From Hypericibacter adhaerens (GTDB lineage: Bacteria > Pseudomonadota > Alphaproteobacteria > Dongiales > Dongiaceae), in contig NZ_CP042582.1 of NCBI RefSeq assembly GCF_008728835.1, forward strand, positions 2,135,001-2,199,000: DNA of 64,000 bases. Direction: 5' to 3'. A program made the position numbers and the translations under genes. Shown here piece after piece: positions 1 to 64,000 of this stretch. Below the pieces are notes generated by a model. The model saw only the letters and a program-made list of their open reading frames with translations, had not been told where the DNA came from and made no database searches. The first letter of the stretch is position 1; every line of letters starts with the position of its first letter.

Positions 1-5
1 TGCGC

Positions 6-266
6 TCACAAAGAAGCTCCCGCGACGAGAACAGGCTGGATCTCAAGGATGTCCCCCTCCTTCACAGCATTGGCCGCAAGCGTTTGGCCCGGATTCATCG
101 TCTTGCCCGAAGTCGCGTTCGTCAAACTATAATCCGTGTCATGCGGCAGCTTCCAATTGTCGATAGCGGCTTGGATAACATCAGAGCCGTTTGTCGTATC
201 GACAAGGTTCACTTCCGCCTTTCGCGTTTGATCAGCAGTTCTCACGATGATCTTTAGTTCAGGCAT
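6..266 (-). CDS. Ubiquitin-like beta-grasp protein
   Basis: 86 residues whose pattern fits a ubiquitin fold: strand (ELKIIVRTA), strand (KAEVNLV), helix (about 27-38, DVIQAAIDNW), then YSLTN, a SGKTMNPGQTLA loop and a last strand GDILEIQPV. It resembles the EsaB/YukD-like Ubls found beside E1-like genes. The tail is VAGASL, not a free GG; an AG followed by three residues could be activated directly or after trimming (inference). It is the last visible gene of the operon and its ATG overlaps the end of the E1-like gene by 8 bases. Likely role: the protein modifier or sulfur carrier activated by that enzyme. The stop codon lies 6 bases from the window edge. Confidence 0.8.
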   Translation of the reverse strand: MPELKIIVRTADQTRKAEVNLVDTTNGSDVIQAAIDNWKLPHDTDYSLTNATSGKTMNPGQTLAANAVKEGDILEIQPVLVAGASL

Positions 267-1359
267 TTCCCCCTCGCATCTCGACGATCAATGGTGGTTC
301 TGTACGACAGACGAGAAACTTACACGGCATGCTCCGCCCGCTAAAGCGCCCAACGATCTCACCTAAGGTGAAATGATCGCGAATATCGAGGATCACGTCG
401 TCCGGCCGCTCGCTAATCGTCGCTGGAAACGTGTCGTCAAACTTGCTAGCAGACTCCCACACGATGGTCTCGCTTCCATCGACGGTGTAGCTGACTAAGA
501 TTGGCTCACTCGCCTCAATGGCGATCTCCGCATCCAGTGCGAGTTTCTCATCCACAATCAGACGATCACTGGCCAGCAATCGGGCTGTTTCGGGCAGGCG
601 CTGGCAGCATGGGCACTCCGGGTTAATGCCTACGGTGTTCCGCGAACTGGTTCCAGCTATCGTGTCGATAAGTATCTTGGCGGACTGCGCCTCTGTTGCG
701 CCGCCGAAGCGCAGACCGAGCGAGACGGCCACGCTTGAGGCCGCGGACGCCGTGATGATCGTCGTCGGGATCTTACCCTCAATGAAGGAGGCCTTCTTCA
801 ACCAGCCACAGGAGTAGCGCTTGCTAATCTTCTGGTAGACAGATGGTGGCAGGGCGCATTCATAGCATCCGCCCTGTTGTCCGGAGCCGAACGGGAAGAG
901 CTCGACGCTTCCATAGCGACTATCAAGCCCGACCACGACCAGGTCCTTCTTCGCAAGATAGGCGAGCGTATTGCATCGGATTCGCGCTTCAAAATTATCG
1001 ACACAGCAGAAAATAGTTGTGGTCGCGTTCAGTAGATCGAATGTGAGAGTTTTCCAGAAGTCGCCGACATAGGCATTCGCTCGGACGCCGGGGTCGAGTT
1101 CCTGGACACGTTGCGCCGCCACGCTCGCCTTCGTCTGGCCAATATCGGAATCCCGAAACAGGACGCTTCGGGTCAGGTTGTGTTCTTCGATCGTGTCGGG
1201 ATCGAAGACGTCGATGATCCCGACGCCGAGGAGGGCGAGGTTCTTCATCACCTCGTTGCCGACCGCGCCTGCGCCAATGACAGCGATACGGGCGGCCTTA
1301 AGAGCGTCTTGTGTGAACCAATCGATGGCTGAATGGCGAAGATAGCGACCGTCCGTCAT
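259..1359 (-). CDS. E1/ThiF/MoeB-like ubiquitin-activating enzyme
   Basis: 366 residues. The adenylation domain is complete: nucleotide loop GAGAVG (29-34), acidic residue in VFDPD (about 53), N61 and R64 in NLTRS, K77 in GQTKA and D121 in CVDN. Two CxxC pairs, C165/C168 (CYEC) and C249/C252 (CPCC), would hold the structural zinc as in MoeB/ThiF. C184 (YSCGW) lies where E1 enzymes often carry the thioester cysteine. About 110 C-terminal residues after the zinc site are not recognised and may bind a partner. Expected reaction: ATP-dependent adenylation of the Ubl C-terminus, possibly followed by thioester formation. ThiF/MoeB metabolism is less likely because no thiamin or molybdopterin genes are nearby. 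Confidence 0.87.
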   Translation of the reverse strand: MTDGRYLRHSAIDWFTQDALKAARIAVIGAGAVGNEVMKNLALLGVGIIDVFDPDTIEEHNLTRSVLFRDSDIGQTKASVAAQRVQELDPGVRANAYVGDFWKTLTFDLLNATTTIFCCVDNFEARIRCNTLAYLAKKDLVVVGLDSRYGSVELFPFGSGQQGGCYECALPPSVYQKISKRYSCGWLKKASFIEGKIPTTIITASAASSVAVSLGLRFGGATEAQSAKILIDTIAGTSSRNTVGINPECPCCQRLPETARLLASDRLIVDEKLALDAEIAIEASEPILVSYTVDGSETIVWESASKFDDTFPATISERPDDVILDIRDHFTLGEIVGRFSGRSMPCKFLVCRTEPPLIVEMRGGNA

Positions 1360-1362
1360 CCG

Positions 1363-1599
1363 CTATTCCCTCGTCAATCGCGCATAAGCGTCGTTGATAA
1401 TCTTCAGCGCCTCTTCGCTGTAGCTGCGCATAAATGGATCGACCGAATCCGGATGGTAGGTCTTCACGAGTTCCCGATAGCGGGTTTTGATCTCGACGAT
1501 TGATGCTGTGTCGGCAACACCCAAGATCTCACGCGGTGTTCTGGCCCGCATCTCATCGAGCTTGCTCGGAAGCGGCCCTTTCTTATTTGTCCACTGCAT
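1363..1599 (-). CDS. Minimal J-domain (DnaJ-like) protein
   Basis: 78 residues, nearly all J domain. PREILGV (helix I) leads to IKTRYRELVKTYHPD (helix II and the HPD tripeptide at 49-51, which stimulates DnaK ATPase) and EEALKIINDAYARL (helix III). There is no G/F region, zinc finger or substrate domain, so it is a dedicated Hsp70 co-chaperone rather than DnaJ itself. Its ATG overlaps the stop of the upstream membrane/OB gene (TGATG), and the E1-like gene starts 3 bases after its stop, so it is translationally coupled inside the Ubl operon. Inference: it may bring DnaK to modified proteins or to the membrane partner. Confidence 0.82.
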   Translation of the reverse strand: MQWTNKKGPLPSKLDEMRARTPREILGVADTASIVEIKTRYRELVKTYHPDSVDPFMRSYSEEALKIINDAYARLTRE

Positions 1600-2384
1600 C
1601 AGCGCACGCTCAGAATCATGCTTCGATCATTGATGATGATCTCAGGACCCCACCGGTTGTGATTGATGAGGAGGCCACGCACACGGATAGTCCTTCCCTT
1701 CATTCCTAAGATAAATTGTGGCCCACCCGAATTTCGGATCGATCCCCGGAAGAAGACGAGTTTGAAACCTTCCGCCCATTTTTTGCGCTCAAACATGACG
1801 GCAAAGTCAGACCCACGCCGACTGGTCCGAACTTCGACAACACGGCCTTCGAAAGTGACGACCTGACCAAAATGAGATCGGAAATTCCCCAGCGTCACGA
1901 GGCTCGGCGTGTAGTCCCGTCCATCGGTCGGCCGCGCCTGGGCACCAACCGGGTGAATAGCCGCGGCTTGGCACGCAACGCATCGACTTCCGTTCTCCGC
2001 TCGGATGAGATCGAAGCTTTCCGTGTGGTAGAATACTTTGCATGCCCCGCATTGGTAGAGTCCCCTTTTTTCGTTGAGGGCCTCGCCGGTAAAGGCGTCG
2101 TGCAGCCCCTTCAGGTCGCGGGGAGCAGCGGTCGAGCCTGATCCAATCTCACCAAATTTGATGCTGCTGCTGCCGGCGGGACGCGCAGGGCGGTAGGTAT
2201 TCTTCGCCTGCGGGGTAGCGGTTGTGGTGGACCGCTCCTGGGGCGAAAGGTTGGGCCGGCTTGGGCGACGGCTTCGCCAAGGCTTATTTAGCAGCCATAT
2301 GGCGAGGACGATGGCCGCAATGACTAAAAAACCTTCCATGACCAGAAGGGTCTTGTCCCCATCCTCAATGGCGGTCGGGGGCAA
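1599..2384 (-). CDS. Membrane-anchored treble-clef zinc / OB-fold protein of the Ubl operon
   Basis: First gene of the operon. One membrane helix (about 19-33) is followed by basic residues (NKPWRSRR), so the rest should be cytoplasmic. Next come a disordered linker (about 40-95), a zinc site with C112, C115, H120, C135 and C138 (CGAC...FYH...CVAC, treble-clef or degenerate RING-like), and a C-terminal OB fold (about 165-260, GQVVTFEGRVVEV to GRTIRVRGLL..PEIIIND) like the nucleic-acid/anticodon type. The longest frame starts at TTG 2384 with GGAG close upstream; an ATG at 2339 directly before the membrane helix is equally plausible. No whole-protein family was recognised. It could be an E3-like scaffold or substrate receptor (inference). 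Confidence 0.72.
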   Translation of the reverse strand: MPPTAIEDGDKTLLVMEGFLVIAAIVLAIWLLNKPWRSRRPSRPNLSPQERSTTTATPQAKNTYRPARPAGSSSIKFGEIGSGSTAAPRDLKGLHDAFTGEALNEKRGLYQCGACKVFYHTESFDLIRAENGSRCVACQAAAIHPVGAQARPTDGRDYTPSLVTLGNFRSHFGQVVTFEGRVVEVRTSRRGSDFAVMFERKKWAEGFKLVFFRGSIRNSGGPQFILGMKGRTIRVRGLLINHNRWGPEIIINDRSMILSVR

Positions 2385-2470
2385 TTCGCTCCAGCCGCAT
2401 CATCTCATGTTCAGGCAGACCGATTTGGTTGTAAATTGCCCAGAAAGCTTAATGCCTCGAATACGTTATT

Positions 2471-2483
2471 GAGGTTTCACCTC
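2471..2483. promoter_or_regulatory. Short palindrome upstream of the Ubl operon
   Basis: GAGGT-TTC-ACCTC is a perfect 5-bp-arm inverted repeat about 90 bases upstream of the first operon start. It could be an operator or a small hairpin. No convincing -35/-10 pair was found beside it. Confidence 0.2.
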
Positions 2484-2545
2484 CATGGGGGCGGTGGGTC
2501 ACGGTGTTAGCTGAGCGATGGCGTGGGTTGCCGACCTAATTGAAC

Positions 2546-2842
2546 ATGCAGCCCGGCAAACCGCTCGAGCCCGTCGTAGGTATTGGGCGATCCCGGTACG
2601 TGATCGACCCGTCACTATTCGATAGGCCGGTATTGGAAGATACGTGGAAGGGGGCGCAGGGCGACGCGCGGATTATAGATCCGGCGGCGGTCTATCGCGC
2701 TCTGGATGGTAGGATACAAATTGATCTGACTTACGACCAAACGACACAAGTCCTGGCTACCTTCCGTCTTCAGTTGAAGAACCGCTCACTCGGCAGTATT
2801 CGTCCTCCGCCCGATAACTATTGCCCAGTCACAGTCGTATAA
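2546..2842 (+). CDS. Doubtful small open frame, unrecognised
   Basis: 98 codons from ATG 2546, divergent from the Ubl operon. Composition is protein-like in places (YVIDPSLFDRPVLEDTWKG) but there is no ribosome-binding site, no recognised motif and no signal peptide. Another short frame (2518-2620) overlaps its start, which suggests either a decayed gene or chance. It lies in the same less G+C-rich stretch as the Ubl genes. Confidence 0.22.
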   Translation: MQPGKPLEPVVGIGRSRYVIDPSLFDRPVLEDTWKGAQGDARIIDPAAVYRALDGRIQIDLTYDQTTQVLATFRLQLKNRSLGSIRPPPDNYCPVTVV

Positions 2843-2994
2843 CCCGGCAGCGGGTTTTGACTGCAAGTGGACACGGCAAATTAAGGTGATTGCGGGTCCC
2901 CGCAACCACAACACAAGCCCCCAGGCCAAACGCGGGCAGGGCTCGCTTGTCTTGTCGAACCGGCTTCTCGGCGGACGCCTGAAGCACTATCTTC

Positions 2995-3210
2995 GCTTGA
3001 TATTGTTCATGTTTTGTTCTATGATGCCAGAGAACGAAGATTTGGTCGCCGCTATCGTCGGCGCTTGATCGCGGCCTGATACGGCCCTGATCCGGGCCTG
3101 TTATTCGAGACCTCCGTAAACCGAGGGATGCCTGAAAAAGGGCCTGTCTCCAGCGACTTGGAAAAGCTCGGCGCGGACCGACTCTTGTAAAGGCCCTGTT
3201 CTCAGGCGAA
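2995..3210 (+). repeat. SOS-promoter repeat element, copy A
   Basis: Homologous to copy B at 5433-5651. The shared order is CGCTTGAYATTGTTC, a LexA operator inside the promoter, a 64-base block (3061-3124) identical to 5502-5565 at 49 of 64 positions without gaps, a poorly conserved 64-base middle, and an identical 22-mer (3189-3210 and 5630-5651). The two 150-base bodies align without a gap. The body begins near GCCTGA and ends at TCAGGC, a short imperfect terminal inverted repeat. The frame open in copy B has two stops here. It may be a MITE-like repeat, a small RNA or a decayed small gene. Confidence 0.7.
2997..3025 (+). promoter_or_regulatory. LexA-controlled (SOS) promoter A
   Basis: TTGATA (2997-3002), a 17-base spacer and TATGAT (3020-3025) form a near-consensus sigma-70 promoter. 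The spacer holds GTTC (3005-3008), 7 bases, then GTTC (3016-3019), the alphaproteobacterial LexA operator. LexA bound there would block polymerase, so the transcript should be induced by DNA damage. Transcription runs into repeat copy A, toward the antiporter gene. Confidence 0.72.
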
Positions 3211-3556
3211 GTCGGCCGATGGCGAGCGGCTCGGCGGGTCATCTCAAGTCCGCCGAAGGCCCGTTGGGGTAAGGGAGCGACCTGCAGCCGTCCATCACGC
3301 TGCAGCTCGTTTCGCCGCGCGTCGGCCGAGCCGAAGCCCGAAAGGCATCTCGCCGTTGCCGCGGTTCGGCGCCGTTCTTTCCGTTTTTGCTGAAGGAGAG
3401 GTTGCTTTCCTATTTTCATGATCTTCCTGAGTTTTGGCGCCTCCGGCATTGGTCGCTGGCCCGGGAGCGTCGGATCAGGTATGGGGGAATGATGGCGCCG
3501 GTTGAGAAGGCCGGTCTTGCCATGTCGGGAGCGATGGGAGGGGGGACTGGCGGCGC
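3211..3556. other. Gene-free leader before the antiporter
   Basis: No supported gene, RNA or terminator was seen between repeat copy A and the antiporter start. A ribosome-binding site, GGGAGGGGGG, lies about 10 bases before the ATG at 3557. The SOS promoter upstream could read through into the antiporter. Confidence 0.4.
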
Positions 3557-5272
3557 ATGCATGACGAGGCACTTCTGATCGCGACCGTGGCCATGGCCTT
3601 CGTGCTGGCCTTCGGCTTCGGCTTCCTCGCCTATCATCTGCGCCTGCCGCCGCTGGTCGGTTACCTGCTGGCCGGGGTGGCGCTCGGACCCTTCACGCCG
3701 GGTTTCGTTGCCGACAGCGGCATGGCCGGGCAGCTCGCCGAGATGGGCGTGATCCTTCTCATGTTCGGCGTCGGTCTCCATTTCTCCGCCGCCGACCTCA
3801 TGGCCGTGCGCTGGGTCGCCGTCCCGGGCGCCATCGGCCAGATCCTGCTGGCGACGCTGCTGGGCACGGGCATGGCCATGGCCTGGGGCTGGAGCCTCGG
3901 CGCCGGCATCGTGCTCGGCCTCTGCCTCTCGGTCGCGAGCACGGTGGTGCTGCTGCGGGCGCTCGAGGATCGCAACCAGGTGACGAGCGCCAATGGCCGC
4001 ATCGCCGTCGGCTGGCTGATCGTGGAGGACCTGGCGATGGTGCTGGCGCTGGTGCTGCTGCCGGCCTTCGCCGAGCTCCTGGGCGGCCAGGCCGGCGAGC
4101 ATGCCGCCGAGGGCAATCTCCTGGTCAATCTCCTGATCACGCTGGGCAAGGTCGCGGCTTTCGTCACGGTCGCGATCCTGCTGGGTCCCAAGCTGGTGCC
4201 CTGGTTGCTCAAGCAGGTGGCGCGCACCGGCTCGCGCGAGCTCTTCACGCTCTCGGTCCTGGCGGTGGCGCTCGGGATCGCCTATGGCTCGGCCAAGCTC
4301 TTCGGCGTCTCCTTCGCGCTCGGCGCCTTCTTCGCCGGCGTGGTCTTGAGCGAATCCCATTTCAGCCATCGCGCCGCGGCGGACTCGTTGCCGCTCCAGG
4401 ATGCCTTCGCCATCCTGTTCTTCGTCTCGGTCGGCATGCTGTTCGACCCCTCGATCCTGATCCGCGAGCCGCTGGCCGTCCTGGCGGTGCTTCTCCTGAT
4501 CATCATCGGCAAGTCGATCCTGGCCTTCCTGATCGTCATCATCATGGGCTACCCGAAATCGACGGCGCTCACCGTCTCGGCCAGCCTCGCGCAGATCGGC
4601 GAGTTCTCCTTCATCCTGGCCGGGCTCGGAGTCTCCATGGGCCTGATGCCGGGCGAGGGCCGCGACCTGATCCTTGCCGGCGCCCTGCTGTCGATCACGC
4701 TCAATCCGCTGGCCTTCGGCGCGGTGGACAGGCTGCTCGCCTGGATGCGGCGCGGAACCTATGGCGAGAAGCGCCTCGCCCGCCTGCAGGGGCAGCTCGC
4801 CGAGCTGCGCAAGCGCACCGAGGCGCGCGAGGCCGAGCATGGGCTGCAGCTCAAGAACCTGGTCGAGCTGTTCCCGATCTTCGCCGATCTCGACGCCCAG
4901 GCGCGCGAGGATCTCCTGCTGCTGTTCCGCCCGCGCACCGCGGCACCCGGCGAGCGGATCATCCGCAAGGGCGACCGTCCGGACGCCGCCTATTTCATCT
5001 CCAAGGGGGGCGTGCAGGTGAGTGTGGGCGGGCGCGAGATTCCGCTCGGCCCCGGCGAGTTCTTCGGCGAGATGGCGCTGCTCAGCGGCGCCCGCCGGTC
5101 GGCGGACGTCACCGCGACCGACTACTGCCAGCTCCTCATGCTCGACCAGCGCGAGTTCCGTACCTTCGTGGCGCGGCACCCGCGGCTGCGCGAGCATCTG
5201 GACGAGCTGGCTGCCCAGCGCAGCGCCATGAACCGCGACGGTGCCGAGCCGAACTCCGTCCCGGCGGCCTGA
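3557..5272 (+). CDS. CPA2-family cation/proton antiporter with C-terminal cyclic-nucleotide domain
   Basis: 571 residues. An N-terminal Na+/H+-exchanger domain (about 1-400) has many membrane helices and the CPA2 signature LPPLVGYLLAGVALGP. Where KefB/YbaL-type proteins carry an RCK/TrkA-N domain, this one has a short coiled linker (about 395-425) and a cNMP-binding fold (about 430-560, ending FGEMALLSGARRSADVTA, with the Glu and Arg of a phosphate-binding cassette). Expected role: K+ or Na+ efflux coupled to proton entry, gated by cAMP or cGMP. The start has a strong upstream GGGAGGGGGG. The gene sits alone between two SOS-promoter repeat copies. Confidence 0.87.
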   Translation: MHDEALLIATVAMAFVLAFGFGFLAYHLRLPPLVGYLLAGVALGPFTPGFVADSGMAGQLAEMGVILLMFGVGLHFSAADLMAVRWVAVPGAIGQILLATLLGTGMAMAWGWSLGAGIVLGLCLSVASTVVLLRALEDRNQVTSANGRIAVGWLIVEDLAMVLALVLLPAFAELLGGQAGEHAAEGNLLVNLLITLGKVAAFVTVAILLGPKLVPWLLKQVARTGSRELFTLSVLAVALGIAYGSAKLFGVSFALGAFFAGVVLSESHFSHRAAADSLPLQDAFAILFFVSVGMLFDPSILIREPLAVLAVLLLIIIGKSILAFLIVIIMGYPKSTALTVSASLAQIGEFSFILAGLGVSMGLMPGEGRDLILAGALLSITLNPLAFGAVDRLLAWMRRGTYGEKRLARLQGQLAELRKRTEAREAEHGLQLKNLVELFPIFADLDAQAREDLLLLFRPRTAAPGERIIRKGDRPDAAYFISKGGVQVSVGGREIPLGPGEFFGEMALLSGARRSADVTATDYCQLLMLDQREFRTFVARHPRLREHLDELAAQRSAMNRDGAEPNSVPAA

Positions 5273-5432
5273 AGCATTCCGACCTGCCTGCGGGCGATAT
5301 TCCTGAGAGGCGCTGGCGTGCTGTCCGATCGAGACGGATCGGATGGTGCTCCAGGCGTGGTCGAAGATGATGTCGCTGTTCCGCGTCGCCGCCGCGCTGG
5401 CTCGGTGTCGGGAGGTGCCGCGGCAATAGCCC

Positions 5433-5651
5433 GCTTGACATTGTTCTCTTTTTGTTCTAAATATAATAGCTTTGCGTGTGGGCCGCCGTCGCCATCCTCA
5501 AGCGCCTGATCCTTGCCTGAGAGGCCCCTGTTCCGAGCCTGTTTTTCGAGTGCTCTGTAAGCTGACTATCGCTTTGAAAACGACTTATTTTCAATGGCTT
5601 GAAAAATATTGGTGGCAGGAGATCCCTGCAAAGGCCCTGTTCTCAGGCGAA
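5433..5651 (+). repeat. SOS-promoter repeat element, copy B
   Basis: Second copy of the element at 2995-3210, same orientation, 3 bases longer between the LexA operator and the conserved body. The body 5502-5651 aligns base for base with 3061-3210. Short imperfect terminal inverted repeats (GCCTGAGA near 5515, TCTCAGGC near 5641) bound a ~134-base core. After 5651 the copies no longer match. In this copy a frame stays open from TTG 5472 to the stop ending at 5813. Confidence 0.7.
5435..5463 (+). promoter_or_regulatory. LexA-controlled (SOS) promoter B
   Basis: TTGACA (5435-5440), a 17-base spacer, then TAAATA (5458-5463), with TATAAT overlapping at 5462-5467. The LexA operator is GTTC (5443-5446), 7 bases, GTTC (5454-5457). 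Layout matches promoter A. It reads toward the 3' end of the convergent liv operon, so its product must be short, antisense to livF, or ended before 5810. Confidence 0.75.
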
Positions 5652-5684
5652 TCCGTGAAAATCCCATGGGAGGAAGTGAAACCC

Positions 5685-5809
5685 ATGGCATGCGGGAAGG
5701 GCAAATCGCGGATTTCTGGCGGCGATAGCCGGCGAAGGCGGCGGAGAAAAGCGCGAGGTTGCCAGAGGAATCTGGCGCGGTTCCCGATCCCCCTTGATCG
5801 TGAACCGCG

Positions 5810-5813
<4 letters not shown>
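5685..5813 (+). CDS. Possible 42-residue basic peptide downstream of SOS promoter B
   Basis: ATG 5685 is preceded by GGGAGGAAG at a good distance. The 42 residues are rich in Arg/Lys/Gly with no recognised motif. A longer frame (TTG 5472 to 5813, 113 codons) covers repeat B and includes a KALFSGE stretch also readable in copy A, but copy A is broken by stops. The stop overlaps the end of livF. Coding status is doubtful. Confidence 0.25.
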
Positions 5814-6537
<724 letters not shown>

Positions 6538-6541
<4 letters not shown>

Positions 6542-7287
6542 GCCACCTTCCCCAGATAGGCGGCCTGGACGGCCTCGTTCGCCGCGATCTCGCCGGGCGT
6601 GCCTTCGGCCAGCATCGTGCCCTCGGCCAGGACCATGATGCGGTCGGCCAGATGGAACACGACCCGCATATCGTGCTCGATCAGCACGATCGAGAGCTTC
6701 TGGTCCTTGTGCAGCCTGCGGATGAGCTGGGTGACGTCATAGGTTTCCTGCTCGCCCATGCCGGCCGTCGGCTCGTCCAGGAGCAGCAGGCGTGGCTTGA
6801 GGGCGAGCGCCATCATGATCTCGGTCGCGCGCTGGTCGCCATGGGAGAGCTCGCCCACCAGACGGTTCGCCTTGTCGGCGAGCCCGCCCTGGCGCAGGAG
6901 CTCGGTGACGCGGGCCTGGACCTCGGTATCGGCGTGGCGCGAGAGCCAGGTCCGGGTGCGGTAGCCCGAGGCGACCTCGACCGCGATCCGGAGATTCTCC
7001 CGCGTCGTCATCTCGGGGAAGACCTCGGTGATCTGGAAGGTCCGGGCAATGCCGCGCCAGACCCGCCGGGCCGGGAGCAGCGCCGAGATATCCTCGCCGT
7101 CGAACAGGATGCGGCCGGAGGACTGCGTCAGGAATCCGCTGATGAGGTTGAAGAAGGTGGTCTTGCCGGCGCCGTTGGGCCCGATCACGGCCCGGAGCTC
7201 GCCGGGCTCGACGGTCATCGAGACGTTGTTGACGGCGACCAGCTCGCCGAAGCGCTTCGAGACGTTCTCGACCTTGAGCAGGGTCAC
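6538..7287 (-). CDS. livG: Branched-chain amino acid type ABC transporter ATP-binding protein LivG
   Basis: 249 residues from GTG 7287, which overlaps the livM stop (GTGA). Starting here gives normal LivG length and removes a long upstream frame that lies inside livM. Walker A GPNGAGKTT (about 36-44), LSHGDQRATEIMMALA signature (the LSHG form is usual for LivG), Walker B LLLLDEPTAGM, H-loop IEHDM. It pairs with LivF on the inner face of the membrane. Confidence 0.9.
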
Positions 7288-8246
7288 GATCCGCTCCTGC
7301 GCTTGATGAGGCCGAGCACGCCGCGCGGGAAGAACAGCACGATCAGCACGAAGAACAGGCCCACGAAGGACATCCAGTTCTCGGTGTGGCTCGAGACATA
7401 GTCCTGCAGCACCAGGAAGATCGCGGCGCCGATGAGCGGGCCCCAGAAGCTGCGCATGCCGCCCAGCACCGCCATGATGACGAAGTTCCCCGACTGGTCC
7501 CAGCGGATGGCGCGCGGGTCGATGAAGTCGTTCAGCAGCGCATAGAGGCAGCCGGCGACGCTGACGAAGAAGCAGGAGACCACCCAGGAGATCCAGATAT
7601 GGCGGTCGATGGGGATGCCCAGGAACCGGGCGCGGCGCTCGTTCTCGCGGATCGCCATCAGGGTGCGGCCGAAGGGCGAGCGCAGCAGGAAGGCCATGGC
7701 ACCGGCACAAATCGCGAAGATCGCCAGCACGAAGTAATAGAGCGCCTTGTTCTCGTGCAGGATATCGAGGGTGCCGATGCCGAAATCGATCGGTTGGCGC
7801 TGCCAGGCGCTGAGCCCGTCGTCGCCGCCGGTGACCGAGCTCCATTTGAAGGAGATGAAATAGAACACCTGGCCGAAGGCGATCGTCACCATGGCGAAGT
7901 AGACGCCGCGCAGCCTGATGATCAGCGGCCCGATCAGCCCGGCCGCCACGGTCCCGGCGACGATGCCGACCAGCATCGCCACGGGCGTGCTGGGGTAGAG
8001 ATACTTGATGGTCAGGGCGGTGCCGTAGCCGCCGAGGCCGAAATAGGCGGCGTGGCCGAAGGACAGCACGCCCGTGTAGCCCAGCAGGAAGTTGAGCGCC
8101 ATCGCGGCCAGCGCGTAGATCACCACGCGCGTGCCGAGCTCGACATAGCCGCCGATGCTCACCAGCCAGAACGGCGCCGTCAGCAGCAGCAGCCAGACCA
8201 GGGCGTTGCCGATATGCTTGTCGATATGTTTGTCGATCGCAGGCAT
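7284..8246 (-). CDS. livM: Branched-chain amino acid type ABC permease LivM
   Basis: 320 residues with about 8-9 hydrophobic segments and the LivM hallmark LLGYTGVLSFGHAAYFGLGGY (about 54-74). The cytoplasmic ERRARFLGI stretch is the probable coupling helix. Its start codon shares one base with the livH stop. Forms the channel with LivH. The N-terminus repeats DKHI twice, an unremarkable oddity. Confidence 0.88.
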   Translation of the reverse strand: MPAIDKHIDKHIGNALVWLLLLTAPFWLVSIGGYVELGTRVVIYALAAMALNFLLGYTGVLSFGHAAYFGLGGYGTALTIKYLYPSTPVAMLVGIVAGTVAAGLIGPLIIRLRGVYFAMVTIAFGQVFYFISFKWSSVTGGDDGLSAWQRQPIDFGIGTLDILHENKALYYFVLAIFAICAGAMAFLLRSPFGRTLMAIRENERRARFLGIPIDRHIWISWVVSCFFVSVAGCLYALLNDFIDPRAIRWDQSGNFVIMAVLGGMRSFWGPLIGAAIFLVLQDYVSSHTENWMSFVGLFFVLIVLFFPRGVLGLIKRRSGS

Positions 8247-9112
8247 CAGAAGCGACCCTCCTCGCCCAGGAGGCCTCGCGGCCTGACGATCAGCACCGCC
8301 GCCATGATCACGTAGATCACGGCCTCGCTCGCGGAGGGAAAGAACACGGTGGTGATGCCGGAGGCGGCACCGATCAGAAGGCCGCCGGCCAGCGTGCCCG
8401 GCAGGCTGCCGAGGCCGCCGACGATGATCGAGATGAAGCTCGGCATGATCAGGGAGTCGCCGATGGTGGGCTGGAGGCCCAGCATGCCGGCGGCAAGGAC
8501 GCCGGCGAGCCCCGCCAGATAGATGCCGAGGCCGAAATTGAGGTTGCGCAGCACCCGCACATTGACGCCCAGCACCGAGACGGTCTCCAGATCCAGCGTC
8601 CCGGCGCGGATGCGCAAGCCCAGCCGGGTCCGGTTCAGGATCACGAAGAGTCCGATCACCACCAGGGCCACCAGCACGATCATGAAGACGCGATAGCCGG
8701 TGAGGAAGAACAGGCTCGTGCTGAGGGGTGCCGCGAGCACGCCCGGGATCTGGTAGGGGAGGCTCTGTGCTCCCCAGATGAAGCGCGTGCCGTCCTGGAT
8801 CATGAAGGCGAGGCCGAAGGTCAGCAGCAGGCCATAGAGCGGATCGCGCCCATAGAGACGGCGGATCAGGACGCGCTCGATCGCGACGCCGATGAAGGCG
8901 ACGAGGAACGGCGAGACCAGCAGCGCGCCCCAGAAGCCGATATAGGGGATGAGCGTATAGGCGAGATAGCCGCCGATCGCCAGGAAGCCGCCATGGGCGA
9001 AATTGATCACGCCCGACAGGTTGAGGATGAGCGACAACCCCAGCGCCATCAGCGCGTAGAAGGCGCCGATGATGAGGCCGTTCATGAGATTGAAGAGCAC
9101 CAGCGTCGTCAT
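8246..9112 (-). CDS. livH: Branched-chain amino acid type ABC permease LivH
   Basis: 288 residues, highly hydrophobic. The N-terminal LMNGLIIGAFYALMALGLSL and NLSGVINFAHGGFLAIGGY stretches are typical of LivH. The tail VLIVRPRGLLGEEGRF is the family's normal C-terminus. It is the first permease of the operon, 157 bases after the binding-protein gene; that gap shows no gene and no strong hairpin. Confidence 0.88.
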   Translation of the reverse strand: MTTLVLFNLMNGLIIGAFYALMALGLSLILNLSGVINFAHGGFLAIGGYLAYTLIPYIGFWGALLVSPFLVAFIGVAIERVLIRRLYGRDPLYGLLLTFGLAFMIQDGTRFIWGAQSLPYQIPGVLAAPLSTSLFFLTGYRVFMIVLVALVVIGLFVILNRTRLGLRIRAGTLDLETVSVLGVNVRVLRNLNFGLGIYLAGLAGVLAAGMLGLQPTIGDSLIMPSFISIIVGGLGSLPGTLAGGLLIGAASGITTVFFPSASEAVIYVIMAAVLIVRPRGLLGEEGRF

Positions 9113-9269
9113 GCGGCGTTCCTGAAACTTCCCTTCAAAGGTCGGCCCGGGCGCAGCTCACGGCGCAGCCTCGAGCGACACAGCGACAGGTACTGGAATT
9201 GGAAGGTCGTTTCCTGGCCGGAACGGGCAGGCGCCGCGACCGGCGCGGCGCCCGCCGTTCCCGTCCAGT

Positions 9270-10538
9270 TTAGGACGGCCATGTCATCTTGCAACCGGTG
9301 TCGGCGATCGGCAGCGCCGCCTCGTCGCCCTTCACCAGCTGGCTGACCTTGAACAGGTCCGCCGGGTCCCCGCCGGACGGCGCCTGCTGCGCCGAGCCCA
9401 CAAACAGCGTCGGCATCAGCTGGTTGTCGCCTTCGCGGTAATAGGCCTTGTTCGGCATCAGCGCGATCTCCGGCGGCAGCTCGAGCCCTTGCATGGCCTT
9501 GGCCATCTTGGCGGTCTCGAGCGACTTCGCCGCCTCGGCCGCCAGCTTGCAGGTCTGGACCGAGGCATAGCCGAACCAGGTGCGGGCGGTCGGCACCTTG
9601 CCACCGCTTACCTTGCGGATGTCGGCGACGAACTGTTCGACATGCGGCACGCCGGGCTGGTTCCAATACCATTCGAACACCCAGTCGCCGATGAGCGCTT
9701 CGGGCGGCAATCCCATCAGCACCTCGAGCTCCTGCTGCGCGCCCGCGATGTGGGTTTTCTGATTGAGGCCGAATTGCACCGCCTGCTTGAGGCAGTTGAT
9801 CATGTCGTCGCCCGCGAGCAGCAGCACGATGGCGTCGGGGCTGGTCGACTGGGCCTTGATCAGGTTGGCCGAGAAATCCGTCGTGCTCAACGGCGTGAGG
9901 TCGCCGCCCAGCTTGGTGCCGCCGGCGGCGTTCAGGCTGGCTTCGAAACCGGCCTGAAGGCCGTGGCCGAACGCATAGTCGGTGGTGATGAAATACCACT
10001 TCTTGCCGTAGCTGCTGAGCAGCAGCTTGGACACCGAGTTGGTCTCCATGCGCGTGGTGTTGCAGACACGGAAGACGTTCCAGTGGCACTGCGTACCGGT
10101 GACGGTGTCGACATGGCCGCCGGGCACGATATGCAGAACGCCCTTCTCATTGGCGTAGTTGGCCATGGCCTGGGCGAGGGCGGAGTTGATGTTGCCGAGA
10201 AGGAAATTGACCTTGTCGCGCTCGACCAGCTTGGTCGCCTTCTGCACAGCCGTGGCCGCGTCGCCGCTGGTCGAATCCTCGACCAGCAGCTCGACCTGGC
10301 GGCCGAGGATTCCGCCCTGGGCATTGATCTGGTCGACAGCGAGCTGGGCGCCGATCTGCTCGTTCTTGCCGAGCGCGGCATAGGTGCCGGTCAGCGGGTT
10401 GTCGAGACCGATCTTGACCGTCTCATCCGCGCGTGCGCTGAGGATGAAGGGCGATGCGACTTGCGCGATGCCCGCGGCCGCGGCGGCTTTGAGAAGGCTA
10501 CGCCGATCGAGCCTCCCGAACAAGCTTCCGTTCGTCAT
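9270..10538 (-). CDS. livK: Periplasmic substrate-binding protein of the Liv-type transporter
   Basis: 422 residues. The N-terminus DRRSLLKAAAAAGIAQ is a twin-arginine-like signal with probable cleavage near SARA-DE. The mature part starts KIGLDNPLTGTYAALGKNEQ and contains QINAQGGILGRQVELLVED, the LivK/AmiC (periplasmic_binding_6) pattern. The exact ligand cannot be told: branched-chain amino acids, short amides or aromatic acids are all possible for this family. Start supported by GGAGGAAAC upstream. Heads the livKHMGF operon. Confidence 0.85.
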   Translation of the reverse strand: MTNGSLFGRLDRRSLLKAAAAAGIAQVASPFILSARADETVKIGLDNPLTGTYAALGKNEQIGAQLAVDQINAQGGILGRQVELLVEDSTSGDAATAVQKATKLVERDKVNFLLGNINSALAQAMANYANEKGVLHIVPGGHVDTVTGTQCHWNVFRVCNTTRMETNSVSKLLLSSYGKKWYFITTDYAFGHGLQAGFEASLNAAGGTKLGGDLTPLSTTDFSANLIKAQSTSPDAIVLLLAGDDMINCLKQAVQFGLNQKTHIAGAQQELEVLMGLPPEALIGDWVFEWYWNQPGVPHVEQFVADIRKVSGGKVPTARTWFGYASVQTCKLAAEAAKSLETAKMAKAMQGLELPPEIALMPNKAYYREGDNQLMPTLFVGSAQQAPSGGDPADLFKVSQLVKGDEAALPIADTGCKMTWPS

Positions 10539-10972
10539 GGTAGGTTTCCTCCGCAGAATTGTTTGAGCTTGTTTTGATGGTCATGGCAGCCGGATTCACC
10601 CACACTCCCCGCCGGGAATGGTAGGCGAGAATGGACTTTGGGCAAGCGGTGATAGCGAGGCGGGCAGCCGACATTTGGATGAGGGAATTCAACCGGGAAG
10701 GGTGCTCAAGAAATGGGCACGCTTTGACTCATGCGTCGGCACACATTCTGCTGCGAACGCGTTCGAGTGCCATCCGACTTTAGTCGGAAGCGATCGCCGA
10801 CGCGGCGTGGCGGGCACGATGGACGGCGACCGCCAGCCCCTTGATCGACAAGGGATGGCGCCGGTCAAGCCTCAAATCCGTGACCGTCCACCCCGTGTGA
10901 TGTGTTCATGACAGACGGCGCCGCGCCGTCTTCCCGCGATCGGGGGCGTGCCCCCGACCGCGTCGTCCGCGG
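10539..10972. other. Intergenic region before livK
   Basis: No gene seen. It should hold the livK promoter and the end of the ThDP-enzyme transcript. Two G+C-rich hairpins lie close to that enzyme's stop: AGACGGCGC/GCGCCGTCT (10913-10931) and TCGGGGGC/GCCCCCGA (10940-10957). Neither is followed by a T-run on the minus strand. A small CCGACT/AGTCGG hairpin lies at 10774-10787. Confidence 0.4.
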
Positions 10973-12619
10973 TCAAAGGGCGCCGGACACGGGCAGCCGC
11001 TCCCGCAACTCGTCGACCAGGACGCGGATATTTTCGGAATAGTCGATCGGCACCGTGACCAGCTGCACGCCGCCCTCCCTGAAGGCGCGTTCCAGCGTCG
11101 GCGCGAAGTCGCCGATGGCGCTCACCCGCGTGCCCTTGGCGCCATAGGCCTCGGCATATTTGACGAAGTCCGGGTTGTTGAAGGTCATGCCGAAATCGGG
11201 AAACCGGTCGACGGCCTGCTTCCAGCGGATCATGCCGTAGGCGCCGTCCTCGATCACCAGCACCACCAGGTTGAGCTTGAGCCGGACGGCGGTCGCCATC
11301 TCCTGGCTGTTCATCATGAAGCCGCCATCGCCGCACACCGCCATCACGCGCCGGTCGGGATGGAGCATCGCGGCGACGATCGCCGAAGGCAGACCCGCCC
11401 CCATGGTGGCGAGCGCGTTGTCGAGCAGCAGCGTGTTGGCGACGCGGGTCCGGTAGTTCCGCGCGAACCAGATCTTGTACATGCCGTTATCGAGCGCCAC
11501 GATCCCGTCCGGGGGAATGACCTGGCGGATGTCATGCACCAGCCGCTGCGGCGTGAAACGATCCTCGGTGGCGCGGGCGGCGATGCGGGCGAGGATGCCT
11601 TCGCGCAACGGCAGCAGGGCCTGGGCCTGGGGCAGCCGGCCTTCGACGCGGTCGGCCAGGAGCCGCAGCGAGGGGCCGAGATCGCCGATCACCTCGGCCT
11701 GCGGGAAATAGACCTGTTCCACGTGGGCCGGCTGGTAGCCGACATGCACGACCTGGGGACCGCCGGCGCCCATGATGAAGGGTGGTTTCTCGACCGTATC
11801 GTGGCCGATGGTGACGATGAGATCGGCCCGCTCGATCGCCTCATGGACATAGTCGCGTTCCGACAGCGCGGCGGTGCCCATATAGAGCTCCGTGCCGCCG
11901 GGCACCGTGCCCTTGCCCATCTGGGTGGTGAAGTAGGGGATGCCGGTGCGCAGCACGAACTGGGCGAGATCGCCCGTCATCTGCGGCCGCGAGGCGGCGG
12001 CGCCGACCATGACCAGCGGACGCCGGGCACCCAGGATCAGCGCGGCGGCTCGGTCCAGCGCCTCGGCGCTCGCGAGCGGCCGCTCGACCGGATGGGTCGG
12101 AACCAGCGGCACATCCTCGCAGGTCTCGGCCGCGATATCCTCGGGCAGCTCGAGAAGGACGGGACCCGGCCGTTCCTCCTCGGCGGTGCGGAACGCCTCA
12201 CGCACCAGCGTGGGGATCATCCGCGGCGAGACGATCTGGCGCGCGAGCTTGGTCAGCGGCCGCATGGTCGTGACGATATCCACGACCTGGAAGCGCGCCT
12301 GGCGCGAGGAGAGCACGCCCTTCTGCCCCGTGATCATGATCATCGGCCAGGCGCCGAGATGCGCATAGGCGGCGCCGGTCGTCAGGTTGAGGGCGCCAGG
12401 CCCTAGCGTGGTGATGCAGACGCCGGGCTTGCCGGTGAGGCGGCCATAGGTCGCCGCCATGAAGGCCGCCGCCTGCTCATGCCGGGTCAGCACCAGCTCG
12501 ATCGAGGAGCGGCGGATCGATTCCACGACATCGAGGTTCTCCTCGCCCGGAATGCCGAAGATCCGTTCGACCCCCTCATTCTCGAGGGCAGCCACCAGCA
12601 GATCGGATCCCTTGCGCAT
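10973..12619 (-). CDS. Acetolactate-synthase-like thiamine diphosphate enzyme
   Basis: 548 residues from ATG 12619, chosen because AAGGAG lies 6 bases upstream and the N-terminus then begins RKGSDLLVAALENEGVERIFG as in the family; a longer frame adds 35 residues without support. Catalytic Glu48 (LTRHEQAAAFMA), QMGKGTVPG middle domain, and ThDP-binding VCGDGGFMMNSQEMATA. Likely a catabolic acetolactate synthase or other 2-oxoacid carboligase/decarboxylase. No regulatory subunit gene (ilvN) is adjacent, which argues against the biosynthetic IlvB. Confidence 0.8.
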   Translation of the reverse strand: MRKGSDLLVAALENEGVERIFGIPGEENLDVVESIRRSSIELVLTRHEQAAAFMAATYGRLTGKPGVCITTLGPGALNLTTGAAYAHLGAWPMIMITGQKGVLSSRQARFQVVDIVTTMRPLTKLARQIVSPRMIPTLVREAFRTAEEERPGPVLLELPEDIAAETCEDVPLVPTHPVERPLASAEALDRAAALILGARRPLVMVGAAASRPQMTGDLAQFVLRTGIPYFTTQMGKGTVPGGTELYMGTAALSERDYVHEAIERADLIVTIGHDTVEKPPFIMGAGGPQVVHVGYQPAHVEQVYFPQAEVIGDLGPSLRLLADRVEGRLPQAQALLPLREGILARIAARATEDRFTPQRLVHDIRQVIPPDGIVALDNGMYKIWFARNYRTRVANTLLLDNALATMGAGLPSAIVAAMLHPDRRVMAVCGDGGFMMNSQEMATAVRLKLNLVVLVIEDGAYGMIRWKQAVDRFPDFGMTFNNPDFVKYAEAYGAKGTRVSAIGDFAPTLERAFREGGVQLVTVPIDYSENIRVLVDELRERLPVSGAL

Positions 12620-12753
12620 GCGCATCTCCTTGATCATCGAGGCCGGGACAGCGCCGGTGGCGGTCCCGTCCGAAGAGATGGCGATTATAGCCGGGTTTTC
12701 CAGGCATCGCAGGGCTGGGGCCATGACCGCCCTGCATCCCGGATCGTCGAATC

Positions 12754-12782
12754 AAAAGCCCCGGCGCGCGGGCGCCGGGGCT
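12754..12782 (-). terminator. Rho-independent terminator of the PotD-like/peptidase transcript
   Basis: Perfect 11-bp stem AGCCCCGGCGC/GCGCCGGGGCT (12757-12767 with 12772-12782) and a 4-base loop. On the minus strand it is followed by TTTTGATTC. It lies 27 bases after the binding-protein stop and separates that unit from the ThDP-enzyme gene. Confidence 0.75.
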
Positions 12783-12808
12783 CTTGTCCTCAGACGTAGA
12801 GGGAGCGC

Positions 12809-14101
12809 TCAGCCGCCGGTGAAGCGCGCATAGGCCGATTGCCACAGCTTCAGCCCGTCATTGGTCAGGGCGGCCTCCTGCAGGGAGTCCGGTCCCAGCT
12901 GTGCGGGCGTCATGATGGTGGACTGGAGATTGGGCGGGATCAGCTTGCTGTCGACAAGCCGCTCCGGGGTGATCGAGGTGAGCGGCGGCTGATAGCCGTT
13001 GTAGTCGACGAAGTTATGATAGGCGTTGTCCTCGTCGAGCAGGAAGTTGAGCCAGAGATGCGCGAGAACCGGCTTCTTGGCGTCGGTGCAGACCGCCCAC
13101 ATGTCGTTCTGGATCGGGCCTTTGCCGGGCGGCGGGCACCAGTACTGGATCTGGGTCGGGTCGCCGCCTTCCGGCATGAAGGCGAGGACGCCGCTCAGCA
13201 TGTTGCCGGACCAGTTATGGCCGAGCCAGCAGCTGCCTTCCGGGATGGTCTGATACCCGGTGATGTTGACCTTCGGGTTGCAGATGCCGGACAGCGCCAG
13301 CAGATCCTGCAAGGCCTTGTCGATGATCTTGGGATCCTCGGTATTGATGTCGTATTCGCCGCGATAGAGCAGCGCCAGGGCGATCGCCTCGCGCGAATCG
13401 TCGAGTACCGAGACATAGCCCTTGTATTTCTCGGCGTTCCAGAAGATCGACCAGGGATTTTCGAGCTTGGGGATGTCCTCGGAGACCTTGTCGCTGCGCC
13501 AGCCGATTCCGGTCGTGTAGATCGTATAGGGCACCGTGTATTGGGCATCCACGTCGTAGAAGGGGCTCATGAACTGCGGCCAGCAGTTCTTCTTGAGGTT
13601 CGGGATATAGTCCTTGTTGATCGGCTGCAGCAGCTTGCCGGCGACGGCCTGCGCCAGGCGGTTGCTGGTGATCTCGGTGACGTCCATGTTCCGCACCGCC
13701 TTGGTGGCCAGCCTGGTGATGGCCTGGTCGATGCTGTCGAAGGTGGTCACCTGGACGTTGACGTCATACTTCTTGGCGAAGGCGTCGAGCAGCTTCTTGT
13801 CGACATAGTCGGCGTAGTTGAAGATGTTGAAGGTGCCGCCCGTCTCAGGCTTGAGCCCGCTCTTGATCGGGTCCTTGAAGACCGGCAGCTTCACCGGCCG
13901 GTTGGGCCGTGCCAGCGGAATGCCGCCCGGGCCGACCGCGCCGCTCGCGGCCGCATCCGCCCAGGCGGAGCCGCCAAGCAGGCGAAGAGCGGCAAGGGAG
14001 AGGCCCGCGGTTCGCAGCGCGGTGAAAGCCTCCCGCCGCGACAGTCGGCCCTGCCGTAACGAATACAGGATTTGTCGAGCCTTCCAGTCGTCGTGATCCA
14101 T
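12809..14101 (-). CDS. PotD-like periplasmic polyamine-type binding protein (orphan)
   Basis: 430 residues from ATG 14101, which has GGGAGG six bases upstream. A Tat-like signal (LSRREAFTALRTAGLSL) precedes the mature protein. FNIFNYADYVDKKLLDAFAKKYDVNV is the PotD/PotF start pattern, with TTGIGWRSDKV and a C-terminal NFLLDEDNAYHNFVDYNGY typical of spermidine/putrescine-type binding proteins. No permease or ATPase gene is adjacent, so it must work with distant partners or act as a sensor. It lies 52 bases after the S9 peptidase and is probably co-transcribed with it. Confidence 0.8.
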   Translation of the reverse strand: MDHDDWKARQILYSLRQGRLSRREAFTALRTAGLSLAALRLLGGSAWADAAASGAVGPGGIPLARPNRPVKLPVFKDPIKSGLKPETGGTFNIFNYADYVDKKLLDAFAKKYDVNVQVTTFDSIDQAITRLATKAVRNMDVTEITSNRLAQAVAGKLLQPINKDYIPNLKKNCWPQFMSPFYDVDAQYTVPYTIYTTGIGWRSDKVSEDIPKLENPWSIFWNAEKYKGYVSVLDDSREAIALALLYRGEYDINTEDPKIIDKALQDLLALSGICNPKVNITGYQTIPEGSCWLGHNWSGNMLSGVLAFMPEGGDPTQIQYWCPPPGKGPIQNDMWAVCTDAKKPVLAHLWLNFLLDEDNAYHNFVDYNGYQPPLTSITPERLVDSKLIPPNLQSTIMTPAQLGPDSLQEAALTNDGLKLWQSAYARFTGG

Positions 14102-14153
14102 CTGCAGCCTCCCAGCTGTGTTGTTGGATGTGATCGAGGATGTCCGTCGTTGC

Positions 14154-16139
14154 TCAGGCCGGCATATGCTCCTGGAACCAGGAGACCACCCGCGCACCGT
14201 AATCGGCGATCGCGGGATGGTGCTGCACCCAATGGCCTTCCTTCGGGTAATGCACCAGGACCGATTTCACCCCATGTTGCAGCAGCGCCCGGTGGAACTC
14301 GATCGCCTGCACCGCGGGGCAGTTGCGATCCAGCGCGCCGCAGATATTGAGGGTGGGAGTCTTCACCCGGTCGGCGAACATGATGGCGCTGCGCTTGAAA
14401 TATTCGCCGCCGGGATTCTTGTAGTTGTCGAGCAGGAAGTTCTCGCAGAACCCCGGGATATGGCTGGTGAGCTGCTCGCTGACATAGTCGGTCACCGGCG
14501 AGACCACGACCGAGGCGGCGAAGCGCGTGTCCTGGGTGATGATCCAGGCCGCCATGATCCCGCCGTAGGAAACGCCGGTGACGCCGATGCGCTTGGGATC
14601 CGCGATGCCCTCGGCCACCATCCGGTCGAGACCGGAGAGGATGTCCTGCGCGTCGCCGCCGCCCATGTCGCCGGCCACGGCGCGGCAGAAATCGAGCCCG
14701 CGGCCGGTGCTGCCGCGCGGATTGGGCTGGAAGATCGCGTAGCCGTCCTGCAGCAGGGTGACATAGAGCGAGCTGCGGCCCGCCGAGGTCGGCCGCCAGG
14801 ACCAGACCGGGCCGCCATGCACATCGACGATGACGGCACGGGGCCCCTTGTCGCCGGTGGGCCGCAGGAGCCAGCCCTCGATTTCCCAGCCGTCCTTGGC
14901 CTTCCATTTATAGGGCTCGGCGCGGCCGAGCGCCGCGAGGGTCGCCGCGGCTCCCTTGGGGCCGAGGCTGGCCACGGTCTTCATCTCGCCGCCGCGGAAG
15001 ACCGCGATCGTCTGCGGCGTGAAGAAGCCCTCCAGGGTGACGGCGCACTCGCCGGGGGTCGTGGCGGGGCTCGCGAACGGAAAATAGCGTTCGCCGCCGA
15101 GCGTGGTGGCGGTATTGGACCAGAGCTCCTTCGACCGCGCGGTCCGGGCATCGCACAAGGCGAGGACCGTCTCCAGCGACCGGATGCCGGCCACGAGGAT
15201 CTCGGTCTCGCTCTGCCAGGCGGTGAAGGTGATGTCGGCGCCGTTCGTGTCGGCGCGCCGCGTGGCGCCGTCGGCGACCGCGATCAGCGTCAGCTCGCCG
15301 GTGGTCGACTGGCGGTCGCTGCTGAAGGAGGAGACGACGGCGAGCTGGGTGCCGCTGGGCGAGGCCGAGAGCCAGCCGATCTGGTCCTTCGGCCGGTGGA
15401 CCGTGCGGACGCGGCCGCTGGCGATATCGATCAGCCGGACATCGGCGCGGTACCAGTCGTTCTCGTGCGGATTGTTCGAGGCGATGCAGGCCACGGCCTT
15501 GGCGCCGGCCCAGCAGGCTTCCCAGGGATTGAGCCCGGGGCCGGTCAGGCGGCGGAGCGAGCCGCTGGCAAGCTCGTAGAGCCAGAGGCTGCGCCATTGG
15601 CTGTCATCGACGCCGATATCGACCTGCGGCGTCCAGTCGGGAAGGGCGGGGTCCGCGGTCTGGAACGTGTAGCCGCCCAGGAAGCCGGAAAGATCGACCC
15701 CTCGGGCGGCGGCGCCGATCAGGATCGCGCTGCCGTCGGGCGACCAATGGGCATATTCCACCCACAGATCCCCGATCGGAACCCAGGTCTCGGCCTTGGT
15801 CGCGAGATCGAGGAGGCAGAGCCCCGTGATGCCGGGCTCCTCGCGGTCGGAGAGGTAAGCGAGGCGCCGGCCGTCGGGCGACCATTTCGGCGCCAGATCG
15901 GTCGAGGGTCCCGGCGACACCGCCCGCAGCTCGCCGCTCGCGACATCGACCAGGAAGATGCGCTGCGGCAGCGTGCCCTCGAGGGCCGTCGCCACGATCC
16001 CGCTGCCGGCGATGGTGCGGCCGTCGGGCGAGAGCGCGATGTCGTAGAGATCCGGCGGCCGGTCGGCCCCCAGCAGCCAGTCCGCGTCGGCCTTCTGGAT
16101 GCGCTTGAACAGCTCGGTGTGACGCAAATCGGTCTGCAA
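14154..16139 (-). CDS. S9-family prolyl-oligopeptidase-like serine peptidase
   Basis: 661 residues from a TTG start with GAGAGGCAGGA upstream. The N-terminal two-thirds has repeated blades (SPDGRTIAGS, KWSPDGRRLAYLSDR, WSPDGSAIL) of a WD40-like/beta-propeller. The C-terminal alpha/beta-hydrolase domain has nucleophile Ser524 in GVSYGG, Asp604 in GALDRN and His636 in EGHW. It resembles dipeptidyl-aminopeptidase/acylaminoacyl-peptidase. No signal peptide, so cytoplasmic. Co-directional with the PotD-like gene, which suggests uptake and hydrolysis of an amide- or peptide-containing substrate (inference). Confidence 0.85.
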   Translation of the reverse strand: MQTDLRHTELFKRIQKADADWLLGADRPPDLYDIALSPDGRTIAGSGIVATALEGTLPQRIFLVDVASGELRAVSPGPSTDLAPKWSPDGRRLAYLSDREEPGITGLCLLDLATKAETWVPIGDLWVEYAHWSPDGSAILIGAAARGVDLSGFLGGYTFQTADPALPDWTPQVDIGVDDSQWRSLWLYELASGSLRRLTGPGLNPWEACWAGAKAVACIASNNPHENDWYRADVRLIDIASGRVRTVHRPKDQIGWLSASPSGTQLAVVSSFSSDRQSTTGELTLIAVADGATRRADTNGADITFTAWQSETEILVAGIRSLETVLALCDARTARSKELWSNTATTLGGERYFPFASPATTPGECAVTLEGFFTPQTIAVFRGGEMKTVASLGPKGAAATLAALGRAEPYKWKAKDGWEIEGWLLRPTGDKGPRAVIVDVHGGPVWSWRPTSAGRSSLYVTLLQDGYAIFQPNPRGSTGRGLDFCRAVAGDMGGGDAQDILSGLDRMVAEGIADPKRIGVTGVSYGGIMAAWIITQDTRFAASVVVSPVTDYVSEQLTSHIPGFCENFLLDNYKNPGGEYFKRSAIMFADRVKTPTLNICGALDRNCPAVQAIEFHRALLQHGVKSVLVHYPKEGHWVQHHPAIADYGARVVSWFQEHMPA

Positions 16140-16684
16140 GGTCCTGCCTCTCCGTTTGAATATCCATTCAACATTTCCCTCCGGGCTGCCGGCGATCGTT
16201 GTCGCGATCGATGACGTCAGCGGGGTCGGGAAATGACGGCGTCGTTACCGGCGCGCTCTGCGCGCTACGAACAAGAGATGAGGCCCGAACGGGCCTCGCC
16301 TGCCTTCATCGATGGATTCGGCCGCGCTCGACCCTGGCGATGACGCGCGTCATGGGACAGGCAACGGCTTTTGCGCGTTCGATCCTCCCCTTGCGCCGGC
16401 GGGAGACTTTGCTCGCGTTCCCTTGTCGGCTCGCCAATCAAGATAATACGCAGGGCTCCCGGCAGGCAAATGTCAAAACACGCGCCGGTCCGTGCTTCGG
16501 GAAGGCGGTCCTACGGGCGCGCCGCAGCCGGGTCTGCCGCACCGAGGCGGGGGCCAGGCGCGTCAGGAGGCTGAATTTTCTGAAACTTCCTTTGCCGGAG
16601 GACCCGGCCTAGTCTCGCCCAAAGCGCAGATTACGCCGGCGTCATGACAGGCACCGGTTCTTCGGTCGAACAGGAGGAGCAAGG
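16140..16684. other. Divergent promoter region, no gene seen
   Basis: Lies between the S9 peptidase (minus) and the dienelactone hydrolase (plus). Short frames here look random. A GAGGCCCG/CGGGCCTC hairpin at about 16275-16295 has no T-run. Confidence 0.35.
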
Positions 16685-17356
16685 ATGGGAAGCGTCACCG
16701 AACTCAAGGCCGCCGACGGATTCAAGCTTGCCGCCTACCGGGCGGCGCCGGCCGGGGCCTCCAAGGGCGGGCTGGTCGTCATCCAGGAGATCTTCGGCGT
16801 CAACCACCATATCCGCAGCGTGGCGGACCGCTTCGCCGCGCTGGGCTATACCGCGCTCGCGCCGGCGTTGTTCGATCGTGCCGAGCGCGGGATCGATATC
16901 GGCTATGACGAGGCCTCGGTGCAGCGCGGAATCAAGCTGCGCGCCGCCATCAAGCTCGAGGACACGCTGCTCGATGTCGCGGCCGCGGTCGGCGCGCTCA
17001 AGGGGGCCGGCAAGATCGCGGTCGTCGGCTATTGCTGGGGCGGGTCGCTCGCCTTCCTGTCGGCGACACGGCTCCCGGGTCTCGCCTGCACGGTGGGCTA
17101 TTACGGCGGCATGATCGCGGCCCATGCGCAGGAGAAGCCCAAGGTCCCGGTGCTGCTGCATTTCGGCGAGCATGACCACGGCATCCCGATGACCGACGTG
17201 GAGAAGGTGAGGGCGGCGCGGCCCGAGGTGCAGATCTTCACCTACAATGCCGGCCACGGTTTCAGCTGCGACGAACGCGCCAGCTTCGACAAGGCCAGCC
17301 ATGAGCAGGCGCTGGCCCGGACGCTGGACTTCTTCGGCAAGCATCTGAAGCCTTAG
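16685..17356 (+). CDS. Dienelactone hydrolase family protein
   Basis: 223 residues, normal DLH length. Catalytic set visible: Cys117 in GYCWGG, Asp164 in GEHDHGIP and His191 in AGHGF, plus Glu35 in IQEIFGVN that primes the cysteine in the known enzymes. Hydrolyses lactone or ester bonds of small cyclic substrates; in many bacteria it acts on carboxymethylenebutenolide. Cytoplasmic, monocistronic, with AGGAGGAGCAAGG upstream. Confidence 0.9.
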   Translation: MGSVTELKAADGFKLAAYRAAPAGASKGGLVVIQEIFGVNHHIRSVADRFAALGYTALAPALFDRAERGIDIGYDEASVQRGIKLRAAIKLEDTLLDVAAAVGALKGAGKIAVVGYCWGGSLAFLSATRLPGLACTVGYYGGMIAAHAQEKPKVPVLLHFGEHDHGIPMTDVEKVRAARPEVQIFTYNAGHGFSCDERASFDKASHEQALARTLDFFGKHLKP

Positions 17357-17398
17357 AAGCGCCCGGCGTCCGGGCCGAGCATTCGCCTCGTCTGCCGG

Positions 17399-17875
17399 TT
17401 ATTGCGGGACGCAGCGGAAGGTGATCGTCTTGGCGCCCGTGCTGTCGCTGCTGACCGTCGTGACGGCGCGCATCGATCCGCTGTTGCGGCAATAGGCGTC
17501 GGCACTCTGGGTCGCCGCGAGCAGATCCTGGTCGCTGTGATAGACGTAGGGGTCGTTCGGATTGTAGGCCATCGTCGTGGTGGCGGGCGCCGCCGTGGCG
17601 ATGCAGTCGAAGACCACCGTCTTGCTGCCGTCCGACTCGTTGTCGATCCTGACCGTCTGCGGAACGGACCGGTACTGGCTGCAATAGGCCGCCGCCTTCT
17701 CGTTGGCCGAGACCAGCTCCTCGTCGCCGCGATAGCGGTAGGTGACGGTGGGATTGGTGGCGGACGTCTGCGTCGGAGGCGAATGAGGCGATGAGCAGGC
17801 GGCCATCAGCAGGGCCGCCACCGAAAGCGAGGCCGCGGCTGCGGCGAGACGGAGTTGTGAGAAGCTCGTGACCAT
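17399..17875 (-). CDS. Lipoprotein with two tandem cysteine-paired repeats
   Basis: 158 residues from ATG 17875 (GAGGAAGGG upstream). A signal peptide ends in the lipobox LMAAC, so the protein should be lipid-anchored. The rest is two copies of a ~50-residue unit: YRYRGDEELVSANEKAAAYC...VVFDC and YVYHSDQDLLAATQSADAYC...ITFRC, each with two cysteines likely to pair. No named family was recognised. Convergent with the dienelactone hydrolase, with a small GCCCGG/CCGGGC hairpin between. Confidence 0.75.
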   Translation of the reverse strand: MVTSFSQLRLAAAAASLSVAALLMAACSSPHSPPTQTSATNPTVTYRYRGDEELVSANEKAAAYCSQYRSVPQTVRIDNESDGSKTVVFDCIATAAPATTTMAYNPNDPYVYHSDQDLLAATQSADAYCRNSGSMRAVTTVSSDSTGAKTITFRCVPQ

Positions 17876-18135
17876 GTGTCCCTTCCTCGGATGTTGAGGG
17901 TGAGCGCTTTTCCTCTGCCTGCCGAGGGCGGATGCGATCGATGCGAGAACCGGCCTTGAGGATCTCGCTTGTGACAACCGCCGGGGCCTGCCACAGGAAT
18001 TCCCCGGGTTTCATTGAACGTCGCGGCCGGGAACCGGTTCCCAACGAACCGAGCGCCGAATCTCCCGGCTTGATGCTCCGGGAGCAGAGCGTCAGAGTGG
18101 GCCCGGGCTTATCCAGCCGAAGGGTGGAGGCGGAT

Positions 18136-18744
18136 TTGGAGCCGGAGCTCGGGGTCCCCGCGTTGCTGATCCGGCATGCCGATCAGCATGACGCGCGCAG
18201 TCTGGCGGCGCTCATCGAGATCGCCGGCGACGGCATTCCCGGCTATCTCTGGGCGCAGATGGCGAGGCCGGGCGAGACGGCGCTCGATGTCGGCGAGCAG
18301 CGCGCGGCGCGCGAGGAGGGCGGCTTCTCCTATCGCCATGCGACCGTGGCGGAGATCGCCCGTACGGTCGCGGGCATGATTCTTGCCTACCGCCTGCCCG
18401 ATATCAGCGACGAGGACCGGAGCGCGCTGTCGGAACTGCCGGCCTTCCTCCGGCCTTTCGTCGAGCTCGAGTTCGAGGTGCCGGGCAGCTTCTATATCAA
18501 CGCGTTTGCCGTTCACGAGCCCTACCGCTCGCGCGGGATCGGCTCGCGCCTGCTGCGCAAGGTCGAAGGACAGGCGATCGAGGCCGGTTGCCGGCAGCTG
18601 AGCGTCCAGCATTTCGAGCGCAATGTCCGCGCCGGCGCCTTCTATCGGCGGCATGGATTTCGGGCCGTGGGGGGGAGGGTGCTGGAGCCCCATCCGGCCC
18701 ACCCTTACGAAGACCGCTCCATCCTCATGGTGCGCGACATCTGA
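18136..18744 (+). CDS. GNAT-family N-acetyltransferase
   Basis: About 202 residues from TTG 18136, chosen because GGTGGAGG lies 5 bases upstream and the fold starts at once (LLIRHADQHDARSLAAL). An ATG at 18073 and a longer frame to 17932 are possible. Acetyl-CoA-binding motif A is VHEPYRSRGIGSRLLRKVE, followed by LSVQHFERNVRAGAFYRRHGF. Transfers an acetyl group to an unknown amine. Divergent from the repeat lipoprotein. Confidence 0.8.
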   Translation: MEPELGVPALLIRHADQHDARSLAALIEIAGDGIPGYLWAQMARPGETALDVGEQRAAREEGGFSYRHATVAEIARTVAGMILAYRLPDISDEDRSALSELPAFLRPFVELEFEVPGSFYINAFAVHEPYRSRGIGSRLLRKVEGQAIEAGCRQLSVQHFERNVRAGAFYRRHGFRAVGGRVLEPHPAHPYEDRSILMVRDI

Positions 18745-18886
18745 GGGCGCGGCGTCCGACACCTTTCGGGCGCCGATGAACCGCATTTAAGCGGCAGGAC
18801 AGGCCGCGATAACGTCCGGCTCCAACATGGGTTCTCACGGGCCGCCTTCGGCGCGCCCAACGCCCATCCACCCATGGAGTCCCGCG

Positions 18887-19498
18887 ATGAAAAGAATCTT
18901 CACCTTGCCGATGGCTCTGCTGACCTCGGCACTTGTCGGCGCGTCGCTCGCCCAGGCCGCGACGCCGTCCGGCGCCACGGCCGGATCCTCACCCGTTGCC
19001 GCCTCCAGCCCGACGCGCTTTGTCCCGCTGCAGAGCCGGGTCCGGCCGGACGATCTCTCCGCATTCTCCTCCAGCCAGATCTCTCTCCAGGATGCGGTGA
19101 CCGCCGCGGCGACCGACAGTGGCGGCATTCCGGTGGATGCCATATTCCGGGCCGGCGAGAGCCATCCTCACTATCTCGTCTGGCTGACAAAAGACGGTCG
19201 CGTCTACCATTCGATCGTCGATGCGCAGAGCGGAAGAGTGACCGAGGCGATGCATGGTCTTCCCCTACATCGCCTCAATCCGTCCGAGCGCGCGAATGTG
19301 ATGGCCGTCGCGCATGCCAAGGCGGGCCTCGCGGATGCGATCGCCATCGCGGCACGGGATACGGGCGACAAGCCCATCGCCGGCTACCTCGCCGAGAGCG
19401 AGGGCATGCGCGCCTATCACATCGCCATCGTCGAGAACGGCGCGCTCAAGTCCGTTTGGATATCGCCCGACAATCCTTCGATCGTCGCCTCGAAGTAA
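18887..19498 (+). CDS. Secreted protein with two PepSY-like repeats
   Basis: 203 residues from ATG 18887 (GGAG 7 bases upstream). A Sec signal (MKRIFTLPMALLTSALVG) has probable cleavage at AQA-AT. Two repeats follow the PepSY pattern: SLQDAVTAAATDSGGIPVDA...YLVWLTKDGRVYHSIVD and GLADAIAIAARDTGDKPIAG...YHIAIVENGALKSVWI. PepSY domains are usually periplasmic inhibitor or chaperone-like modules. Function unknown. Confidence 0.72.
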   Translation: MKRIFTLPMALLTSALVGASLAQAATPSGATAGSSPVAASSPTRFVPLQSRVRPDDLSAFSSSQISLQDAVTAAATDSGGIPVDAIFRAGESHPHYLVWLTKDGRVYHSIVDAQSGRVTEAMHGLPLHRLNPSERANVMAVAHAKAGLADAIAIAARDTGDKPIAGYLAESEGMRAYHIAIVENGALKSVWISPDNPSIVASK

Positions 19499-19520
19499 CC
19501 GGTCCGATGAGGACAGGAAG

Positions 19521-19550
19521 AAACGCCGGCGCGCTCCTGCGCCGGCGTTT
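19521..19550. terminator. Bidirectional terminator
   Basis: Perfect 12-bp stem AAACGCCGGCGC/GCGCCGGCGTTT with a 6-base loop, between two convergent genes. The A-run on one side and T-run on the other allow it to end transcription from both directions. Confidence 0.78.
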
Positions 19551-19553
19551 CCC

Positions 19554-20690
19554 TTACCGGACGATCGGTGCCGTGGGCGAGGCCGCCTGCCGCAGGCCCG
19601 GCCGATCCAGGCGCAGCAGGTCGGGCGTCTCGCCGCCCTCCACGATGTCGGCCACCAGCCGGCCCAACGCGGGGCCGAACTTGAAGGCATGGCCCGAGCA
19701 TCCGCAGGCGAGGGTGAGGGATTCGCGCCGGTCGACGATGAAGTCGGCGTCGGGCGTCATGGTCCAGGGATGGCGTTGGGTTCGCGCCACACGGCGCGGC
19801 GCGTTCGGCATGCGCTGGGCGAGCCATTCCAGGATCCGCCGCTCTTCATCGAGATCGGGCATCCATTCCTCGATGTCCGGTCGCCATCCGGGCGCGCCTG
19901 CGTCGAAGGCGATCTTGTAGCCGATGCCCGGCACCGGATGGCCATAGACGCCGCCATCGCCGACCGATTGCCACTCGGCGATGCCGGGGCGATCCACCAG
20001 GGAGGGCGCATCGAGGAAGGTCACCTGCGCGATCGCCGGCGCCAGCGGCTGGGCCATGCCGATATCGGCGAGGAGCGGGCCGCTCCAGGGGCCGGCGGCG
20101 ATCACGGCATGATCGGCCTGCAGCGATCGCCGATCGGTCCGGATCGTGACTCGCGGACCCGGCACGATCTCCAGGACTGGCTCGGGCTGGAACAGCGCCA
20201 CGCCGGCGGCGAGGGCGGTCTCGTTCAGGCCGCGCATCCCTTCCTCGGCCATGACGGTGCCGGCCTCGGCATGGAAGAGACCGGCCTGGCCGGGGCCGAA
20301 CGTCAGCTCCGGAAACCGCCGCCGGGCATCGGAGGCCTGCAACTCCTCGATCCGCACGCCCGCGGCCCGCACCGACCGCGCCAGCTCACCGAGGAACGCG
20401 GGCGGGCCGAGATCGACCTGGCCGGTCAGATGCAGGATCCGCCGTCCGGTCGCCCGTTCCAGGCGCCGCCAGGCCTCGATCGCCTCCAGAGCCAGGGCGA
20501 CGTAGAAAGGCTGCGCGTAGGCGACCCGGATGCTTCTCGAGGCACCGGTGGAGGAGGTGGCCGGATGGCCGCTGCCGAACCGGTCTATGGCCGCGACCTT
20601 TCGTCCTCGGCGGGCGAGCTCCAGCGCCGTCGAGATCCCGAAGATGCCGGCGCCCACGACGATGACATCGAATTGCTGCTGACTTGACAC
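19554..20690 (-). CDS. Monomeric sarcosine oxidase-like FAD oxidoreductase (DAO family)
   Basis: About 378 residues from GTG 20690, chosen because the FAD-binding strand FDVIVVGAGIFGISTALELARRG then lies at the N-terminus and length matches monomeric sarcosine oxidase. RSIRVAYAQPFY resembles the flavin-linkage region of that family. The C-terminal LACGCSGHAFKFGPALGRL matches sarcosine/N-methyltryptophan oxidases, with Cys near the covalent-FAD position. Oxidises a secondary or N-methyl amine, giving H2O2. Fits the amine theme of the window; substrate unknown. Confidence 0.83.
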   Translation of the reverse strand: MSSQQQFDVIVVGAGIFGISTALELARRGRKVAAIDRFGSGHPATSSTGASRSIRVAYAQPFYVALALEAIEAWRRLERATGRRILHLTGQVDLGPPAFLGELARSVRAAGVRIEELQASDARRRFPELTFGPGQAGLFHAEAGTVMAEEGMRGLNETALAAGVALFQPEPVLEIVPGPRVTIRTDRRSLQADHAVIAAGPWSGPLLADIGMAQPLAPAIAQVTFLDAPSLVDRPGIAEWQSVGDGGVYGHPVPGIGYKIAFDAGAPGWRPDIEEWMPDLDEERRILEWLAQRMPNAPRRVARTQRHPWTMTPDADFIVDRRESLTLACGCSGHAFKFGPALGRLVADIVEGGETPDLLRLDRPGLRQAASPTAPIVR

Positions 20691-21084
20691 GATTTCGACC
20701 GACTCCCTTGAGGCGATGTTTCCTTTTGTCGCGATGGCCGTTCCTTGCTGTTCCCGATCGGGATGGGCGCAGAACAGTCGAAGCAGGCGCAGACAAGCCA
20801 GCCTTCTGTATCCGGCATTATCTACAGGACGTAAATCCTGAAGCATCACGCCCGATGTTCCTTGCGGGCTCGCAATGACGCCAAGGGTCAGTCTGTCCTC
20901 GTCTTAATTTGCGCTCTTGCTGCAGCGCACCATGTGATGGGAGCAGACGGTGGAGGGGTTATCTTCCGCCCCCATTTTCTGCGCCGGTTGCGACCTGTCA
21001 CGATGCGGGCAGGGATTCGGTCTACCGGGGGCGATCCCCGCCGTTGCGACGGCCCGTCGCACGGTTTGCTGGATTGAGACGCTG
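20691..21084. other. Divergent region between flavoenzyme and RND genes
   Basis: No gene seen. Must hold both promoters. The stretch near 20855-20885 (CTTGCGGGCTCGCAATGACG) resembles intergenic repeat remnants common in alphaproteobacteria, but no second copy was found here. Confidence 0.3.
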
Positions 21085-22248
21085 ATGACGAACCGAGCAG
21101 CCAGATCACGCCGCCTGCCGCGACTTTCCGTCGCCGTCGCCGTGATCGCGATCATCGCCGGCGGATACATCCTCTGGAATCCGCCTTGGACGCTGGACTC
21201 CCATGCCGCGCTTCCGCCCCCGCCGCCACCGCCGGTCCCGGTCCAGGTCGCCGCGGTGACGCCGCGCGACGTGCCGCTCTATCTCGGCGGCCTCGGTACG
21301 GTGCAGGCCTTCAACACGGTGACGGTCAAGAGCCAGGTCGACGGCCAGCTGCAGAAGGTCGCCTTCACCGAGGGGCAGCCGGTGAAGACGGGCGATCTGC
21401 TGGCGCAGATCGATCCCCGGCCGTTCCAGGCGGCGCTCGACCAGGCGACCGCCAAGAAGGCGCAGGACGAGGCGCAGCTCGCCAATGCCAAGCGCGACCT
21501 GCAGCGTTTCGAGGATCTGGCGAAGCAGGGCTATGCCGCGCAGCAGCAGGACGACACCCAGCGCGCCCTGGTGGCCCAGCTCCAGGCGCAGATCCTGGGC
21601 GACGAGGCCGCGATCGCCAACGCGCAGACCCAGCTCGACTACACCACCATCACCTCGCCGATCGACGGGCGGACCGGCATAAGGCTGGTCGACCAGGGGA
21701 ACATCGTCCATGCCGCCGATGCCAACGGCCTCGTGGTCGTAACCCAGCTGGCGCCGATCTCCGTCATCTTCACCTTGCCCGAGGACCAACTGGCGCAGGT
21801 CCGCAAGGCCATGGCGGCGGGAACCGTCGCCATCGCGGCCGTGAGCAGCGACGGCAAGACCCAGATCGCGGCCGGCACGCTGGCGCTGGTCGACAACCAG
21901 ATCGACCAGACGACCGGCACGATCCGTCTCAAGGGCACCTTCCCGAACGGGGACGGCGCGCTCTGGCCGGGCGAGTTCGTCACGATCCGCCTCCTGGCCG
22001 ACACGGCCCGCAACGTCACGACCGTTCCGGCACGGGCGCTGCAGCGCGGTCCTGACGGCTACTACGTCTATGTGGTCGCCGCGAACGGGACGGTGGATAT
22101 CCGCAAGCTCAAGGTGGGTCAGATCGCCGATGGCGTCGCCGTCATCGATGACGGCGTCACCGCCGGCGAGCAGATCGTGACCTCGGGCCAGTACCGCCTC
22201 CAGCCCGGCGTCCATATCGAAGCGAAGAGCGCCGACGCGCCATCCTGA
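21085..22248 (+). CDS. RND efflux periplasmic adaptor (MdtA-like)
   Basis: 387 residues from ATG 21085. An N-terminal membrane anchor (LSVAVAVIAIIAGGYILW), a proline run, then the lipoyl/barrel-sandwich halves: VTVKSQVDGQLQKVAFTEGQPVKTGDLLAQIDPRPFQAAL and LDYTTITSPIDGRTGIRLVDQGNIV, separated by a coiled-coil hairpin (about 115-165). Membrane-fusion protein linking the pump to an outer-membrane channel. Followed 53 bases later by the pump. No TolC-like gene or regulator is adjacent. Confidence 0.9.
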   Translation: MTNRAARSRRLPRLSVAVAVIAIIAGGYILWNPPWTLDSHAALPPPPPPPVPVQVAAVTPRDVPLYLGGLGTVQAFNTVTVKSQVDGQLQKVAFTEGQPVKTGDLLAQIDPRPFQAALDQATAKKAQDEAQLANAKRDLQRFEDLAKQGYAAQQQDDTQRALVAQLQAQILGDEAAIANAQTQLDYTTITSPIDGRTGIRLVDQGNIVHAADANGLVVVTQLAPISVIFTLPEDQLAQVRKAMAAGTVAIAAVSSDGKTQIAAGTLALVDNQIDQTTGTIRLKGTFPNGDGALWPGEFVTIRLLADTARNVTTVPARALQRGPDGYYVYVVAANGTVDIRKLKVGQIADGVAVIDDGVTAGEQIVTSGQYRLQPGVHIEAKSADAPS

Positions 22249-22301
22249 GGCAGGGCAGGGCGGTGCAACGGATCCCCGGCAGGGCGCCTTAGGAGAGCGA
22301 C

Positions 22302-25300
22302 ATGGGCATCTCGAACATCTTCATCGAACGACCCATCGCGACCTCCCTGCTGATGGCAGGGATCATGCTGGTGGGTGTGGCGGCCTATCCGCTGCTGCCG
22401 GTGGCGCCCCTGCCGCAGGTGGAGTTCCCGACCATCCAGGTTTCGGCCCAGCTGCCGGGGGCCAGCCCGGAGACCATGGCTTCCTCGGTCACCCAGCCGC
22501 TCGAGCACCAGATCGGCCAGATCCCGGGTGTGACCCAGATGACCTCGAGCAGCACGCTCGGCAACAGCGCCATCACGATCCAGTTCGATCTCGGCCGCGA
22601 CATCGACGGGGCGGCGCAGGATGTCCAGACCGCGATCAACGCCGCCGGCGGCCAGCTGCCCCAGTCGTTGCCGTCGCCGCCGACCTATCGCAAGGTCAAC
22701 CCGTCGGATTCGCCCATCCTCGTGCTGGCCCTGACGTCCGACGCCCTGCCGCTGACCACCGTCGACGATTATGCCGAGAACGTGCTCGCCCAGCAGATCA
22801 GCCAGATCTCGGGCGTGGCCCAGGTCTCGATCGGCGGCCAGCAGAAGCCGGCGGTCAGGGTCCAGGTCGACCCGCAGAAGATCGCGGCCCTGGGTCTCTC
22901 GCTCGAGGATGTGAGGGCGAGCCTGGTGGGCGCCACCGTCGACAGCCCCAAGGGCACGATCGACGCCGCCACCCGCAGCTTCACCATCTATGACAACGAC
23001 CAGGTGCTGCAGGCCGAACCCTGGAACGACGTCATCGTCGCCTATCGGAACGGCGCGCCGGTTCGTGTCCGCGATATCGGCCAGGCCATCGACGGGCCCG
23101 AGAATGTGCGGCTCGCCGCCTGGGCGAACGGGACCCGCGCGATCCTGCTCCCGATCTTCAAGCAGCCCGGCGCCAACGTCATCGAGACGGTCGGCCGGAT
23201 CGAGGCGGCCCTGCCGAGGCTCCAGGCCGCCATTCCGCCGACGGTCAAGGTCCAGGTCCTGATCGACCGGACGCAGACGATCCGCGCCTCGATCTCGGAC
23301 ATCCAGTTCACGCTGATGCTCTCCGTGGCGCTGGTGGTGATGGTGATCTTCGTCTTCCTGCGCAGCCTGTGGGCGACCGTGATCCCGAGCGTGACGGTGC
23401 CGCTGGCGCTGTCGGCCACGGCCGGGCTCATGTATCTGATGGGCTACAGCCTCGACAACCTGTCGCTGATGGCGCTGACGATCTCGGTCGGGTTCATCGT
23501 CGACGATGCGATCGTGATGCTGGAGAACATCCACCGGCATCTCGAGGAGGGGCTGTCGCCGATGCAGGCCGCGATCAAGGGATCGGGCGAGATCGGTTTC
23601 ACCATCGTCTCGATCAGCCTGTCGCTGGTGGCGGTCTTCATCCCCCTGCTGCTGATGGGCGGGATCGTCGGCCGGCTGTTCCACGAGTTCGCCGTCACCG
23701 TGACCATGACCATCCTGGTCTCGGCCTTCGTCTCGCTGACGCTGACCCCCATGATGGCCTCGCGCTTCCTCCGCGACGAGCGGCAGGCGCGGCACGGGCG
23801 CCTCTACCGGGCCTCGGAGCATGCGTTCGAGCTGCTGCTCTCGGGCTATCGCCGCAGCCTCGATGCGGCGCTCGCCCATCGCCGGCTCATGCTCGGCCTG
23901 TTCTTCGCGACCCTGGCCGCCTCCGCTTACTGTTTCGTGGCGATCCCCAAGGGCTTCTTCCCGCAGCAGGATACGGGCTTCATCTTCGGCACGTCGGAAG
24001 CGGCGCAGGACATCTCCTTCGCCGACATGGTGCACCACCAGAAAGCGCTGGCCGACATCGTGCTGCAGGACCCGGCCGTGGCCGGCGTCGGCATGAGCAT
24101 CGGCTCGGGCGGCGGCCAGACGCAGAACAACGGCCGCATGTTCATCACCCTCAAGCCGCGCAGCGAGCGCGGTGTCTCGGCCGACGAGGTGATCCGCCGG
24201 CTGCGCCCGCAGCTGGCCAAGGTCGAAGGGGCGGCGCTCTTCCTGCAGGTGGCGCAGGACATCAATGTCGGCGGCCGCCTGGCGCGTACCCAGTACCAAT
24301 ACACGCTGCAGGATGCGGGCCTCGACGAGCTCAACCAGTGGGCGCCGAAGCTGCTCGACAAGCTGAAGACGCTGCCGGAGCTGCGCGACGTGGCGAGCGA
24401 CCAGCAGACCGGCGGCGCCACCCTGACCCTGACGATCGACCGCGACCAGGCCTCGCGCTTCGGGATCGAGCCGCAGCTCATCGACGACACGCTCGACGAT
24501 GCCTTCGGCCAGCGACAGGTCGCCCAGTATTTCACCCAGCTCAACAGCTACCACGTGGTGATGGAGGTGCTGCCGGAGAACGCGGCCAGCCCGACGGCGC
24601 TCAACGGCATCTATCTCCATTCTCCGATCACCGGGCAGCAGGTGCCGCTGGCTTCGCTGGTCAAATGGACCACCGAGCCGACGGCCTTCCTCTCGATCAA
24701 CCACCAGGGCCAGTTCCCGGCCGTGACCCTGTCCTTCAACCTGGCGCCGGGAGCCTCGCTGGGCCAGGCGACCGAGGCGGTCCGCGCCGCCGAGGCGCAG
24801 ATGAACCTGCCGCCCTCCCTGACCGGGACGTTCCAGGGCAACGCCCAGGCCTTCCAGACCTCGCTCGCCAGCGAGCCCTACCTGATCGCGGCCGCCATCG
24901 TCGTGATCTACATCATCCTGGGCATGCTCTATGAGAGCTACATCCATCCGCTGACGATCCTGTCGACCCTGCCGTCGGCGGCCCTGGGCGCGCTGATGAT
25001 CCTGATGGCCTTCGGCTTCGATTTCAGCCTGATCGCGCTCATCGGCATCCTGCTGCTGATCGGCATCGTGAAGAAGAACGGCATCATGCTGGTGGATTTC
25101 GCGATCGCGGCGGAGCGGCAGCGCGGCCTCGATCCGGTCGCCGCGGTCCGCGAGGCCTGCCTGCTGCGCTTCCGGCCGATCATCATGACGACGATGGCGG
25201 CCATGCTGGGCGGCGTGCCGCTGATGATCGGCACGGGCACCGGCTCCGAGATCCGCCAGCCGCTCGGCTTCGCCATCGTCGGCGGCTTGATCGTCAGCCA

Positions 25301-25424
25301 GGCGCTGACGCTCTACACCACGCCCGTCGTCTATCTCTATCTGGATCAGCTCGGCAGCTGGCTGCAACGTCGTCGGGCCGAAACCCCTCTGGTCGAGGGG
25401 CCGTCTCCCGCCGCCGCGGAATAG
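22302..25424 (+). CDS. RND multidrug efflux permease (MdtB/MdtC-like)
   Basis: 1040 residues, full HAE1-RND length. It starts ISNIFIERPIATSLLMAGIML, has the RND motif VGFIVDDAIVMLENIHRHLEEG in TM4 with two adjacent Asp for the proton relay, two large periplasmic loops, and the second-half IGIVKKNGIMLVDFAI. Most like the MdtB/MdtC group. Drives drug or bile-acid/aromatic export with the adaptor just upstream. Ribosome site AGGAGAG six bases before the ATG. Only one pump gene is present, unlike the paired mdtBC of enterics. Confidence 0.9.
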   Translation: MGISNIFIERPIATSLLMAGIMLVGVAAYPLLPVAPLPQVEFPTIQVSAQLPGASPETMASSVTQPLEHQIGQIPGVTQMTSSSTLGNSAITIQFDLGRDIDGAAQDVQTAINAAGGQLPQSLPSPPTYRKVNPSDSPILVLALTSDALPLTTVDDYAENVLAQQISQISGVAQVSIGGQQKPAVRVQVDPQKIAALGLSLEDVRASLVGATVDSPKGTIDAATRSFTIYDNDQVLQAEPWNDVIVAYRNGAPVRVRDIGQAIDGPENVRLAAWANGTRAILLPIFKQPGANVIETVGRIEAALPRLQAAIPPTVKVQVLIDRTQTIRASISDIQFTLMLSVALVVMVIFVFLRSLWATVIPSVTVPLALSATAGLMYLMGYSLDNLSLMALTISVGFIVDDAIVMLENIHRHLEEGLSPMQAAIKGSGEIGFTIVSISLSLVAVFIPLLLMGGIVGRLFHEFAVTVTMTILVSAFVSLTLTPMMASRFLRDERQARHGRLYRASEHAFELLLSGYRRSLDAALAHRRLMLGLFFATLAASAYCFVAIPKGFFPQQDTGFIFGTSEAAQDISFADMVHHQKALADIVLQDPAVAGVGMSIGSGGGQTQNNGRMFITLKPRSERGVSADEVIRRLRPQLAKVEGAALFLQVAQDINVGGRLARTQYQYTLQDAGLDELNQWAPKLLDKLKTLPELRDVASDQQTGGATLTLTIDRDQASRFGIEPQLIDDTLDDAFGQRQVAQYFTQLNSYHVVMEVLPENAASPTALNGIYLHSPITGQQVPLASLVKWTTEPTAFLSINHQGQFPAVTLSFNLAPGASLGQATEAVRAAEAQMNLPPSLTGTFQGNAQAFQTSLASEPYLIAAAIVVIYIILGMLYESYIHPLTILSTLPSAALGALMILMAFGFDFSLIALIGILLLIGIVKKNGIMLVDFAIAAERQRGLDPVAAVREACLLRFRPIIMTTMAAMLGGVPLMIGTGTGSEIRQPLGFAIVGGLIVSQALTLYTTPVVYLYLDQLGSWLQRRRAETPLVEGPSPAAAE

Positions 25425-25526
25425 GCGGAACGAATTCCTGTCAGGCCCGGGATTCCGTCATGAAACCGCCATCCGCTGGCGGGGCTCAGGCGTGGACTGC
25501 CGTTTGTCCTTGCCAAATCCGCTGAT

Positions 25527-25545
25527 GCGAATGACAATCAATCGC
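25527..25545. promoter_or_regulatory. Fur-box-like operator
   Basis: GCGAATGACAATCAATCGC matches 13 of 19 positions of the classical Fur box (GATAATGATAATCATTATC). It lies about 155 bases upstream of the iron-binding protein gene, which fits iron-dependent repression. In alphaproteobacteria RirA or Irr may replace Fur, so the acting regulator is uncertain. Confidence 0.5.
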
Positions 25546-25700
25546 CTCGATAACCTATGAATTTTCGGGGATTATCGGGGGCTGGGTGGCGTCTCCTGGC
25601 GGCACCGCTGAGGCGGCGGCGGGAACGAAGCCCGGAGGATGGTCACTCGCGTCATGTCCCGGCGCGGCCCCCCACCAGAATCTCTCTCTTGGAGGACCGT

Positions 25701-26726
25701 ATGACAGCCCTTCGCTCCCTTAGTTTCACCGCCGCCCTGCTGGTGTCGAGCCTCGTGGCCGGTCCCTTGTCCGCGAGCGAGCTCAATCTCTACACCACGC
25801 GCGAGGCAGGGCTGATCCAGCCCCTGCTCGACAAGTTCACGGAGAAGACCGGCGTCAAGGTCAACACGGTCTTCCTGAAGGACGGGCTGGCCGAGCGCGT
25901 CCTCGCCGAGGGCGCGAACTCGCCGGCCGATCTGCTGATGACGGTCGATGTGGGCAACCTGGTCGATCTGGTGGAGCAGGGTGTCACCCAGCCGACGGCG
26001 TCCGAGGCGCTGACCGCCTCGATCCCCGCCCAGCTGCGCGATCCGGACGGCCACTGGTATGCCCTGTCGCTGCGGGCCCGCGCGCTCTATGCCTCGAAGG
26101 AGCGCACCGATCTCACGTCATTCACTTACGAGCAGCTGGCCGATCCCGCCTGGAAGGGCAAGGTCTGCATCCGTTCGGGCCAGCATCCCTACAACACGGC
26201 GCTGATCGCCGCGATGATCGCCAAGCATGGCGAGGCGAAAACGGAAGCCTGGCTCGTCGGCGTCAAGGAGAACCTGGCCCGCAAGGCCGGTGGCGGCGAT
26301 CGCGACGTGGCCCGCGACATCCTGGGCGACATCTGCGATGTCGGGCTGGCGAACTCCTACTATGTGGGGCTGATGCGCAGCGGCAAGGGCGGAGCGGAGC
26401 AGGAGCAGTGGGTGGCCGCGATCCGGCCGATCCTCCCGACCTTCGCCGGCGGCGGCACCCATGTGAACATCTCCGGCGCCGCCGTCGCCAAGCATGCGCC
26501 CAACAAGGACAATGCGGTGAAGCTGCTGGAGTATCTGGTGTCCGACGAGGCGCAGGCGCTCTATGCCGAAGCCAACTACGAATATCCGGTGAAGCCGGGC
26601 GTGGCGGGCGCCGAGCTGATCGCCGATCTCGGGCCGCTGACCGTCGATTCGACGCCGCTCATCGAGATCTCGCAGCACCGCAAGGCGGCGAGCGAGCTGG
26701 TCGACAAGGTCGGTTTCGACGATTGA
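25701..26726 (+). CDS. fbpA: Iron(III) ABC transporter substrate-binding protein (FbpA/FutA-like)
   Basis: 341 residues from ATG 25701 (GGAGG upstream). Signal peptide ends near LSA-SELNLYTTRE. ELNLYTTREAGLIQPLLDKFTEKTGVKV is the FbpA start, and NSYYVGLM holds the tyrosine pair that binds Fe3+ in the family. Carries ferric iron across the periplasm to the permease 60 bases downstream. A Fur-box-like site upstream supports the role. Confidence 0.88.
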   Translation: MTALRSLSFTAALLVSSLVAGPLSASELNLYTTREAGLIQPLLDKFTEKTGVKVNTVFLKDGLAERVLAEGANSPADLLMTVDVGNLVDLVEQGVTQPTASEALTASIPAQLRDPDGHWYALSLRARALYASKERTDLTSFTYEQLADPAWKGKVCIRSGQHPYNTALIAAMIAKHGEAKTEAWLVGVKENLARKAGGGDRDVARDILGDICDVGLANSYYVGLMRSGKGGAEQEQWVAAIRPILPTFAGGGTHVNISGAAVAKHAPNKDNAVKLLEYLVSDEAQALYAEANYEYPVKPGVAGAELIADLGPLTVDSTPLIEISQHRKAASELVDKVGFDD

Positions 26727-26734
26727 TGGGTGCC

Positions 26735-26760
26735 GGGTGGCGGTCTTGTTGCCGCCACCC
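26735..26760 (+). promoter_or_regulatory. Hairpin between iron-binding protein and permease
   Basis: Perfect 9-bp stem GGGTGGCGG/CCGCCACCC with an 8-base loop, starting 8 bases after the fbpA stop. No T-run follows, so it more likely stabilises the upstream mRNA end or slows read-through than fully terminates. Confidence 0.5.
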
Positions 26761-26787
26761 CATGCTCCGACCGCAGCACGAGCCGAC

Positions 26788-28476
26788 TTGATCTCTCTGA
26801 AACTCCCAACGCGGCACGACCGCGGTCATGGCGGCTGGTGGCTGCTGTCCGCCCTGGCCGCGGTCCTGGTCCTGGCACCCGCCGCCGCGATCGCCGTCAT
26901 CGCGGCCGAGGGCTCGGGCGATCTGTGGCCGCATCTGGCCCGCCATGTGCTGCCGCGGGCGCTGCGGGACACGCTGCTCCTGCTGGGCGGCGTCGGCGCG
27001 CTCACGATCGTCATCGGCGTCGGCTGCGCCTGGCTGGTGACGGCCTACGATTTCCCCGGCCGGCGCGTCCTGGCCTGGGCCCTGCTGCTGCCGCTGGCGA
27101 TGCCCACCTACATCGTGGCCTTCGCCTATCTCGACCTTCTCCATCCGATCGGGCCGATCCAGAGCGCGATCCGCGCCCTGCTGGGATTCGAGCGGCCGCG
27201 CGACCTGGCCTTTCCCGACATCCGCTCGCTGGGCGGCTGCATCCTGCTGCTGGGGCTGGTGCTCTTTCCCTATGTCTATCTGCCCACGCGGGCGATGTTC
27301 TCGATGCAGGCGGCAGGGCTCGTGGAGGCCTCGCGGCTGCTCGGTGCGGGGCCAGCGCGGCTGTTCTTCCGGATCGCCTTGCCGCTGGCCTGGCCCGCCA
27401 TCGCGGCCGGGGCCACGCTGGCGCTGCTCGAGGCGCTGAACGACATCGGCGCCTCCGAGTTCCTCGGCGTGCGCACGCTCACGCGGACGATCTACGATAC
27501 CTGGATCAACCGCTCCAGCCTGTCCGGTGCCGCCCAGATCGCGCTCCTGATGGTCGCGATCGTGCTGGCGCTCATTCTTCTGGAGCGATGGGCTCGCCGG
27601 CATCGGCATTACGCGGCCTCCTCGCGGCAGGCGAGGCGTCTTATGCCGGAACGGCTCGGGCGCGCAACGGGCTGGCTCGCCTTCGCGCTGGCGGCGGTGC
27701 CGGTGCTGCTCGGATTCGTGCTGCCGGCGGGCTATCTGCTCGCGGCCGCGCTCCGACGGGTCGGCCAGGTCGGCATGCCGCCCTCGATCCTGATGCAAGC
27801 TGGAAACACGGTCCTGGTCGCGGCCATCGCGACCACGGTGGCGACGCTCATCGCCGTCGGCGTGATCTATGCCGTGCGGCTGGCAAGGGGGCCCGCGATG
27901 GCGGCGCTCGCCCGCTGCGCCAGCATCGGTTATGCGATCCCGGGCACGGTCCTCGCCATCGGGCTGCTGACCCCGCTCGCGGAGTTCGACAATGCCGTCG
28001 ATCAGGCGGTGCGCCGCTATCTGGGACTCTCGACGGGGCTTCTGCTCTCGGGCTCGGGTGCGGCCCTGGTCTATGCCTATGTGGCGCGCTTCCTGGCCGT
28101 GGCGACCGGCGGCATCGAGGCTGGCTTCCGCCGGATCCCGCGATCGCTCGACGATGCGGCGCGGACCTTGGGCGTGGCACCCCTGCCGGCGATATGGCGG
28201 GTGCATCTGCCGCTGATCAAGCCCGCCATCGGCGCCGCGGTCCTGCTGGTCTTCGTCGACTGCATGAAGGAGCTGCCGGCGACGCTCCTGTTGCGGCCGC
28301 TGAACTTCGAGACGCTGGCGACCCAGCTCTATGCCGAGGCGGCGCGCGGCACTTACGAGAACGGCGCGATCGCGGCCTTGCTGATCGTGATCGTGGGGCT
28401 GCCGCCGGTCATGCTGCTGGCACGTCTCGGCCTGCGACCGGCGGGCGACCGGCCGGCGGCGTCTGACAGGGGGTGA
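26788..28476 (+). CDS. fbpB: Iron(III) ABC transporter permease, fused double-domain (FbpB-like)
   Basis: About 562 residues with some 12 membrane segments in two homologous halves, as in FbpB. Each half has the EAA-type coupling loop: EASRLLGAGPARLFFRIALPLAWP and DDAARTLGVAPLPAIWRVHLPLIKP. Start is uncertain: TTG 26788 avoids the hairpin, while GTG 26737 lies inside its stem. Its last codon ends 1 base before the ATPase start. Moves ferric iron through the inner membrane. Confidence 0.87.
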   Translation: MISLKLPTRHDRGHGGWWLLSALAAVLVLAPAAAIAVIAAEGSGDLWPHLARHVLPRALRDTLLLLGGVGALTIVIGVGCAWLVTAYDFPGRRVLAWALLLPLAMPTYIVAFAYLDLLHPIGPIQSAIRALLGFERPRDLAFPDIRSLGGCILLLGLVLFPYVYLPTRAMFSMQAAGLVEASRLLGAGPARLFFRIALPLAWPAIAAGATLALLEALNDIGASEFLGVRTLTRTIYDTWINRSSLSGAAQIALLMVAIVLALILLERWARRHRHYAASSRQARRLMPERLGRATGWLAFALAAVPVLLGFVLPAGYLLAAALRRVGQVGMPPSILMQAGNTVLVAAIATTVATLIAVGVIYAVRLARGPAMAALARCASIGYAIPGTVLAIGLLTPLAEFDNAVDQAVRRYLGLSTGLLLSGSGAALVYAYVARFLAVATGGIEAGFRRIPRSLDDAARTLGVAPLPAIWRVHLPLIKPAIGAAVLLVFVDCMKELPATLLLRPLNFETLATQLYAEAARGTYENGAIAALLIVIVGLPPVMLLARLGLRPAGDRPAASDRG

Positions 28477-28477
28477 T

Positions 28478-29551
<1,074 letters not shown>

Positions 29552-29562
29552 CGCGAGGTCCG

Positions 29563-30423
29563 TCAGCGCCGCTTGCGCCAGCCCGGCTTGCCGCGGCCGC
29601 CAACGAAGCCGGCCTTGACCCGCTGCTTCAGCAGCGGGCGCGGGCGGAAGCGCTCGCCATAGGCGCCGTAGAGGATCTCATGGACCTGCAGGCAGAGATG
29701 GGAGCTGGTGGCATCCATCAGCTCGAACGGTCCCATCGGGTGGCCCAGCGCCAGCTTGCAGGCGAGATCGATATCCTCCGGGCTCGCGACTCCTTCCTCC
29801 ACCAGCCGGATCGCCTCGATCACGAAGGCATGAAGCATCCGGTTGACGGCGAAGCCGGTGACATCCTTGATCAGCACCGTGGTCTTGCCGGCCTCCTCGC
29901 AGAGCGCACGCACGCGGGCGACGATCTCGGGTGCCGTGGCGAAAGCAGGAATCACCTCGACCAGCTTCATCCGGGAGACCGGCGAGAAGTAATGCGTGCC
30001 GAGGAAACGGGAGCGGCGCGCGGCGCCGACATAGGAGGCGAGGGTGGAGATCGGGAGGGTCGAGGTGTTGCTGGCGATGATGCAGCCGGGCTGGCAGAAA
30101 CGGTCGAGGCTGCGGAAGACCTCGGCCTTGACCCCTTCCTCCTCGAACACCGCCTCGGTGATGAAGTCGCAATCCGCAAGGCTCTCGAGCGCCGTGCCGG
30201 TGGTCAGCCGCTCGAAGATCGGGTCCTTCTGCTCGGGCGCGTAAAGGCCGCGCGCGATCCCTTTCCGGACCAGCACCAGCAGCCGTTCCCGGGCGGCGGC
30301 CACCCGTTCCTCGGTCTGGTCGATCAACCGGACGGGATAGCCGGCGATGGCGAAGGTCAGCGCGATCTCCGCGCCCATGAGCCCGGCGCCCACCACACCG
30401 ATCTTCCGGATGTCGTCTTTCAT
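29563..30423 (-). CDS. 3-hydroxybutyryl-CoA dehydrogenase-like protein
   Basis: 286 residues from ATG 30423 (GAGGGGACAGG upstream), the family's normal length. NAD-binding IGVVGAGLMGAEIALTFAIAGY at the N-terminus, SNTSTLPI, catalytic GTHYFSPVSRMKLVEVI and KDVTGFAVNRML with ALGHPMGPFELMD in the C-terminal domain. Oxidises (S)-3-hydroxyacyl-CoA to 3-oxoacyl-CoA in fatty-acid or butanoate metabolism. The C-terminus is strongly basic. Convergent with fbpC; monocistronic. Confidence 0.88.
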   Translation of the reverse strand: MKDDIRKIGVVGAGLMGAEIALTFAIAGYPVRLIDQTEERVAAARERLLVLVRKGIARGLYAPEQKDPIFERLTTGTALESLADCDFITEAVFEEEGVKAEVFRSLDRFCQPGCIIASNTSTLPISTLASYVGAARRSRFLGTHYFSPVSRMKLVEVIPAFATAPEIVARVRALCEEAGKTTVLIKDVTGFAVNRMLHAFVIEAIRLVEEGVASPEDIDLACKLALGHPMGPFELMDATSSHLCLQVHEILYGAYGERFRPRPLLKQRVKAGFVGGRGKPGWRKRR

Positions 30424-30616
30424 GCCTGTCCCCTCGCGGGCGCGGTCTTCGCGCCGGGCGTCGATCTTGCCCGTTTGTTCGAGAGCGGGCCATCGCCGCC
30501 CAAAGTGGTGTCCTAGGACATTCGAGCGGCGGGATTCCCGTTTACGCCTCCCGGCGAATCCGTGAAGCTGGCCCAAAGCCCCGGCCGCCGGTCTTGATTC
30601 CTTGCGGCCTTGGGGG

Positions 30617-32290
30617 ATGGGCGAGGCCGTTCGGGTGAGCCGGGAATACGACTTCATCATCATCGGTGCCGGGTCGGCCGGCTGCGTCCTCGCCAGCCGT
30701 TTGAGCGAGAACCCATCGGCGCGCATCCTGGTGCTGGAGGCGGGGCCGATGGATCGCAGCCTCTACATGCTGCGCATGCCGGCGGCGCTGGCGGTCCCGC
30801 TCGAGAGCGACCGCTACAACTGGTTCTATCACAGCGAGCCCGAGCCCCATCTCGACGGCCGGCGCGTCTATTATCCGCGCGGCCGGGTCGTCGGCGGCTC
30901 CTCCTCGATCAACGGCATGGTCTATCTGCGCGGCAATCCGCTCGATTACGACCGCTGGGCGGAACGCAACAGCCTCGGTGGCTGGTCCTACGCGCATTGC
31001 CTGCCCTACTTCAAGAAGATGGAGACCAGCGCCCTGGGCCCGAGCGCCTATCGCGGCGCCGACGGACCCCTCCGCGTCACTATTCCCGACTGCAAGAACC
31101 CGCTGTTCCAGGCCTTCCTTCAGGCCGGCCAGCAGGCGGGCTATGCCTATACCGAGGATGTGAACGGCTATCGCCAGGAAGGCTTCTACCGCATGGAGCG
31201 GTCGACCTTCGGCGGCGTCCGTTCCAGCGCCGCGCGCCGCTATCTGCATCCGGCGCGTAAGCGCGGCAATATCGATCTCAAGATCAAGGTCCGGGTCGCG
31301 CGCATCCTGTTCGACGGAAGGCGGGCGAGCGGGGTCGCGTTCGTCGAGAACGGCCAGAAGCGCGAGGTCCGCGGCGGCGAGATCATCCTGTCGGCGGGTG
31401 CCATCAACTCGCCGCAGCTCCTGAAGCTCTCGGGCGTCGGGCCGCGCCCGGAGCTGCAGGCGCTCGACATCCCGGTGGTGGCCGACCTGCCGGGCGTGGG
31501 CGAGAACCTGCAGGATCACCTGGATTTCCTGGTGCAGTATCGCTGCACCAAGCCCGTGTCGTTCTATCCGGCGACGAAGCGGCTGAACCAGGTCGGCATC
31601 GGGCTGGAGTGGCTGTTGTTCAAGCGGGGCATCGGTGTCTCGAACATCTGGGAGGCGGGCAGCTTCTTCCGCAGCCGGCCCGGCATCGAGTTCCCGAACC
31701 TGCAGCACCATTTCGCGCCGGTCGCGATCAGCTATGACGGGGCCGAGAAGATCGACGGCCATGGATTCCAGATCCATCTGAGCCAGATGCGCCCGCGCAG
31801 CCGGGGCCATGTCCGGCTCGCCTCGCGCGATCCTTTCGCGCCGCCGCGCCTCCTGTTCAACCATCTGGCCGACGCGGAAGATCGCGCCGAGGTCAGGGAC
31901 GGCATCCGCCTGACCCGCGAGGTGGTGGCCCAGGCGGCCTTCGACGAGTTTCGCGGCGCCGAGATCGCGCCCGGTGCGGCCGTCGATTCCGATGCCGAGC
32001 TCGACGCCTTCGCCCGCCGCAAGGCGGAGACCTCGCATCACCCCTCCTGCACCTGCCGGATGGGATCCGACGACATGGCCGTGGTCGATGACGAGGGCCG
32101 GGTGCATGGCCTGGAGGGCTTGCGTGTGGTCGACGCGTCGATCATGCCGACGGTGGTCTCCTCCAACATCAACGCGCCGACCCTCATGATGGCCGAAAAG
32201 ATCGCCGACCGCGTCCGAGGCCGCCCCCCGATGCCCCCGGAGCCGGTCGCCTATTATCGCGCCGAGAATTTCCGCACCGCCCAGCGCTGA
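30617..32290 (+). CDS. betA: GMC oxidoreductase, choline dehydrogenase-like
   Basis: 557 residues from ATG 30617, matching BetA length. FAD motif DFIIIGAGSAGCVLASRLSE, GMC signature 1 GRVVGGSSSINGMVYLRG, signature 2 GAINSPQLLKLSGVGP, and catalytic His in SHHPSCTCRMG with NINAPTLMMAEKIAD at the end. Most like choline dehydrogenase, which oxidises choline to betaine aldehyde at the inner membrane. No betB or betI is adjacent, so another alcohol substrate remains possible. Confidence 0.82.
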   Translation: MGEAVRVSREYDFIIIGAGSAGCVLASRLSENPSARILVLEAGPMDRSLYMLRMPAALAVPLESDRYNWFYHSEPEPHLDGRRVYYPRGRVVGGSSSINGMVYLRGNPLDYDRWAERNSLGGWSYAHCLPYFKKMETSALGPSAYRGADGPLRVTIPDCKNPLFQAFLQAGQQAGYAYTEDVNGYRQEGFYRMERSTFGGVRSSAARRYLHPARKRGNIDLKIKVRVARILFDGRRASGVAFVENGQKREVRGGEIILSAGAINSPQLLKLSGVGPRPELQALDIPVVADLPGVGENLQDHLDFLVQYRCTKPVSFYPATKRLNQVGIGLEWLLFKRGIGVSNIWEAGSFFRSRPGIEFPNLQHHFAPVAISYDGAEKIDGHGFQIHLSQMRPRSRGHVRLASRDPFAPPRLLFNHLADAEDRAEVRDGIRLTREVVAQAAFDEFRGAEIAPGAAVDSDAELDAFARRKAETSHHPSCTCRMGSDDMAVVDDEGRVHGLEGLRVVDASIMPTVVSSNINAPTLMMAEKIADRVRGRPPMPPEPVAYYRAENFRTAQR

Positions 32291-32313
32291 CGCGAATCGG
32301 ACAAGGAGTCCGG

Positions 32314-32350
32314 TCCTAATCGGCCCCGCAGGCCGGTAGGATTCTTTTCG
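32314..32350 (+). terminator. Terminator-like hairpin after the GMC gene
   Basis: TCCTAATCGGCC and GGCCGGTAGGA (32314-32341) form an imperfect stem with a short loop, then ATTCTTTTCG. The T-rich tail is itself able to pair with GCGAAAGGATCC just downstream, so two exclusive hairpins are possible. Confidence 0.5.
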
Positions 32351-32464
32351 CACCCGCGAAAGGATCCGCCGCCGCTGCAACAATTGAAGCATTGGGCGAC
32401 ATCATGGCGTCGAGACGCCATCACAGAATGCGCGCGCTGTTCACCGATGTGAAGGGAGGCGCTC

Positions 32465-33151
32465 GTGAACACGCTACTGACGGTGATGACCTGGCAGGAC
32501 TGGGCCGCGAACCTCTGTTACGCGCTGCTCGCCGTCTCCTATCTCGTCACGAGCCTCTGGTGGCTGCGCGGCCTGGCCATCCTGGCCCTCGGGCTCGAGG
32601 GCATCTATTTCTATTTCGGCTCCACGCCGCCGCTCTGGGTGGGTATCGTCTGGGCCGCCATCTTCGTGGCGATCAATGCCGGCCAGCTGCTCCGGATGAC
32701 CCGGGATCGGTTCAGCGTCAAGCTGAGCGAGCAGGAACGTTCGCTGCATAAGGGGCTGTTCGAAGGCATGAGCACGGTCGGCTTCTGCCGCCTGCTGAAG
32801 AGCGGGCGGTGGCGGGAATGCGCGGGCGGCGAGGTCCTGACCTGGGAGGGTCGCCCGGTTCCCGAGCTCTATGTGATGACCGACGGGTTGGCGAAAGTGG
32901 AAGTCAATGGGGGCATCGTCGCGCTGGTGCGGGCAGGCTCGTTCGTGGGGGAAATGAGCTTTCTTACGGGGGCACCCGCCTGCGCGACGGTGACCAGCGT
33001 GGGGAGCTGCAAGGTCTTCTCGATCTCCAAGGAACGGTTGTCGCAACTCCTCGCCGTGGACGAGGGATTGCGCACGGCCATCCATCGGATCATCGGGCGG
33101 GATCTTGTCTATAAGCTTCAGTGCTCCCTGCCGCTGCCGCTGGCGTCCTAG
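32465..33151 (+). CDS. Popeye-like membrane protein with cyclic-nucleotide-binding domain
   Basis: 228 residues from GTG 32465 (GGGAGG 6 bases upstream). Three membrane helices (about 10-80) precede a cNMP-binding beta-barrel (about 95-215), the layout of Popeye-domain proteins. The phosphate-binding cassette reads VGEMSFLTGAPACATV: the Glu is kept, but the usual Arg position reads Ala-Cys, so binding may be altered. Convergent with a class III cyclase, sharing the 4-base CTAG that holds both stops. Likely a membrane cAMP sensor; output unknown. Confidence 0.78.
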   Translation: MNTLLTVMTWQDWAANLCYALLAVSYLVTSLWWLRGLAILALGLEGIYFYFGSTPPLWVGIVWAAIFVAINAGQLLRMTRDRFSVKLSEQERSLHKGLFEGMSTVGFCRLLKSGRWRECAGGEVLTWEGRPVPELYVMTDGLAKVEVNGGIVALVRAGSFVGEMSFLTGAPACATVTSVGSCKVFSISKERLSQLLAVDEGLRTAIHRIIGRDLVYKLQCSLPLPLAS

Positions 33152-34983
33152 GGGAGGATGCCGGCGGAGGGGGCGGCGGTCGAGATCGTGGCAGGCTTCA
33201 GCCGGCAGAACTGAGCCGGCCGGTCGAAGCCCCGGATCTCGGCCGCTTCCTCTGTCGCCACCAGCGAGCCGAGGACCGACTTGACCCCATCATCCTCGGC
33301 CAGGGCCGCCGACAGCACGATATCGCCGCCGAGGCTCTGCCCCTGCAGCCTGGCCGCCAGATTGACGGTCGAGCCGAAATAGTCGAGCCGGTCGTTGAGG
33401 GTGACGGCGATGCAGGGACCCTTATGCAGGCCGAGCTTGATCACGATCGCGCCCTCGCCATGGGTCGCGTTGAAATCCGCCACCTTGCGCTGGATGGCGA
33501 GCGCCGCCCGCATCGCCGCGGCCGGATCGGCGAAGGCCGCCATGACCGCGTCGCCGATCGTCTTGACGATGGTGCCGTCATGCTCGCGCACGATCGCGGC
33601 CAGGAAGGCGAAATGCTCGCGCACCACCCGATAGGCGCGGGCATCGCCCACGCGCTCGTAGAGCGCGGTCGATCCCTTGAGGTCGGTGAACATCAGCGTG
33701 ATCTCGGCGATGCCGACATCGTCGCCGGGCCGCAGCACGTCGCCGCCGAATAGATCGCGGAAGGCCTGGAGGGCGGTGATCCGGTCCGCGGTCAGGGCGT
33801 CTTGGGCCCAGCCGCGATCCTCCAGCAGGAGGGTGACGGGGCGCCGGCTGCGGTTGATCAGCGTCACCGTGCCCGCCGCGCCGGCCGCCCCCAGCTCAAG
33901 GTGGTCGTCATGCATGATCGCGGTTGGCAGGGCGCCCGCCTGCCAGTCGATGCTCCGCTCGGGGCCGGGCTCCAGCGTGCGGAACCGGTAGGGGCCGAAC
34001 GGGAGATCGATATCGAGCGTCCGCGTCTGGCCCGGATCGAGCGTCAGATGCAGCTTGATATGCGGCGTCGAGAGCGGGCCGAACAGGCAATATTCGCCGG
34101 TGACCAGCGGCCGGATCGCGGCGGCCGGCCGGAACACCGCCTCGACGTTCTTCGAGAAATCGCGGTCGTAGTCGATGTTGCAGGTCGGGCAATGGGCGCC
34201 GGTCGGCAGCTGGTCGAGCGATCCCGACCAGGCCTTGGCGACGCGGCAGCGCGGGCAGAGCACGTTCCAGCGCAGCTCGAGCAAGCCGCTGCGCACCGCC
34301 TGCAGGCAGGCTTCCACCACATGGCGCGCCGGCACGTTCCAGGCGCGCGCCAGCTGCAGGGGACGCAGACGCCAGAGGTCGGCCTCCTGGGCGTTGACGA
34401 CATGGTCGGCAAGGCGTTGGGCCAGCCGGTGGCCGTACGGGGTCGCCTCGATGGCCCGCACGGCCGCCTCGATCCGGCGCCGGGTCTCCTCGGAAGGCTT
34501 GGGCGGCTCGTAGTCGAAGGGCTTCTCGCGCTGGCCGCCGGCGAAGGCCGCCGCCTGCTGCGCCAGCGTCTCGAAGGTGCGGCTGGTCTTGCCGAAGAAG
34601 CTGCCCGCCAGGATCAGCCGGCCCAGCCAGTTCCGCGGCTCGGCCGACATGGTGTAACGGCCGCAGCTGCCGCCGCCTTCGGGTTCGAGCGTGAAGGAGG
34701 CGCAGAGCGAGACCAGCGGCCCGTTGACGAACTCGCGACAATGCTCGAACCAGCGCTCATGGATCCAGTTGACCGGCCGCTCGCGCCATCTGAGGGCGAA
34801 CGGGCCCCGCTTCAGCAGGCCGAAATACTCGACCGCGCCGTCCGGCTGCGGAATCTCGATGATCTCGTGCTTCGGCACCCGCGCGGCTTCGTTGAAGCGC
34901 GCGGTGTCGGCCAGCACCGCCCACATGTCGGGCACGGGCCGGTCGAAATGCCATACCCAGGTCTGCTCTCGGGCCTTGCCCAT
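33148..34983 (-). CDS. Class III adenylate/guanylate cyclase with SRPBCC-like and zinc-ribbon N-terminus (DUF5939-like)
   Basis: About 611 residues from ATG 34983; GTG 35007 is an alternative. N-terminal WVWHFDRPVPDMWAVLADTARFNEA resembles a START/SRPBCC ligand domain. A CPRC...CPTC zinc ribbon (about 245-275) follows, then the cyclase domain (about 420-590). Metal-binding Asp residues are in FTDLKGS and KTIGDAVMAAF; the transition-state Asn/Arg are in VNLAARL. Active cyclase expected. Soluble, no membrane helix, so control must come from the N-terminal domains. Pairs by position with the Popeye-like sensor. Confidence 0.85.
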   Translation of the reverse strand: MGKAREQTWVWHFDRPVPDMWAVLADTARFNEAARVPKHEIIEIPQPDGAVEYFGLLKRGPFALRWRERPVNWIHERWFEHCREFVNGPLVSLCASFTLEPEGGGSCGRYTMSAEPRNWLGRLILAGSFFGKTSRTFETLAQQAAAFAGGQREKPFDYEPPKPSEETRRRIEAAVRAIEATPYGHRLAQRLADHVVNAQEADLWRLRPLQLARAWNVPARHVVEACLQAVRSGLLELRWNVLCPRCRVAKAWSGSLDQLPTGAHCPTCNIDYDRDFSKNVEAVFRPAAAIRPLVTGEYCLFGPLSTPHIKLHLTLDPGQTRTLDIDLPFGPYRFRTLEPGPERSIDWQAGALPTAIMHDDHLELGAAGAAGTVTLINRSRRPVTLLLEDRGWAQDALTADRITALQAFRDLFGGDVLRPGDDVGIAEITLMFTDLKGSTALYERVGDARAYRVVREHFAFLAAIVREHDGTIVKTIGDAVMAAFADPAAAMRAALAIQRKVADFNATHGEGAIVIKLGLHKGPCIAVTLNDRLDYFGSTVNLAARLQGQSLGGDIVLSAALAEDDGVKSVLGSLVATEEAAEIRGFDRPAQFCRLKPATISTAAPSAGILP

Positions 34984-35196
34984 GCTCCGATCGTGAGATT
35001 TGCGCACGGTTGGGAAAGGCTCGCTCGGCCCGCCCGCACGGCCATGAGCCGCCGAGGATAGGCGGGCTTGGCAGGGGCGGCAACCGAGGCCGCAGGCCTC
35101 CCACGAAACGGCCTTCGCGCGCTCTTGCCCGCCGGGCTATCCTGACGGCCGAGCCCTTACGCCCGGGGCCGGACAGGACAAGGAGCGGATCACCCG

Positions 35197-36372
35197 ATGC
35201 CGATCGTCAACCGTATCGCCGAGTTCCATGCCGACATGACGGCGTGGCGGCGCGACCTCCATGCCCATCCCGAGACGGCCTTCGAGGAGCATCGGACCTC
35301 GGATTTCGTCGCGGCCAAGCTGGAAGGGTTCGGGATCGCGGTCCATCGCGGGCTGGCCGGCACGGGTGTCGTCGGCACCCTCAAGGGAGCGGCTCCCGGC
35401 AGCCGCGCGATCGCGCTCAGGGCCGACATGGATGCGCTTCACATCCACGAGGAAAACGGCTTCGCCCACAAATCGCTCAACCAGGGCAAGATGCATGCCT
35501 GCGGCCATGACGGGCATACGACGATGCTGCTGGGCGCCGCGCGCTATCTCGCGGAGACGCGCAACTTCGCCGGCACGGTCCATTTCATCTTCCAGCCGGC
35601 CGAGGAGAACGAGGGCGGCGGCCGGGTCATGGTGGCGGACGGCCTGTTCGAGAAGTTCCCGGTCGAGTCCGTCTATGGCATGCACAACTGGCCGCACCTG
35701 CCGGTCGGGCATTTCGCCGTGCGGACGGGCCCGATGATGGCCTCCTACGACATCTTCGAGATCACCGTGGCGGGGAAGGGCGCCCATGGCGCGATGCCGC
35801 ATCAGGGCATCGATCCGCTCCTGACCGGCGCCCATATCGTCGCGGCGCTGCAGAGCATCGTCAGCCGCAATGTGGCGCCGCTGGATGCGGCCGTGGTGTC
35901 GGTGACGCAGATCCATGGCGGCGATGCCTGGAACGTGATCCCGGAATCCTGCGTCATCCGCGGCACCTGCCGCAGTTTCGAGCCGCGCATTCAGGATTCG
36001 ATCGAGCCCGCCATCCGGCGCATCGCCGAAGGTGTCTGCCGGAGCTTCGGCGCGACCATGTCGCTGCGCTACGAGCGCCGCTATCCGCCCACCATCAACA
36101 CGGCGGCGGAGACGGAGTTCGCCGCCGGCGTGGCGGACCAGGTGGTCGGGGGCGAGCGCGTCGATCGCAACTACACCCCGACCATGGGCTCGGAGGATTT
36201 CGCCTTCATGCTGCAGGCCAAGCCCGGCTGCTACATCTTCCTGGGCGGCGGCACGGCGGAGAAGGGCGGCGTGCTGCACAACGCCCATTACGATTTCAAC
36301 GACGAGACCCTGCCGATCGGCGCCAGCTATTGGGCGCGCCTGGTCGAGACCGCCCTGCCGCGGTCGGCGTGA
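35197..36372 (+). CDS. M20-family amidohydrolase (hippurate hydrolase-like)
   Basis: 391 residues. Metal-binding residues are in MHACGHDGHTTMLLG, PAEENEGGGRVM, GMHNWPHLPVG and the late TPTMGSEDFAFML, all M20D hallmarks. RRDLHAHPETAFEEHRTS is the family start. Removes an acyl group from an N-acyl amino acid such as hippurate or an auxin conjugate. AAGGAGCGG lies upstream. Its stop overlaps the pirin start (GTGA). Confidence 0.9.
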   Translation: MPIVNRIAEFHADMTAWRRDLHAHPETAFEEHRTSDFVAAKLEGFGIAVHRGLAGTGVVGTLKGAAPGSRAIALRADMDALHIHEENGFAHKSLNQGKMHACGHDGHTTMLLGAARYLAETRNFAGTVHFIFQPAEENEGGGRVMVADGLFEKFPVESVYGMHNWPHLPVGHFAVRTGPMMASYDIFEITVAGKGAHGAMPHQGIDPLLTGAHIVAALQSIVSRNVAPLDAAVVSVTQIHGGDAWNVIPESCVIRGTCRSFEPRIQDSIEPAIRRIAEGVCRSFGATMSLRYERRYPPTINTAAETEFAAGVADQVVGGERVDRNYTPTMGSEDFAFMLQAKPGCYIFLGGGTAEKGGVLHNAHYDFNDETLPIGASYWARLVETALPRSA

Positions 36373-37241
36373 AGGCCGCCCGCATGCTGATCCTCAAAGG
36401 CAAACCGCGCGATCTCGGCGACGGTTTCATGGTGAGCCGGCTCCTGCCGCAGATCGAGCGGCGGAGCATCGGGCCCTTCGTCTTCTTCGACCATTTCGGA
36501 CCCGTGACCTTCGCGCCCGGCCAGGGCGTCGATGTGCGCCCGCATCCCCATATCGGCCTTGCGACCGTCACCTATCTCTTCGAGGGGGCCCAGGTCCATC
36601 GCGACAGCCTGGGCTCGGTCCAGACCATCACGCCCGGCGACGTCAACTGGATGACGGCGGGGCGCGGCATCGTTCATTCCGAGCGGACCGGCCCCGAGCT
36701 TCGGGCACGCGGCCATCTCCTGCATGGCATCCAGAGCTGGGTGGCGCTGCCCCTGTCGGCCGAAGAGGTGGCGCCTTCGTTCCAGCATGTGGGGCGAACC
36801 GAGCTGCCGGAGTGGCGCGAGGGCGAGGTGGTGCTGCGGATCATCGCCGGCCACGCCTATGGCCGAACCTCGCCCGCCCCGGTACTGAGCCCCACACTCT
36901 ATGTCGATGCCATGCTGGGGCCGGGCGGAACGCTGCCGCTGCCCGACGATCATGAGGAACGCGGCGCCTTCGTCGTGCGGGGCCCCGTGGAGATCGGCGG
37001 GCAGATCCTGGAGACCGGCGACATGGCCGTCTTCGAGGCCGGGGCCGACGGCGAGTTTCACGCCCGCCAGGCCGCGCGCGTCATGATCCTCGGCGGCGCG
37101 CCGCTCGACGGGCATCGGCATCTCTGGTGGAACTTCGTCTCGAGCTCGAAGGAACGCATCGAGCAGGCGAAGGAAGACTGGCGCGCCCAGCGGCTGGGCC
37201 AGATCGCCGGCGAGACCGGGTTCATTCCCTTGCCGGCGTGA
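36369..37241 (+). CDS. Pirin family protein
   Basis: 290 residues from GTG 36369, coupled to the M20 gene; ATG 36384 is also possible. N-terminal cupin with the pirin metal set HPHIGLATVTYLFEG, VHRDSLGS and GDVNWMTAGRGIVHSE (three His and one Glu). Pirins include quercetinase-like dioxygenases and redox regulators; the substrate here is unknown. Its 3' end overlaps the convergent histidine-kinase gene by 20 bases. Confidence 0.87.
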   Translation: MKAARMLILKGKPRDLGDGFMVSRLLPQIERRSIGPFVFFDHFGPVTFAPGQGVDVRPHPHIGLATVTYLFEGAQVHRDSLGSVQTITPGDVNWMTAGRGIVHSERTGPELRARGHLLHGIQSWVALPLSAEEVAPSFQHVGRTELPEWREGEVVLRIIAGHAYGRTSPAPVLSPTLYVDAMLGPGGTLPLPDDHEERGAFVVRGPVEIGGQILETGDMAVFEAGADGEFHARQAARVMILGGAPLDGHRHLWWNFVSSSKERIEQAKEDWRAQRLGQIAGETGFIPLPA

Positions 37242-38541
37242 AGCCGCGCGGCAGCTCGGGGGGCATGACGTCGGGCAGGGTGGCGCAGACGCAGGTCCCT
37301 TGCGGCCCGGTCCGGATCTCGAGATCGCCGCCGACCTGCTCCATCCGGATCTTCATGGCCAGCAGCCCCACGCCACTTTGGGCGGGATCGATATGCCCGT
37401 CCGCGCGGGTGCAGGGGATGCCGACGCCGCGGTCCTCGATCTCGAGCCGGATCTCGCCCGACTGGCGATAGAGCCGCACGACGGCTGTCTTGCTGCCGGC
37501 ATGGCGGTAGACATTGCCCAGCGCCTCCTGCAGCACGCGATAGAACGCCATCTCGGCGTCGCGCGGCAGCGGCGGCAGCTCGCCGATGGCCTCCAGCATC
37601 ATGGCGATGCCGGTCCGCCGGCCGAATCCGCTGACATAGGCGCGCATCGCCGCGGCCAGGCCCAGATCCTCCAGCAGCGGCGGGTGGAACAGATAGGAGA
37701 GGGACCTGATCTCGGTCAGCGACTCTTCCATCAGCAGCCGGGCCTCGGTGATGCCCTTGCGCGCGATCGGATCGCCGTCGCCGACCTGGCGGTCGATCTT
37801 GGCGATCAGCAGGCCGGCGGCGACGAGTTTCTGCGCCGTCACGTCGTGCAGCTCGCGGGCGATCTGTCGGCGCGCCTCGTCTTCCTGGGTATGGTGCTGC
37901 ATCAGGAGGCGGCGAAGCTGATCGTCGGCGAGCCGGAGCGAGGTCACGTCGTCATGCGCGACGATGATGCGCGTCGGGCCGGCACCGGCGATGCGGGTGG
38001 CGCTCATCGAGAAGCGGCGACGCCCCTGCGGCGTGTCCAGATCGTAATCGAGCTTGAACTCCGCCCTGCCGCCGGCCAGGAGGGAGGTGATGCCCTCGTG
38101 GACGCGCCAGGCCTGGTCACCGACGCCTTCGGCCGCGCGACAGACATCGAGATAGTTGACGCCAACCGCGGCGTTCTCGACCTCCATCCCGCTTTCCTCC
38201 GCGAACTCCCGCCAGGCACGGTTCACCATCAGGATGCTGCCGGATTCGCCCAGGATGGCGATGTGCGGGGAGAGAGCGTCGATCGTGCGTTGCAGGAACA
38301 GATCGGTTTCAGGATCGCGGGCCGGGCGCTCGGCGACGGGAAAGCCGTCGATGCCGGCCGCTCTCGGTGGCGGGCGCGACAAGTCGGCCGGCCTGTCGCT
38401 CCGCCGGGTATGTCCGCGCAAGGCGAGACGATCGCCGGCTTCAGCGGCGCGGCCCGTCTCGGAGTCTGATTTCGCACGACGTTCCGCGGGCCCGGTATCG
38501 GAGGCCGTCGGTCCAGGCGATTCGGATCCTGCTTGTGCCAT
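37222..38541 (-). CDS. PAS-containing sensor histidine kinase (HisKA_3, NarX/DesK type)
   Basis: 439 residues from ATG 38541. First ~80 residues are low-complexity, Arg/Pro/Asp-rich and probably disordered. A PAS domain (about 85-210, LSPHIAILGESGSILMVNRAWREFAEES) is followed by the phospho-acceptor H in RQIARELHDVTAQKL and an HATPase_c domain (ALGNVYRHAGS, EDRGVGIP, GVGLLAMKIRMEQVGG). No membrane helix: a cytoplasmic sensor. Likely partner is the NarL-type regulator at 38953-39603. Confidence 0.87.
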   Translation of the reverse strand: MAQAGSESPGPTASDTGPAERRAKSDSETGRAAEAGDRLALRGHTRRSDRPADLSRPPPRAAGIDGFPVAERPARDPETDLFLQRTIDALSPHIAILGESGSILMVNRAWREFAEESGMEVENAAVGVNYLDVCRAAEGVGDQAWRVHEGITSLLAGGRAEFKLDYDLDTPQGRRRFSMSATRIAGAGPTRIIVAHDDVTSLRLADDQLRRLLMQHHTQEDEARRQIARELHDVTAQKLVAAGLLIAKIDRQVGDGDPIARKGITEARLLMEESLTEIRSLSYLFHPPLLEDLGLAAAMRAYVSGFGRRTGIAMMLEAIGELPPLPRDAEMAFYRVLQEALGNVYRHAGSKTAVVRLYRQSGEIRLEIEDRGVGIPCTRADGHIDPAQSGVGLLAMKIRMEQVGGDLEIRTGPQGTCVCATLPDVMPPELPRGFTPARE

Positions 38542-38952
38542 CCCGCCCCCCAACTGCGCGGTCGGCCTCCTCGAGAGACTACCCGAATCTACCTAGAGAT
38601 TCGTGGAAAGAGGTCAAGCAAACAATTGTGGCATCTGCGAAAAGCCCGCCCGGCCCGAATCTTATGGCCGCTCCGCGACAGTGGGTTCCTGGTTGAACGA
38701 TCAAACGAGCGACCCGGGCCCGAGGGTCGGAACGGGAACCGATGAAGAAAAAAGGGAGGCCATGCCTCCCCACAGGCATGGCCTCCCGGGAAGGCGCGCC
38801 TCTGCAAAGCAGCCGGCGCGCCAAGAAAGTCGAGGCTCAACGCCCGCCAACGGACACGATTCGAGTCCACGGGGCTATCCGTAGGACCCCTCAGGCCATC
38901 GGGGTGAGGTTACCTATAGCCGGTTATGCACGCCCGATCGGGGTCGTTGCCG
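38542..38952. other. Region between regulator and kinase
   Basis: No gene was seen. It holds a strong minus-strand terminator (38744-38787) ending the regulator transcript and must also hold the kinase promoter. Confidence 0.45.
38744..38787 (-). terminator. Rho-independent terminator after the response regulator
   Basis: Perfect 14-bp stem GGGAGGCCATGCCT/AGGCATGGCCTCCC with a 6-base loop (CCCCAC). On the minus strand it is followed by TTTTTTCTTC. One of the strongest hairpins in the window. Confidence 0.88.
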
Positions 38953-39603
38953 TCAGGGGATGACGAGGTTGTTGCGCACGGCGTAGCGCACCAGCTCGGC
39001 GATGGAACCGACGCCGAGCTTGCGCATGATGTTGGCCCGGTGCGTCTCGACGGTCTTGACGCTGATCCCGAGCGATCCGCCGATCCGCTTGCTGGTCAGG
39101 CCCTGGGAGAGCAGCTGCACGATCTGGATCTCGCGATCGGAGAGCTGGCTATAGAGCGACGGCCCGGTCCGCTTCTTCTGCTCCGGATGGAGATAGCCGT
39201 CCAGGACGGCTTCCGCCACGCTCGGCGAGAGGTAGGGCTTGTGCTTCAACAGCTGGTCGATGGCGCGCGTCAGCTCGCGGCCCGCCGAGGACTTGACCAG
39301 GTAGCCCCGGGCACCCGCCGCCAGCACCTCATGGATGAGATGCTCGCTCTCATGCATGGTGAAGATCAGGATCTCGGTCTCGGGCGAGAGCTTGCGGATC
39401 TGCCGGGTGGCGAGGATGCCATTGATGTCGGGCATGGAGAGGTCCAGCACGACGACATCCGGCTTGAGCTGTCCGGCAAGCTCCACGGCCTCGGCGCCGT
39501 TGCGGGCCTCGGCACAGACCTCCCAGTCCTCGCGCTCGGCCAGGAGATCGCAGACGCCCCGGCGCACGATGTCATGGTCGTCGGCGATGAGAATGCGCGC
39601 CAT
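38953..39603 (-). CDS. NarL/FixJ-type response regulator
   Basis: 216 residues from ATG 39603 (AAAGGGGCGG upstream). Receiver domain with acidic pair DDHD (8-11), phosphorylated Asp54 in VVLDLSMPD and Lys in GYLVKSSAG. C-terminal LuxR-type HTH LSDREIQIVQLLSQGLTSKRI...VKTVETHRANIMRKLG. Expected to be phosphorylated by the nearby HisKA_3 kinase and to bind DNA as a dimer; targets unknown. Divergent from the marC-like gene. Confidence 0.9.
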   Translation of the reverse strand: MARILIADDHDIVRRGVCDLLAEREDWEVCAEARNGAEAVELAGQLKPDVVVLDLSMPDINGILATRQIRKLSPETEILIFTMHESEHLIHEVLAAGARGYLVKSSAGRELTRAIDQLLKHKPYLSPSVAEAVLDGYLHPEQKKRTGPSLYSQLSDREIQIVQLLSQGLTSKRIGGSLGISVKTVETHRANIMRKLGVGSIAELVRYAVRNNLVIP

Positions 39604-39792
39604 GCCGCCCCTTTCCATGGCTAAGTGTCCGACCCAGCCTAGCCTCGCGCCCGGCCCTATGCCAATCCCATCCTGCCTTGCAGGAACGAGGCGAAATCAT
39701 CGCGGGCCGTCCACGGGACCTGTCGACCGGCACCGCCCGGCTATGGTCAACTCGATCCTGTCGAGCCTGCCCGGGATGGAAAGGAAGCTGCC

Positions 39793-40491
39793 GTGACAGC
39801 CAGCAGCGCGGTCAATGCCTTTGGTATTGTGAGCGCCACCTATCTGTTCGTCTTCTGGGCGCTCTTTCCCGTCGTGAACCCGCCGGGCAGCGCGCTGCTC
39901 TTCCTGTCGATGACCCGGCCGCTGAACCATCGCCATCGCAGCGAGCTGGCCACCCGTATCGGCATCTTCTCCTTCCTGATCATCATCGCCTCGCTGTTCG
40001 TCGGCGCCTATGTCCTCGCTTTTTTCGGGATCTCGGTTCCGGTCCTTCGCGTCGCCGGCGGGCTGGTGGTGGCGGCGACGGGCTGGAAGCTGATGACCGC
40101 GCCGGCCGAAAGCCGGGCGGCCGAAGTCGACACGGACAGCAGCCGCCTGCCGGTCGGCATCATGAAGCAGGCCTTCTATCCGCTGACGATGCCGCTGACG
40201 ACCGGGCCCGGCACCATCGCCACCGCGATCGCGCTGGGCACCCGCAACCCGCAGGTCGATCAGGGGTCGGTCTGGACCATCCTGGGCGGCGTCGCCGCGG
40301 CGGCGGCGCTGGCGCTCCTGATCTTCGTCTGCTATCGCTGGAGCGATCGTATCGCCAAGCTGCTGGGCGAAGGGGGAACCGACGCGCTGGTCCGCCTGAC
40401 GGCCTTCATCCTTCTCTGCATCGGCCTGCAGATTCTATGGACGGGTCTGAGCGACCTGCTGTCGAGCCTGCCGCAGTTCAAGCCCAGCTGA
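39793..40491 (+). CDS. MarC family inner-membrane protein
   Basis: 232 residues from GTG 39793 (AAGGAAG upstream). Six membrane helices with the MarC/UPF0056 patterns FPVVNPPGSALLFLSMT and FYPLTMPLTTGPGTIATAIAL. Family function is poorly known; a role in amino-acid or drug export was proposed and is not settled. Followed by a secreted protein 31 bases later, perhaps in one transcript. Confidence 0.88.
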   Translation: MTASSAVNAFGIVSATYLFVFWALFPVVNPPGSALLFLSMTRPLNHRHRSELATRIGIFSFLIIIASLFVGAYVLAFFGISVPVLRVAGGLVVAATGWKLMTAPAESRAAEVDTDSSRLPVGIMKQAFYPLTMPLTTGPGTIATAIALGTRNPQVDQGSVWTILGGVAAAAALALLIFVCYRWSDRIAKLLGEGGTDALVRLTAFILLCIGLQILWTGLSDLLSSLPQFKPS

Positions 40492-40522
40492 TCTCACCGC
40501 CATCGATCGGGAGTTCCGCGCC

Positions 40523-41326
40523 ATGTCCAAGCGCATCGGGTCGAAGCGCATCGGGGATTTCGTCCTTCCGGCATTGCTCGCCTGCTCGCTCCTGCTGAGC
40601 GCGGGCCGGATGGCGATCGCCGCCGATCCGGGACCCGCCATTCCCTTGCCCGACGCCGATCGGGCGCAGATCGAGAAGCTGCTGGGCAAGGGTGTCGTCG
40701 GCGATCCGGTTCCGGCACCGCCCCTGCAGATGCCGACCTCCTACGCACCGCGCGAAGGCACGGTCCTGACCTATCTCCTGCGGGACGCCAAGGGCAAGAG
40801 CTGGTCCGAGGCGCATCGCATCGCGTCGACGACGGACAGCCGGTTCTCGCCGGGCTTCACCTACAGCATCGAGAAGGTGAAGACCGAATTCATGCAGGCG
40901 GCGGACGGCGGCCTGGTCATCGCCGCGGAGGAGGACCTGAAGGAGAAGGTCCTGACGCGCTTCACGCCGGGTCAGCCCCTGATCGTCGGCGGGTTGAAGG
41001 CGGGGGAGAGCCGGCAGGTGAAGGTCGACGTGAAGGTCGCGGACCTCTCGGATCCGACGGATATCACCCACACCGGCTCGCTCGACATCACCTACAGCTA
41101 TGTCGGCGCCTACAAGGTCACGGTGCCGGCCGGCAGCTATGAGGCCGCGCTGATCCGCTGGGACTATCAGGGCAAGGTCGGACCCGCCTCGATCAAGGAT
41201 ACCTATTACCGGCTGATCGCGCCCGGCGCCGGACTGATCGCGATGATCGAGGATGTCAGCATCTCGGCGATGCTGGTCTATAACGACGACACCAAGCTCG
41301 CCAAGCAGCTCGAACGGATCGAGTGA
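40523..41326 (+). CDS. Secreted protein of unknown function
   Basis: 267 residues with a Sec signal (FVLPALLACSLLLSAGRMAIAA-DP). Mature part is beta-rich (GTVLTYLLRDAKGKSW, GSLDITYSYVGAYKVTVPAGSYEAALIRWDYQGKVGP) and resembles the barrel-like fold of periplasmic DUF3108-type proteins, but the match is only by pattern. No catalytic motif. Convergent with the Pot-type ATPase gene, 6 bases apart. Confidence 0.68.
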   Translation: MSKRIGSKRIGDFVLPALLACSLLLSAGRMAIAADPGPAIPLPDADRAQIEKLLGKGVVGDPVPAPPLQMPTSYAPREGTVLTYLLRDAKGKSWSEAHRIASTTDSRFSPGFTYSIEKVKTEFMQAADGGLVIAAEEDLKEKVLTRFTPGQPLIVGGLKAGESRQVKVDVKVADLSDPTDITHTGSLDITYSYVGAYKVTVPAGSYEAALIRWDYQGKVGPASIKDTYYRLIAPGAGLIAMIEDVSISAMLVYNDDTKLAKQLERIE

Positions 41327-41332
41327 CGCCGC

Positions 41333-42406
<1,074 letters not shown>

Positions 42407-42436
42407 CCTGGTCTCCGTTGAGCCGGTGTTTTCGCG

Positions 42437-43219
42437 TCAGCGCTTGGCCGTCGCGGGTCCCCGGCCGAAAAGCTGGATCAGGCCCATGCAGGCCCAGGTC
42501 ACGATGAAGGCGATGATCGCCAAGGCCGACGGCTCATAGGCGCGGTTGGCGCCGATGAGCTGCAGGTAGGGGCCGAAGGCCGGGCGGTCGAGCAGGCTCG
42601 CCATGGTGAATTCGCCGATCACGATGGCGAAAGTCAGGAAGGCGCCGCTGAGGATCGCCACCTTCACGTTGGGGAAGATCACCTTGAACATGATGGTGCT
42701 CCAGCCCGCACCCAGATTCTCGGCCGCCTCCGTCAAGGTCCGTACGTCGATCGAGCGCAGGCCCGTATCCACCGCCCGGTACATGTAGGGCAGGGCCAGC
42801 ACCACATAGCTGAAGGTGAGCAGCAGATCGCTGGTCCGCGTCGTGGCGGTGAGAGGGATCCAGGAGGAGCTGTTATAGAGGCGCAGGTAGCCGAACACGA
42901 TCACGATGGCCGGGATCACCAGCGGCAGCAGGGTGATGAACTCGACGATCGGCCGCAGCCGCGGCAGGCGCAGCCGGATGAAATAGGCGGTCGGCACCAC
43001 CAGCAGCGCGCCGACGATGATGGTCGCCGCGGCCTGGAATGTCGAATAGAGGAAGCTCGCCTGGAAGCGGGGATCGCCGAGCACCACCGCATAGGCGTCG
43101 AAGCTGTATTCGCCCCGGCGCATGCGCAGCGAGAACTCGAAGGTCGCGAGCAGGGGCACGATGAAGTAGATGGTGCCGATGGCGATGGCGAGCCAGGCAC
43201 CGAAGCGCGACTGCTTCAT
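42437..43219 (-). CDS. ABC transporter permease (PotC-like)
   Basis: 260 residues from ATG 43219, which overlaps the stop of the partner permease (ATGA). Six membrane helices and coupling loop EAAENLGAGWSTIMFKVIFPNVK. C-terminal-half permease of a Pot/Fbp-type importer. Confidence 0.87.
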   Translation of the reverse strand: MKQSRFGAWLAIAIGTIYFIVPLLATFEFSLRMRRGEYSFDAYAVVLGDPRFQASFLYSTFQAAATIIVGALLVVPTAYFIRLRLPRLRPIVEFITLLPLVIPAIVIVFGYLRLYNSSSWIPLTATTRTSDLLLTFSYVVLALPYMYRAVDTGLRSIDVRTLTEAAENLGAGWSTIMFKVIFPNVKVAILSGAFLTFAIVIGEFTMASLLDRPAFGPYLQLIGANRAYEPSALAIIAFIVTWACMGLIQLFGRGPATAKR

Positions 43220-44121
43220 CGCAACCACCGCTCGCTGCGGCTCCGTAGCCAGATATAGAGGCCGTTCGAGAAGCCGGTGATCAGGATCATGCCGAGCGCC
43301 AGCGCGTAGCCCAGGTTCTGGTTATGCAGCACGTCGCCGCGGATCTGGGCATAAAGCAGGATGGTGACGATATTGAGAGAGCTGCCGGTCAGGCCGTAGG
43401 CCGTGGCGATGGCGCCGAAGGCGTTGGCGAACAGCAGGATCGTCGTACCGAGCAGGCTCGGCCAAAGCACCGGCAGCGCGATATGGCGCCAGTAGTGGAA
43501 CGAGTTGGCGCCCAGGATCTCGGCCGCCTCGCGCCATTCCCGCTTCAGACCGTCCAGCGCCGGCGCCAGGATCAGCACCATGAGGGGGATCTGGAAGTAG
43601 AGATAGGTGAGCGCCAGGCCCCAGAAGCTCAGCAGGTTGAAACCGGTGCTGTAGATGTTGAAGTCGAAATACTTCACCAGCAGCACGGTCACGATGCCGG
43701 TGCGCCCGAGCGTCGCCAGGAAGGCGAAGGCAAGGGGCAGGCCGGCGAAGTTCGAGGCGACGCCGCAGAAGGTCATCAGGGTCGGGCGGATCCATCCCGG
43801 CAGCCCGCCCATGACGCCGGCATAGGCCAGGAAGAAGCCGACGAGGGCGCCGCCGATCGCCGACGCGAGGCTCACCTTGATGCTGATCCAGTAGGCGCTC
43901 CGGATGGAGGGCTGGAACAGATCGGCGAGGTTGCCGAAGGTGAAATTGCCGTCGGCGTCCTGGAAGGCGCCGACGACCAGATACATCGTCGGCAGGATCA
44001 GGAACATGAAAGCGAAGACAAGGAAAGGCGAGACGCCGATCAATGCCCAGCCGGTCTGGCCGACACGGGGCCGCGCGATCGCGGGGCCCGATCCCAATTC
44101 CATCTGCGCTTGTTGAGCCAT
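43216..44121 (-). CDS. ABC transporter permease (PotB-like)
   Basis: 301 residues, six membrane helices after a cytoplasmic N-terminus of about 27 residues. Coupling loop EAAEILGANSFHYWRHIALPVLWP. Partner of the PotC-like permease. It lies 146 bases after the binding-protein gene, with a large hairpin between. Confidence 0.87.
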   Translation of the reverse strand: MAQQAQMELGSGPAIARPRVGQTGWALIGVSPFLVFAFMFLILPTMYLVVGAFQDADGNFTFGNLADLFQPSIRSAYWISIKVSLASAIGGALVGFFLAYAGVMGGLPGWIRPTLMTFCGVASNFAGLPLAFAFLATLGRTGIVTVLLVKYFDFNIYSTGFNLLSFWGLALTYLYFQIPLMVLILAPALDGLKREWREAAEILGANSFHYWRHIALPVLWPSLLGTTILLFANAFGAIATAYGLTGSSLNIVTILLYAQIRGDVLHNQNLGYALALGMILITGFSNGLYIWLRSRSERWLR

Positions 44122-44191
44122 GGAGCCTGCCGAGAGAACCCTTTCTCATCAGCGACGTTCAGCACCGCATATCCTGGAGCATCCGAGGATC

Positions 44192-44247
44192 GGAACCGTG
44201 CCGGCAAGCCCGCGCGGAAAGCATGCGGCTTCGCGGGGCACGGTTCC
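44192..44247 (-). promoter_or_regulatory. Large hairpin between binding-protein and permease genes
   Basis: Outer stem GGAACCGTGC/GCACGGTTCC (44192-44201 with 44238-44247) and inner stem CCCGCG/CGCGGG (44209-44214 with 44232-44237). No T-run follows on the minus strand. Likely protects the binding-protein mRNA or limits read-through to the permeases. Confidence 0.55.
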
Positions 44248-44267
44248 AGTCTCGTTAGGATAGCAGA

Positions 44268-45413
44268 TTACTGGACGTTCGCACCTACAACACTGTCCCA
44301 CTGCTTCGTGATCACTTCCTTGGCCGCACCCTGCTGCTCGAGGGTGGGGAACAAGGCCTTCTCGTAGTTCTCCGCGGGCGGCAGCTTGGCCAGAACGTCC
44401 GCCGGAACCTTCTTGCTGTCGACCAGATCCTGGAACCGGATCGGATGGCAGTAGGCCTTGAGCCAGTCGATCTGGCTCTCGTCGGAATAGAGATGCTCCA
44501 TCCAGAGCTTGGCGGCGTTCGGATGGGGCGCATAGGCGCTGATGGCCTGCACATAGACACCGGCGACCACGCCCGTCTTCGGCACCACGGTCGCGATCTG
44601 CGGATTACCCTTCAACGTGTCATTGTCGGTCAAGGACAGATAGTCCCAGCGGATGACGATCGGGGTGGTGCCTTGCGCAATCGAAGCGGCCCCGCCGCCG
44701 ACCGGGACGAAGTTCCCGTTCTTGTAGAGCTCGGCGAAGAACTTCAACCCTTCCGACGCGGCCGCGTCGACCTTGCCGCCCGACCGGGCGAGGCCGGCGG
44801 CGAAGATGCTCTGGATCGATTCGTTCGAGGTGCGGGGATCGCCGCTCAGCGCGACCTGGTTCTTGTATTCGGGCAGGAGAAGGTCGGCCCAGTCGGCCGG
44901 CACCTTCTTCACGATGTCGGTGTTCACCTCGAAGGCGAGCACGCCGTAATAGTCGCCGTACCAGTATCCCTCGGGATCCTTCTGATGGTCGGGGATGCTG
45001 GCCCAGGTGGAGACTTTGTAAGGTTGCAGCAGGCCTTCGGCCTTGGCCGACGGCCCGAAGGACAGGCCGACATCGATCACGTCGGGCGCCTGCGGTCCCG
45101 TGTTGCCCTTGTTGGCCTTGATCGCCTCGATCTCGTCACCGGAGCCGGCGTCGGGATTGAGCTCGTTCAGCTGGAGGAACGGGTATTTCGCCTTGAACTT
45201 GTCGATCACGGTGGCGTAGCCGCACCAGTCATGCGGCACGGCGATGATGCTGAGAGCGCCTTCCTTCTTGGCGCCGGCGATCAGATCGTCCATCGACTCC
45301 GCCGAGGCCAGGCCGGCAAGAGCCGTCACCCCCAGAGCCGCCACGGAGGCGAGGGTCAGGGTCCTGAACAGGTTGCGCGCCGTCGTTCTTCTCGATGTTC
45401 CACTCGCAAGCAT
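44268..45413 (-). CDS. ABC substrate-binding protein, copy 1 of a tandem pair
   Basis: 381 residues from ATG 45413 (GGGAGAAG upstream). Signal peptide ends near LASA-ES. The mature start MDDLIAGAKKEGALSIIAVP and later DVIDVGLSFGP and GYWYGDYYGVLAFEVNTD place it in the family-1/FbpA-PotD superfamily. It carries no FbpA tyrosine pair, so the ligand is probably not iron; phosphonate, polyamine or a small organic ion are possible. Closely similar to the gene at 45763-46875, sharing the C-terminus EVITKQWDSVVGANVQ. Likely supplies the adjacent permeases. Confidence 0.85.
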   Translation of the reverse strand: MLASGTSRRTTARNLFRTLTLASVAALGVTALAGLASAESMDDLIAGAKKEGALSIIAVPHDWCGYATVIDKFKAKYPFLQLNELNPDAGSGDEIEAIKANKGNTGPQAPDVIDVGLSFGPSAKAEGLLQPYKVSTWASIPDHQKDPEGYWYGDYYGVLAFEVNTDIVKKVPADWADLLLPEYKNQVALSGDPRTSNESIQSIFAAGLARSGGKVDAAASEGLKFFAELYKNGNFVPVGGGAASIAQGTTPIVIRWDYLSLTDNDTLKGNPQIATVVPKTGVVAGVYVQAISAYAPHPNAAKLWMEHLYSDESQIDWLKAYCHPIRFQDLVDSKKVPADVLAKLPPAENYEKALFPTLEQQGAAKEVITKQWDSVVGANVQ

Positions 45414-45553
45414 GCTCGCTTCTCCCGGTTGTGAATCGCCCGAGGCCGTCAGCATCGAAGCGATCCCTGTTTGACACTGCCATGAGGTTGGTCAGAGGCG
45501 CGCTGCCGGCCGATGAAAGGCCGGCAGCCGCCGCCGGGGACGAATTCGACACC

Positions 45554-45581
45554 GAAAATGTCATTTTCGCAAATGAAAATG
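45554..45581. promoter_or_regulatory. Operator-like palindrome with extra half-site
   Basis: Perfect 15-bp palindrome GAAAATG-T-CATTTTC (45554-45568), then GCAAAT and a third GAAAATG (45575-45581). A related TTTTCATG lies at 45610-45617. About 140-165 bases upstream of the copy 1 start. Suggests a dimeric regulator; its family is unknown. Confidence 0.5.
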
Positions 45582-45694
45582 CATGGTAGGACCGCCGTCC
45601 TGCGGGAAATTTTCATGACGCTCTCTCCGAGAGCGGAGAAGAACCGGTCCTGGCGGAACGAATCGACAAACGAATGAATGGGAAACGAGGGTTG

Positions 45695-45747
45695 CAAAGA
45701 AACGGGCCGCGCCGCCATTCCCGTCGCTGGATGTCCGGCGCGGCCCG
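45695..45747 (-). terminator. Terminator after binding-protein copy 2
   Basis: Perfect 12-bp stem CGGGCCGCGCCG/CGGCGCGGCCCG (45703-45714 with 45736-45747), a 21-base loop, and on the minus strand a following TTTCTTTGC. It lies 16 bases after the copy 2 stop. Confidence 0.68.
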
Positions 45748-45762
45748 TCGGGCTCATGACGA

Positions 45763-46875
45763 TTACTGGACGTTCGCGCCGACGACGCTGTCCCACTGCT
45801 TGGTGATCACTTCCTTGGCGGCCGCTTGCTCGTCCAAGGTCGGGAACACGGCCTTGGCGTAGGCTTCGGCCGGCGGCAGGGCCTTCAGCATGGCCTCCGG
45901 AATCACCTTGCGCTGCGCCAGGTCGTTGAAGCGGATCGGGTGGCAATAGCCCTTCAGCCAGCCGAGCTGCCCCTCGTCGGAATAGAGATATTCCATCCAG
46001 AGCTTGGCGGCGTTCGGGTGCGGGGCATAGGCGCTGATGGCCTGGATATAGACACCCGCCACGACGCCGGTCTTCGGCACCACCACCTCGATGGCGGGAT
46101 TGCCCTTGAGCGTGTCGCGATCGGCGAGCGCGTTATAGTCCCAGCGGATCACGAGCGGCGTGGCACCCTGCGCCAGCGTACCGGCCTTGCCGATCACGGG
46201 GACGAAGTTGCCCTTCTTGTTGAGATCGCCGAAGAACTTCAGGCCCGCGTCGGCGGCCTTGCCGGCATCGCCACCGGCCGCGGAAAGGCCGGCCGCGTAG
46301 ACGGCTTGGATCGCCTGGTTGGAGGCACGCGGATCGCCCGCGAGCGCGATCGAGCTGGCATAGTCCGAGGCCGCCAGATCCGCCCAGTCGGCCGGCACCT
46401 TCTTCACGATGTCGGTGTTCACCTCGAAGGCCAGCACGCCGTAATAGTCGCCGTACCAGAAGCCTTCGGCATCCTTGGCGCTGTCGGGGATCGAGTTCCA
46501 GGTCGAAACCTTGTAGGCCTGGATCAGGCCGTCCTTCTTCGCCTGCGGGCCGAAGGGGAGGCCGACATCGATGACGTCCGGCGCCTGGGGACCGGTATTG
46601 CCCTTGTTCGCCTTGATCGCCTCGATCTCGTCGCCCGAGCCTGCGTCGGGGTTGAGCTCGTTGACGGTCAGGCCATACTTCTTCTTGAAGCTTTCGATGA
46701 GGTCGCCATAGCCGCACCAGTCATGCGGCAGCGCGATGACCGTCAGTTGCCCTTCTTTCTTGGCCGCGGCTACCAGATCCTCCATCGATCCGGCCGAGGC
46801 CAGTCGAACGAACGCGGTCGCCGCCAGCACGGACAGCGAAACCACCGCCATCCTCTGCATCCAGTTGTGCTTCAT
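45763..46875 (-). CDS. ABC substrate-binding protein, copy 2 of a tandem pair
   Basis: 370 residues from ATG 46875 (GGAG 7 bases upstream). Signal peptide ends near LASA-GS. It is a paralogue of 44268-45413: PHDWCGY, LNPDAGSGDEIEAIKANKGN, DWADL and the last 16 residues are shared, with internal divergence. Both proteins keep the ligand-cleft pattern, so both look functional. It is followed by its own terminator, so it is probably made separately and may bring a different ligand to the same permeases. Confidence 0.85.
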   Translation of the reverse strand: MKHNWMQRMAVVSLSVLAATAFVRLASAGSMEDLVAAAKKEGQLTVIALPHDWCGYGDLIESFKKKYGLTVNELNPDAGSGDEIEAIKANKGNTGPQAPDVIDVGLPFGPQAKKDGLIQAYKVSTWNSIPDSAKDAEGFWYGDYYGVLAFEVNTDIVKKVPADWADLAASDYASSIALAGDPRASNQAIQAVYAAGLSAAGGDAGKAADAGLKFFGDLNKKGNFVPVIGKAGTLAQGATPLVIRWDYNALADRDTLKGNPAIEVVVPKTGVVAGVYIQAISAYAPHPNAAKLWMEYLYSDEGQLGWLKGYCHPIRFNDLAQRKVIPEAMLKALPPAEAYAKAVFPTLDEQAAAKEVITKQWDSVVGANVQ

Positions 46876-47269
46876 TTTTATCTCCATGATCAAAAGCCCC
46901 AGATCAGCAATCGCCGAGCGTCGCCGCGCGGAACGGGTCGCGGCGAGACAAGCTGTCCCGTCGCGCTTCGTCCCTGGCATGGGCAAATACATTCGACATC
47001 AGCGAAAGTTTCGCGCCGGGCCCGTGGCGCGTCATGAAACTGTAACCATCCTGCAACAGTCCCCTAAGCTACGCAATGCGAGGCCGGCGGGAACATCGCA
47101 TGGTGCCGGTGACGGCCGTGTGACAGCCGCTCCGGGGAAATCCGGAGGAAGGGCCGCTGTTGCGATGCAACAAATACGGATGACCAAAGGCTTGCCGGGC
47201 GGGAGGCGATGGACCCGAGGCAGGATGACGCGGTCGTGAAGGAGGGACGGTGAGCGGGGAGATCGGGCG
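46876..47269. other. Divergent region between binding-protein copy 2 and cyclase
   Basis: No gene was seen. A palindromic GCGAAA-G-TTTCGC lies at about 46999-47012 and could be an operator. Promoters for both directions are expected here. Confidence 0.35.
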
Positions 47270-48442
47270 ATGAATGTCGAAACGCTGGGGCTTTGGCTGA
47301 CGAAGGCGGCGCGGGAGCGGCGCGACCTGGGCAACCTGTTCGAGGCCTTCTGCCTCGAGCTGCGGCAACGCGGCTCGAGCATCAGCCGTGCCTCGCTCGG
47401 TCTCGAAGGACTCGATCCCGAAGTCGGCGGCTCGCGCTATGTCTGGGAGCAGGAGGCCATCATCTACACCAGCGTGCCGCGTGCCGGCGTGGTGCAGTCG
47501 GCCGGCTATCAGAACAGCCCGATGAAGATCGTCGACGATACCGGGCGGCCCTTCCGTCGGCGCCTCGAGGGCGAGCAGACCATGCCCGTGCTGGAGGAGT
47601 TGCGGCAGAGCGGGGCCACCGACTATGCGATGTTCCCGATGCCGTTCATCGACACCACGCGATCGGCCGTGATCGCCTATTCGACACCCGCACCGACCGG
47701 TTTCACCGATGCCGAGCTGCAAGGGCTCGAGGCCGCGACCGATCTGTTCGGACCCTACGCGGAACGCCAGGTCCTGCGGCAGATCGCGGTCGATCTGCTG
47801 GATGTCTATGTCGGTCCGCATACCGGCCGGCGGATCATCGAAGGCCATGTCGAGCGCGGCGATATGGAGACCATCGAGGCCGCGATCTGGCTCGCCGACA
47901 TGCGCGGCTTCACCCGGCGCTCGGAAAGCTCCGCGGTCAGGGATGTGCTGAACGGCCTGAACGCCTGGCTCGAGGCGATGGTGGGGCCGATCCATGCGCA
48001 TCAGGGCGAGGTGCTGAAGTTCATCGGCGACGCGATTCTCGCGATCTTCCCGACCGGCACACGGCAGAGCGGGCGCGTGGTCTGCGCGGCGGCCCTGGCG
48101 GCGGTCGAAGAGGCCCGCCGGCAGGTGGAGGAGGTCAACCGGGCCCGCGCCGCGCAGGGGCTCTGGCCGCTCGAGTTCGGCGTCGGGCTTCATTTCGGCG
48201 AGGTCGTGTACGGGAATATCGGCGCCCCGCGCCGGCTCGATTTCACCGTCATCGGCGCCGCGGTCAATCGCGCCAGCCGCCTGCAGGAGCTGAGCAAGCA
48301 GCTGGGCCGCCAGACCATCATCTCCGGCGCCTTCGCCGGCCATATCGATGGTCCGCTGGTGCCCTTGGGCACGCATCGCCTGCGCGACGTGGCGGAGCCC
48401 CAGAGCGTCTATGGCCTGCCGGCGGAATCGGCGGCGCGTTGA
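47270..48442 (+). CDS. Class III adenylate/guanylate cyclase with N-terminal sensory domain
   Basis: 390 residues. N-terminal ~180 residues resemble a GAF-like or DUF-type sensory domain (TDYAMFPMPFID...FTDAELQGLEAATDLFGPYAERQ). Cyclase domain about 205-380: metal Asp in WLADMRGFTRRSE and FIGDAILAIFP, and VIGAAVNRASRLQ with the transition-state Asn/Arg. Soluble. This N-terminal layout differs from the cyclase at 33148-34983, so the two probably answer different signals. Convergent with the SDR gene. Confidence 0.87.
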   Translation: MNVETLGLWLTKAARERRDLGNLFEAFCLELRQRGSSISRASLGLEGLDPEVGGSRYVWEQEAIIYTSVPRAGVVQSAGYQNSPMKIVDDTGRPFRRRLEGEQTMPVLEELRQSGATDYAMFPMPFIDTTRSAVIAYSTPAPTGFTDAELQGLEAATDLFGPYAERQVLRQIAVDLLDVYVGPHTGRRIIEGHVERGDMETIEAAIWLADMRGFTRRSESSAVRDVLNGLNAWLEAMVGPIHAHQGEVLKFIGDAILAIFPTGTRQSGRVVCAAALAAVEEARRQVEEVNRARAAQGLWPLEFGVGLHFGEVVYGNIGAPRRLDFTVIGAAVNRASRLQELSKQLGRQTIISGAFAGHIDGPLVPLGTHRLRDVAEPQSVYGLPAESAAR

Positions 48443-48445
48443 AGC

Positions 48446-48471
48446 GGACCGGATCGAGGCCGATCCGGTCC
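48446..48471. terminator. Hairpin between convergent cyclase and SDR genes
   Basis: Perfect 10-bp stem GGACCGGATC/GATCCGGTCC with a 6-base loop. No clear T-run on either side, so it may act with Rho or simply protect 3' ends. Confidence 0.5.
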
Positions 48472-48481
48472 GGCTTCGGTG

Positions 48482-49276
48482 TCACACGATCGAGCGGATG
48501 ATGCCGCCTTCGGCGCGAAGGGCAGCGCCGTTGGTGGCCGAGGCCTGCGGCGAGGCCGCATAGACCACCATGTTGGCGATCTCCTCGACCGAGGCGAAAC
48601 GCTGCAGCAGCGAGCTCGGCCGGTGCTGCTTGACGAAGCTCGCCGCCATCTCGTCGGCGGTCGTGTTGTTCTGGGCCGCCATCGCCTGGAGGAAACCTTC
48701 GACGCCGTCGGAACGCGTCGGGCCGGGGAGCACCGAATTGACGGTGACGCCGGTGCCGGCGGTGAGTTCGGCCAGACCGCGCGAGATCGCGAGCTGCGCC
48801 GTCTTCGTGAAGCCGTACTGAATCATCTCCTTGGGGATATAGACCGCGGATTCCGACGAGATGAAGATGATCCGGCCCCAGTTCCGCTTGAGCATCGCCG
48901 GCATGAGCGCGCGGGCCAGCCGGACGCCCGACATGACATTGGTCTCGAAGAACCGGGTCCAATCCCCGTCCGGGATCTCGAAGAAGTCGCGCGGCTCGAA
49001 AATCCCGGCATTGTTCACCAGGATGTCGATCTGGCTCACGGCCTTGACCAGGGTGGCACAGCCCGCGGCCGTCGACACGTCGGCGGCCGCGCCGACGACG
49101 CGGGCATCGGGATGCTTGTCCTTGAGCCGCGCGATGGCGGCTTCGACGCCCGCGGGCTTGCGGCCGTTGATCACGACCTTGGCGCCGGCGTCGGCGAGCC
49201 CCGCGGCGATCGCATGGCCGATGCCGGCCGTCGAGCCGGTCACCAGGGCGGTCTTGCCGGTGAGATCGATCTTCAT
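48482..49276 (-). CDS. Short-chain dehydrogenase/reductase
   Basis: 264 residues, classical SDR. Cofactor loop TGSTAGIG (13-20), NNAG (88-91), catalytic Ser141, Tyr154 and Lys158 (YGFTK). The Arg in INGRKP (39) suggests NADP(H) preference. Oxidises or reduces an unknown alcohol or ketone. Next to a zinc-less MDR reductase gene read in the same direction 64 bases upstream. Confidence 0.88.
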   Translation of the reverse strand: MKIDLTGKTALVTGSTAGIGHAIAAGLADAGAKVVINGRKPAGVEAAIARLKDKHPDARVVGAAADVSTAAGCATLVKAVSQIDILVNNAGIFEPRDFFEIPDGDWTRFFETNVMSGVRLARALMPAMLKRNWGRIIFISSESAVYIPKEMIQYGFTKTAQLAISRGLAELTAGTGVTVNSVLPGPTRSDGVEGFLQAMAAQNNTTADEMAASFVKQHRPSSLLQRFASVEEIANMVVYAASPQASATNGAALRAEGGIIRSIV

Positions 49277-49339
49277 GATGGCGGATCCTTTATCTTGAAA
49301 TGAATACGGGCCGGTGCCGGGGCGGGACGCCCGCGCCGG

Positions 49340-50353
49340 TCAGAATCGCTCGAGTACGATCTTGCCGCGCGCCTTGCCACTTTCAACCAGCGCATGGGCC
49401 TTTTTCAGGTTCTCCGCGTCGATGCGCCCCAGGTTCTGGCTGAGCGTGGACCGGATCACACCGGCATCGACCAGGTCGGCAACCTCGTCCAGGAGGCGAT
49501 GCTGGGCGATCATGTCCTCCGTCTCGAACAGCGAGCGCGTGAACATGAGCTCCCAATGGACGGAGACGCTCTTGCGCTTGAGCGGATTGATGTCGAGCGC
49601 GGCCGGATCGTCGATGACCCCGAGGCGGCCCTGCGGCTTGAGAATCTCGACCAGCGCCGGGAAATGCTGCTCGGTGTTGGTCAGGCTGGCGACGAGATCG
49701 ACCTGCGGCTGGCCGATGCGCGCCAGCTCGTTGACCAGCGGCTTCTGATGATCGATCACATGGTGCGCGCCGAGTGCGGCGCACCAGGCCGCCGTCTCGG
49801 GACGCGACGCCGTCGCGATGACGGTCAGGCCCGTAAGACGCCGCGCCAGCTGGATCAGCATCGAGCCGACGCCGCCGGCCCCGCCCATGATCAGCAGAGT
49901 GCCGGCATCCGGCTGCTTGCCCGGCCGGACGCCCAGCCGGTCGAACAGCAATTCCCAGGCGGTGATGCTGGTGAGAGGCAAGGCGGCGGCCTCGGCGAAG
50001 GAGAGCGTCTTGGGCTTATGGCCCACGATCCGCTCGTCGACCAGATGGAATTCGGCATTGGTGCCCGGCCGCGCGATCGAGCCGGCATAGAAGACGGCTT
50101 CGCCGGGACGGAACAGCGTGACTTTGGCGCCGACGGCCTCGACGATCCCGGCCGCATCGAAACCCAGGATCCGCGCGACACCCGGCGGCGGTGCCGCATG
50201 GGCGCGCTGCTTCACATCGACGGGATTGACCGATACCGCCATGATTCGGACGAGGAGATCGCGATCGCCGGGCAGGGGCGCCGTCAATTCGAGATCGACC
50301 AACGCGTCCTCGGCGGCGATCGGGAGGTTTCGGCGATATCCAACGGCCTTCAT
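49340..50353 (-). CDS. MDR-family quinone oxidoreductase-like / zinc-type alcohol dehydrogenase-like protein
   Basis: 337 residues from ATG 50353 (AGGAGA upstream); a longer frame lacks support. MKAVGYRR start, NPVDVKQR, ILGFDAAGIVEAVG, Rossmann loop IMGGAGGVGSMLIQLARR. The structural-zinc cysteines are absent, as in QOR/ZADH-type enol reductases. Likely an NADPH-dependent quinone or enone reductase. May share a transcript with the SDR. Confidence 0.87.
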   Translation of the reverse strand: MKAVGYRRNLPIAAEDALVDLELTAPLPGDRDLLVRIMAVSVNPVDVKQRAHAAPPPGVARILGFDAAGIVEAVGAKVTLFRPGEAVFYAGSIARPGTNAEFHLVDERIVGHKPKTLSFAEAAALPLTSITAWELLFDRLGVRPGKQPDAGTLLIMGGAGGVGSMLIQLARRLTGLTVIATASRPETAAWCAALGAHHVIDHQKPLVNELARIGQPQVDLVASLTNTEQHFPALVEILKPQGRLGVIDDPAALDINPLKRKSVSVHWELMFTRSLFETEDMIAQHRLLDEVADLVDAGVIRSTLSQNLGRIDAENLKKAHALVESGKARGKIVLERF

Positions 50354-50574
50354 GGGGCGCGATCTCCTGGCTCCTCGTCGGGGTGCCCCAGAGATGGGGA
50401 TTCCGTTCCCTCTCCGCAAAGGCGGGAGCCGGAGAATATTACCCATGAAGACAATATGGCGGGGAGATAGCTCGCGCCGCGGGCCCCCGCGCGGGATTGA
50501 ACCATTGAACCGGGTCATGCCGGGTTCCGTCGGGTTTCCGGACAGTCCCCCCTGCGCGTCGTGATCGGCTCCCG
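50354..50574. other. Upstream region of the MDR gene
   Basis: No gene was seen. It contains one arm (50410-50427) of an 18-bp inverted repeat whose partner is at 50744-50761. Confidence 0.4.
50410..50427. repeat. REP-like inverted repeat, left arm
   Basis: CTCTCCGCAAAGGCGGGA, exactly complementary to 50744-50761, which lies 316 bases away. The sequence is itself a partial palindrome (CTCCGC...GGCGGGAG), like dispersed REP elements. The two arms flank a tiny membrane-peptide gene. Confidence 0.5.
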
Positions 50575-50652
50575 TCAGTGCCCGAACAAGAGCCAGATCA
50601 AAATCAGGACCGGGATCGGAATCCCCAGAAGCCACAGCAAAAGATAGCGCAC
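50575..50652 (-). CDS. 25-residue single-helix membrane peptide
   Basis: From GTG 50652, with GAGGAG five bases upstream, to TGA at 50575. The peptide reads MRYLLLWLLGIPIPVLILI and then WLLFGH: one hydrophobic helix with a Pro-Ile-Pro kink and a basic start. Similar tiny proteins occur near DUF1328 and entericidin genes in proteobacteria, as here. Shorter than normal gene-finding limits. Function unknown. Confidence 0.6.
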   Translation of the reverse strand: MRYLLLWLLGIPIPVLILIWLLFGH

Positions 50653-50743
50653 AGCCGCTCCTCTCCTTTTGCCCGGCGGTCTGCAACCGCCCCGGCGTCC
50701 GTTAGCGCGTTACGGCTCGGCAACGTCGATCGGGCGTCGAAGT

Positions 50744-50761
50744 TCCCGCCTTTGCGGAGAG
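50744..50761. repeat. REP-like inverted repeat, right arm
   Basis: TCCCGCCTTTGCGGAGAG, exact reverse complement of 50410-50427. Confidence 0.5.
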
Positions 50762-50851
50762 AGAAGGGCGCCCGGGCCGGCGGAACCTCGGCGGGGGAGG
50801 GGGCGTTATTCTCTTGATATCGGCATTGGAGCAGCAACGAGGAATATCGCC

Positions 50852-51034
50852 ATGCTGTACTGGGCCCTTGTCTTCCTGCTGATCTCGCTGGTTGCGGCCT
50901 TGCTTGGATTCAGCGGCATCGCCGCGGTCTTCGGCGGCTTCGCGCAGCTTCTCTTCTACATCTTTCTCGCCCTGTTCCTGGTCACGCTCGTCATGCACCT
51001 GGTGCGCGGACGCGGGCCGCCGCCGGTTGCCTGA
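50852..51034 (+). CDS. DUF1328 small membrane protein (YtjA-like)
   Basis: 60 residues from ATG 50852 (GAGGAAT upstream). Two membrane helices: MLYWALVFLLISLVAALLGF and LLFYIFLALFLVTLVMHLV, with SGIAAVFGGFAQ between, the DUF1328/YtjA pattern. Stress-linked in several proteobacteria; biochemical role unknown. Followed by an entericidin gene in the same direction. Confidence 0.85.
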   Translation: MLYWALVFLLISLVAALLGFSGIAAVFGGFAQLLFYIFLALFLVTLVMHLVRGRGPPPVA

Positions 51035-51126
51035 TCTCCGCGAGCGGGAACCATGCTCCCGAGGTCGCGTTGCCTCCTGCGTGCAGACATGACGGGGATG
51101 GATTCGAATAGGAAGGAGCTTCAGCC

Positions 51127-51306
51127 ATGATCGCTGCAAAGATGCAAACCGCGATACCTACGATGCCGGCCTGGAAGGCCTGGGCCGCGTTCCTGTTGAC
51201 CATCGCCGTGCTGGCGCTGGCGGGCTGCAACACCACGGAGGGCTTCGGTCGCGACGTGAAGAATTCCGGCGCCTGGATCGAAAACAAGGCGGACCAGGCG
51301 AAATAG
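51127..51306 (+). CDS. Entericidin A/B family lipoprotein
   Basis: 59 residues from ATG 51127 with AGGAAGGAG upstream. Signal peptide with lipobox LALAGC, then the entericidin core NTTEGFGRDVKNSGAWIE and ENKADQAK. Small lipid-anchored envelope protein; in E. coli the EcnA/EcnB pair is an antidote and toxin in stationary phase. Only one member is present here, and its toxicity cannot be told from sequence. Confidence 0.85.
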   Translation: MIAAKMQTAIPTMPAWKAWAAFLLTIAVLALAGCNTTEGFGRDVKNSGAWIENKADQAK

Positions 51307-51356
51307 AATCGCGTTCCTGCCCCGGATCGCCGTCGGTCGATCCGCGGAGCCTTGCG

Positions 51357-51394
51357 GCTCCCCGCCCCTGACGGGTGTAGGGAGCTTTCTTTTT
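51357..51394 (+). terminator. Terminator after entericidin
   Basis: Outer stem GCTCCC/GGGAGC (51357-51362 with 51380-51385) enclosing CCC/GGG, followed by TTTCTTTTT. An additional GGAGCC/GGCTCC hairpin overlaps its left arm. Confidence 0.68.
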
Positions 51395-51467
51395 GCGTCC
51401 CCGTTGGCCGCCACCAGCGCTTTAGACTAGGATTCCCGCCGGCAAACCGGAGCGGCGGCAGGCAGGA

Positions 51468-51956
51468 ATGGTGGGCGGATCCCAGAAGAATCAGGCCGAA
51501 TCAAGCCGGCTCGATCGGGCCGCCTCCTTCATCCTGGAGGAAGCGCGCATCATCCTCCCCGGCATCCAGGCGCTGTTCGGCTTCCAGCTCATCGCGATCT
51601 TCAATGTCGGCTTCGGGCGCCTGTCGAGGCTCGATCAGCATCTTCATCTGGTGGCTCTGGTGCTGGTCGCCATTTCGGTCGCGCTCGTCATGACGCCCGC
51701 CGCCTATCACCGCCGGTCGAAACGCGAGCATGTTTCCGGCTACTTCATCGATGCGACGTCCCTGCTGCTGAGCTGGGCGCTGCTGTTCCTGATGCTCGGA
51801 ACGGCGATCGACGCCTATGTGGTGACCCATCTCGTGATCGAGAGCGCGATCGGCAGCGTCGCGATCGCCTTGCTCCTCTTCCTGATCTATCTCGCGCTCT
51901 GGTTCATCTATCCCTGGCTCGCCCATCGTCGGCGCCAGGATCAGCGCGGCCCCTGA
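51468..51956 (+). CDS. Four-helix membrane protein, DUF6328-like
   Basis: 162 residues with four membrane helices (about 35-55, 60-78, 95-115, 125-150). FGFQLIAIFNVGF and a C-terminal basic tail. The pattern fits the DUF6328 family; function unknown. Its end overlaps a small convergent gene by 16 bases. Confidence 0.65.
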   Translation: MVGGSQKNQAESSRLDRAASFILEEARIILPGIQALFGFQLIAIFNVGFGRLSRLDQHLHLVALVLVAISVALVMTPAAYHRRSKREHVSGYFIDATSLLLSWALLFLMLGTAIDAYVVTHLVIESAIGSVAIALLLFLIYLALWFIYPWLAHRRRQDQRGP

Positions 51957-52228
51957 GATCGGCGCTTGCGCTTCTGCCTCGCCTGTGCGACGGCTGCCGG
52001 CGTGTCTGCCGGAGCGGGGTGGGCGCCGCTTCGGGCGCCGTAAGGCTCCTTCAGCGGCGCATGGCGGAGCGGGTCCTTCGCATCCGGCTGCAGGCCGCCC
52101 TCCCGCAGCGAGTCCTTGGCCGATCCCGTGGGCCCCTCGGCCACGATCGGTGTCGGTTTCCGCCGCTCGGGCCGGCGGCGCCAGGGCGTTCGCAAGGTTC
52201 CTCGGAAGCGGGCTTTGGCCACCATCAT
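51941..52228 (-). CDS. Small basic hypothetical protein
   Basis: 95 residues rich in Arg/Lys/Pro/Ala, probably disordered (TLRTPWRRRPERRKPTPIV, KDSLREGGLQPDAKDPLRH). AGGAGG lies 3-6 bases before a double ATG. No family recognised. The strong ribosome site is the main reason to keep it. Confidence 0.48.
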   Translation of the reverse strand: MMVAKARFRGTLRTPWRRRPERRKPTPIVAEGPTGSAKDSLREGGLQPDAKDPLRHAPLKEPYGARSGAHPAPADTPAAVAQARQKRKRRSQGPR

Positions 52229-52452
52229 GGGCCTCCTGGTTTTCCCTTCCCGGATAACGGGCTAAGGGCATCCCCGGTTCCTCGCCCGGAGCCTGCAGCG
52301 TCGGCCCGGGAAGGCGCGGGAGGCGAGGGGCGGATTGTCGGTTCCGCGCCATCGGATGTCGGGCCGGCGCGTATGCCCGGACGGCATTGCTCCGACAGTG
52401 GGCGCCGCCTCGGCCGTCACCCGCGACGACCGTCAGAACCCTGAGGATCTCG

Positions 52453-53793
52453 ATGGCTCTCCCTTCGCATGTGAAATACGTGATCATCGGTGCCGGCATC
52501 CACGGGCTGAGCACGGCCTGGCATCTGGGCGAGAACCTGCGCAAGTCCGGCCGCGGCAGCGGCAAGGACATCCTGGTCATCGACAAGACCGCGATCGCGG
52601 CCGGCGCCTCCGGCATCGCCTGCGGCGTCATCCGCAACAACTATTTCCAGCCGGCGATGCGACGCCTGATGGCGCACAGCGTCTCGGTCTGGGAGAGCGA
52701 CCCCAAGGCCTTCAGCTATCACCCCGTCGGCTATATGCAGATCAGCCCCGAGGTCATGCACAAGGACGTCGCCTCGATCGCCAAGCAGCAGAAGGAGATC
52801 GGCTACGAGTCGGTCTTCATCGAGGGCGAAAAAGATTCCATGAAATACATGAAGGGTCTGTTCGACGACTGGCAGGCGAAAGGGATCACCTCGGTCCTGC
52901 ACGAGAAGAAGGGCGGCTACGCCAACAACACGGCCTCCATCTACGGCCTGGCGAAGAAGGCCGAGAACGAGGGCGTGCGCCTTGCCACCGGTATCAAGGT
53001 CACGGGTTTCAAGAAGGATGCGTCGGGTGCCGTCAAGACCGTCGTCACCGACCGTGGCAATATCGATTGCGATCAGGTGATCGTGGGCGCCGGCCCCTGG
53101 GTCAAGCAGATCTGGGACATGCTGGAGCTGCCGGCGCAGATCTCGATCAAGGGCCGCGACGGCAAGATGCACGACAATGTGCCGATGTGGATCTTCTGGT
53201 CGCTGCAGGAGGGCACGCTCGGCGTCGATCCCAACCTGCAGAAGACCAACGACGGCAAGATGCCGCCGGTGATCCATGTCGATACCGACGCGCCGCTTCT
53301 GTCCGACGTCGACGGTTCGCTCATCACCGACAAGCTCTGGGGCATCTACTACAAGCCCGATTTCAATTTCGGCGGCGTGCAGGGCGGCGCCATGCCGTTC
53401 AAGGTCAAGGCCGATCCGGCTTCGGTGAAGATCGATCCCTATGGGCCGGAATCGCCCGACTTCGTCGTGGGCGACGATTTCGCCCATATGTGGTGCTCGG
53501 CGCTGGCCTTCTGCCAGAAGCGCTTCGAAGGCCAGATCAAGGTCTACAAGAAGGAGCCCTCGGGCGGCATCGGCAGCTTCACCGCGGACAGCTTCCCGGT
53601 CTTCGACCGCTTCTGCGACAATGTCTATGTGATCGCCGACTCCAACCACGGCTTCAAGATGATCGGCGTGGGCAAGCTGGTGGCCGACGATGTCTGCGGC
53701 AACCACAGCGACCTGCTCGATCCCTTCCGCTTCTCTCGCTTCGCCGAGGGAAAGCTGCATCCGGTGTCGAACAGCCCGTTCCCCTGGAGCTGA
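52453..53793 (+). CDS. FAD-dependent amine oxidoreductase (DAO family)
   Basis: 446 residues from ATG 52453 (TGAGGAT upstream). FAD-binding VKYVIIGAGIHGLSTAWHL at the N-terminus, a second Rossmann strand ILVIDK, GVIRNNYFQP, and C-terminal SFPVFDRFCDNVYVIADSNHGFKMIGVGKLVADDV as in sarcosine/dimethylglycine-type enzymes. Next to a GbdR-like regulator and an MttB-family gene, so a role in removing methyl groups from a quaternary or tertiary amine is likely (inference). Ended by a strong terminator. Confidence 0.82.
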   Translation: MALPSHVKYVIIGAGIHGLSTAWHLGENLRKSGRGSGKDILVIDKTAIAAGASGIACGVIRNNYFQPAMRRLMAHSVSVWESDPKAFSYHPVGYMQISPEVMHKDVASIAKQQKEIGYESVFIEGEKDSMKYMKGLFDDWQAKGITSVLHEKKGGYANNTASIYGLAKKAENEGVRLATGIKVTGFKKDASGAVKTVVTDRGNIDCDQVIVGAGPWVKQIWDMLELPAQISIKGRDGKMHDNVPMWIFWSLQEGTLGVDPNLQKTNDGKMPPVIHVDTDAPLLSDVDGSLITDKLWGIYYKPDFNFGGVQGGAMPFKVKADPASVKIDPYGPESPDFVVGDDFAHMWCSALAFCQKRFEGQIKVYKKEPSGGIGSFTADSFPVFDRFCDNVYVIADSNHGFKMIGVGKLVADDVCGNHSDLLDPFRFSRFAEGKLHPVSNSPFPWS

Positions 53794-53825
53794 TCCGCAA
53801 GGCGCGACAAGCCGGTTTCCGAAGC

Positions 53826-53857
53826 AAGGCCGGGTGCCGGTGGCGCCCGGCCTTTTT
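53826..53857. terminator. Bidirectional terminator
   Basis: Stem AAGGCCGGGTGCC/GGCGCCCGGCCTT (53826-53838 with 53842-53854, one mismatch) and TTTTTC on the plus strand. Sits between the convergent flavoenzyme and GlxA-type regulator genes. Confidence 0.82.
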
Positions 53858-54891
53858 CACGAGCGCGGCTTGCGCCGCGGCGGACCCTCGCGCTCCTCGG
53901 CCAGGAAGGGGACGGTCTCGGGAGTCCGGTCGGCGCTCGGCACCCGCTTGAAATGCTGCCGGTAGGCGCGGGCGAAATGCGAGGCCGAGGTGAAGCCCGA
54001 GGCGACGCCGACCTCGAGGACGGAGAGGGTGCTGTGCCGCAGGAGCTTGCGCGCCTTCTCGAGCCGCAGGCGGATATAGTGCTGCGAGGGCGTGCAGCTC
54101 AGATAGCGCGTGAAGAGCCGCTCGAGCTGGCGGGTCGAGACGCCGACGCGGCGGGCGATGTCGGGCGAGCGCAGCGGCGCCTCGACCGCGCTTTCCATGA
54201 TCTCGATGGCCTTCACGAGGGCGGGCTGGCTCACGCCCAGCCGGTTGCGCAGGGTCATGCGCTGCGCGTCGCGCGGCTGGCGAATGGTGCCGTAGATGAA
54301 CTGGTCCGAGACCTGGCTGGCGAAGAGGTCGCCCTGCCGCTGCCGGATGAACTGCAGCATCACATCCATGGCCGCCGTGCCGCCGGCACAGGTGAACACG
54401 TTGCCGTCGATGACGAAGAGCTCGTTGATCACGTCGATCTGGGGGAAGGCCTCCTGGAAGGCCTCGATATAGTCCCAATGGACGGTGCAGCGCCGGTGAT
54501 CCAGGAGCCCGGCTTCGGCGAGGATGAAGCTCGCCGTGCTGACGCTGCCGATCATCACGTCGCGCCGCATCATCTGCCGCAGGAAGGCGGTCAGCTTGGG
54601 ATGGCGATAGCTGTCGCTGCCCATGCCGCCGCAGACGACGATCATGTCGAGATCGGCGTCGGCCGGCTTGGGCAACGGCTGGGTCTTCACCTCGAGCCTT
54701 CCGCCCGAGGCGACCATGCCGCCCTCGGGGGACAGGTGGCTCCAACGATAGAGGACGTCACCCTGAATCAGGTTGGCGCCGCGCAGCGGTTCCACGGTGG
54801 AGGCGAAGGCCATGAGGGAGAAGCCGGGCGTCAGCACCACGCCCACATGAAAGGGCGCGACGGAGACTTTCGCCGATAGTCGCTTACGCAT
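53857..54891 (-). CDS. GlxA-family AraC-type transcriptional regulator (GbdR-like)
   Basis: 344 residues from ATG 54891. N-terminal DJ-1/PfpI-like domain (about 15-185; VVLTPGFSLMAFASTVEPLR, MIVVCGGMGSD, STASFILAEAGLLDHRRCTVHW) and C-terminal AraC HTH pair (about 225-330; SPDIARRVGVSTRQLERLF, VASGFTSASHFARAYRQHF). This architecture is shared with GbdR, the glycine-betaine activator. Flanked on one side by an amine flavoenzyme and divergent from an MttB-family gene, its likely targets. Confidence 0.85.
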   Translation of the reverse strand: MRKRLSAKVSVAPFHVGVVLTPGFSLMAFASTVEPLRGANLIQGDVLYRWSHLSPEGGMVASGGRLEVKTQPLPKPADADLDMIVVCGGMGSDSYRHPKLTAFLRQMMRRDVMIGSVSTASFILAEAGLLDHRRCTVHWDYIEAFQEAFPQIDVINELFVIDGNVFTCAGGTAAMDVMLQFIRQRQGDLFASQVSDQFIYGTIRQPRDAQRMTLRNRLGVSQPALVKAIEIMESAVEAPLRSPDIARRVGVSTRQLERLFTRYLSCTPSQHYIRLRLEKARKLLRHSTLSVLEVGVASGFTSASHFARAYRQHFKRVPSADRTPETVPFLAEEREGPPRRKPRS

Positions 54892-54994
54892 TGTGGAGTA
54901 GCCCAAAAACGATCAGCACAGGTCGAAATTAGGCTAGTCTAGCGCAGCCCGCGGGTGGGACAAGGTGACATCATTGCCGTCGAGGAATCAGCCG

Positions 54995-56539
54995 ATGGAG
55001 ACCCCGCGCTCCGCCCGCCGTCCGCGCCGCCCCCGGGAGACCACCCGGCTCGGCATGGCGCTCCTGGGCCAGCCGCCCCTGCGCAACAGCTTCAAGCCGA
55101 TCGAGGCGCTGAGCCAGGACCAGCTCATGGCGATCCACGAGGCCTCGCTGACGCTCCTGGAGGAGACCGGCATCGAGTTCATGGGGGCCGCGGCGCGCCA
55201 GGCCTTCCGCAAGGCCGGCGCCGCGGTGGAGGAGGCGACCGGCCTGGTCCGCATTCCCCGGGAACTGATCGCCCAGGGGCTCAAGACCGCCCCTTCGAGC
55301 TTTGTCCTCACGCCCCGCAACCCCGCCCGCCGGCTCCATATCGGCGAGAACCATGTCTCGTTCGGCCTGGTGGCGGGGCCGCCCAACATCCATGACGCCG
55401 TCGCCGGACGGCGCTCGGGCAACCACGAGGATTATGTCTCGCTGATCAAGCTCGCCCAGAGCTTCGACATCATCCATTTCATCGGCAATCAGCCGACCGC
55501 ACCCATCGAATTGCCGGCGCGCACGCGCCATCTCGACTGCTACCTCGCCAACGTGACCTATTCGGACCGGGTCTATCACTGCACCTCGATCGGCCGGAAC
55601 CGGGCGCTCGACGGAATCGACATCATGGCGATCTCGCGCGGGCTGACCCGCGAGCAGATGATCGACGATCCGGGCGTCCTCACCATCATCTCCGTCAACT
55701 CGCCGCGCCGTTTCGACGAGGCCATGAGCGACGGGCTGATGGCCATGTCGGAACATGGCCAGGCGGTGGTGGTGACGCCCTTCACCCTGATGGGGGCGAT
55801 GACGCCTGTGACGATGGCGGCCGCCCTGACCCAGCAGAATGCCGAGGCGCTGGCCGGCATCCTGCTGACGCAGCTCACGCGACCGGGCGCGCCCGTCGTC
55901 TATGGCGCCTTCACCTCGAACGTCGATATGCGCAGCGGGGCGCCGGCCTTCGGCACGCCCGAGAACGCCCGCGCCACGCTGGCGGCTGGCCAGCTCGCGC
56001 GCCTCTACAATCTGCCCTACCGGGCGAGCAACTCGAGCGCCAGCAACATCGTCGACGCGCAGGCGGCTTACGAATCCGAGATGTCGATCTGGTCCTCGGT
56101 CATGGGCCACGCCAACCTGGTCTATCACGGTGCCGGCTGGATGGAGGGCGGCCTCACCGCTTCGTTCGAGAAGATCGTGCTCGATGTCGAGATGCTGCAG
56201 ATGATGGCCGAGACCATCAAGCCGATGGACGTCAATCCGGCCGAGATCGCCGAGGGGCTGGCAGCGATCGCTGCCGTGCCGACGGGCGGTCATTTCTTCG
56301 GTGCCGAGCACACGCTGTCGCGCTACGAGACGGCCTTCTACACGCCGCTCCTCTCGAACTGGCAGAACTACGAGAACTGGGAGCTGGCGGGCGGGCTCGA
56401 CGCGACGCAGCGGGCGACGCAGATCTGGCAGAAGGCGCTCGAGATCTATGAGCGCCCGCCGCTCGACCCCGCGATCGAGGAGGCCTTGGCCGCCTTCGTG
56501 GCCCGTCGCAAGGAAGAGCTCAAGAACGTCGATCATTGA
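54995..56539 (+). CDS. Trimethylamine methyltransferase (MttB) family protein without pyrrolysine
   Basis: 514 residues from ATG 54995 (GAGGAAT upstream). LSQDQLMAIHEASLTLLEETGIEF and the long TIM-barrel body (GSGNH-like repeats, APIELPARTRH, YRASNSSASNIVDAQAAYE) match the MttB superfamily. No in-frame UAG is present, so it is a non-Pyl member. Known non-Pyl relatives demethylate glycine betaine or similar quaternary amines onto a corrinoid protein. No corrinoid-protein gene is adjacent, so partners must be elsewhere or the reaction differs. Confidence 0.83.
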   Translation: METPRSARRPRRPRETTRLGMALLGQPPLRNSFKPIEALSQDQLMAIHEASLTLLEETGIEFMGAAARQAFRKAGAAVEEATGLVRIPRELIAQGLKTAPSSFVLTPRNPARRLHIGENHVSFGLVAGPPNIHDAVAGRRSGNHEDYVSLIKLAQSFDIIHFIGNQPTAPIELPARTRHLDCYLANVTYSDRVYHCTSIGRNRALDGIDIMAISRGLTREQMIDDPGVLTIISVNSPRRFDEAMSDGLMAMSEHGQAVVVTPFTLMGAMTPVTMAAALTQQNAEALAGILLTQLTRPGAPVVYGAFTSNVDMRSGAPAFGTPENARATLAAGQLARLYNLPYRASNSSASNIVDAQAAYESEMSIWSSVMGHANLVYHGAGWMEGGLTASFEKIVLDVEMLQMMAETIKPMDVNPAEIAEGLAAIAAVPTGGHFFGAEHTLSRYETAFYTPLLSNWQNYENWELAGGLDATQRATQIWQKALEIYERPPLDPAIEEALAAFVARRKEELKNVDH

Positions 56540-56569
56540 TCGGCCCGGGCGGCAGCCGGGCAGGGCGCC

Positions 56570-57349
56570 TCAGCCCGAATAGAGCTCGGGGCGCCGGTCG
56601 TCGGCGAAGCGCCAGCCCGCTCGCGATTGCCGGTAACGCTCGAAGTCGAGCTCGGCGATCAGCAAGGCCTCCTCGCGGCTGCAAGCGGCGAGGATCTCGC
56701 CGTCGGGTGCCGCCACGCCGCTCTCGCCCGCATAATCGAGCCCATGCTCGCCGCCGGTGCGGTCGCAGAAGAGCATGAAGAGCTGGTTCTCATAGGCGCG
56801 CGCGGGGATGAGCTTGCGCGGCACGACGGAGTAGGGAGCCGTCGTCGCGCTGATGGCGAGGATGGCATCGGCACCGCCCAGTGCATAGCGGCGAGCCAGC
56901 TCCGGAAAATCGATGTCGTAGCAGATCATCAGGCCGAACCGCGCGCCGGCGAAATCGAACAGGCATGTTGCCGTGCCGGGCTGGAACTGCGCGCGCTCGA
57001 ATTCGCCCCAGAGATGGGTCTTGCGGTAGTTGGCGACGGGCCGGCCGGTCCGGTCGAGCAGCAATGCCGAATTGTAGACGGCACCGGCCGCGCGCTCGGG
57101 ATAGCCATAGAGGATCGCCAGCCCGGCCTCGGCCGCGATGGCGCCGGCCGCGATGGCGGAAGGCCCTTCGCTGGGCTCGGCCAGCCCTGGCACCGCATCG
57201 CCGATGTTGTAGCCGCTCAGGAAGAGCTCGGGCAGCAGCAGGAGTGCTGCACCCTGGGTTGCCGCTTCGCGGGCCAGGCGGCGCATGAGCTGCAGATTGG
57301 CCCGGACGTCGCCGGGCGTTCCGATGGTCTGGCCGAGGGCGATCTTCAT
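56570..57349 (-). CDS. Nitrilase-superfamily carbon-nitrogen hydrolase
   Basis: 259 residues. Catalytic triad Glu41 (LLLPELFLSGY), Lys110 (YRKTHLWGEFE) and Cys143 (MICYDIDFPE). Size and pattern fit short aliphatic amidases or omega-amidase/N-carbamoyl-type hydrolases. Hydrolyses an amide or nitrile C-N bond. Convergent with the MttB-family gene, 30 bases apart. Confidence 0.87.
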   Translation of the reverse strand: MKIALGQTIGTPGDVRANLQLMRRLAREAATQGAALLLLPELFLSGYNIGDAVPGLAEPSEGPSAIAAGAIAAEAGLAILYGYPERAAGAVYNSALLLDRTGRPVANYRKTHLWGEFERAQFQPGTATCLFDFAGARFGLMICYDIDFPELARRYALGGADAILAISATTAPYSVVPRKLIPARAYENQLFMLFCDRTGGEHGLDYAGESGVAAPDGEILAACSREEALLIAELDFERYRQSRAGWRFADDRRPELYSG

Positions 57350-57511
57350 GGGGGTTCCGGCGGGCGGGTTTCGACCGGTTTATGGCCCGTCGGACCCGGG
57401 GTCAAGTTTGGCGTAACACGCATAGATTCCGTCGATCCCGGGCGATGTCGCCCTGAGCCTGGGTTCCTAAGCTTCGCCATTCCCGATCGCCCGGCCCGAA
57501 GGAATTCCGGC

Positions 57512-58903
57512 ATGGAAATGACGCGGCTTCATTCGTTTCTCGTCCAGACGCGCTATGACGGCCTGCCACCCGAGGTCAGGCGCATGGCGGAGCGCTGCCT
57601 GATCGATCTGGCCGGGACCGCCGCGGCCGGCCTGGCGACGCCGCTCTCCCACATGATCCGGAACCACGCGGTGCGCGCCTTCGGCGCCGGCGAGGGCGCG
57701 CCGCGCGCGCGGCTCCTGTTCGACGGCCGCGTCGCGAGCCCGCTCGGCGCCGCCATGGCCGGCGGCATGACCATCGACAGCTTCGACGCCCATGACGGCC
57801 ATGTCCTGACCAAGGGCCATGCCGGCGTCGCGATCCTGCCGGCGCTCCTGGCGTTGGCTGACGCGGCCGAGACGCCGGTCTCCGGCCCGGAATTCCTGAC
57901 CGCCCTCGTGATCGGCTATGAGGTGGCGATCCGCGCCGGCATCGCGCAGCACGCGACCTGCCCCGACTATCACACCTCGGGTGCCTGGAATGCGCTGGGT
58001 GTCGTGGCCGTCGCCGCACGGCTCTGGGGGCTCGATCCGGAGCGCACCCGCCACGCCCTGGGCATCGCGGAATATCACGGTCCGCGCAGCCAGATGATGC
58101 GTTGCATCGACTTCCCGACCATGGTGAAGGATGGCTCGGGCTGGGGCGCCATGTGCGGCCTGAGCGCCGCCTATCTCGCGGCCGACGGCTTCACCGGCGC
58201 GCCGGCGCTGGTGGTCGAGAGCGAGCCTGTGAAACCGCTCTGGGCCGATCTCGGTCAGCGCTGGCGCATTCTCGAGCTCTATTTCAAGCCATATCCGGTC
58301 TGCCGCTGGGCCCAGCCCGCGGTCGAGGCGGCGCTCGTCCTGCAGCGCGGCCACAAGATCGATCCTGCCGCCATCGAGATGATCGATGTCGAGACCTTCC
58401 ACGAGGCGGTGCGCCTCGATCAGCATCGCCCGGCTTCGACGGAGGAAGCGCAATACAGCCTGCCGTTCCCGGTTGCTGCCGCGATCGTCCGCGGCCGGCT
58501 CGCCCCGACCGACGTGTCGGGCGAGGCGCTGGCCGATCCCGCGATCCTGGCGATGAGCGACCGCATCCGCCTGCAGGAGGCGCCGGATCTGAACGCGCGC
58601 TTCCCCGCCGAGCGCTTCGCCCGGGTCCGGTTCCATCTCAAGGGCGGCAAGACCGTCGCCAGCGACACGACGCCCGCGCGGGGCGATGCCGAGCGTCCGC
58701 TGGCGGATGACGAGATCCTGGCGAAGTTCCACGAGCTGGCCGACCAGCCCCTGGGCATCCCGGCGGCCCGGAAGCTCGAGGAACGCATCGCCGCGCTCGC
58801 CCGTCAGGCCGATGCCCGTCCCCTGGTCGATGCGCTGCTGACGGCGCCGCTTCCCGGCGCCGCCCCTTCGGACCGTAAGCGGAGCGGCTTTGTCGCAGCC
58901 TGA
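57512..58903 (+). CDS. MmgE/PrpD family protein
   Basis: 463 residues from ATG 57512 (AAGGAAT upstream), normal family size. GGMTIDSFDAHDGHVLTKGHAGVAILPALLALAD is the family core, with TSGAWNALGVVAVAARLWGLD and KPYPVCRWAQPAVEAALVL. Members include 2-methylcitrate dehydratase and cis-aconitate decarboxylase; no prpB/prpC is adjacent, so another dehydratase-like substrate is likely. Overlaps the start of the CocE-like gene by 14 bases. Confidence 0.83.
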   Translation: MEMTRLHSFLVQTRYDGLPPEVRRMAERCLIDLAGTAAAGLATPLSHMIRNHAVRAFGAGEGAPRARLLFDGRVASPLGAAMAGGMTIDSFDAHDGHVLTKGHAGVAILPALLALADAAETPVSGPEFLTALVIGYEVAIRAGIAQHATCPDYHTSGAWNALGVVAVAARLWGLDPERTRHALGIAEYHGPRSQMMRCIDFPTMVKDGSGWGAMCGLSAAYLAADGFTGAPALVVESEPVKPLWADLGQRWRILELYFKPYPVCRWAQPAVEAALVLQRGHKIDPAAIEMIDVETFHEAVRLDQHRPASTEEAQYSLPFPVAAAIVRGRLAPTDVSGEALADPAILAMSDRIRLQEAPDLNARFPAERFARVRFHLKGGKTVASDTTPARGDAERPLADDEILAKFHELADQPLGIPAARKLEERIAALARQADARPLVDALLTAPLPGAAPSDRKRSGFVAA

Positions 58904-60962
58904 CGCCACAAGCCTCGACGGTATCCGGATCGAGGAGACGGTCTGGATCGAGCTGCGGGACGGCTGCCGGCTGGCGGCGCGGCTATGGCTGCCCGAAGCC
59001 GGCACCGGGCCGGTGCCGGCCATTCTCGAATATCTCCCTTACCGTCGCCGCGACCGCCATCGCGGCGACGACGCGATCCTGCATCCGGCCTTCGCCGCGG
59101 CGGGCTATGCCTCGATCCGCGTCGATATGCGCGGTGCCGGCGATTCCGACGGGGTGATGACGGACGAATACACGCCGCGCGAATGGGCCGATGCGGTCGA
59201 GGTGATCGAATGGATCGCGCGCCAGCCCTGGTGCAGCGGCGCCGTCGGCATGATCGGCCTCTCCTGGAGCGGCTTCAATTCGCTGCAGATCGCGGCCCAG
59301 AACCCGCCGGCGCTCAAGGCCATCGTCACCACCTGCGCCTCCGACGACCGCTATGCCGACGACATGCATTACATGGGCGGCTGCCTGCTGAACGATAACC
59401 TGCAGTACGGCGCGACCCTCTTCACCTGGCTCGCCACGCCGCCCGATCCTGCCATCGTCGGTTCGCGCTGGCGCGAGATGTGGCAGGAACGATTGGCGGC
59501 GGTCGAGCCGCCGGCGGCGCGATGGATGCGCCACAGCGATCGCGACGCCTATTGGCGCAGCGGATCGGTCTGCGAGGATTACGGTTCCATCAAGGCGGCG
59601 GTGCTGGCGGTCGGCGGGTGGGCCGACGGCTATACCAACGCGGTGCTGCGACTCCTGGGCGGTCTCTCCGGTCCGCGCAAGGGCCTGATCGGGCCTTGGG
59701 CCCATGCCTTTCCCCATGTGGCCACGCCGGGACCCCGGATCGATTTCATCGGCTATGCGGTCCGCTGGTGGGATCACTGGCTCAAGGGCCGCGACACCGG
59801 GCTCATGGACGAGCCGATGCTGACGGCCTGGCTGCAGGCGGCCGAGCCGCCGCGCTCGCGCTACGAGGTTCGCGCCGGCCGCTGGATCGCGGAAGCGGCC
59901 TGGCCCAGCCCGAACGTCGAGGCGCTTCGCCTCGGCCTCGGTCCCTCGGGGCTGGGCGCGTCCCCGGCCGAATTCGTCGGGACGATCCGCTCGCCCGCGA
60001 CGATCGGGACCGCGTCCGGCGAGTGGTGCCCCTATGGCTGGGGTCCCGACATGCCGACCGACCAGCGTGACGAGGATGCGGGCTCGCTCTGCTTCGACGG
60101 CGCGCCGCTGGAAGCATCGCTGCAGCTGCTGGGCGGCACGCGGCTTTCGCTCCGTGTCGCCTGCGACAGCCCCGAGGCGATGCTGGCGGCGCGCCTGGTC
60201 GATCTGGCCCCCGACGGCACGGCGTCGCGCATCACCTATGGACTCCTCAATCTGCAGCATCGCAACGGCCATGGCCGGGCCGAGGCCCTGCAGCCGGGCA
60301 AGATCTACGAGGTCGAGATCAAGCTGAAGGACATGGCCTATGAGGTGCCGGCGGGCCACCGGCTGCGGGTCGCGCTCTCGACCGCCTATTGGCCGCTCGC
60401 CATGCCGTCGCCGCGCCCGGCGACGGTGACGGTCCATGGCGGCCAGCTGACCTTGCCGCGGCGGCGGCCGGATGAAACCGTTCAGCCGCCCGATCTGGGC
60501 GAGGCCTGGAGCCCGCCCGCGCTGGCCGGGACGGTGATGGTGGCTCCGGAGCGGGGACGGGTGCGCGTCGAGACGCAGGCGGACGGCGGCGCCACGGTCG
60601 ATGTGGTGCGCAACCTGGGCGCGCTCCATATCGACGATGTCGATCTCGACCTGACGGCCACGGGTTCCGAGCATTATGCGATGCCCGCCGGCGATCCGGC
60701 GCGAGCCGGATCGGAAGCCCGGCGCCGCGCCGGATTCAAGCGGGGCGACTGGGAGGTCTCGATCGAAACCCGCTCGACCCTGGCCTCCAGCGGCGCCGAT
60801 TGGCATTTCACGGCGACGCTTTCCGCCTTCGAGGGCAAGACGCCGGTCTTCGAGCGGAGCTGGGACCTCAAGATTCCAAGATCCTCGGTGAACTCGGTGC
60901 CGGAGACAGGCTCGTCCGCGATGCGGCCGGGTCCTGCCAAGACAACAAAACTCAACGCATGA
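58890..60962 (+). CDS. CocE/NonD family hydrolase (X-Pro dipeptidyl-peptidase-like)
   Basis: 690 residues from TTG 58890, translationally coupled to the MmgE/PrpD gene. Alpha/beta-hydrolase domain with oxyanion Tyr51 (LEYLPYRRRD), nucleophile Ser125 (GLSWSG), Asp in GGWADGYTN and His in GPWAHAF. C-terminal jelly-roll domain (about 390-560) as in CocE, plus an extra ~120 residues that are not recognised. No signal peptide. Hydrolyses an ester or amide of unknown identity; neighbours suggest an amine-containing ester. Confidence 0.84.
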   Translation: MSQPDATSLDGIRIEETVWIELRDGCRLAARLWLPEAGTGPVPAILEYLPYRRRDRHRGDDAILHPAFAAAGYASIRVDMRGAGDSDGVMTDEYTPREWADAVEVIEWIARQPWCSGAVGMIGLSWSGFNSLQIAAQNPPALKAIVTTCASDDRYADDMHYMGGCLLNDNLQYGATLFTWLATPPDPAIVGSRWREMWQERLAAVEPPAARWMRHSDRDAYWRSGSVCEDYGSIKAAVLAVGGWADGYTNAVLRLLGGLSGPRKGLIGPWAHAFPHVATPGPRIDFIGYAVRWWDHWLKGRDTGLMDEPMLTAWLQAAEPPRSRYEVRAGRWIAEAAWPSPNVEALRLGLGPSGLGASPAEFVGTIRSPATIGTASGEWCPYGWGPDMPTDQRDEDAGSLCFDGAPLEASLQLLGGTRLSLRVACDSPEAMLAARLVDLAPDGTASRITYGLLNLQHRNGHGRAEALQPGKIYEVEIKLKDMAYEVPAGHRLRVALSTAYWPLAMPSPRPATVTVHGGQLTLPRRRPDETVQPPDLGEAWSPPALAGTVMVAPERGRVRVETQADGGATVDVVRNLGALHIDDVDLDLTATGSEHYAMPAGDPARAGSEARRRAGFKRGDWEVSIETRSTLASSGADWHFTATLSAFEGKTPVFERSWDLKIPRSSVNSVPETGSSAMRPGPAKTTKLNA

Positions 60963-60979
60963 CGATAGGGAGGTTAGCG

Positions 60980-61891
60980 ATGGGACATTCATGGAAATCG
61001 ATATCACGCCGCAGCGTGCTGGGCGGCGTGGGAGCGGCGGCGGCATTGACGGTGCTGGGCCCGCGGGTGCGGGCGGCCGACAAGGTCAAGGTCGGCTGGA
61101 CCACGGATACGGAGCAGTCGATCCTGGGCAACATCACGGCCCTGATCCTCGAGAAGAAGCTGGGGATCCCGGTCGAGCGGGTCGGCAATCTGGGCGGCAC
61201 CGGCATCGCGCATCAGGCGATCATCGACGGGGCGATCGACATCTATCCGGACTATACCGGCGATGCGCTGGCGAACGTTCTCAAGAAGGACGTGATCACC
61301 GATCCGCAGAAGGCCTGGGAAGCGGTTCGCGACGGCTATGCCTCGCAATACAAGATCACCTGGCTGAAGCCGACGCCCTTCAACAACACCTACGCCCTCG
61401 CGCTCAAGGAAGCCAAGGCGCAGGAGCTCGGCATCACCACCATCACAGGGTTGGCGCCCCAGGCGCCGAAATGGAAGCTCGGCTGCTCGGTCGAGTTCGC
61501 CGGCCGGCCGATCGACGGCTATCCGGGCATGGCCAAGCATTACGGCTTCGAGTTCGGCACGGTGAAGCCGATGGATGTCGGCCTGATGTACACGGCCGTC
61601 GACAGCGGCGATGTCGATGTCATCGTGGCCTTCGCCACCGACGCCCGTATCGGCAAGGTGGGCTTGCGGGTGCTGGCCGACGACAAGCTGTTCTTCCCGT
61701 CCTACAACGCCGCCATCACCGTCCGCGACGAGGTGATCAAGGCCCATGCCGGGCTGGCCGAGGCGGTCGAGGCCGTCACCGGCACGCTGGAAACCCCCGT
61801 CCAAATCAAGCTGAACGGCCGTGCGGACATCGACGGTGTCCCGCCGGAAACGGTGGCGGAGGAGTATCTGAAGCAGCTAAAGGTTATCTGA
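60980..61891 (+). CDS. Osmoprotectant/quaternary-amine ABC substrate-binding protein (OpuCC/OsmF-like)
   Basis: 303 residues from ATG 60980 (GGGAGG six bases upstream). Tat-like signal SRRSVLGGVGAAAALTVLG. Mature part VKVGWTTDTEQSILGNITALILEKK, GAIDIYPDYTGDA and DAVDSGDVDV-like VDSGDVDVIVAFATDARI match OpuC/OsmF binding proteins for glycine betaine, choline or carnitine. Heads the transporter genes that follow after a terminator-like hairpin. Confidence 0.87.
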   Translation: MGHSWKSISRRSVLGGVGAAAALTVLGPRVRAADKVKVGWTTDTEQSILGNITALILEKKLGIPVERVGNLGGTGIAHQAIIDGAIDIYPDYTGDALANVLKKDVITDPQKAWEAVRDGYASQYKITWLKPTPFNNTYALALKEAKAQELGITTITGLAPQAPKWKLGCSVEFAGRPIDGYPGMAKHYGFEFGTVKPMDVGLMYTAVDSGDVDVIVAFATDARIGKVGLRVLADDKLFFPSYNAAITVRDEVIKAHAGLAEAVEAVTGTLETPVQIKLNGRADIDGVPPETVAEEYLKQLKVI

Positions 61892-61901
61892 GCTCCCTGA
61901 C

Positions 61902-61944
61902 CCGCGCCGGGCGGCCGTCAGGCGGCTGCCCGGCGCGGCTTTTC
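61902..61944 (+). terminator. Attenuator/terminator between binding protein and permeases
   Basis: Perfect 11-bp stem CCGCGCCGGGC/GCCCGGCGCGG (61902-61912 with 61928-61938) and CTTTTC tail, 10 bases after the binding-protein stop. Probably lets only part of the transcripts reach the permease genes. Confidence 0.7.
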
Positions 61945-61952
61945 TCGGATTC

Positions 61953-62588
61953 ATGAACGTCTTCGCCTACCTGGCCAGCAACTGGCCCAGAGTCCTCGAG
62001 CTGGCGCTGCACCATCTCGAGCTGTCGCTCTATGCCGTGGCGCTGGCCCTGGCCATCGGCGTGCCCCTCGGCGTGCTCTGCTATCTCGTGCGCCCGGTCG
62101 CGACGGTGCTGCTCAATGCCGTCTCCATCATCTACACGGTGCCGACCCTGGCCTTGTTCGGCCTGATGATTCCCCTGATCGGGATCGGCATCGTCCCGGC
62201 GATCACCGCCGTGGTGCTCTATTCCCTGCTGCCGATCGTGCAGAACACCTATACCGGCCTGACCGCGGTGGCACCTGAGATCCGCGAGGCGGCGAAGGGC
62301 GTCGGCATGAGCTCCGGCGGCCGGCTATGGCGGGTGGAGCTGCCGTTGGCGCTCCCGGTCGTCTCGGCCGGCGTGCGGGTGGCCGTGGTCAATGCGGTCG
62401 GCATGATGACGCTCGCGTCCCTGATCGGCGCCGGCGGGTTGGGCGACCTGATCTTCCGCGGCATCTCGACCCTGTCCTGGGCGCTCGTGCTGGCCGGCAG
62501 CGTTCCGGTGCTGGCGCTCGCGGCCCTTGCCGATATCGGGCTCAAGGCCCTGGAGCGGCGCCTCGCGTCATGGCAGGGCGTCGCATGA
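61953..62588 (+). CDS. Quaternary-amine ABC permease (OpuCB-like)
   Basis: 211 residues, five to six membrane helices, with EIREAAKGVGMSSGGRLWRVELPLALP coupling loop and the GAGGLGDLIFRGI stretch of OpuC/ProW-type permeases. Overlaps the second permease by ATGA. The usual ribosome site is weak, consistent with low expression after the attenuator. Confidence 0.87.
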   Translation: MNVFAYLASNWPRVLELALHHLELSLYAVALALAIGVPLGVLCYLVRPVATVLLNAVSIIYTVPTLALFGLMIPLIGIGIVPAITAVVLYSLLPIVQNTYTGLTAVAPEIREAAKGVGMSSGGRLWRVELPLALPVVSAGVRVAVVNAVGMMTLASLIGAGGLGDLIFRGISTLSWALVLAGSVPVLALAALADIGLKALERRLASWQGVA

Positions 62589-63214
62589 GCCTGTCGGATT
62601 ATCTCCATTTCCAGGGAGACCTAGTGTTGCGGCTGGCCTGGCAGCATCTGCTGCTGTTCGGGCTCTCGATCCTGGGCGCCACGATCATCGGCGTCGGGCT
62701 CGGCATCGCCATCGCCCGCGTTCGCTGGATCGCCTCGATCGTGGTGCCGCTCGTCAATCTGCTGCAGGCCTGCCCCGAGGTGGTGCTGCTGGCCGTGTCG
62801 ATCCCGCTGCTGGGGATCGGGTTCGAGGGCGCCTTGATTCCGCTCTTCGTCAAGGGCGTGCTCCCCATCCTGCGCAACACGGCGAGCGGCCTGGCCGGCG
62901 TCGATGCCCGCACCGTCGAGGCCGCCACCGGTATCGGCCTGACGCCGCGCCAGGTCCTGTTCCGCATCGAGCTGCCGTCGGCCCTGCCGGTGATCATCGC
63001 CGGCATCCGCGTGGCCGCGGTGATGCTGGTCTCCGTCCTGACGCTTACCGCCTATATCGGCGTCGAAAGCCTGGGCACGCTGATCGTCCAGGGCATCGCG
63101 CGCATGGACCCGACGCCCCTGATCCTGGGATCAGCCCTGACGGCGCTCCTCGCCGTCGCCATCAATTACCTTCTGATCGGCGTCGAACGCGCCGCCGCCA
63201 ACCGTCTCCGCTGA
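62585..63214 (+). CDS. Quaternary-amine ABC permease (OpuCD-like)
   Basis: 209 residues from ATG 62585 inside the previous stop (ATGA). Coupling loop VEAATGIGLTPRQVLFRIELPSALP and ESLGTLIVQGIARMD. Second half of the heterodimeric channel. The ATPase gene starts 10 bases after its stop. Confidence 0.87.
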   Translation: MSLSDYLHFQGDLVLRLAWQHLLLFGLSILGATIIGVGLGIAIARVRWIASIVVPLVNLLQACPEVVLLAVSIPLLGIGFEGALIPLFVKGVLPILRNTASGLAGVDARTVEAATGIGLTPRQVLFRIELPSALPVIIAGIRVAAVMLVSVLTLTAYIGVESLGTLIVQGIARMDPTPLILGSALTALLAVAINYLLIGVERAAANRLR

Positions 63215-63224
63215 GGATAGCGCC

Positions 63225-64000
63225 ATGGCTCAAGCGATCGAGTTCCGACATGTCAGCAAGCGGTTCGACCATGGCGGCCTTGCCGTCGACGATCTCTCCT
63301 TCCGGGTCGAGGCCGGCAGCACCATGGCCCTGGTGGGACCGTCGGGTTGCGGCAAGACGACGAGCCTGAAGATGATCAACCGGCTCGTCGAACCGACCAG
63401 TGGCGAGATTTCGGTGGGCGGGCGCTCGATTACGTCGATGGGTCTGCTCGAGCTGCGTCGCTCGCTGGGCTATGTCATCCAGTATGTCGGGTTGTTCCCG
63501 CATATGACGGTCGCCGAAAATATCGGCGTGGTGCCGCAGCTCCTGGGATGGCCCAAGGCGAAGATCGCGGCTCGGACCGACGAGCTGCTGGATCTCGTGG
63601 GGCTGGCGCCGAAGGATTATCGCGGCCGCCGGCCCCGGGCGCTGAGCGGCGGGCAGCAGCAGCGCGTCGGCGTGGCGCGCGCGCTGGCGGCCGATCCGCC
63701 GGTGCTGCTGATGGACGAGCCGTTCGGCGCGCTCGATCCGATTACCCGCGACCGGCTCCAGGACGAGCTGATCCAGATCCAGAGGAAGCTGCGCAAGACC
63801 ATCGTCATCGTCACGCACGACATGGACGAGGCCGTGCGGCTCGCCGACCGCATCGCGGTCTTGCGCGCGGGCAAGCTGATTCAGCTGGGCACGCCCGCCG
63901 AGGTCCTGGCGAAGCCGGCCGACGATTTCGTCGCCGACCTGCTGGGGCGCGATCGCCTGCTCAAGCTGCTGCGAACGACGCCCGTGACCAAGGTGATGCA
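63225..64000 (+). CDS. Quaternary-amine ABC ATP-binding protein (OpuCA-like), cut by the window edge
   Basis: First 258 codons only. Walker A GPSGCGKTTSLKMINRL (about 37-53), with the family-typical MINRL and VIQYVGLFPHMTVAENI, signature LSGGQQQRVGVARALA, Walker B VLLMDEPFGALDP and H-loop VTHDMDEAVRLADRI. The frame is open at 64000, where OpuCA/ProV proteins would continue into CBS domains or end. Powers the two permeases just upstream. Confidence 0.87.
   Translation, partial: MAQAIEFRHVSKRFDHGGLAVDDLSFRVEAGSTMALVGPSGCGKTTSLKMINRLVEPTSGEISVGGRSITSMGLLELRRSLGYVIQYVGLFPHMTVAENIGVVPQLLGWPKAKIAARTDELLDLVGLAPKDYRGRRPRALSGGQQQRVGVARALAADPPVLLMDEPFGALDPITRDRLQDELIQIQRKLRKTIVIVTHDMDEAVRLADRIAVLRAGKLIQLGTPAEVLAKPADDFVADLLGRDRLLKLLRTTPVTKVM

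What the first reader, a model, noticed from the sequence alone, without database searches (positions are those of the whole stretch)
6..2384. Four-gene ubiquitin-like operon: Ubl, E1-like enzyme, mini J-protein and membrane zinc/OB protein
Seen: four coupled genes (overlaps of 1-8 bases or a 3-base gap) encode a beta-grasp Ubl, an E1/ThiF enzyme with all adenylation residues and both zinc CxxC pairs, a bare J domain with HPD, and a membrane-anchored treble-clef/OB protein. Known: bacterial Ubl-E1 operons (Bil, Bub, CBASS Cap2 and others) normally bring an E2 or JAB peptidase. Inference: here a J-protein and a membrane zinc/OB protein may link Ubl modification to Hsp70 and to a nucleic-acid or membrane target. 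The operon reaches the window edge, so E2/JAB genes may sit just outside. I do not recall this exact combination being described.
Basis: partly seen in the sequence, partly recalled or inferred. Interest (0 to 1): 0.85.

Follow-up and report, generated by a model that had tools for sequence, protein, structure and literature searches.

The report
Mobile ubiquitin-like operon with chaperone helper
A bacterium carries, on what looks like acquired DNA, part of a ubiquitin-like protein-tagging gene set that two relatives hold complete, with two unusual helpers (a mini co-chaperone and a membrane protein) that may steer the tag, possibly against phages.

Summary
In detail: four overlapping minus-strand genes (Zn/OB membrane protein, J-protein, E1, Ubl) lie at 2384..6. 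For the window's own genome this is inference, because the adjoining stretch is withheld. So this is most likely a six-gene Ubl-conjugation operon, not an E2-less one. The E1 is not MoeB or ThiF. The Ubl models like ubiquitin/SUMO and has a conserved C-terminal Gly (3 of 3), followed here by a three-residue tail. The operon is rare, low-GC and sporadic; in the two relatives it sits beside R-M genes in a prophage or some kilobases from a TIR gene. Best reading: a mobile Ubl-conjugation system, probably defensive, in which a J-protein and a membrane Zn/OB protein choose targets; those last roles are guesses. It does not fit Bil, CBASS Cap2 or the 2006 types 6a-6e. Verdict: new variant of a known kind.

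The parts
1599..2384 (-). Zn/OB protein: N-terminal hydrophobic segment, Pro-rich linker, four-Cys zinc module (residues about 89-146), C-terminal OB fold; TTG start at 2384 or ATG at 2339
   Evidence: ORF; hydropathy; relatives 50 and 48% identical; model and OB matches; zinc module 4 Cys invariant in 5 of 5 rows
1363..1599 (-). J-protein, bare J domain with HPD
   Evidence: PF00226 42.3 bits, cut-off 27.8; HPD kept in 3 of 3
259..1359 (-). E1-like enzyme: one ThiF adenylation domain, CxxC...CPCC, candidate catalytic Cys184 in RYSCG, extra C-terminal region
   Evidence: PF00899 136.1 bits; residues invariant in 3 of 3; RYSCG also in Crinalium
6..266 (-). Ubl, beta-grasp, conserved C-terminal VLVAG plus an ASL tail in this copy
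   Evidence: alignment; model and fold matches
1..3531 (.). part, inside the window, of a lower-GC stretch not shared with the one congener compared (G001); homology to G001 ends at 3532
   Evidence: GC 0.566 in the operon against 0.672 right of 3556; profile; blastn against G001 stops at 3532

Best explanation
These are the first four genes of a mobile six-gene ubiquitin-like conjugation operon: Zn/OB membrane protein, J-protein, E1, Ubl, E2, JAB. Proposed cycle: the JAB peptidase trims the Ubl tail to the conserved Gly; the E1 adenylates it and takes it as a thioester on Cys184; the E2 takes it on its Cys next to HPN and joins it to a target; the JAB peptidase can remove it. The J-protein brings Hsp70-bound or unassembled clients, and the membrane-tethered Zn/OB protein acts as receptor or scaffold at the membrane, perhaps binding nucleic acid. 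The most likely purpose is defence against phages or other mobile DNA. Shown by sequence: the four genes here; all six in two relatives; the catalytic motifs. Inferred: E2/JAB in this genome, the chemistry, the purpose. Guess: the J and Zn/OB roles. My odds: conjugation core 0.85, defence 0.55, roles as stated 0.3.
For: Same gene order in L011 and L014, 2 of 2 complete relatives. E2 of G360: PF00179 43.7 bits against 27; JAB of G360: PF14464 38 against 25 (L014's E2 and JAB were not scanned with Pfam). HPN and Cys of the E2 kept in 3 of 3 E2s, G360, L014 and Crinalium. JAMM residues kept in the 3 of 3 JABs of the same sources. Ubl VLVAG kept in 3 of 3. E1 Cys184, both CxxC pairs, N61, R69, K77, D121 kept in 3 of 3. 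Sporadic: Zn/OB found in the own genome and G360 only of 385 class genomes, in G360 alone of 82 genomes of its family, and in none of the 16 other genomes of the own family (one false match rejected). Lower GC. Defence neighbours: type II R-M genes next to L014's operon, between terminase/portal and endolysin genes; a TIR protein matching ThsB (83.6 bits) 3.7 kb before L011's operon.
Against: E2 and JAB were not seen in the window's own genome, since the adjoining stretch is withheld; an E2 profile search gave no match in what could be read of G000 (8 of 18 candidates scored). No experiment shows conjugation or phage protection. Only three members with J and Zn/OB were found, so co-occurrence rests on few cases. 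R64 of the E1 is Lys in L014. The L014 hydrophobic segment is weak (1.73 over 19 residues). PADLOC's models see only the general E1 domain here (best E1-E2 model 71.2 bits). Defence genes near an operon on mobile DNA are common and do not prove function.
Confidence: 0.55

Rival explanations
1. Protein quality-control or DNA-damage stress system: the J-protein feeds misfolded clients to Ubl tagging, and mobility is incidental.
For: J-protein kept in 3 of 3 operons; a UmuD-like gene (PHROG) and an ORF that I read as UmuC upstream of L014's operon; Bub operons are often paired with DNA-damage-responsive regulators and are not shown to stop phages (PMC13373217, passages).
Against: Rarity and sporadic spread; R-M and TIR neighbours.
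Confidence: 0.25
2. Phage-serving function carried by prophages: superinfection exclusion, counter-defence or host take-over.
For: L014's operon lies between terminase/portal and endolysin genes; G360's operon lies a few kilobases from terminase-small-subunit-like and primase-like genes.
Against: To the right of the window copy I recognised, by eye in the ORF list of 1-9000, an antiporter and ABC-transporter genes and no phage gene (no family search was run on these); a cargo defence set on a prophage looks the same as this rival.
Confidence: 0.12
3. In this genome the set is a four-gene remnant or an E2-less variant using another route.
For: No E2 match in the readable part of G000; the Ubl has a three-residue tail after Gly that needs a peptidase.
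Against: All four ORFs are intact with tight junctions; E2 and JAB follow the Ubl in 2 of 2 relatives.
Confidence: 0.08
4. Sulfur-carrier pathway (ThiS/ThiF or MoaD/MoeB).
For: Shared ThiF adenylation domain.
Against: Below NCBIfam cut-offs (ThiF 106.3 against 275.25; MoeB PRK05690 89.8 against 266); the own genome has a separate MoeB over that cut-off (295 against 266); in a 17-row E1 tree the operon E1s lie apart from the four MoeB/ThiF rows (support 93/99, not starred); the relatives have E2 and JAB.
Confidence: 0.03

Closest known systems
Bil (bacterial ISG15-like) operons
   Same: Ubl, E1, E2 and JAB from one operon; in Bil the peptidase BilC opens the C-terminal Gly of the Ubl (PMC11354881, passages), which I infer here too
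   Different: Bil: Ubl with two domains, E1 with two adenylation domains, E2 with a CEHH motif (PMC11354881, passages). Here: one Ubl domain, one adenylation domain, HPN-type E2 in relatives, plus J and Zn/OB genes
Bub (bacterial ubiquitination-like) operons
   Same: Bacterial Ubl-E1-E2-peptidase operons, purpose not proven (PMC13373217 and PMC12687455, passages)
   Different: The defining papers (Gong 2025, Ye 2026) are not held, so not compared in detail
Iyer 2006 operon types 6a-6e (PMC1779556, Table 1)
   Same: E1, E2, JAB and, in 6d and 6e, Ubl in patchy operons
   Different: 6a-6c have E2-E1 proteins, 6d an E2 without the classical His, 6e mostly repeated Ubls with an inactive E2 and mostly JAB-E1 fusions; no J-protein in the table
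Crinalium epipsammum plasmid pCRI9333.03 E1-Ubl-Ubl-E2-JAB cluster
   Same: E1 31% identical to the window E1, E2 30% identical to G360's, HPN, JAMM
   Different: No J-protein is annotated in the stretch read, and the Zn/OB protein finds no match in that record; two Ubl genes; the second CxxC pair of the E1 is not kept

Membership tests
Bil | Ubl with two Ubl domains | tested here: not met
   86 aa, one domain
Bil | E1 with inactive plus active adenylation domain | tested here: not met
   366 aa, one ThiF match
Bil | E2 with CEHH motif | not testable with these tools
   The window's own E2 cannot be read; relatives' E2s have HPN and Cys, CEHH spacing was not compared
Bub | features defined in Gong 2025 and Ye 2026 | not testable with these tools
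   papers not held
Type II CBASS Cap2 | E2-E1 fusion acting on a CD-NTase | tested here: not met
   The ThiF match begins at residue 16, so there is no room for an N-terminal E2 domain; no nucleotidyltransferase recognised by eye among the ORFs of L011 and L014, not searched by profile
Iyer 2006 type 6d | E2 lacking the classical His | tested here: not met
   in relatives only: HPN kept in 3 of 3 E2s; the own E2 is not readable
ThiF / MoeB | curated NCBIfam cut-off | tested here: not met
   106.3 against 275.25 and 89.8 against 266 bits
J-domain proteins | PF00226 match and HPD | tested here: met
   42.3 against 27.8 bits; HPD
Ubiquitin-like beta-grasp fold | Ub fold | tested here: met
   model and fold matches; Pfam sub-threshold
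OB fold (C-terminal part of the Zn/OB protein) | OB barrel | tested here: met
   Z 11.2 over 90 residues to an AsnRS; the five models' mean pLDDT run from 83.1 to 48.2
RING finger E3 | eight zinc ligands (recalled) | tested here: not met
   only four invariant Cys, and one invariant His, in 5 of 5 zinc modules; no RING match in Pfam at E up to 10
Ubiquitin-conjugating enzyme (relatives' E2) | PF00179 cut-off | tested here: met
   G360 E2 43.7 against 27 bits; L014 E2 not scanned with Pfam; own E2 not readable

The most novel reading that the evidence does not exclude
A chaperone-coupled ubiquitin-like ligation system in bacteria: the J-protein hands Hsp70-held clients (for example unassembled phage proteins) to the E2, and the membrane Zn/OB protein serves as an E3-like receptor, a bacterial counterpart in logic to the eukaryotic Hsp70-linked ligase CHIP (CHIP recalled, not looked up).
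Probability: 0.22. Interest if true: 0.85.

Novelty: new variant of a known kind. Interest (0 to 1): 0.6.

Why it matters
Bacterial Ubl systems are known, but how they choose their targets is, as far as I recall, mostly open. An operon that carries its own J-protein and a membrane Zn/OB protein next to an E1/E2/JAB set of eukaryotic type offers a small, testable model of target choice, and a possible link between Hsp70 and Ubl tagging in bacteria.

Tried and rejected
Sulfur-carrier reading rejected. RING/U-box reading of the zinc module: attractive by eye, but four Cys only and no Pfam support; the zinc module was not folded on its own, and the fold search barely tests it. Zn/OB hits rejected as not homologous or too weak: G001 (E 4e-4, 28%, a stop inside) and G698 (E 8.9e-4, partial). 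Zinc-ribbon-only E2 hits in three genomes rejected. Limits of the genome draws: only 6 to 8 first-look candidates per genome were scored. E1 against plasmids: 49 records, none covering 80% of the query, best Crinalium at 37%; against phages: 4 records. The genome-contig scan gave one distant ThiF-type protein (ORFs). Single-protein viral scans found nothing. Vibrio and Paraburkholderia plasmid hits hold the zinc module without the OB part. Further viral-contig scans gave only the L014 contig or, besides it, ten distant E1 loci. No match to the L014 operon DNA in phages or E. coli, none for its Ubl in plasmids, none for its E2 in phages; G360's E2 matched only Crinalium in plasmids. An empty site was not resolved: homology to G001 simply stops at 3532. 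The E1 tree used 17 rows chosen by me: six of the ten further viral E1 loci, and five plasmid-borne rows including Crinalium; one row (the own JAB-E1 protein) was cut by its first 170 residues. Paper searches for the gene combination gave nothing matching.

Full report
What is there. Four minus-strand genes, read right to left: Zn/OB 2384..1599, J 1599..1363, E1 1359..259, Ubl 266..6, with a 1-base overlap, a 3-base gap and an 8-base overlap. This matches the finding. The Zn/OB gene has no Pfam or PADLOC family and only a sub-threshold NCBIfam match; its first residues are hydrophobic (19-residue hydropathy 2.65), so a membrane anchor is likely but predicted only.

Relatives. A search for the Zn/OB protein in 385 class genomes found the own genome and one other, G360, 53% identical. 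Scans of viral contigs with E1 and Zn/OB alignments found one contig, L014 = L025. Both hold the same order: Zn/OB, J, E1, Ubl, then two more genes. In G360 these are an E2 (PF00179, 43.7 bits against 27) and a JAB peptidase (PF14464, 38 against 25); L014's align with them. Identities of G360 and L014 to the window: Ubl 59 and 64%, Zn/OB 50 and 48%, E1 54 and 43%, J 37 and 40%.

Chemistry. The E1 keeps the glycine-rich loop, N61, R69, K77, D121, both CxxC pairs and Cys184 in 3 of 3 (R64 is Lys in L014). That Cys184 is the thioester Cys is inference from its place after the first CxxC. The E2s keep HPN and Cys, and the JABs the Glu, His-x-His, Ser and Asp of JAMM, in 3 of 3 including Crinalium (the motif names are recalled). 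The Ubl has VLVAG in 3 of 3; the window copy has ASL after it. By profile the E1 scores best against eukaryotic UBA1 (112.8 bits, two stretches), SAE2 (90.5) and UBA3 (83.3), then MccB (79.7), MoeB (78.7) and ThiF (69); the UBA1 score sums two domains, so this is a hint only. Nearly all of the 60 listed of 236 PDB matches of the E2 profile carry names of ubiquitin-conjugating enzymes. PADLOC's CBASS-type E1-E2 models match the E1 domain (best 71.2 bits), as expected for shared E1 ancestry.

Not a cofactor pathway. The E1 misses the NCBIfam cut-offs for ThiF and MoeB by far; the genome has its own MoeB. In a 17-row tree the three operon E1s stand together (93/99) with Crinalium next (84/94), apart from the MoeB/ThiF rows; several branches are long, these supports are not starred and the root is arbitrary.

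Folds. The Ubl model (pLDDT 73.4) matches ubiquitin, SUMO and ISG15. The Zn/OB model matches OB domains of AsnRS/AspRS, RPA and telomere proteins from about residue 72 of the folded piece on. The zinc module shows a hairpin plus helix in the model but was not tested alone; four Cys are invariant in 5 of 5 modules. The module also occurs as a 70-residue protein on a Vibrio plasmid.

Mobility and context. Operon GC is 0.566 against 0.672 for the window right of 3556; in L011 it is 0.518 against about 0.63 on both sides. Homology to the one congener compared stops at 3532. L014's operon lies between terminase/portal and endolysin genes, with a UmuD-like gene upstream and a type II R-M pair downstream. 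G360's operon has a TIR protein (ThsB model 83.6 bits) and an ORF that I read as an NTPase (weak PADLOC matches only) upstream, with IS110, another transposase, terminase-small-subunit-like and primase-like genes around. In G360's family 1 of 82 genomes has the Zn/OB protein, G360 itself; of 398 phylum genomes only the own genome has a full match, besides one weak partial match; of the 16 other genomes of the own family none has a credible one. These draws overlap and are not summed, and each scored few candidates per genome in the large draws.

Reading. A mobile Ubl-conjugation system, probably defensive. The J and Zn/OB roles are guesses. Literature: Iyer 2006 (PMC1779556; outline, passages and Table 1 seen) lists patchy E1/E2/JAB operons, none matching; its text has no 'chaperone' and no 'DnaJ' (search listing). 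Bil features are from PMC11354881 (passages). Bub statements are from PMC13373217 (passages); its defining papers could not be read. PMC12355090 and PMC12687455 were seen in passages.

Noticed in passing
L048 2385-7155 (own genome, C1 about 4.164-4.169 Mb): A second Ubl-type cluster in the same genome: WYL regulator (Pfam), small Ubl-like ORF (my reading), 125-aa ORF without Pfam match, JAB-E1 fusion (JAB part my reading; ThiF by Pfam), near a terminase; it resembles Iyer's type 6e or the Bub kind
   Followed up: partly
L012 5971-6183; L013 5980-6492: The zinc module occurs alone or with another tail in plasmid proteins, one of them after a DNA cytosine methyltransferase
   Followed up: partly
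L014 5983-7107; L008 8001-9170: The extra C-terminal part of the E1 carries CxxC pairs in L014 and Crinalium that the window and G360 lack
   Followed up: no
L008 9174-9751: The Crinalium plasmid cluster has two adjacent, similar Ubl genes, one ending in EGGY
   Followed up: no
L015, L016, L018, L020, L021, L023: Viral-contig E1-like proteins (open frames of 227-268 residues) form a separate group in the tree (100/99)
   Followed up: no
L014 3005-4668: A UmuD-like gene (PHROG) and an ORF that I read as UmuC lie directly upstream of the operon, which hints at DNA-damage control
   Followed up: no
window 2540-2842: A 100-residue divergent ORF upstream of the operon, with only a sub-threshold Pfam match (17.2 against 25 bits)
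   Followed up: partly
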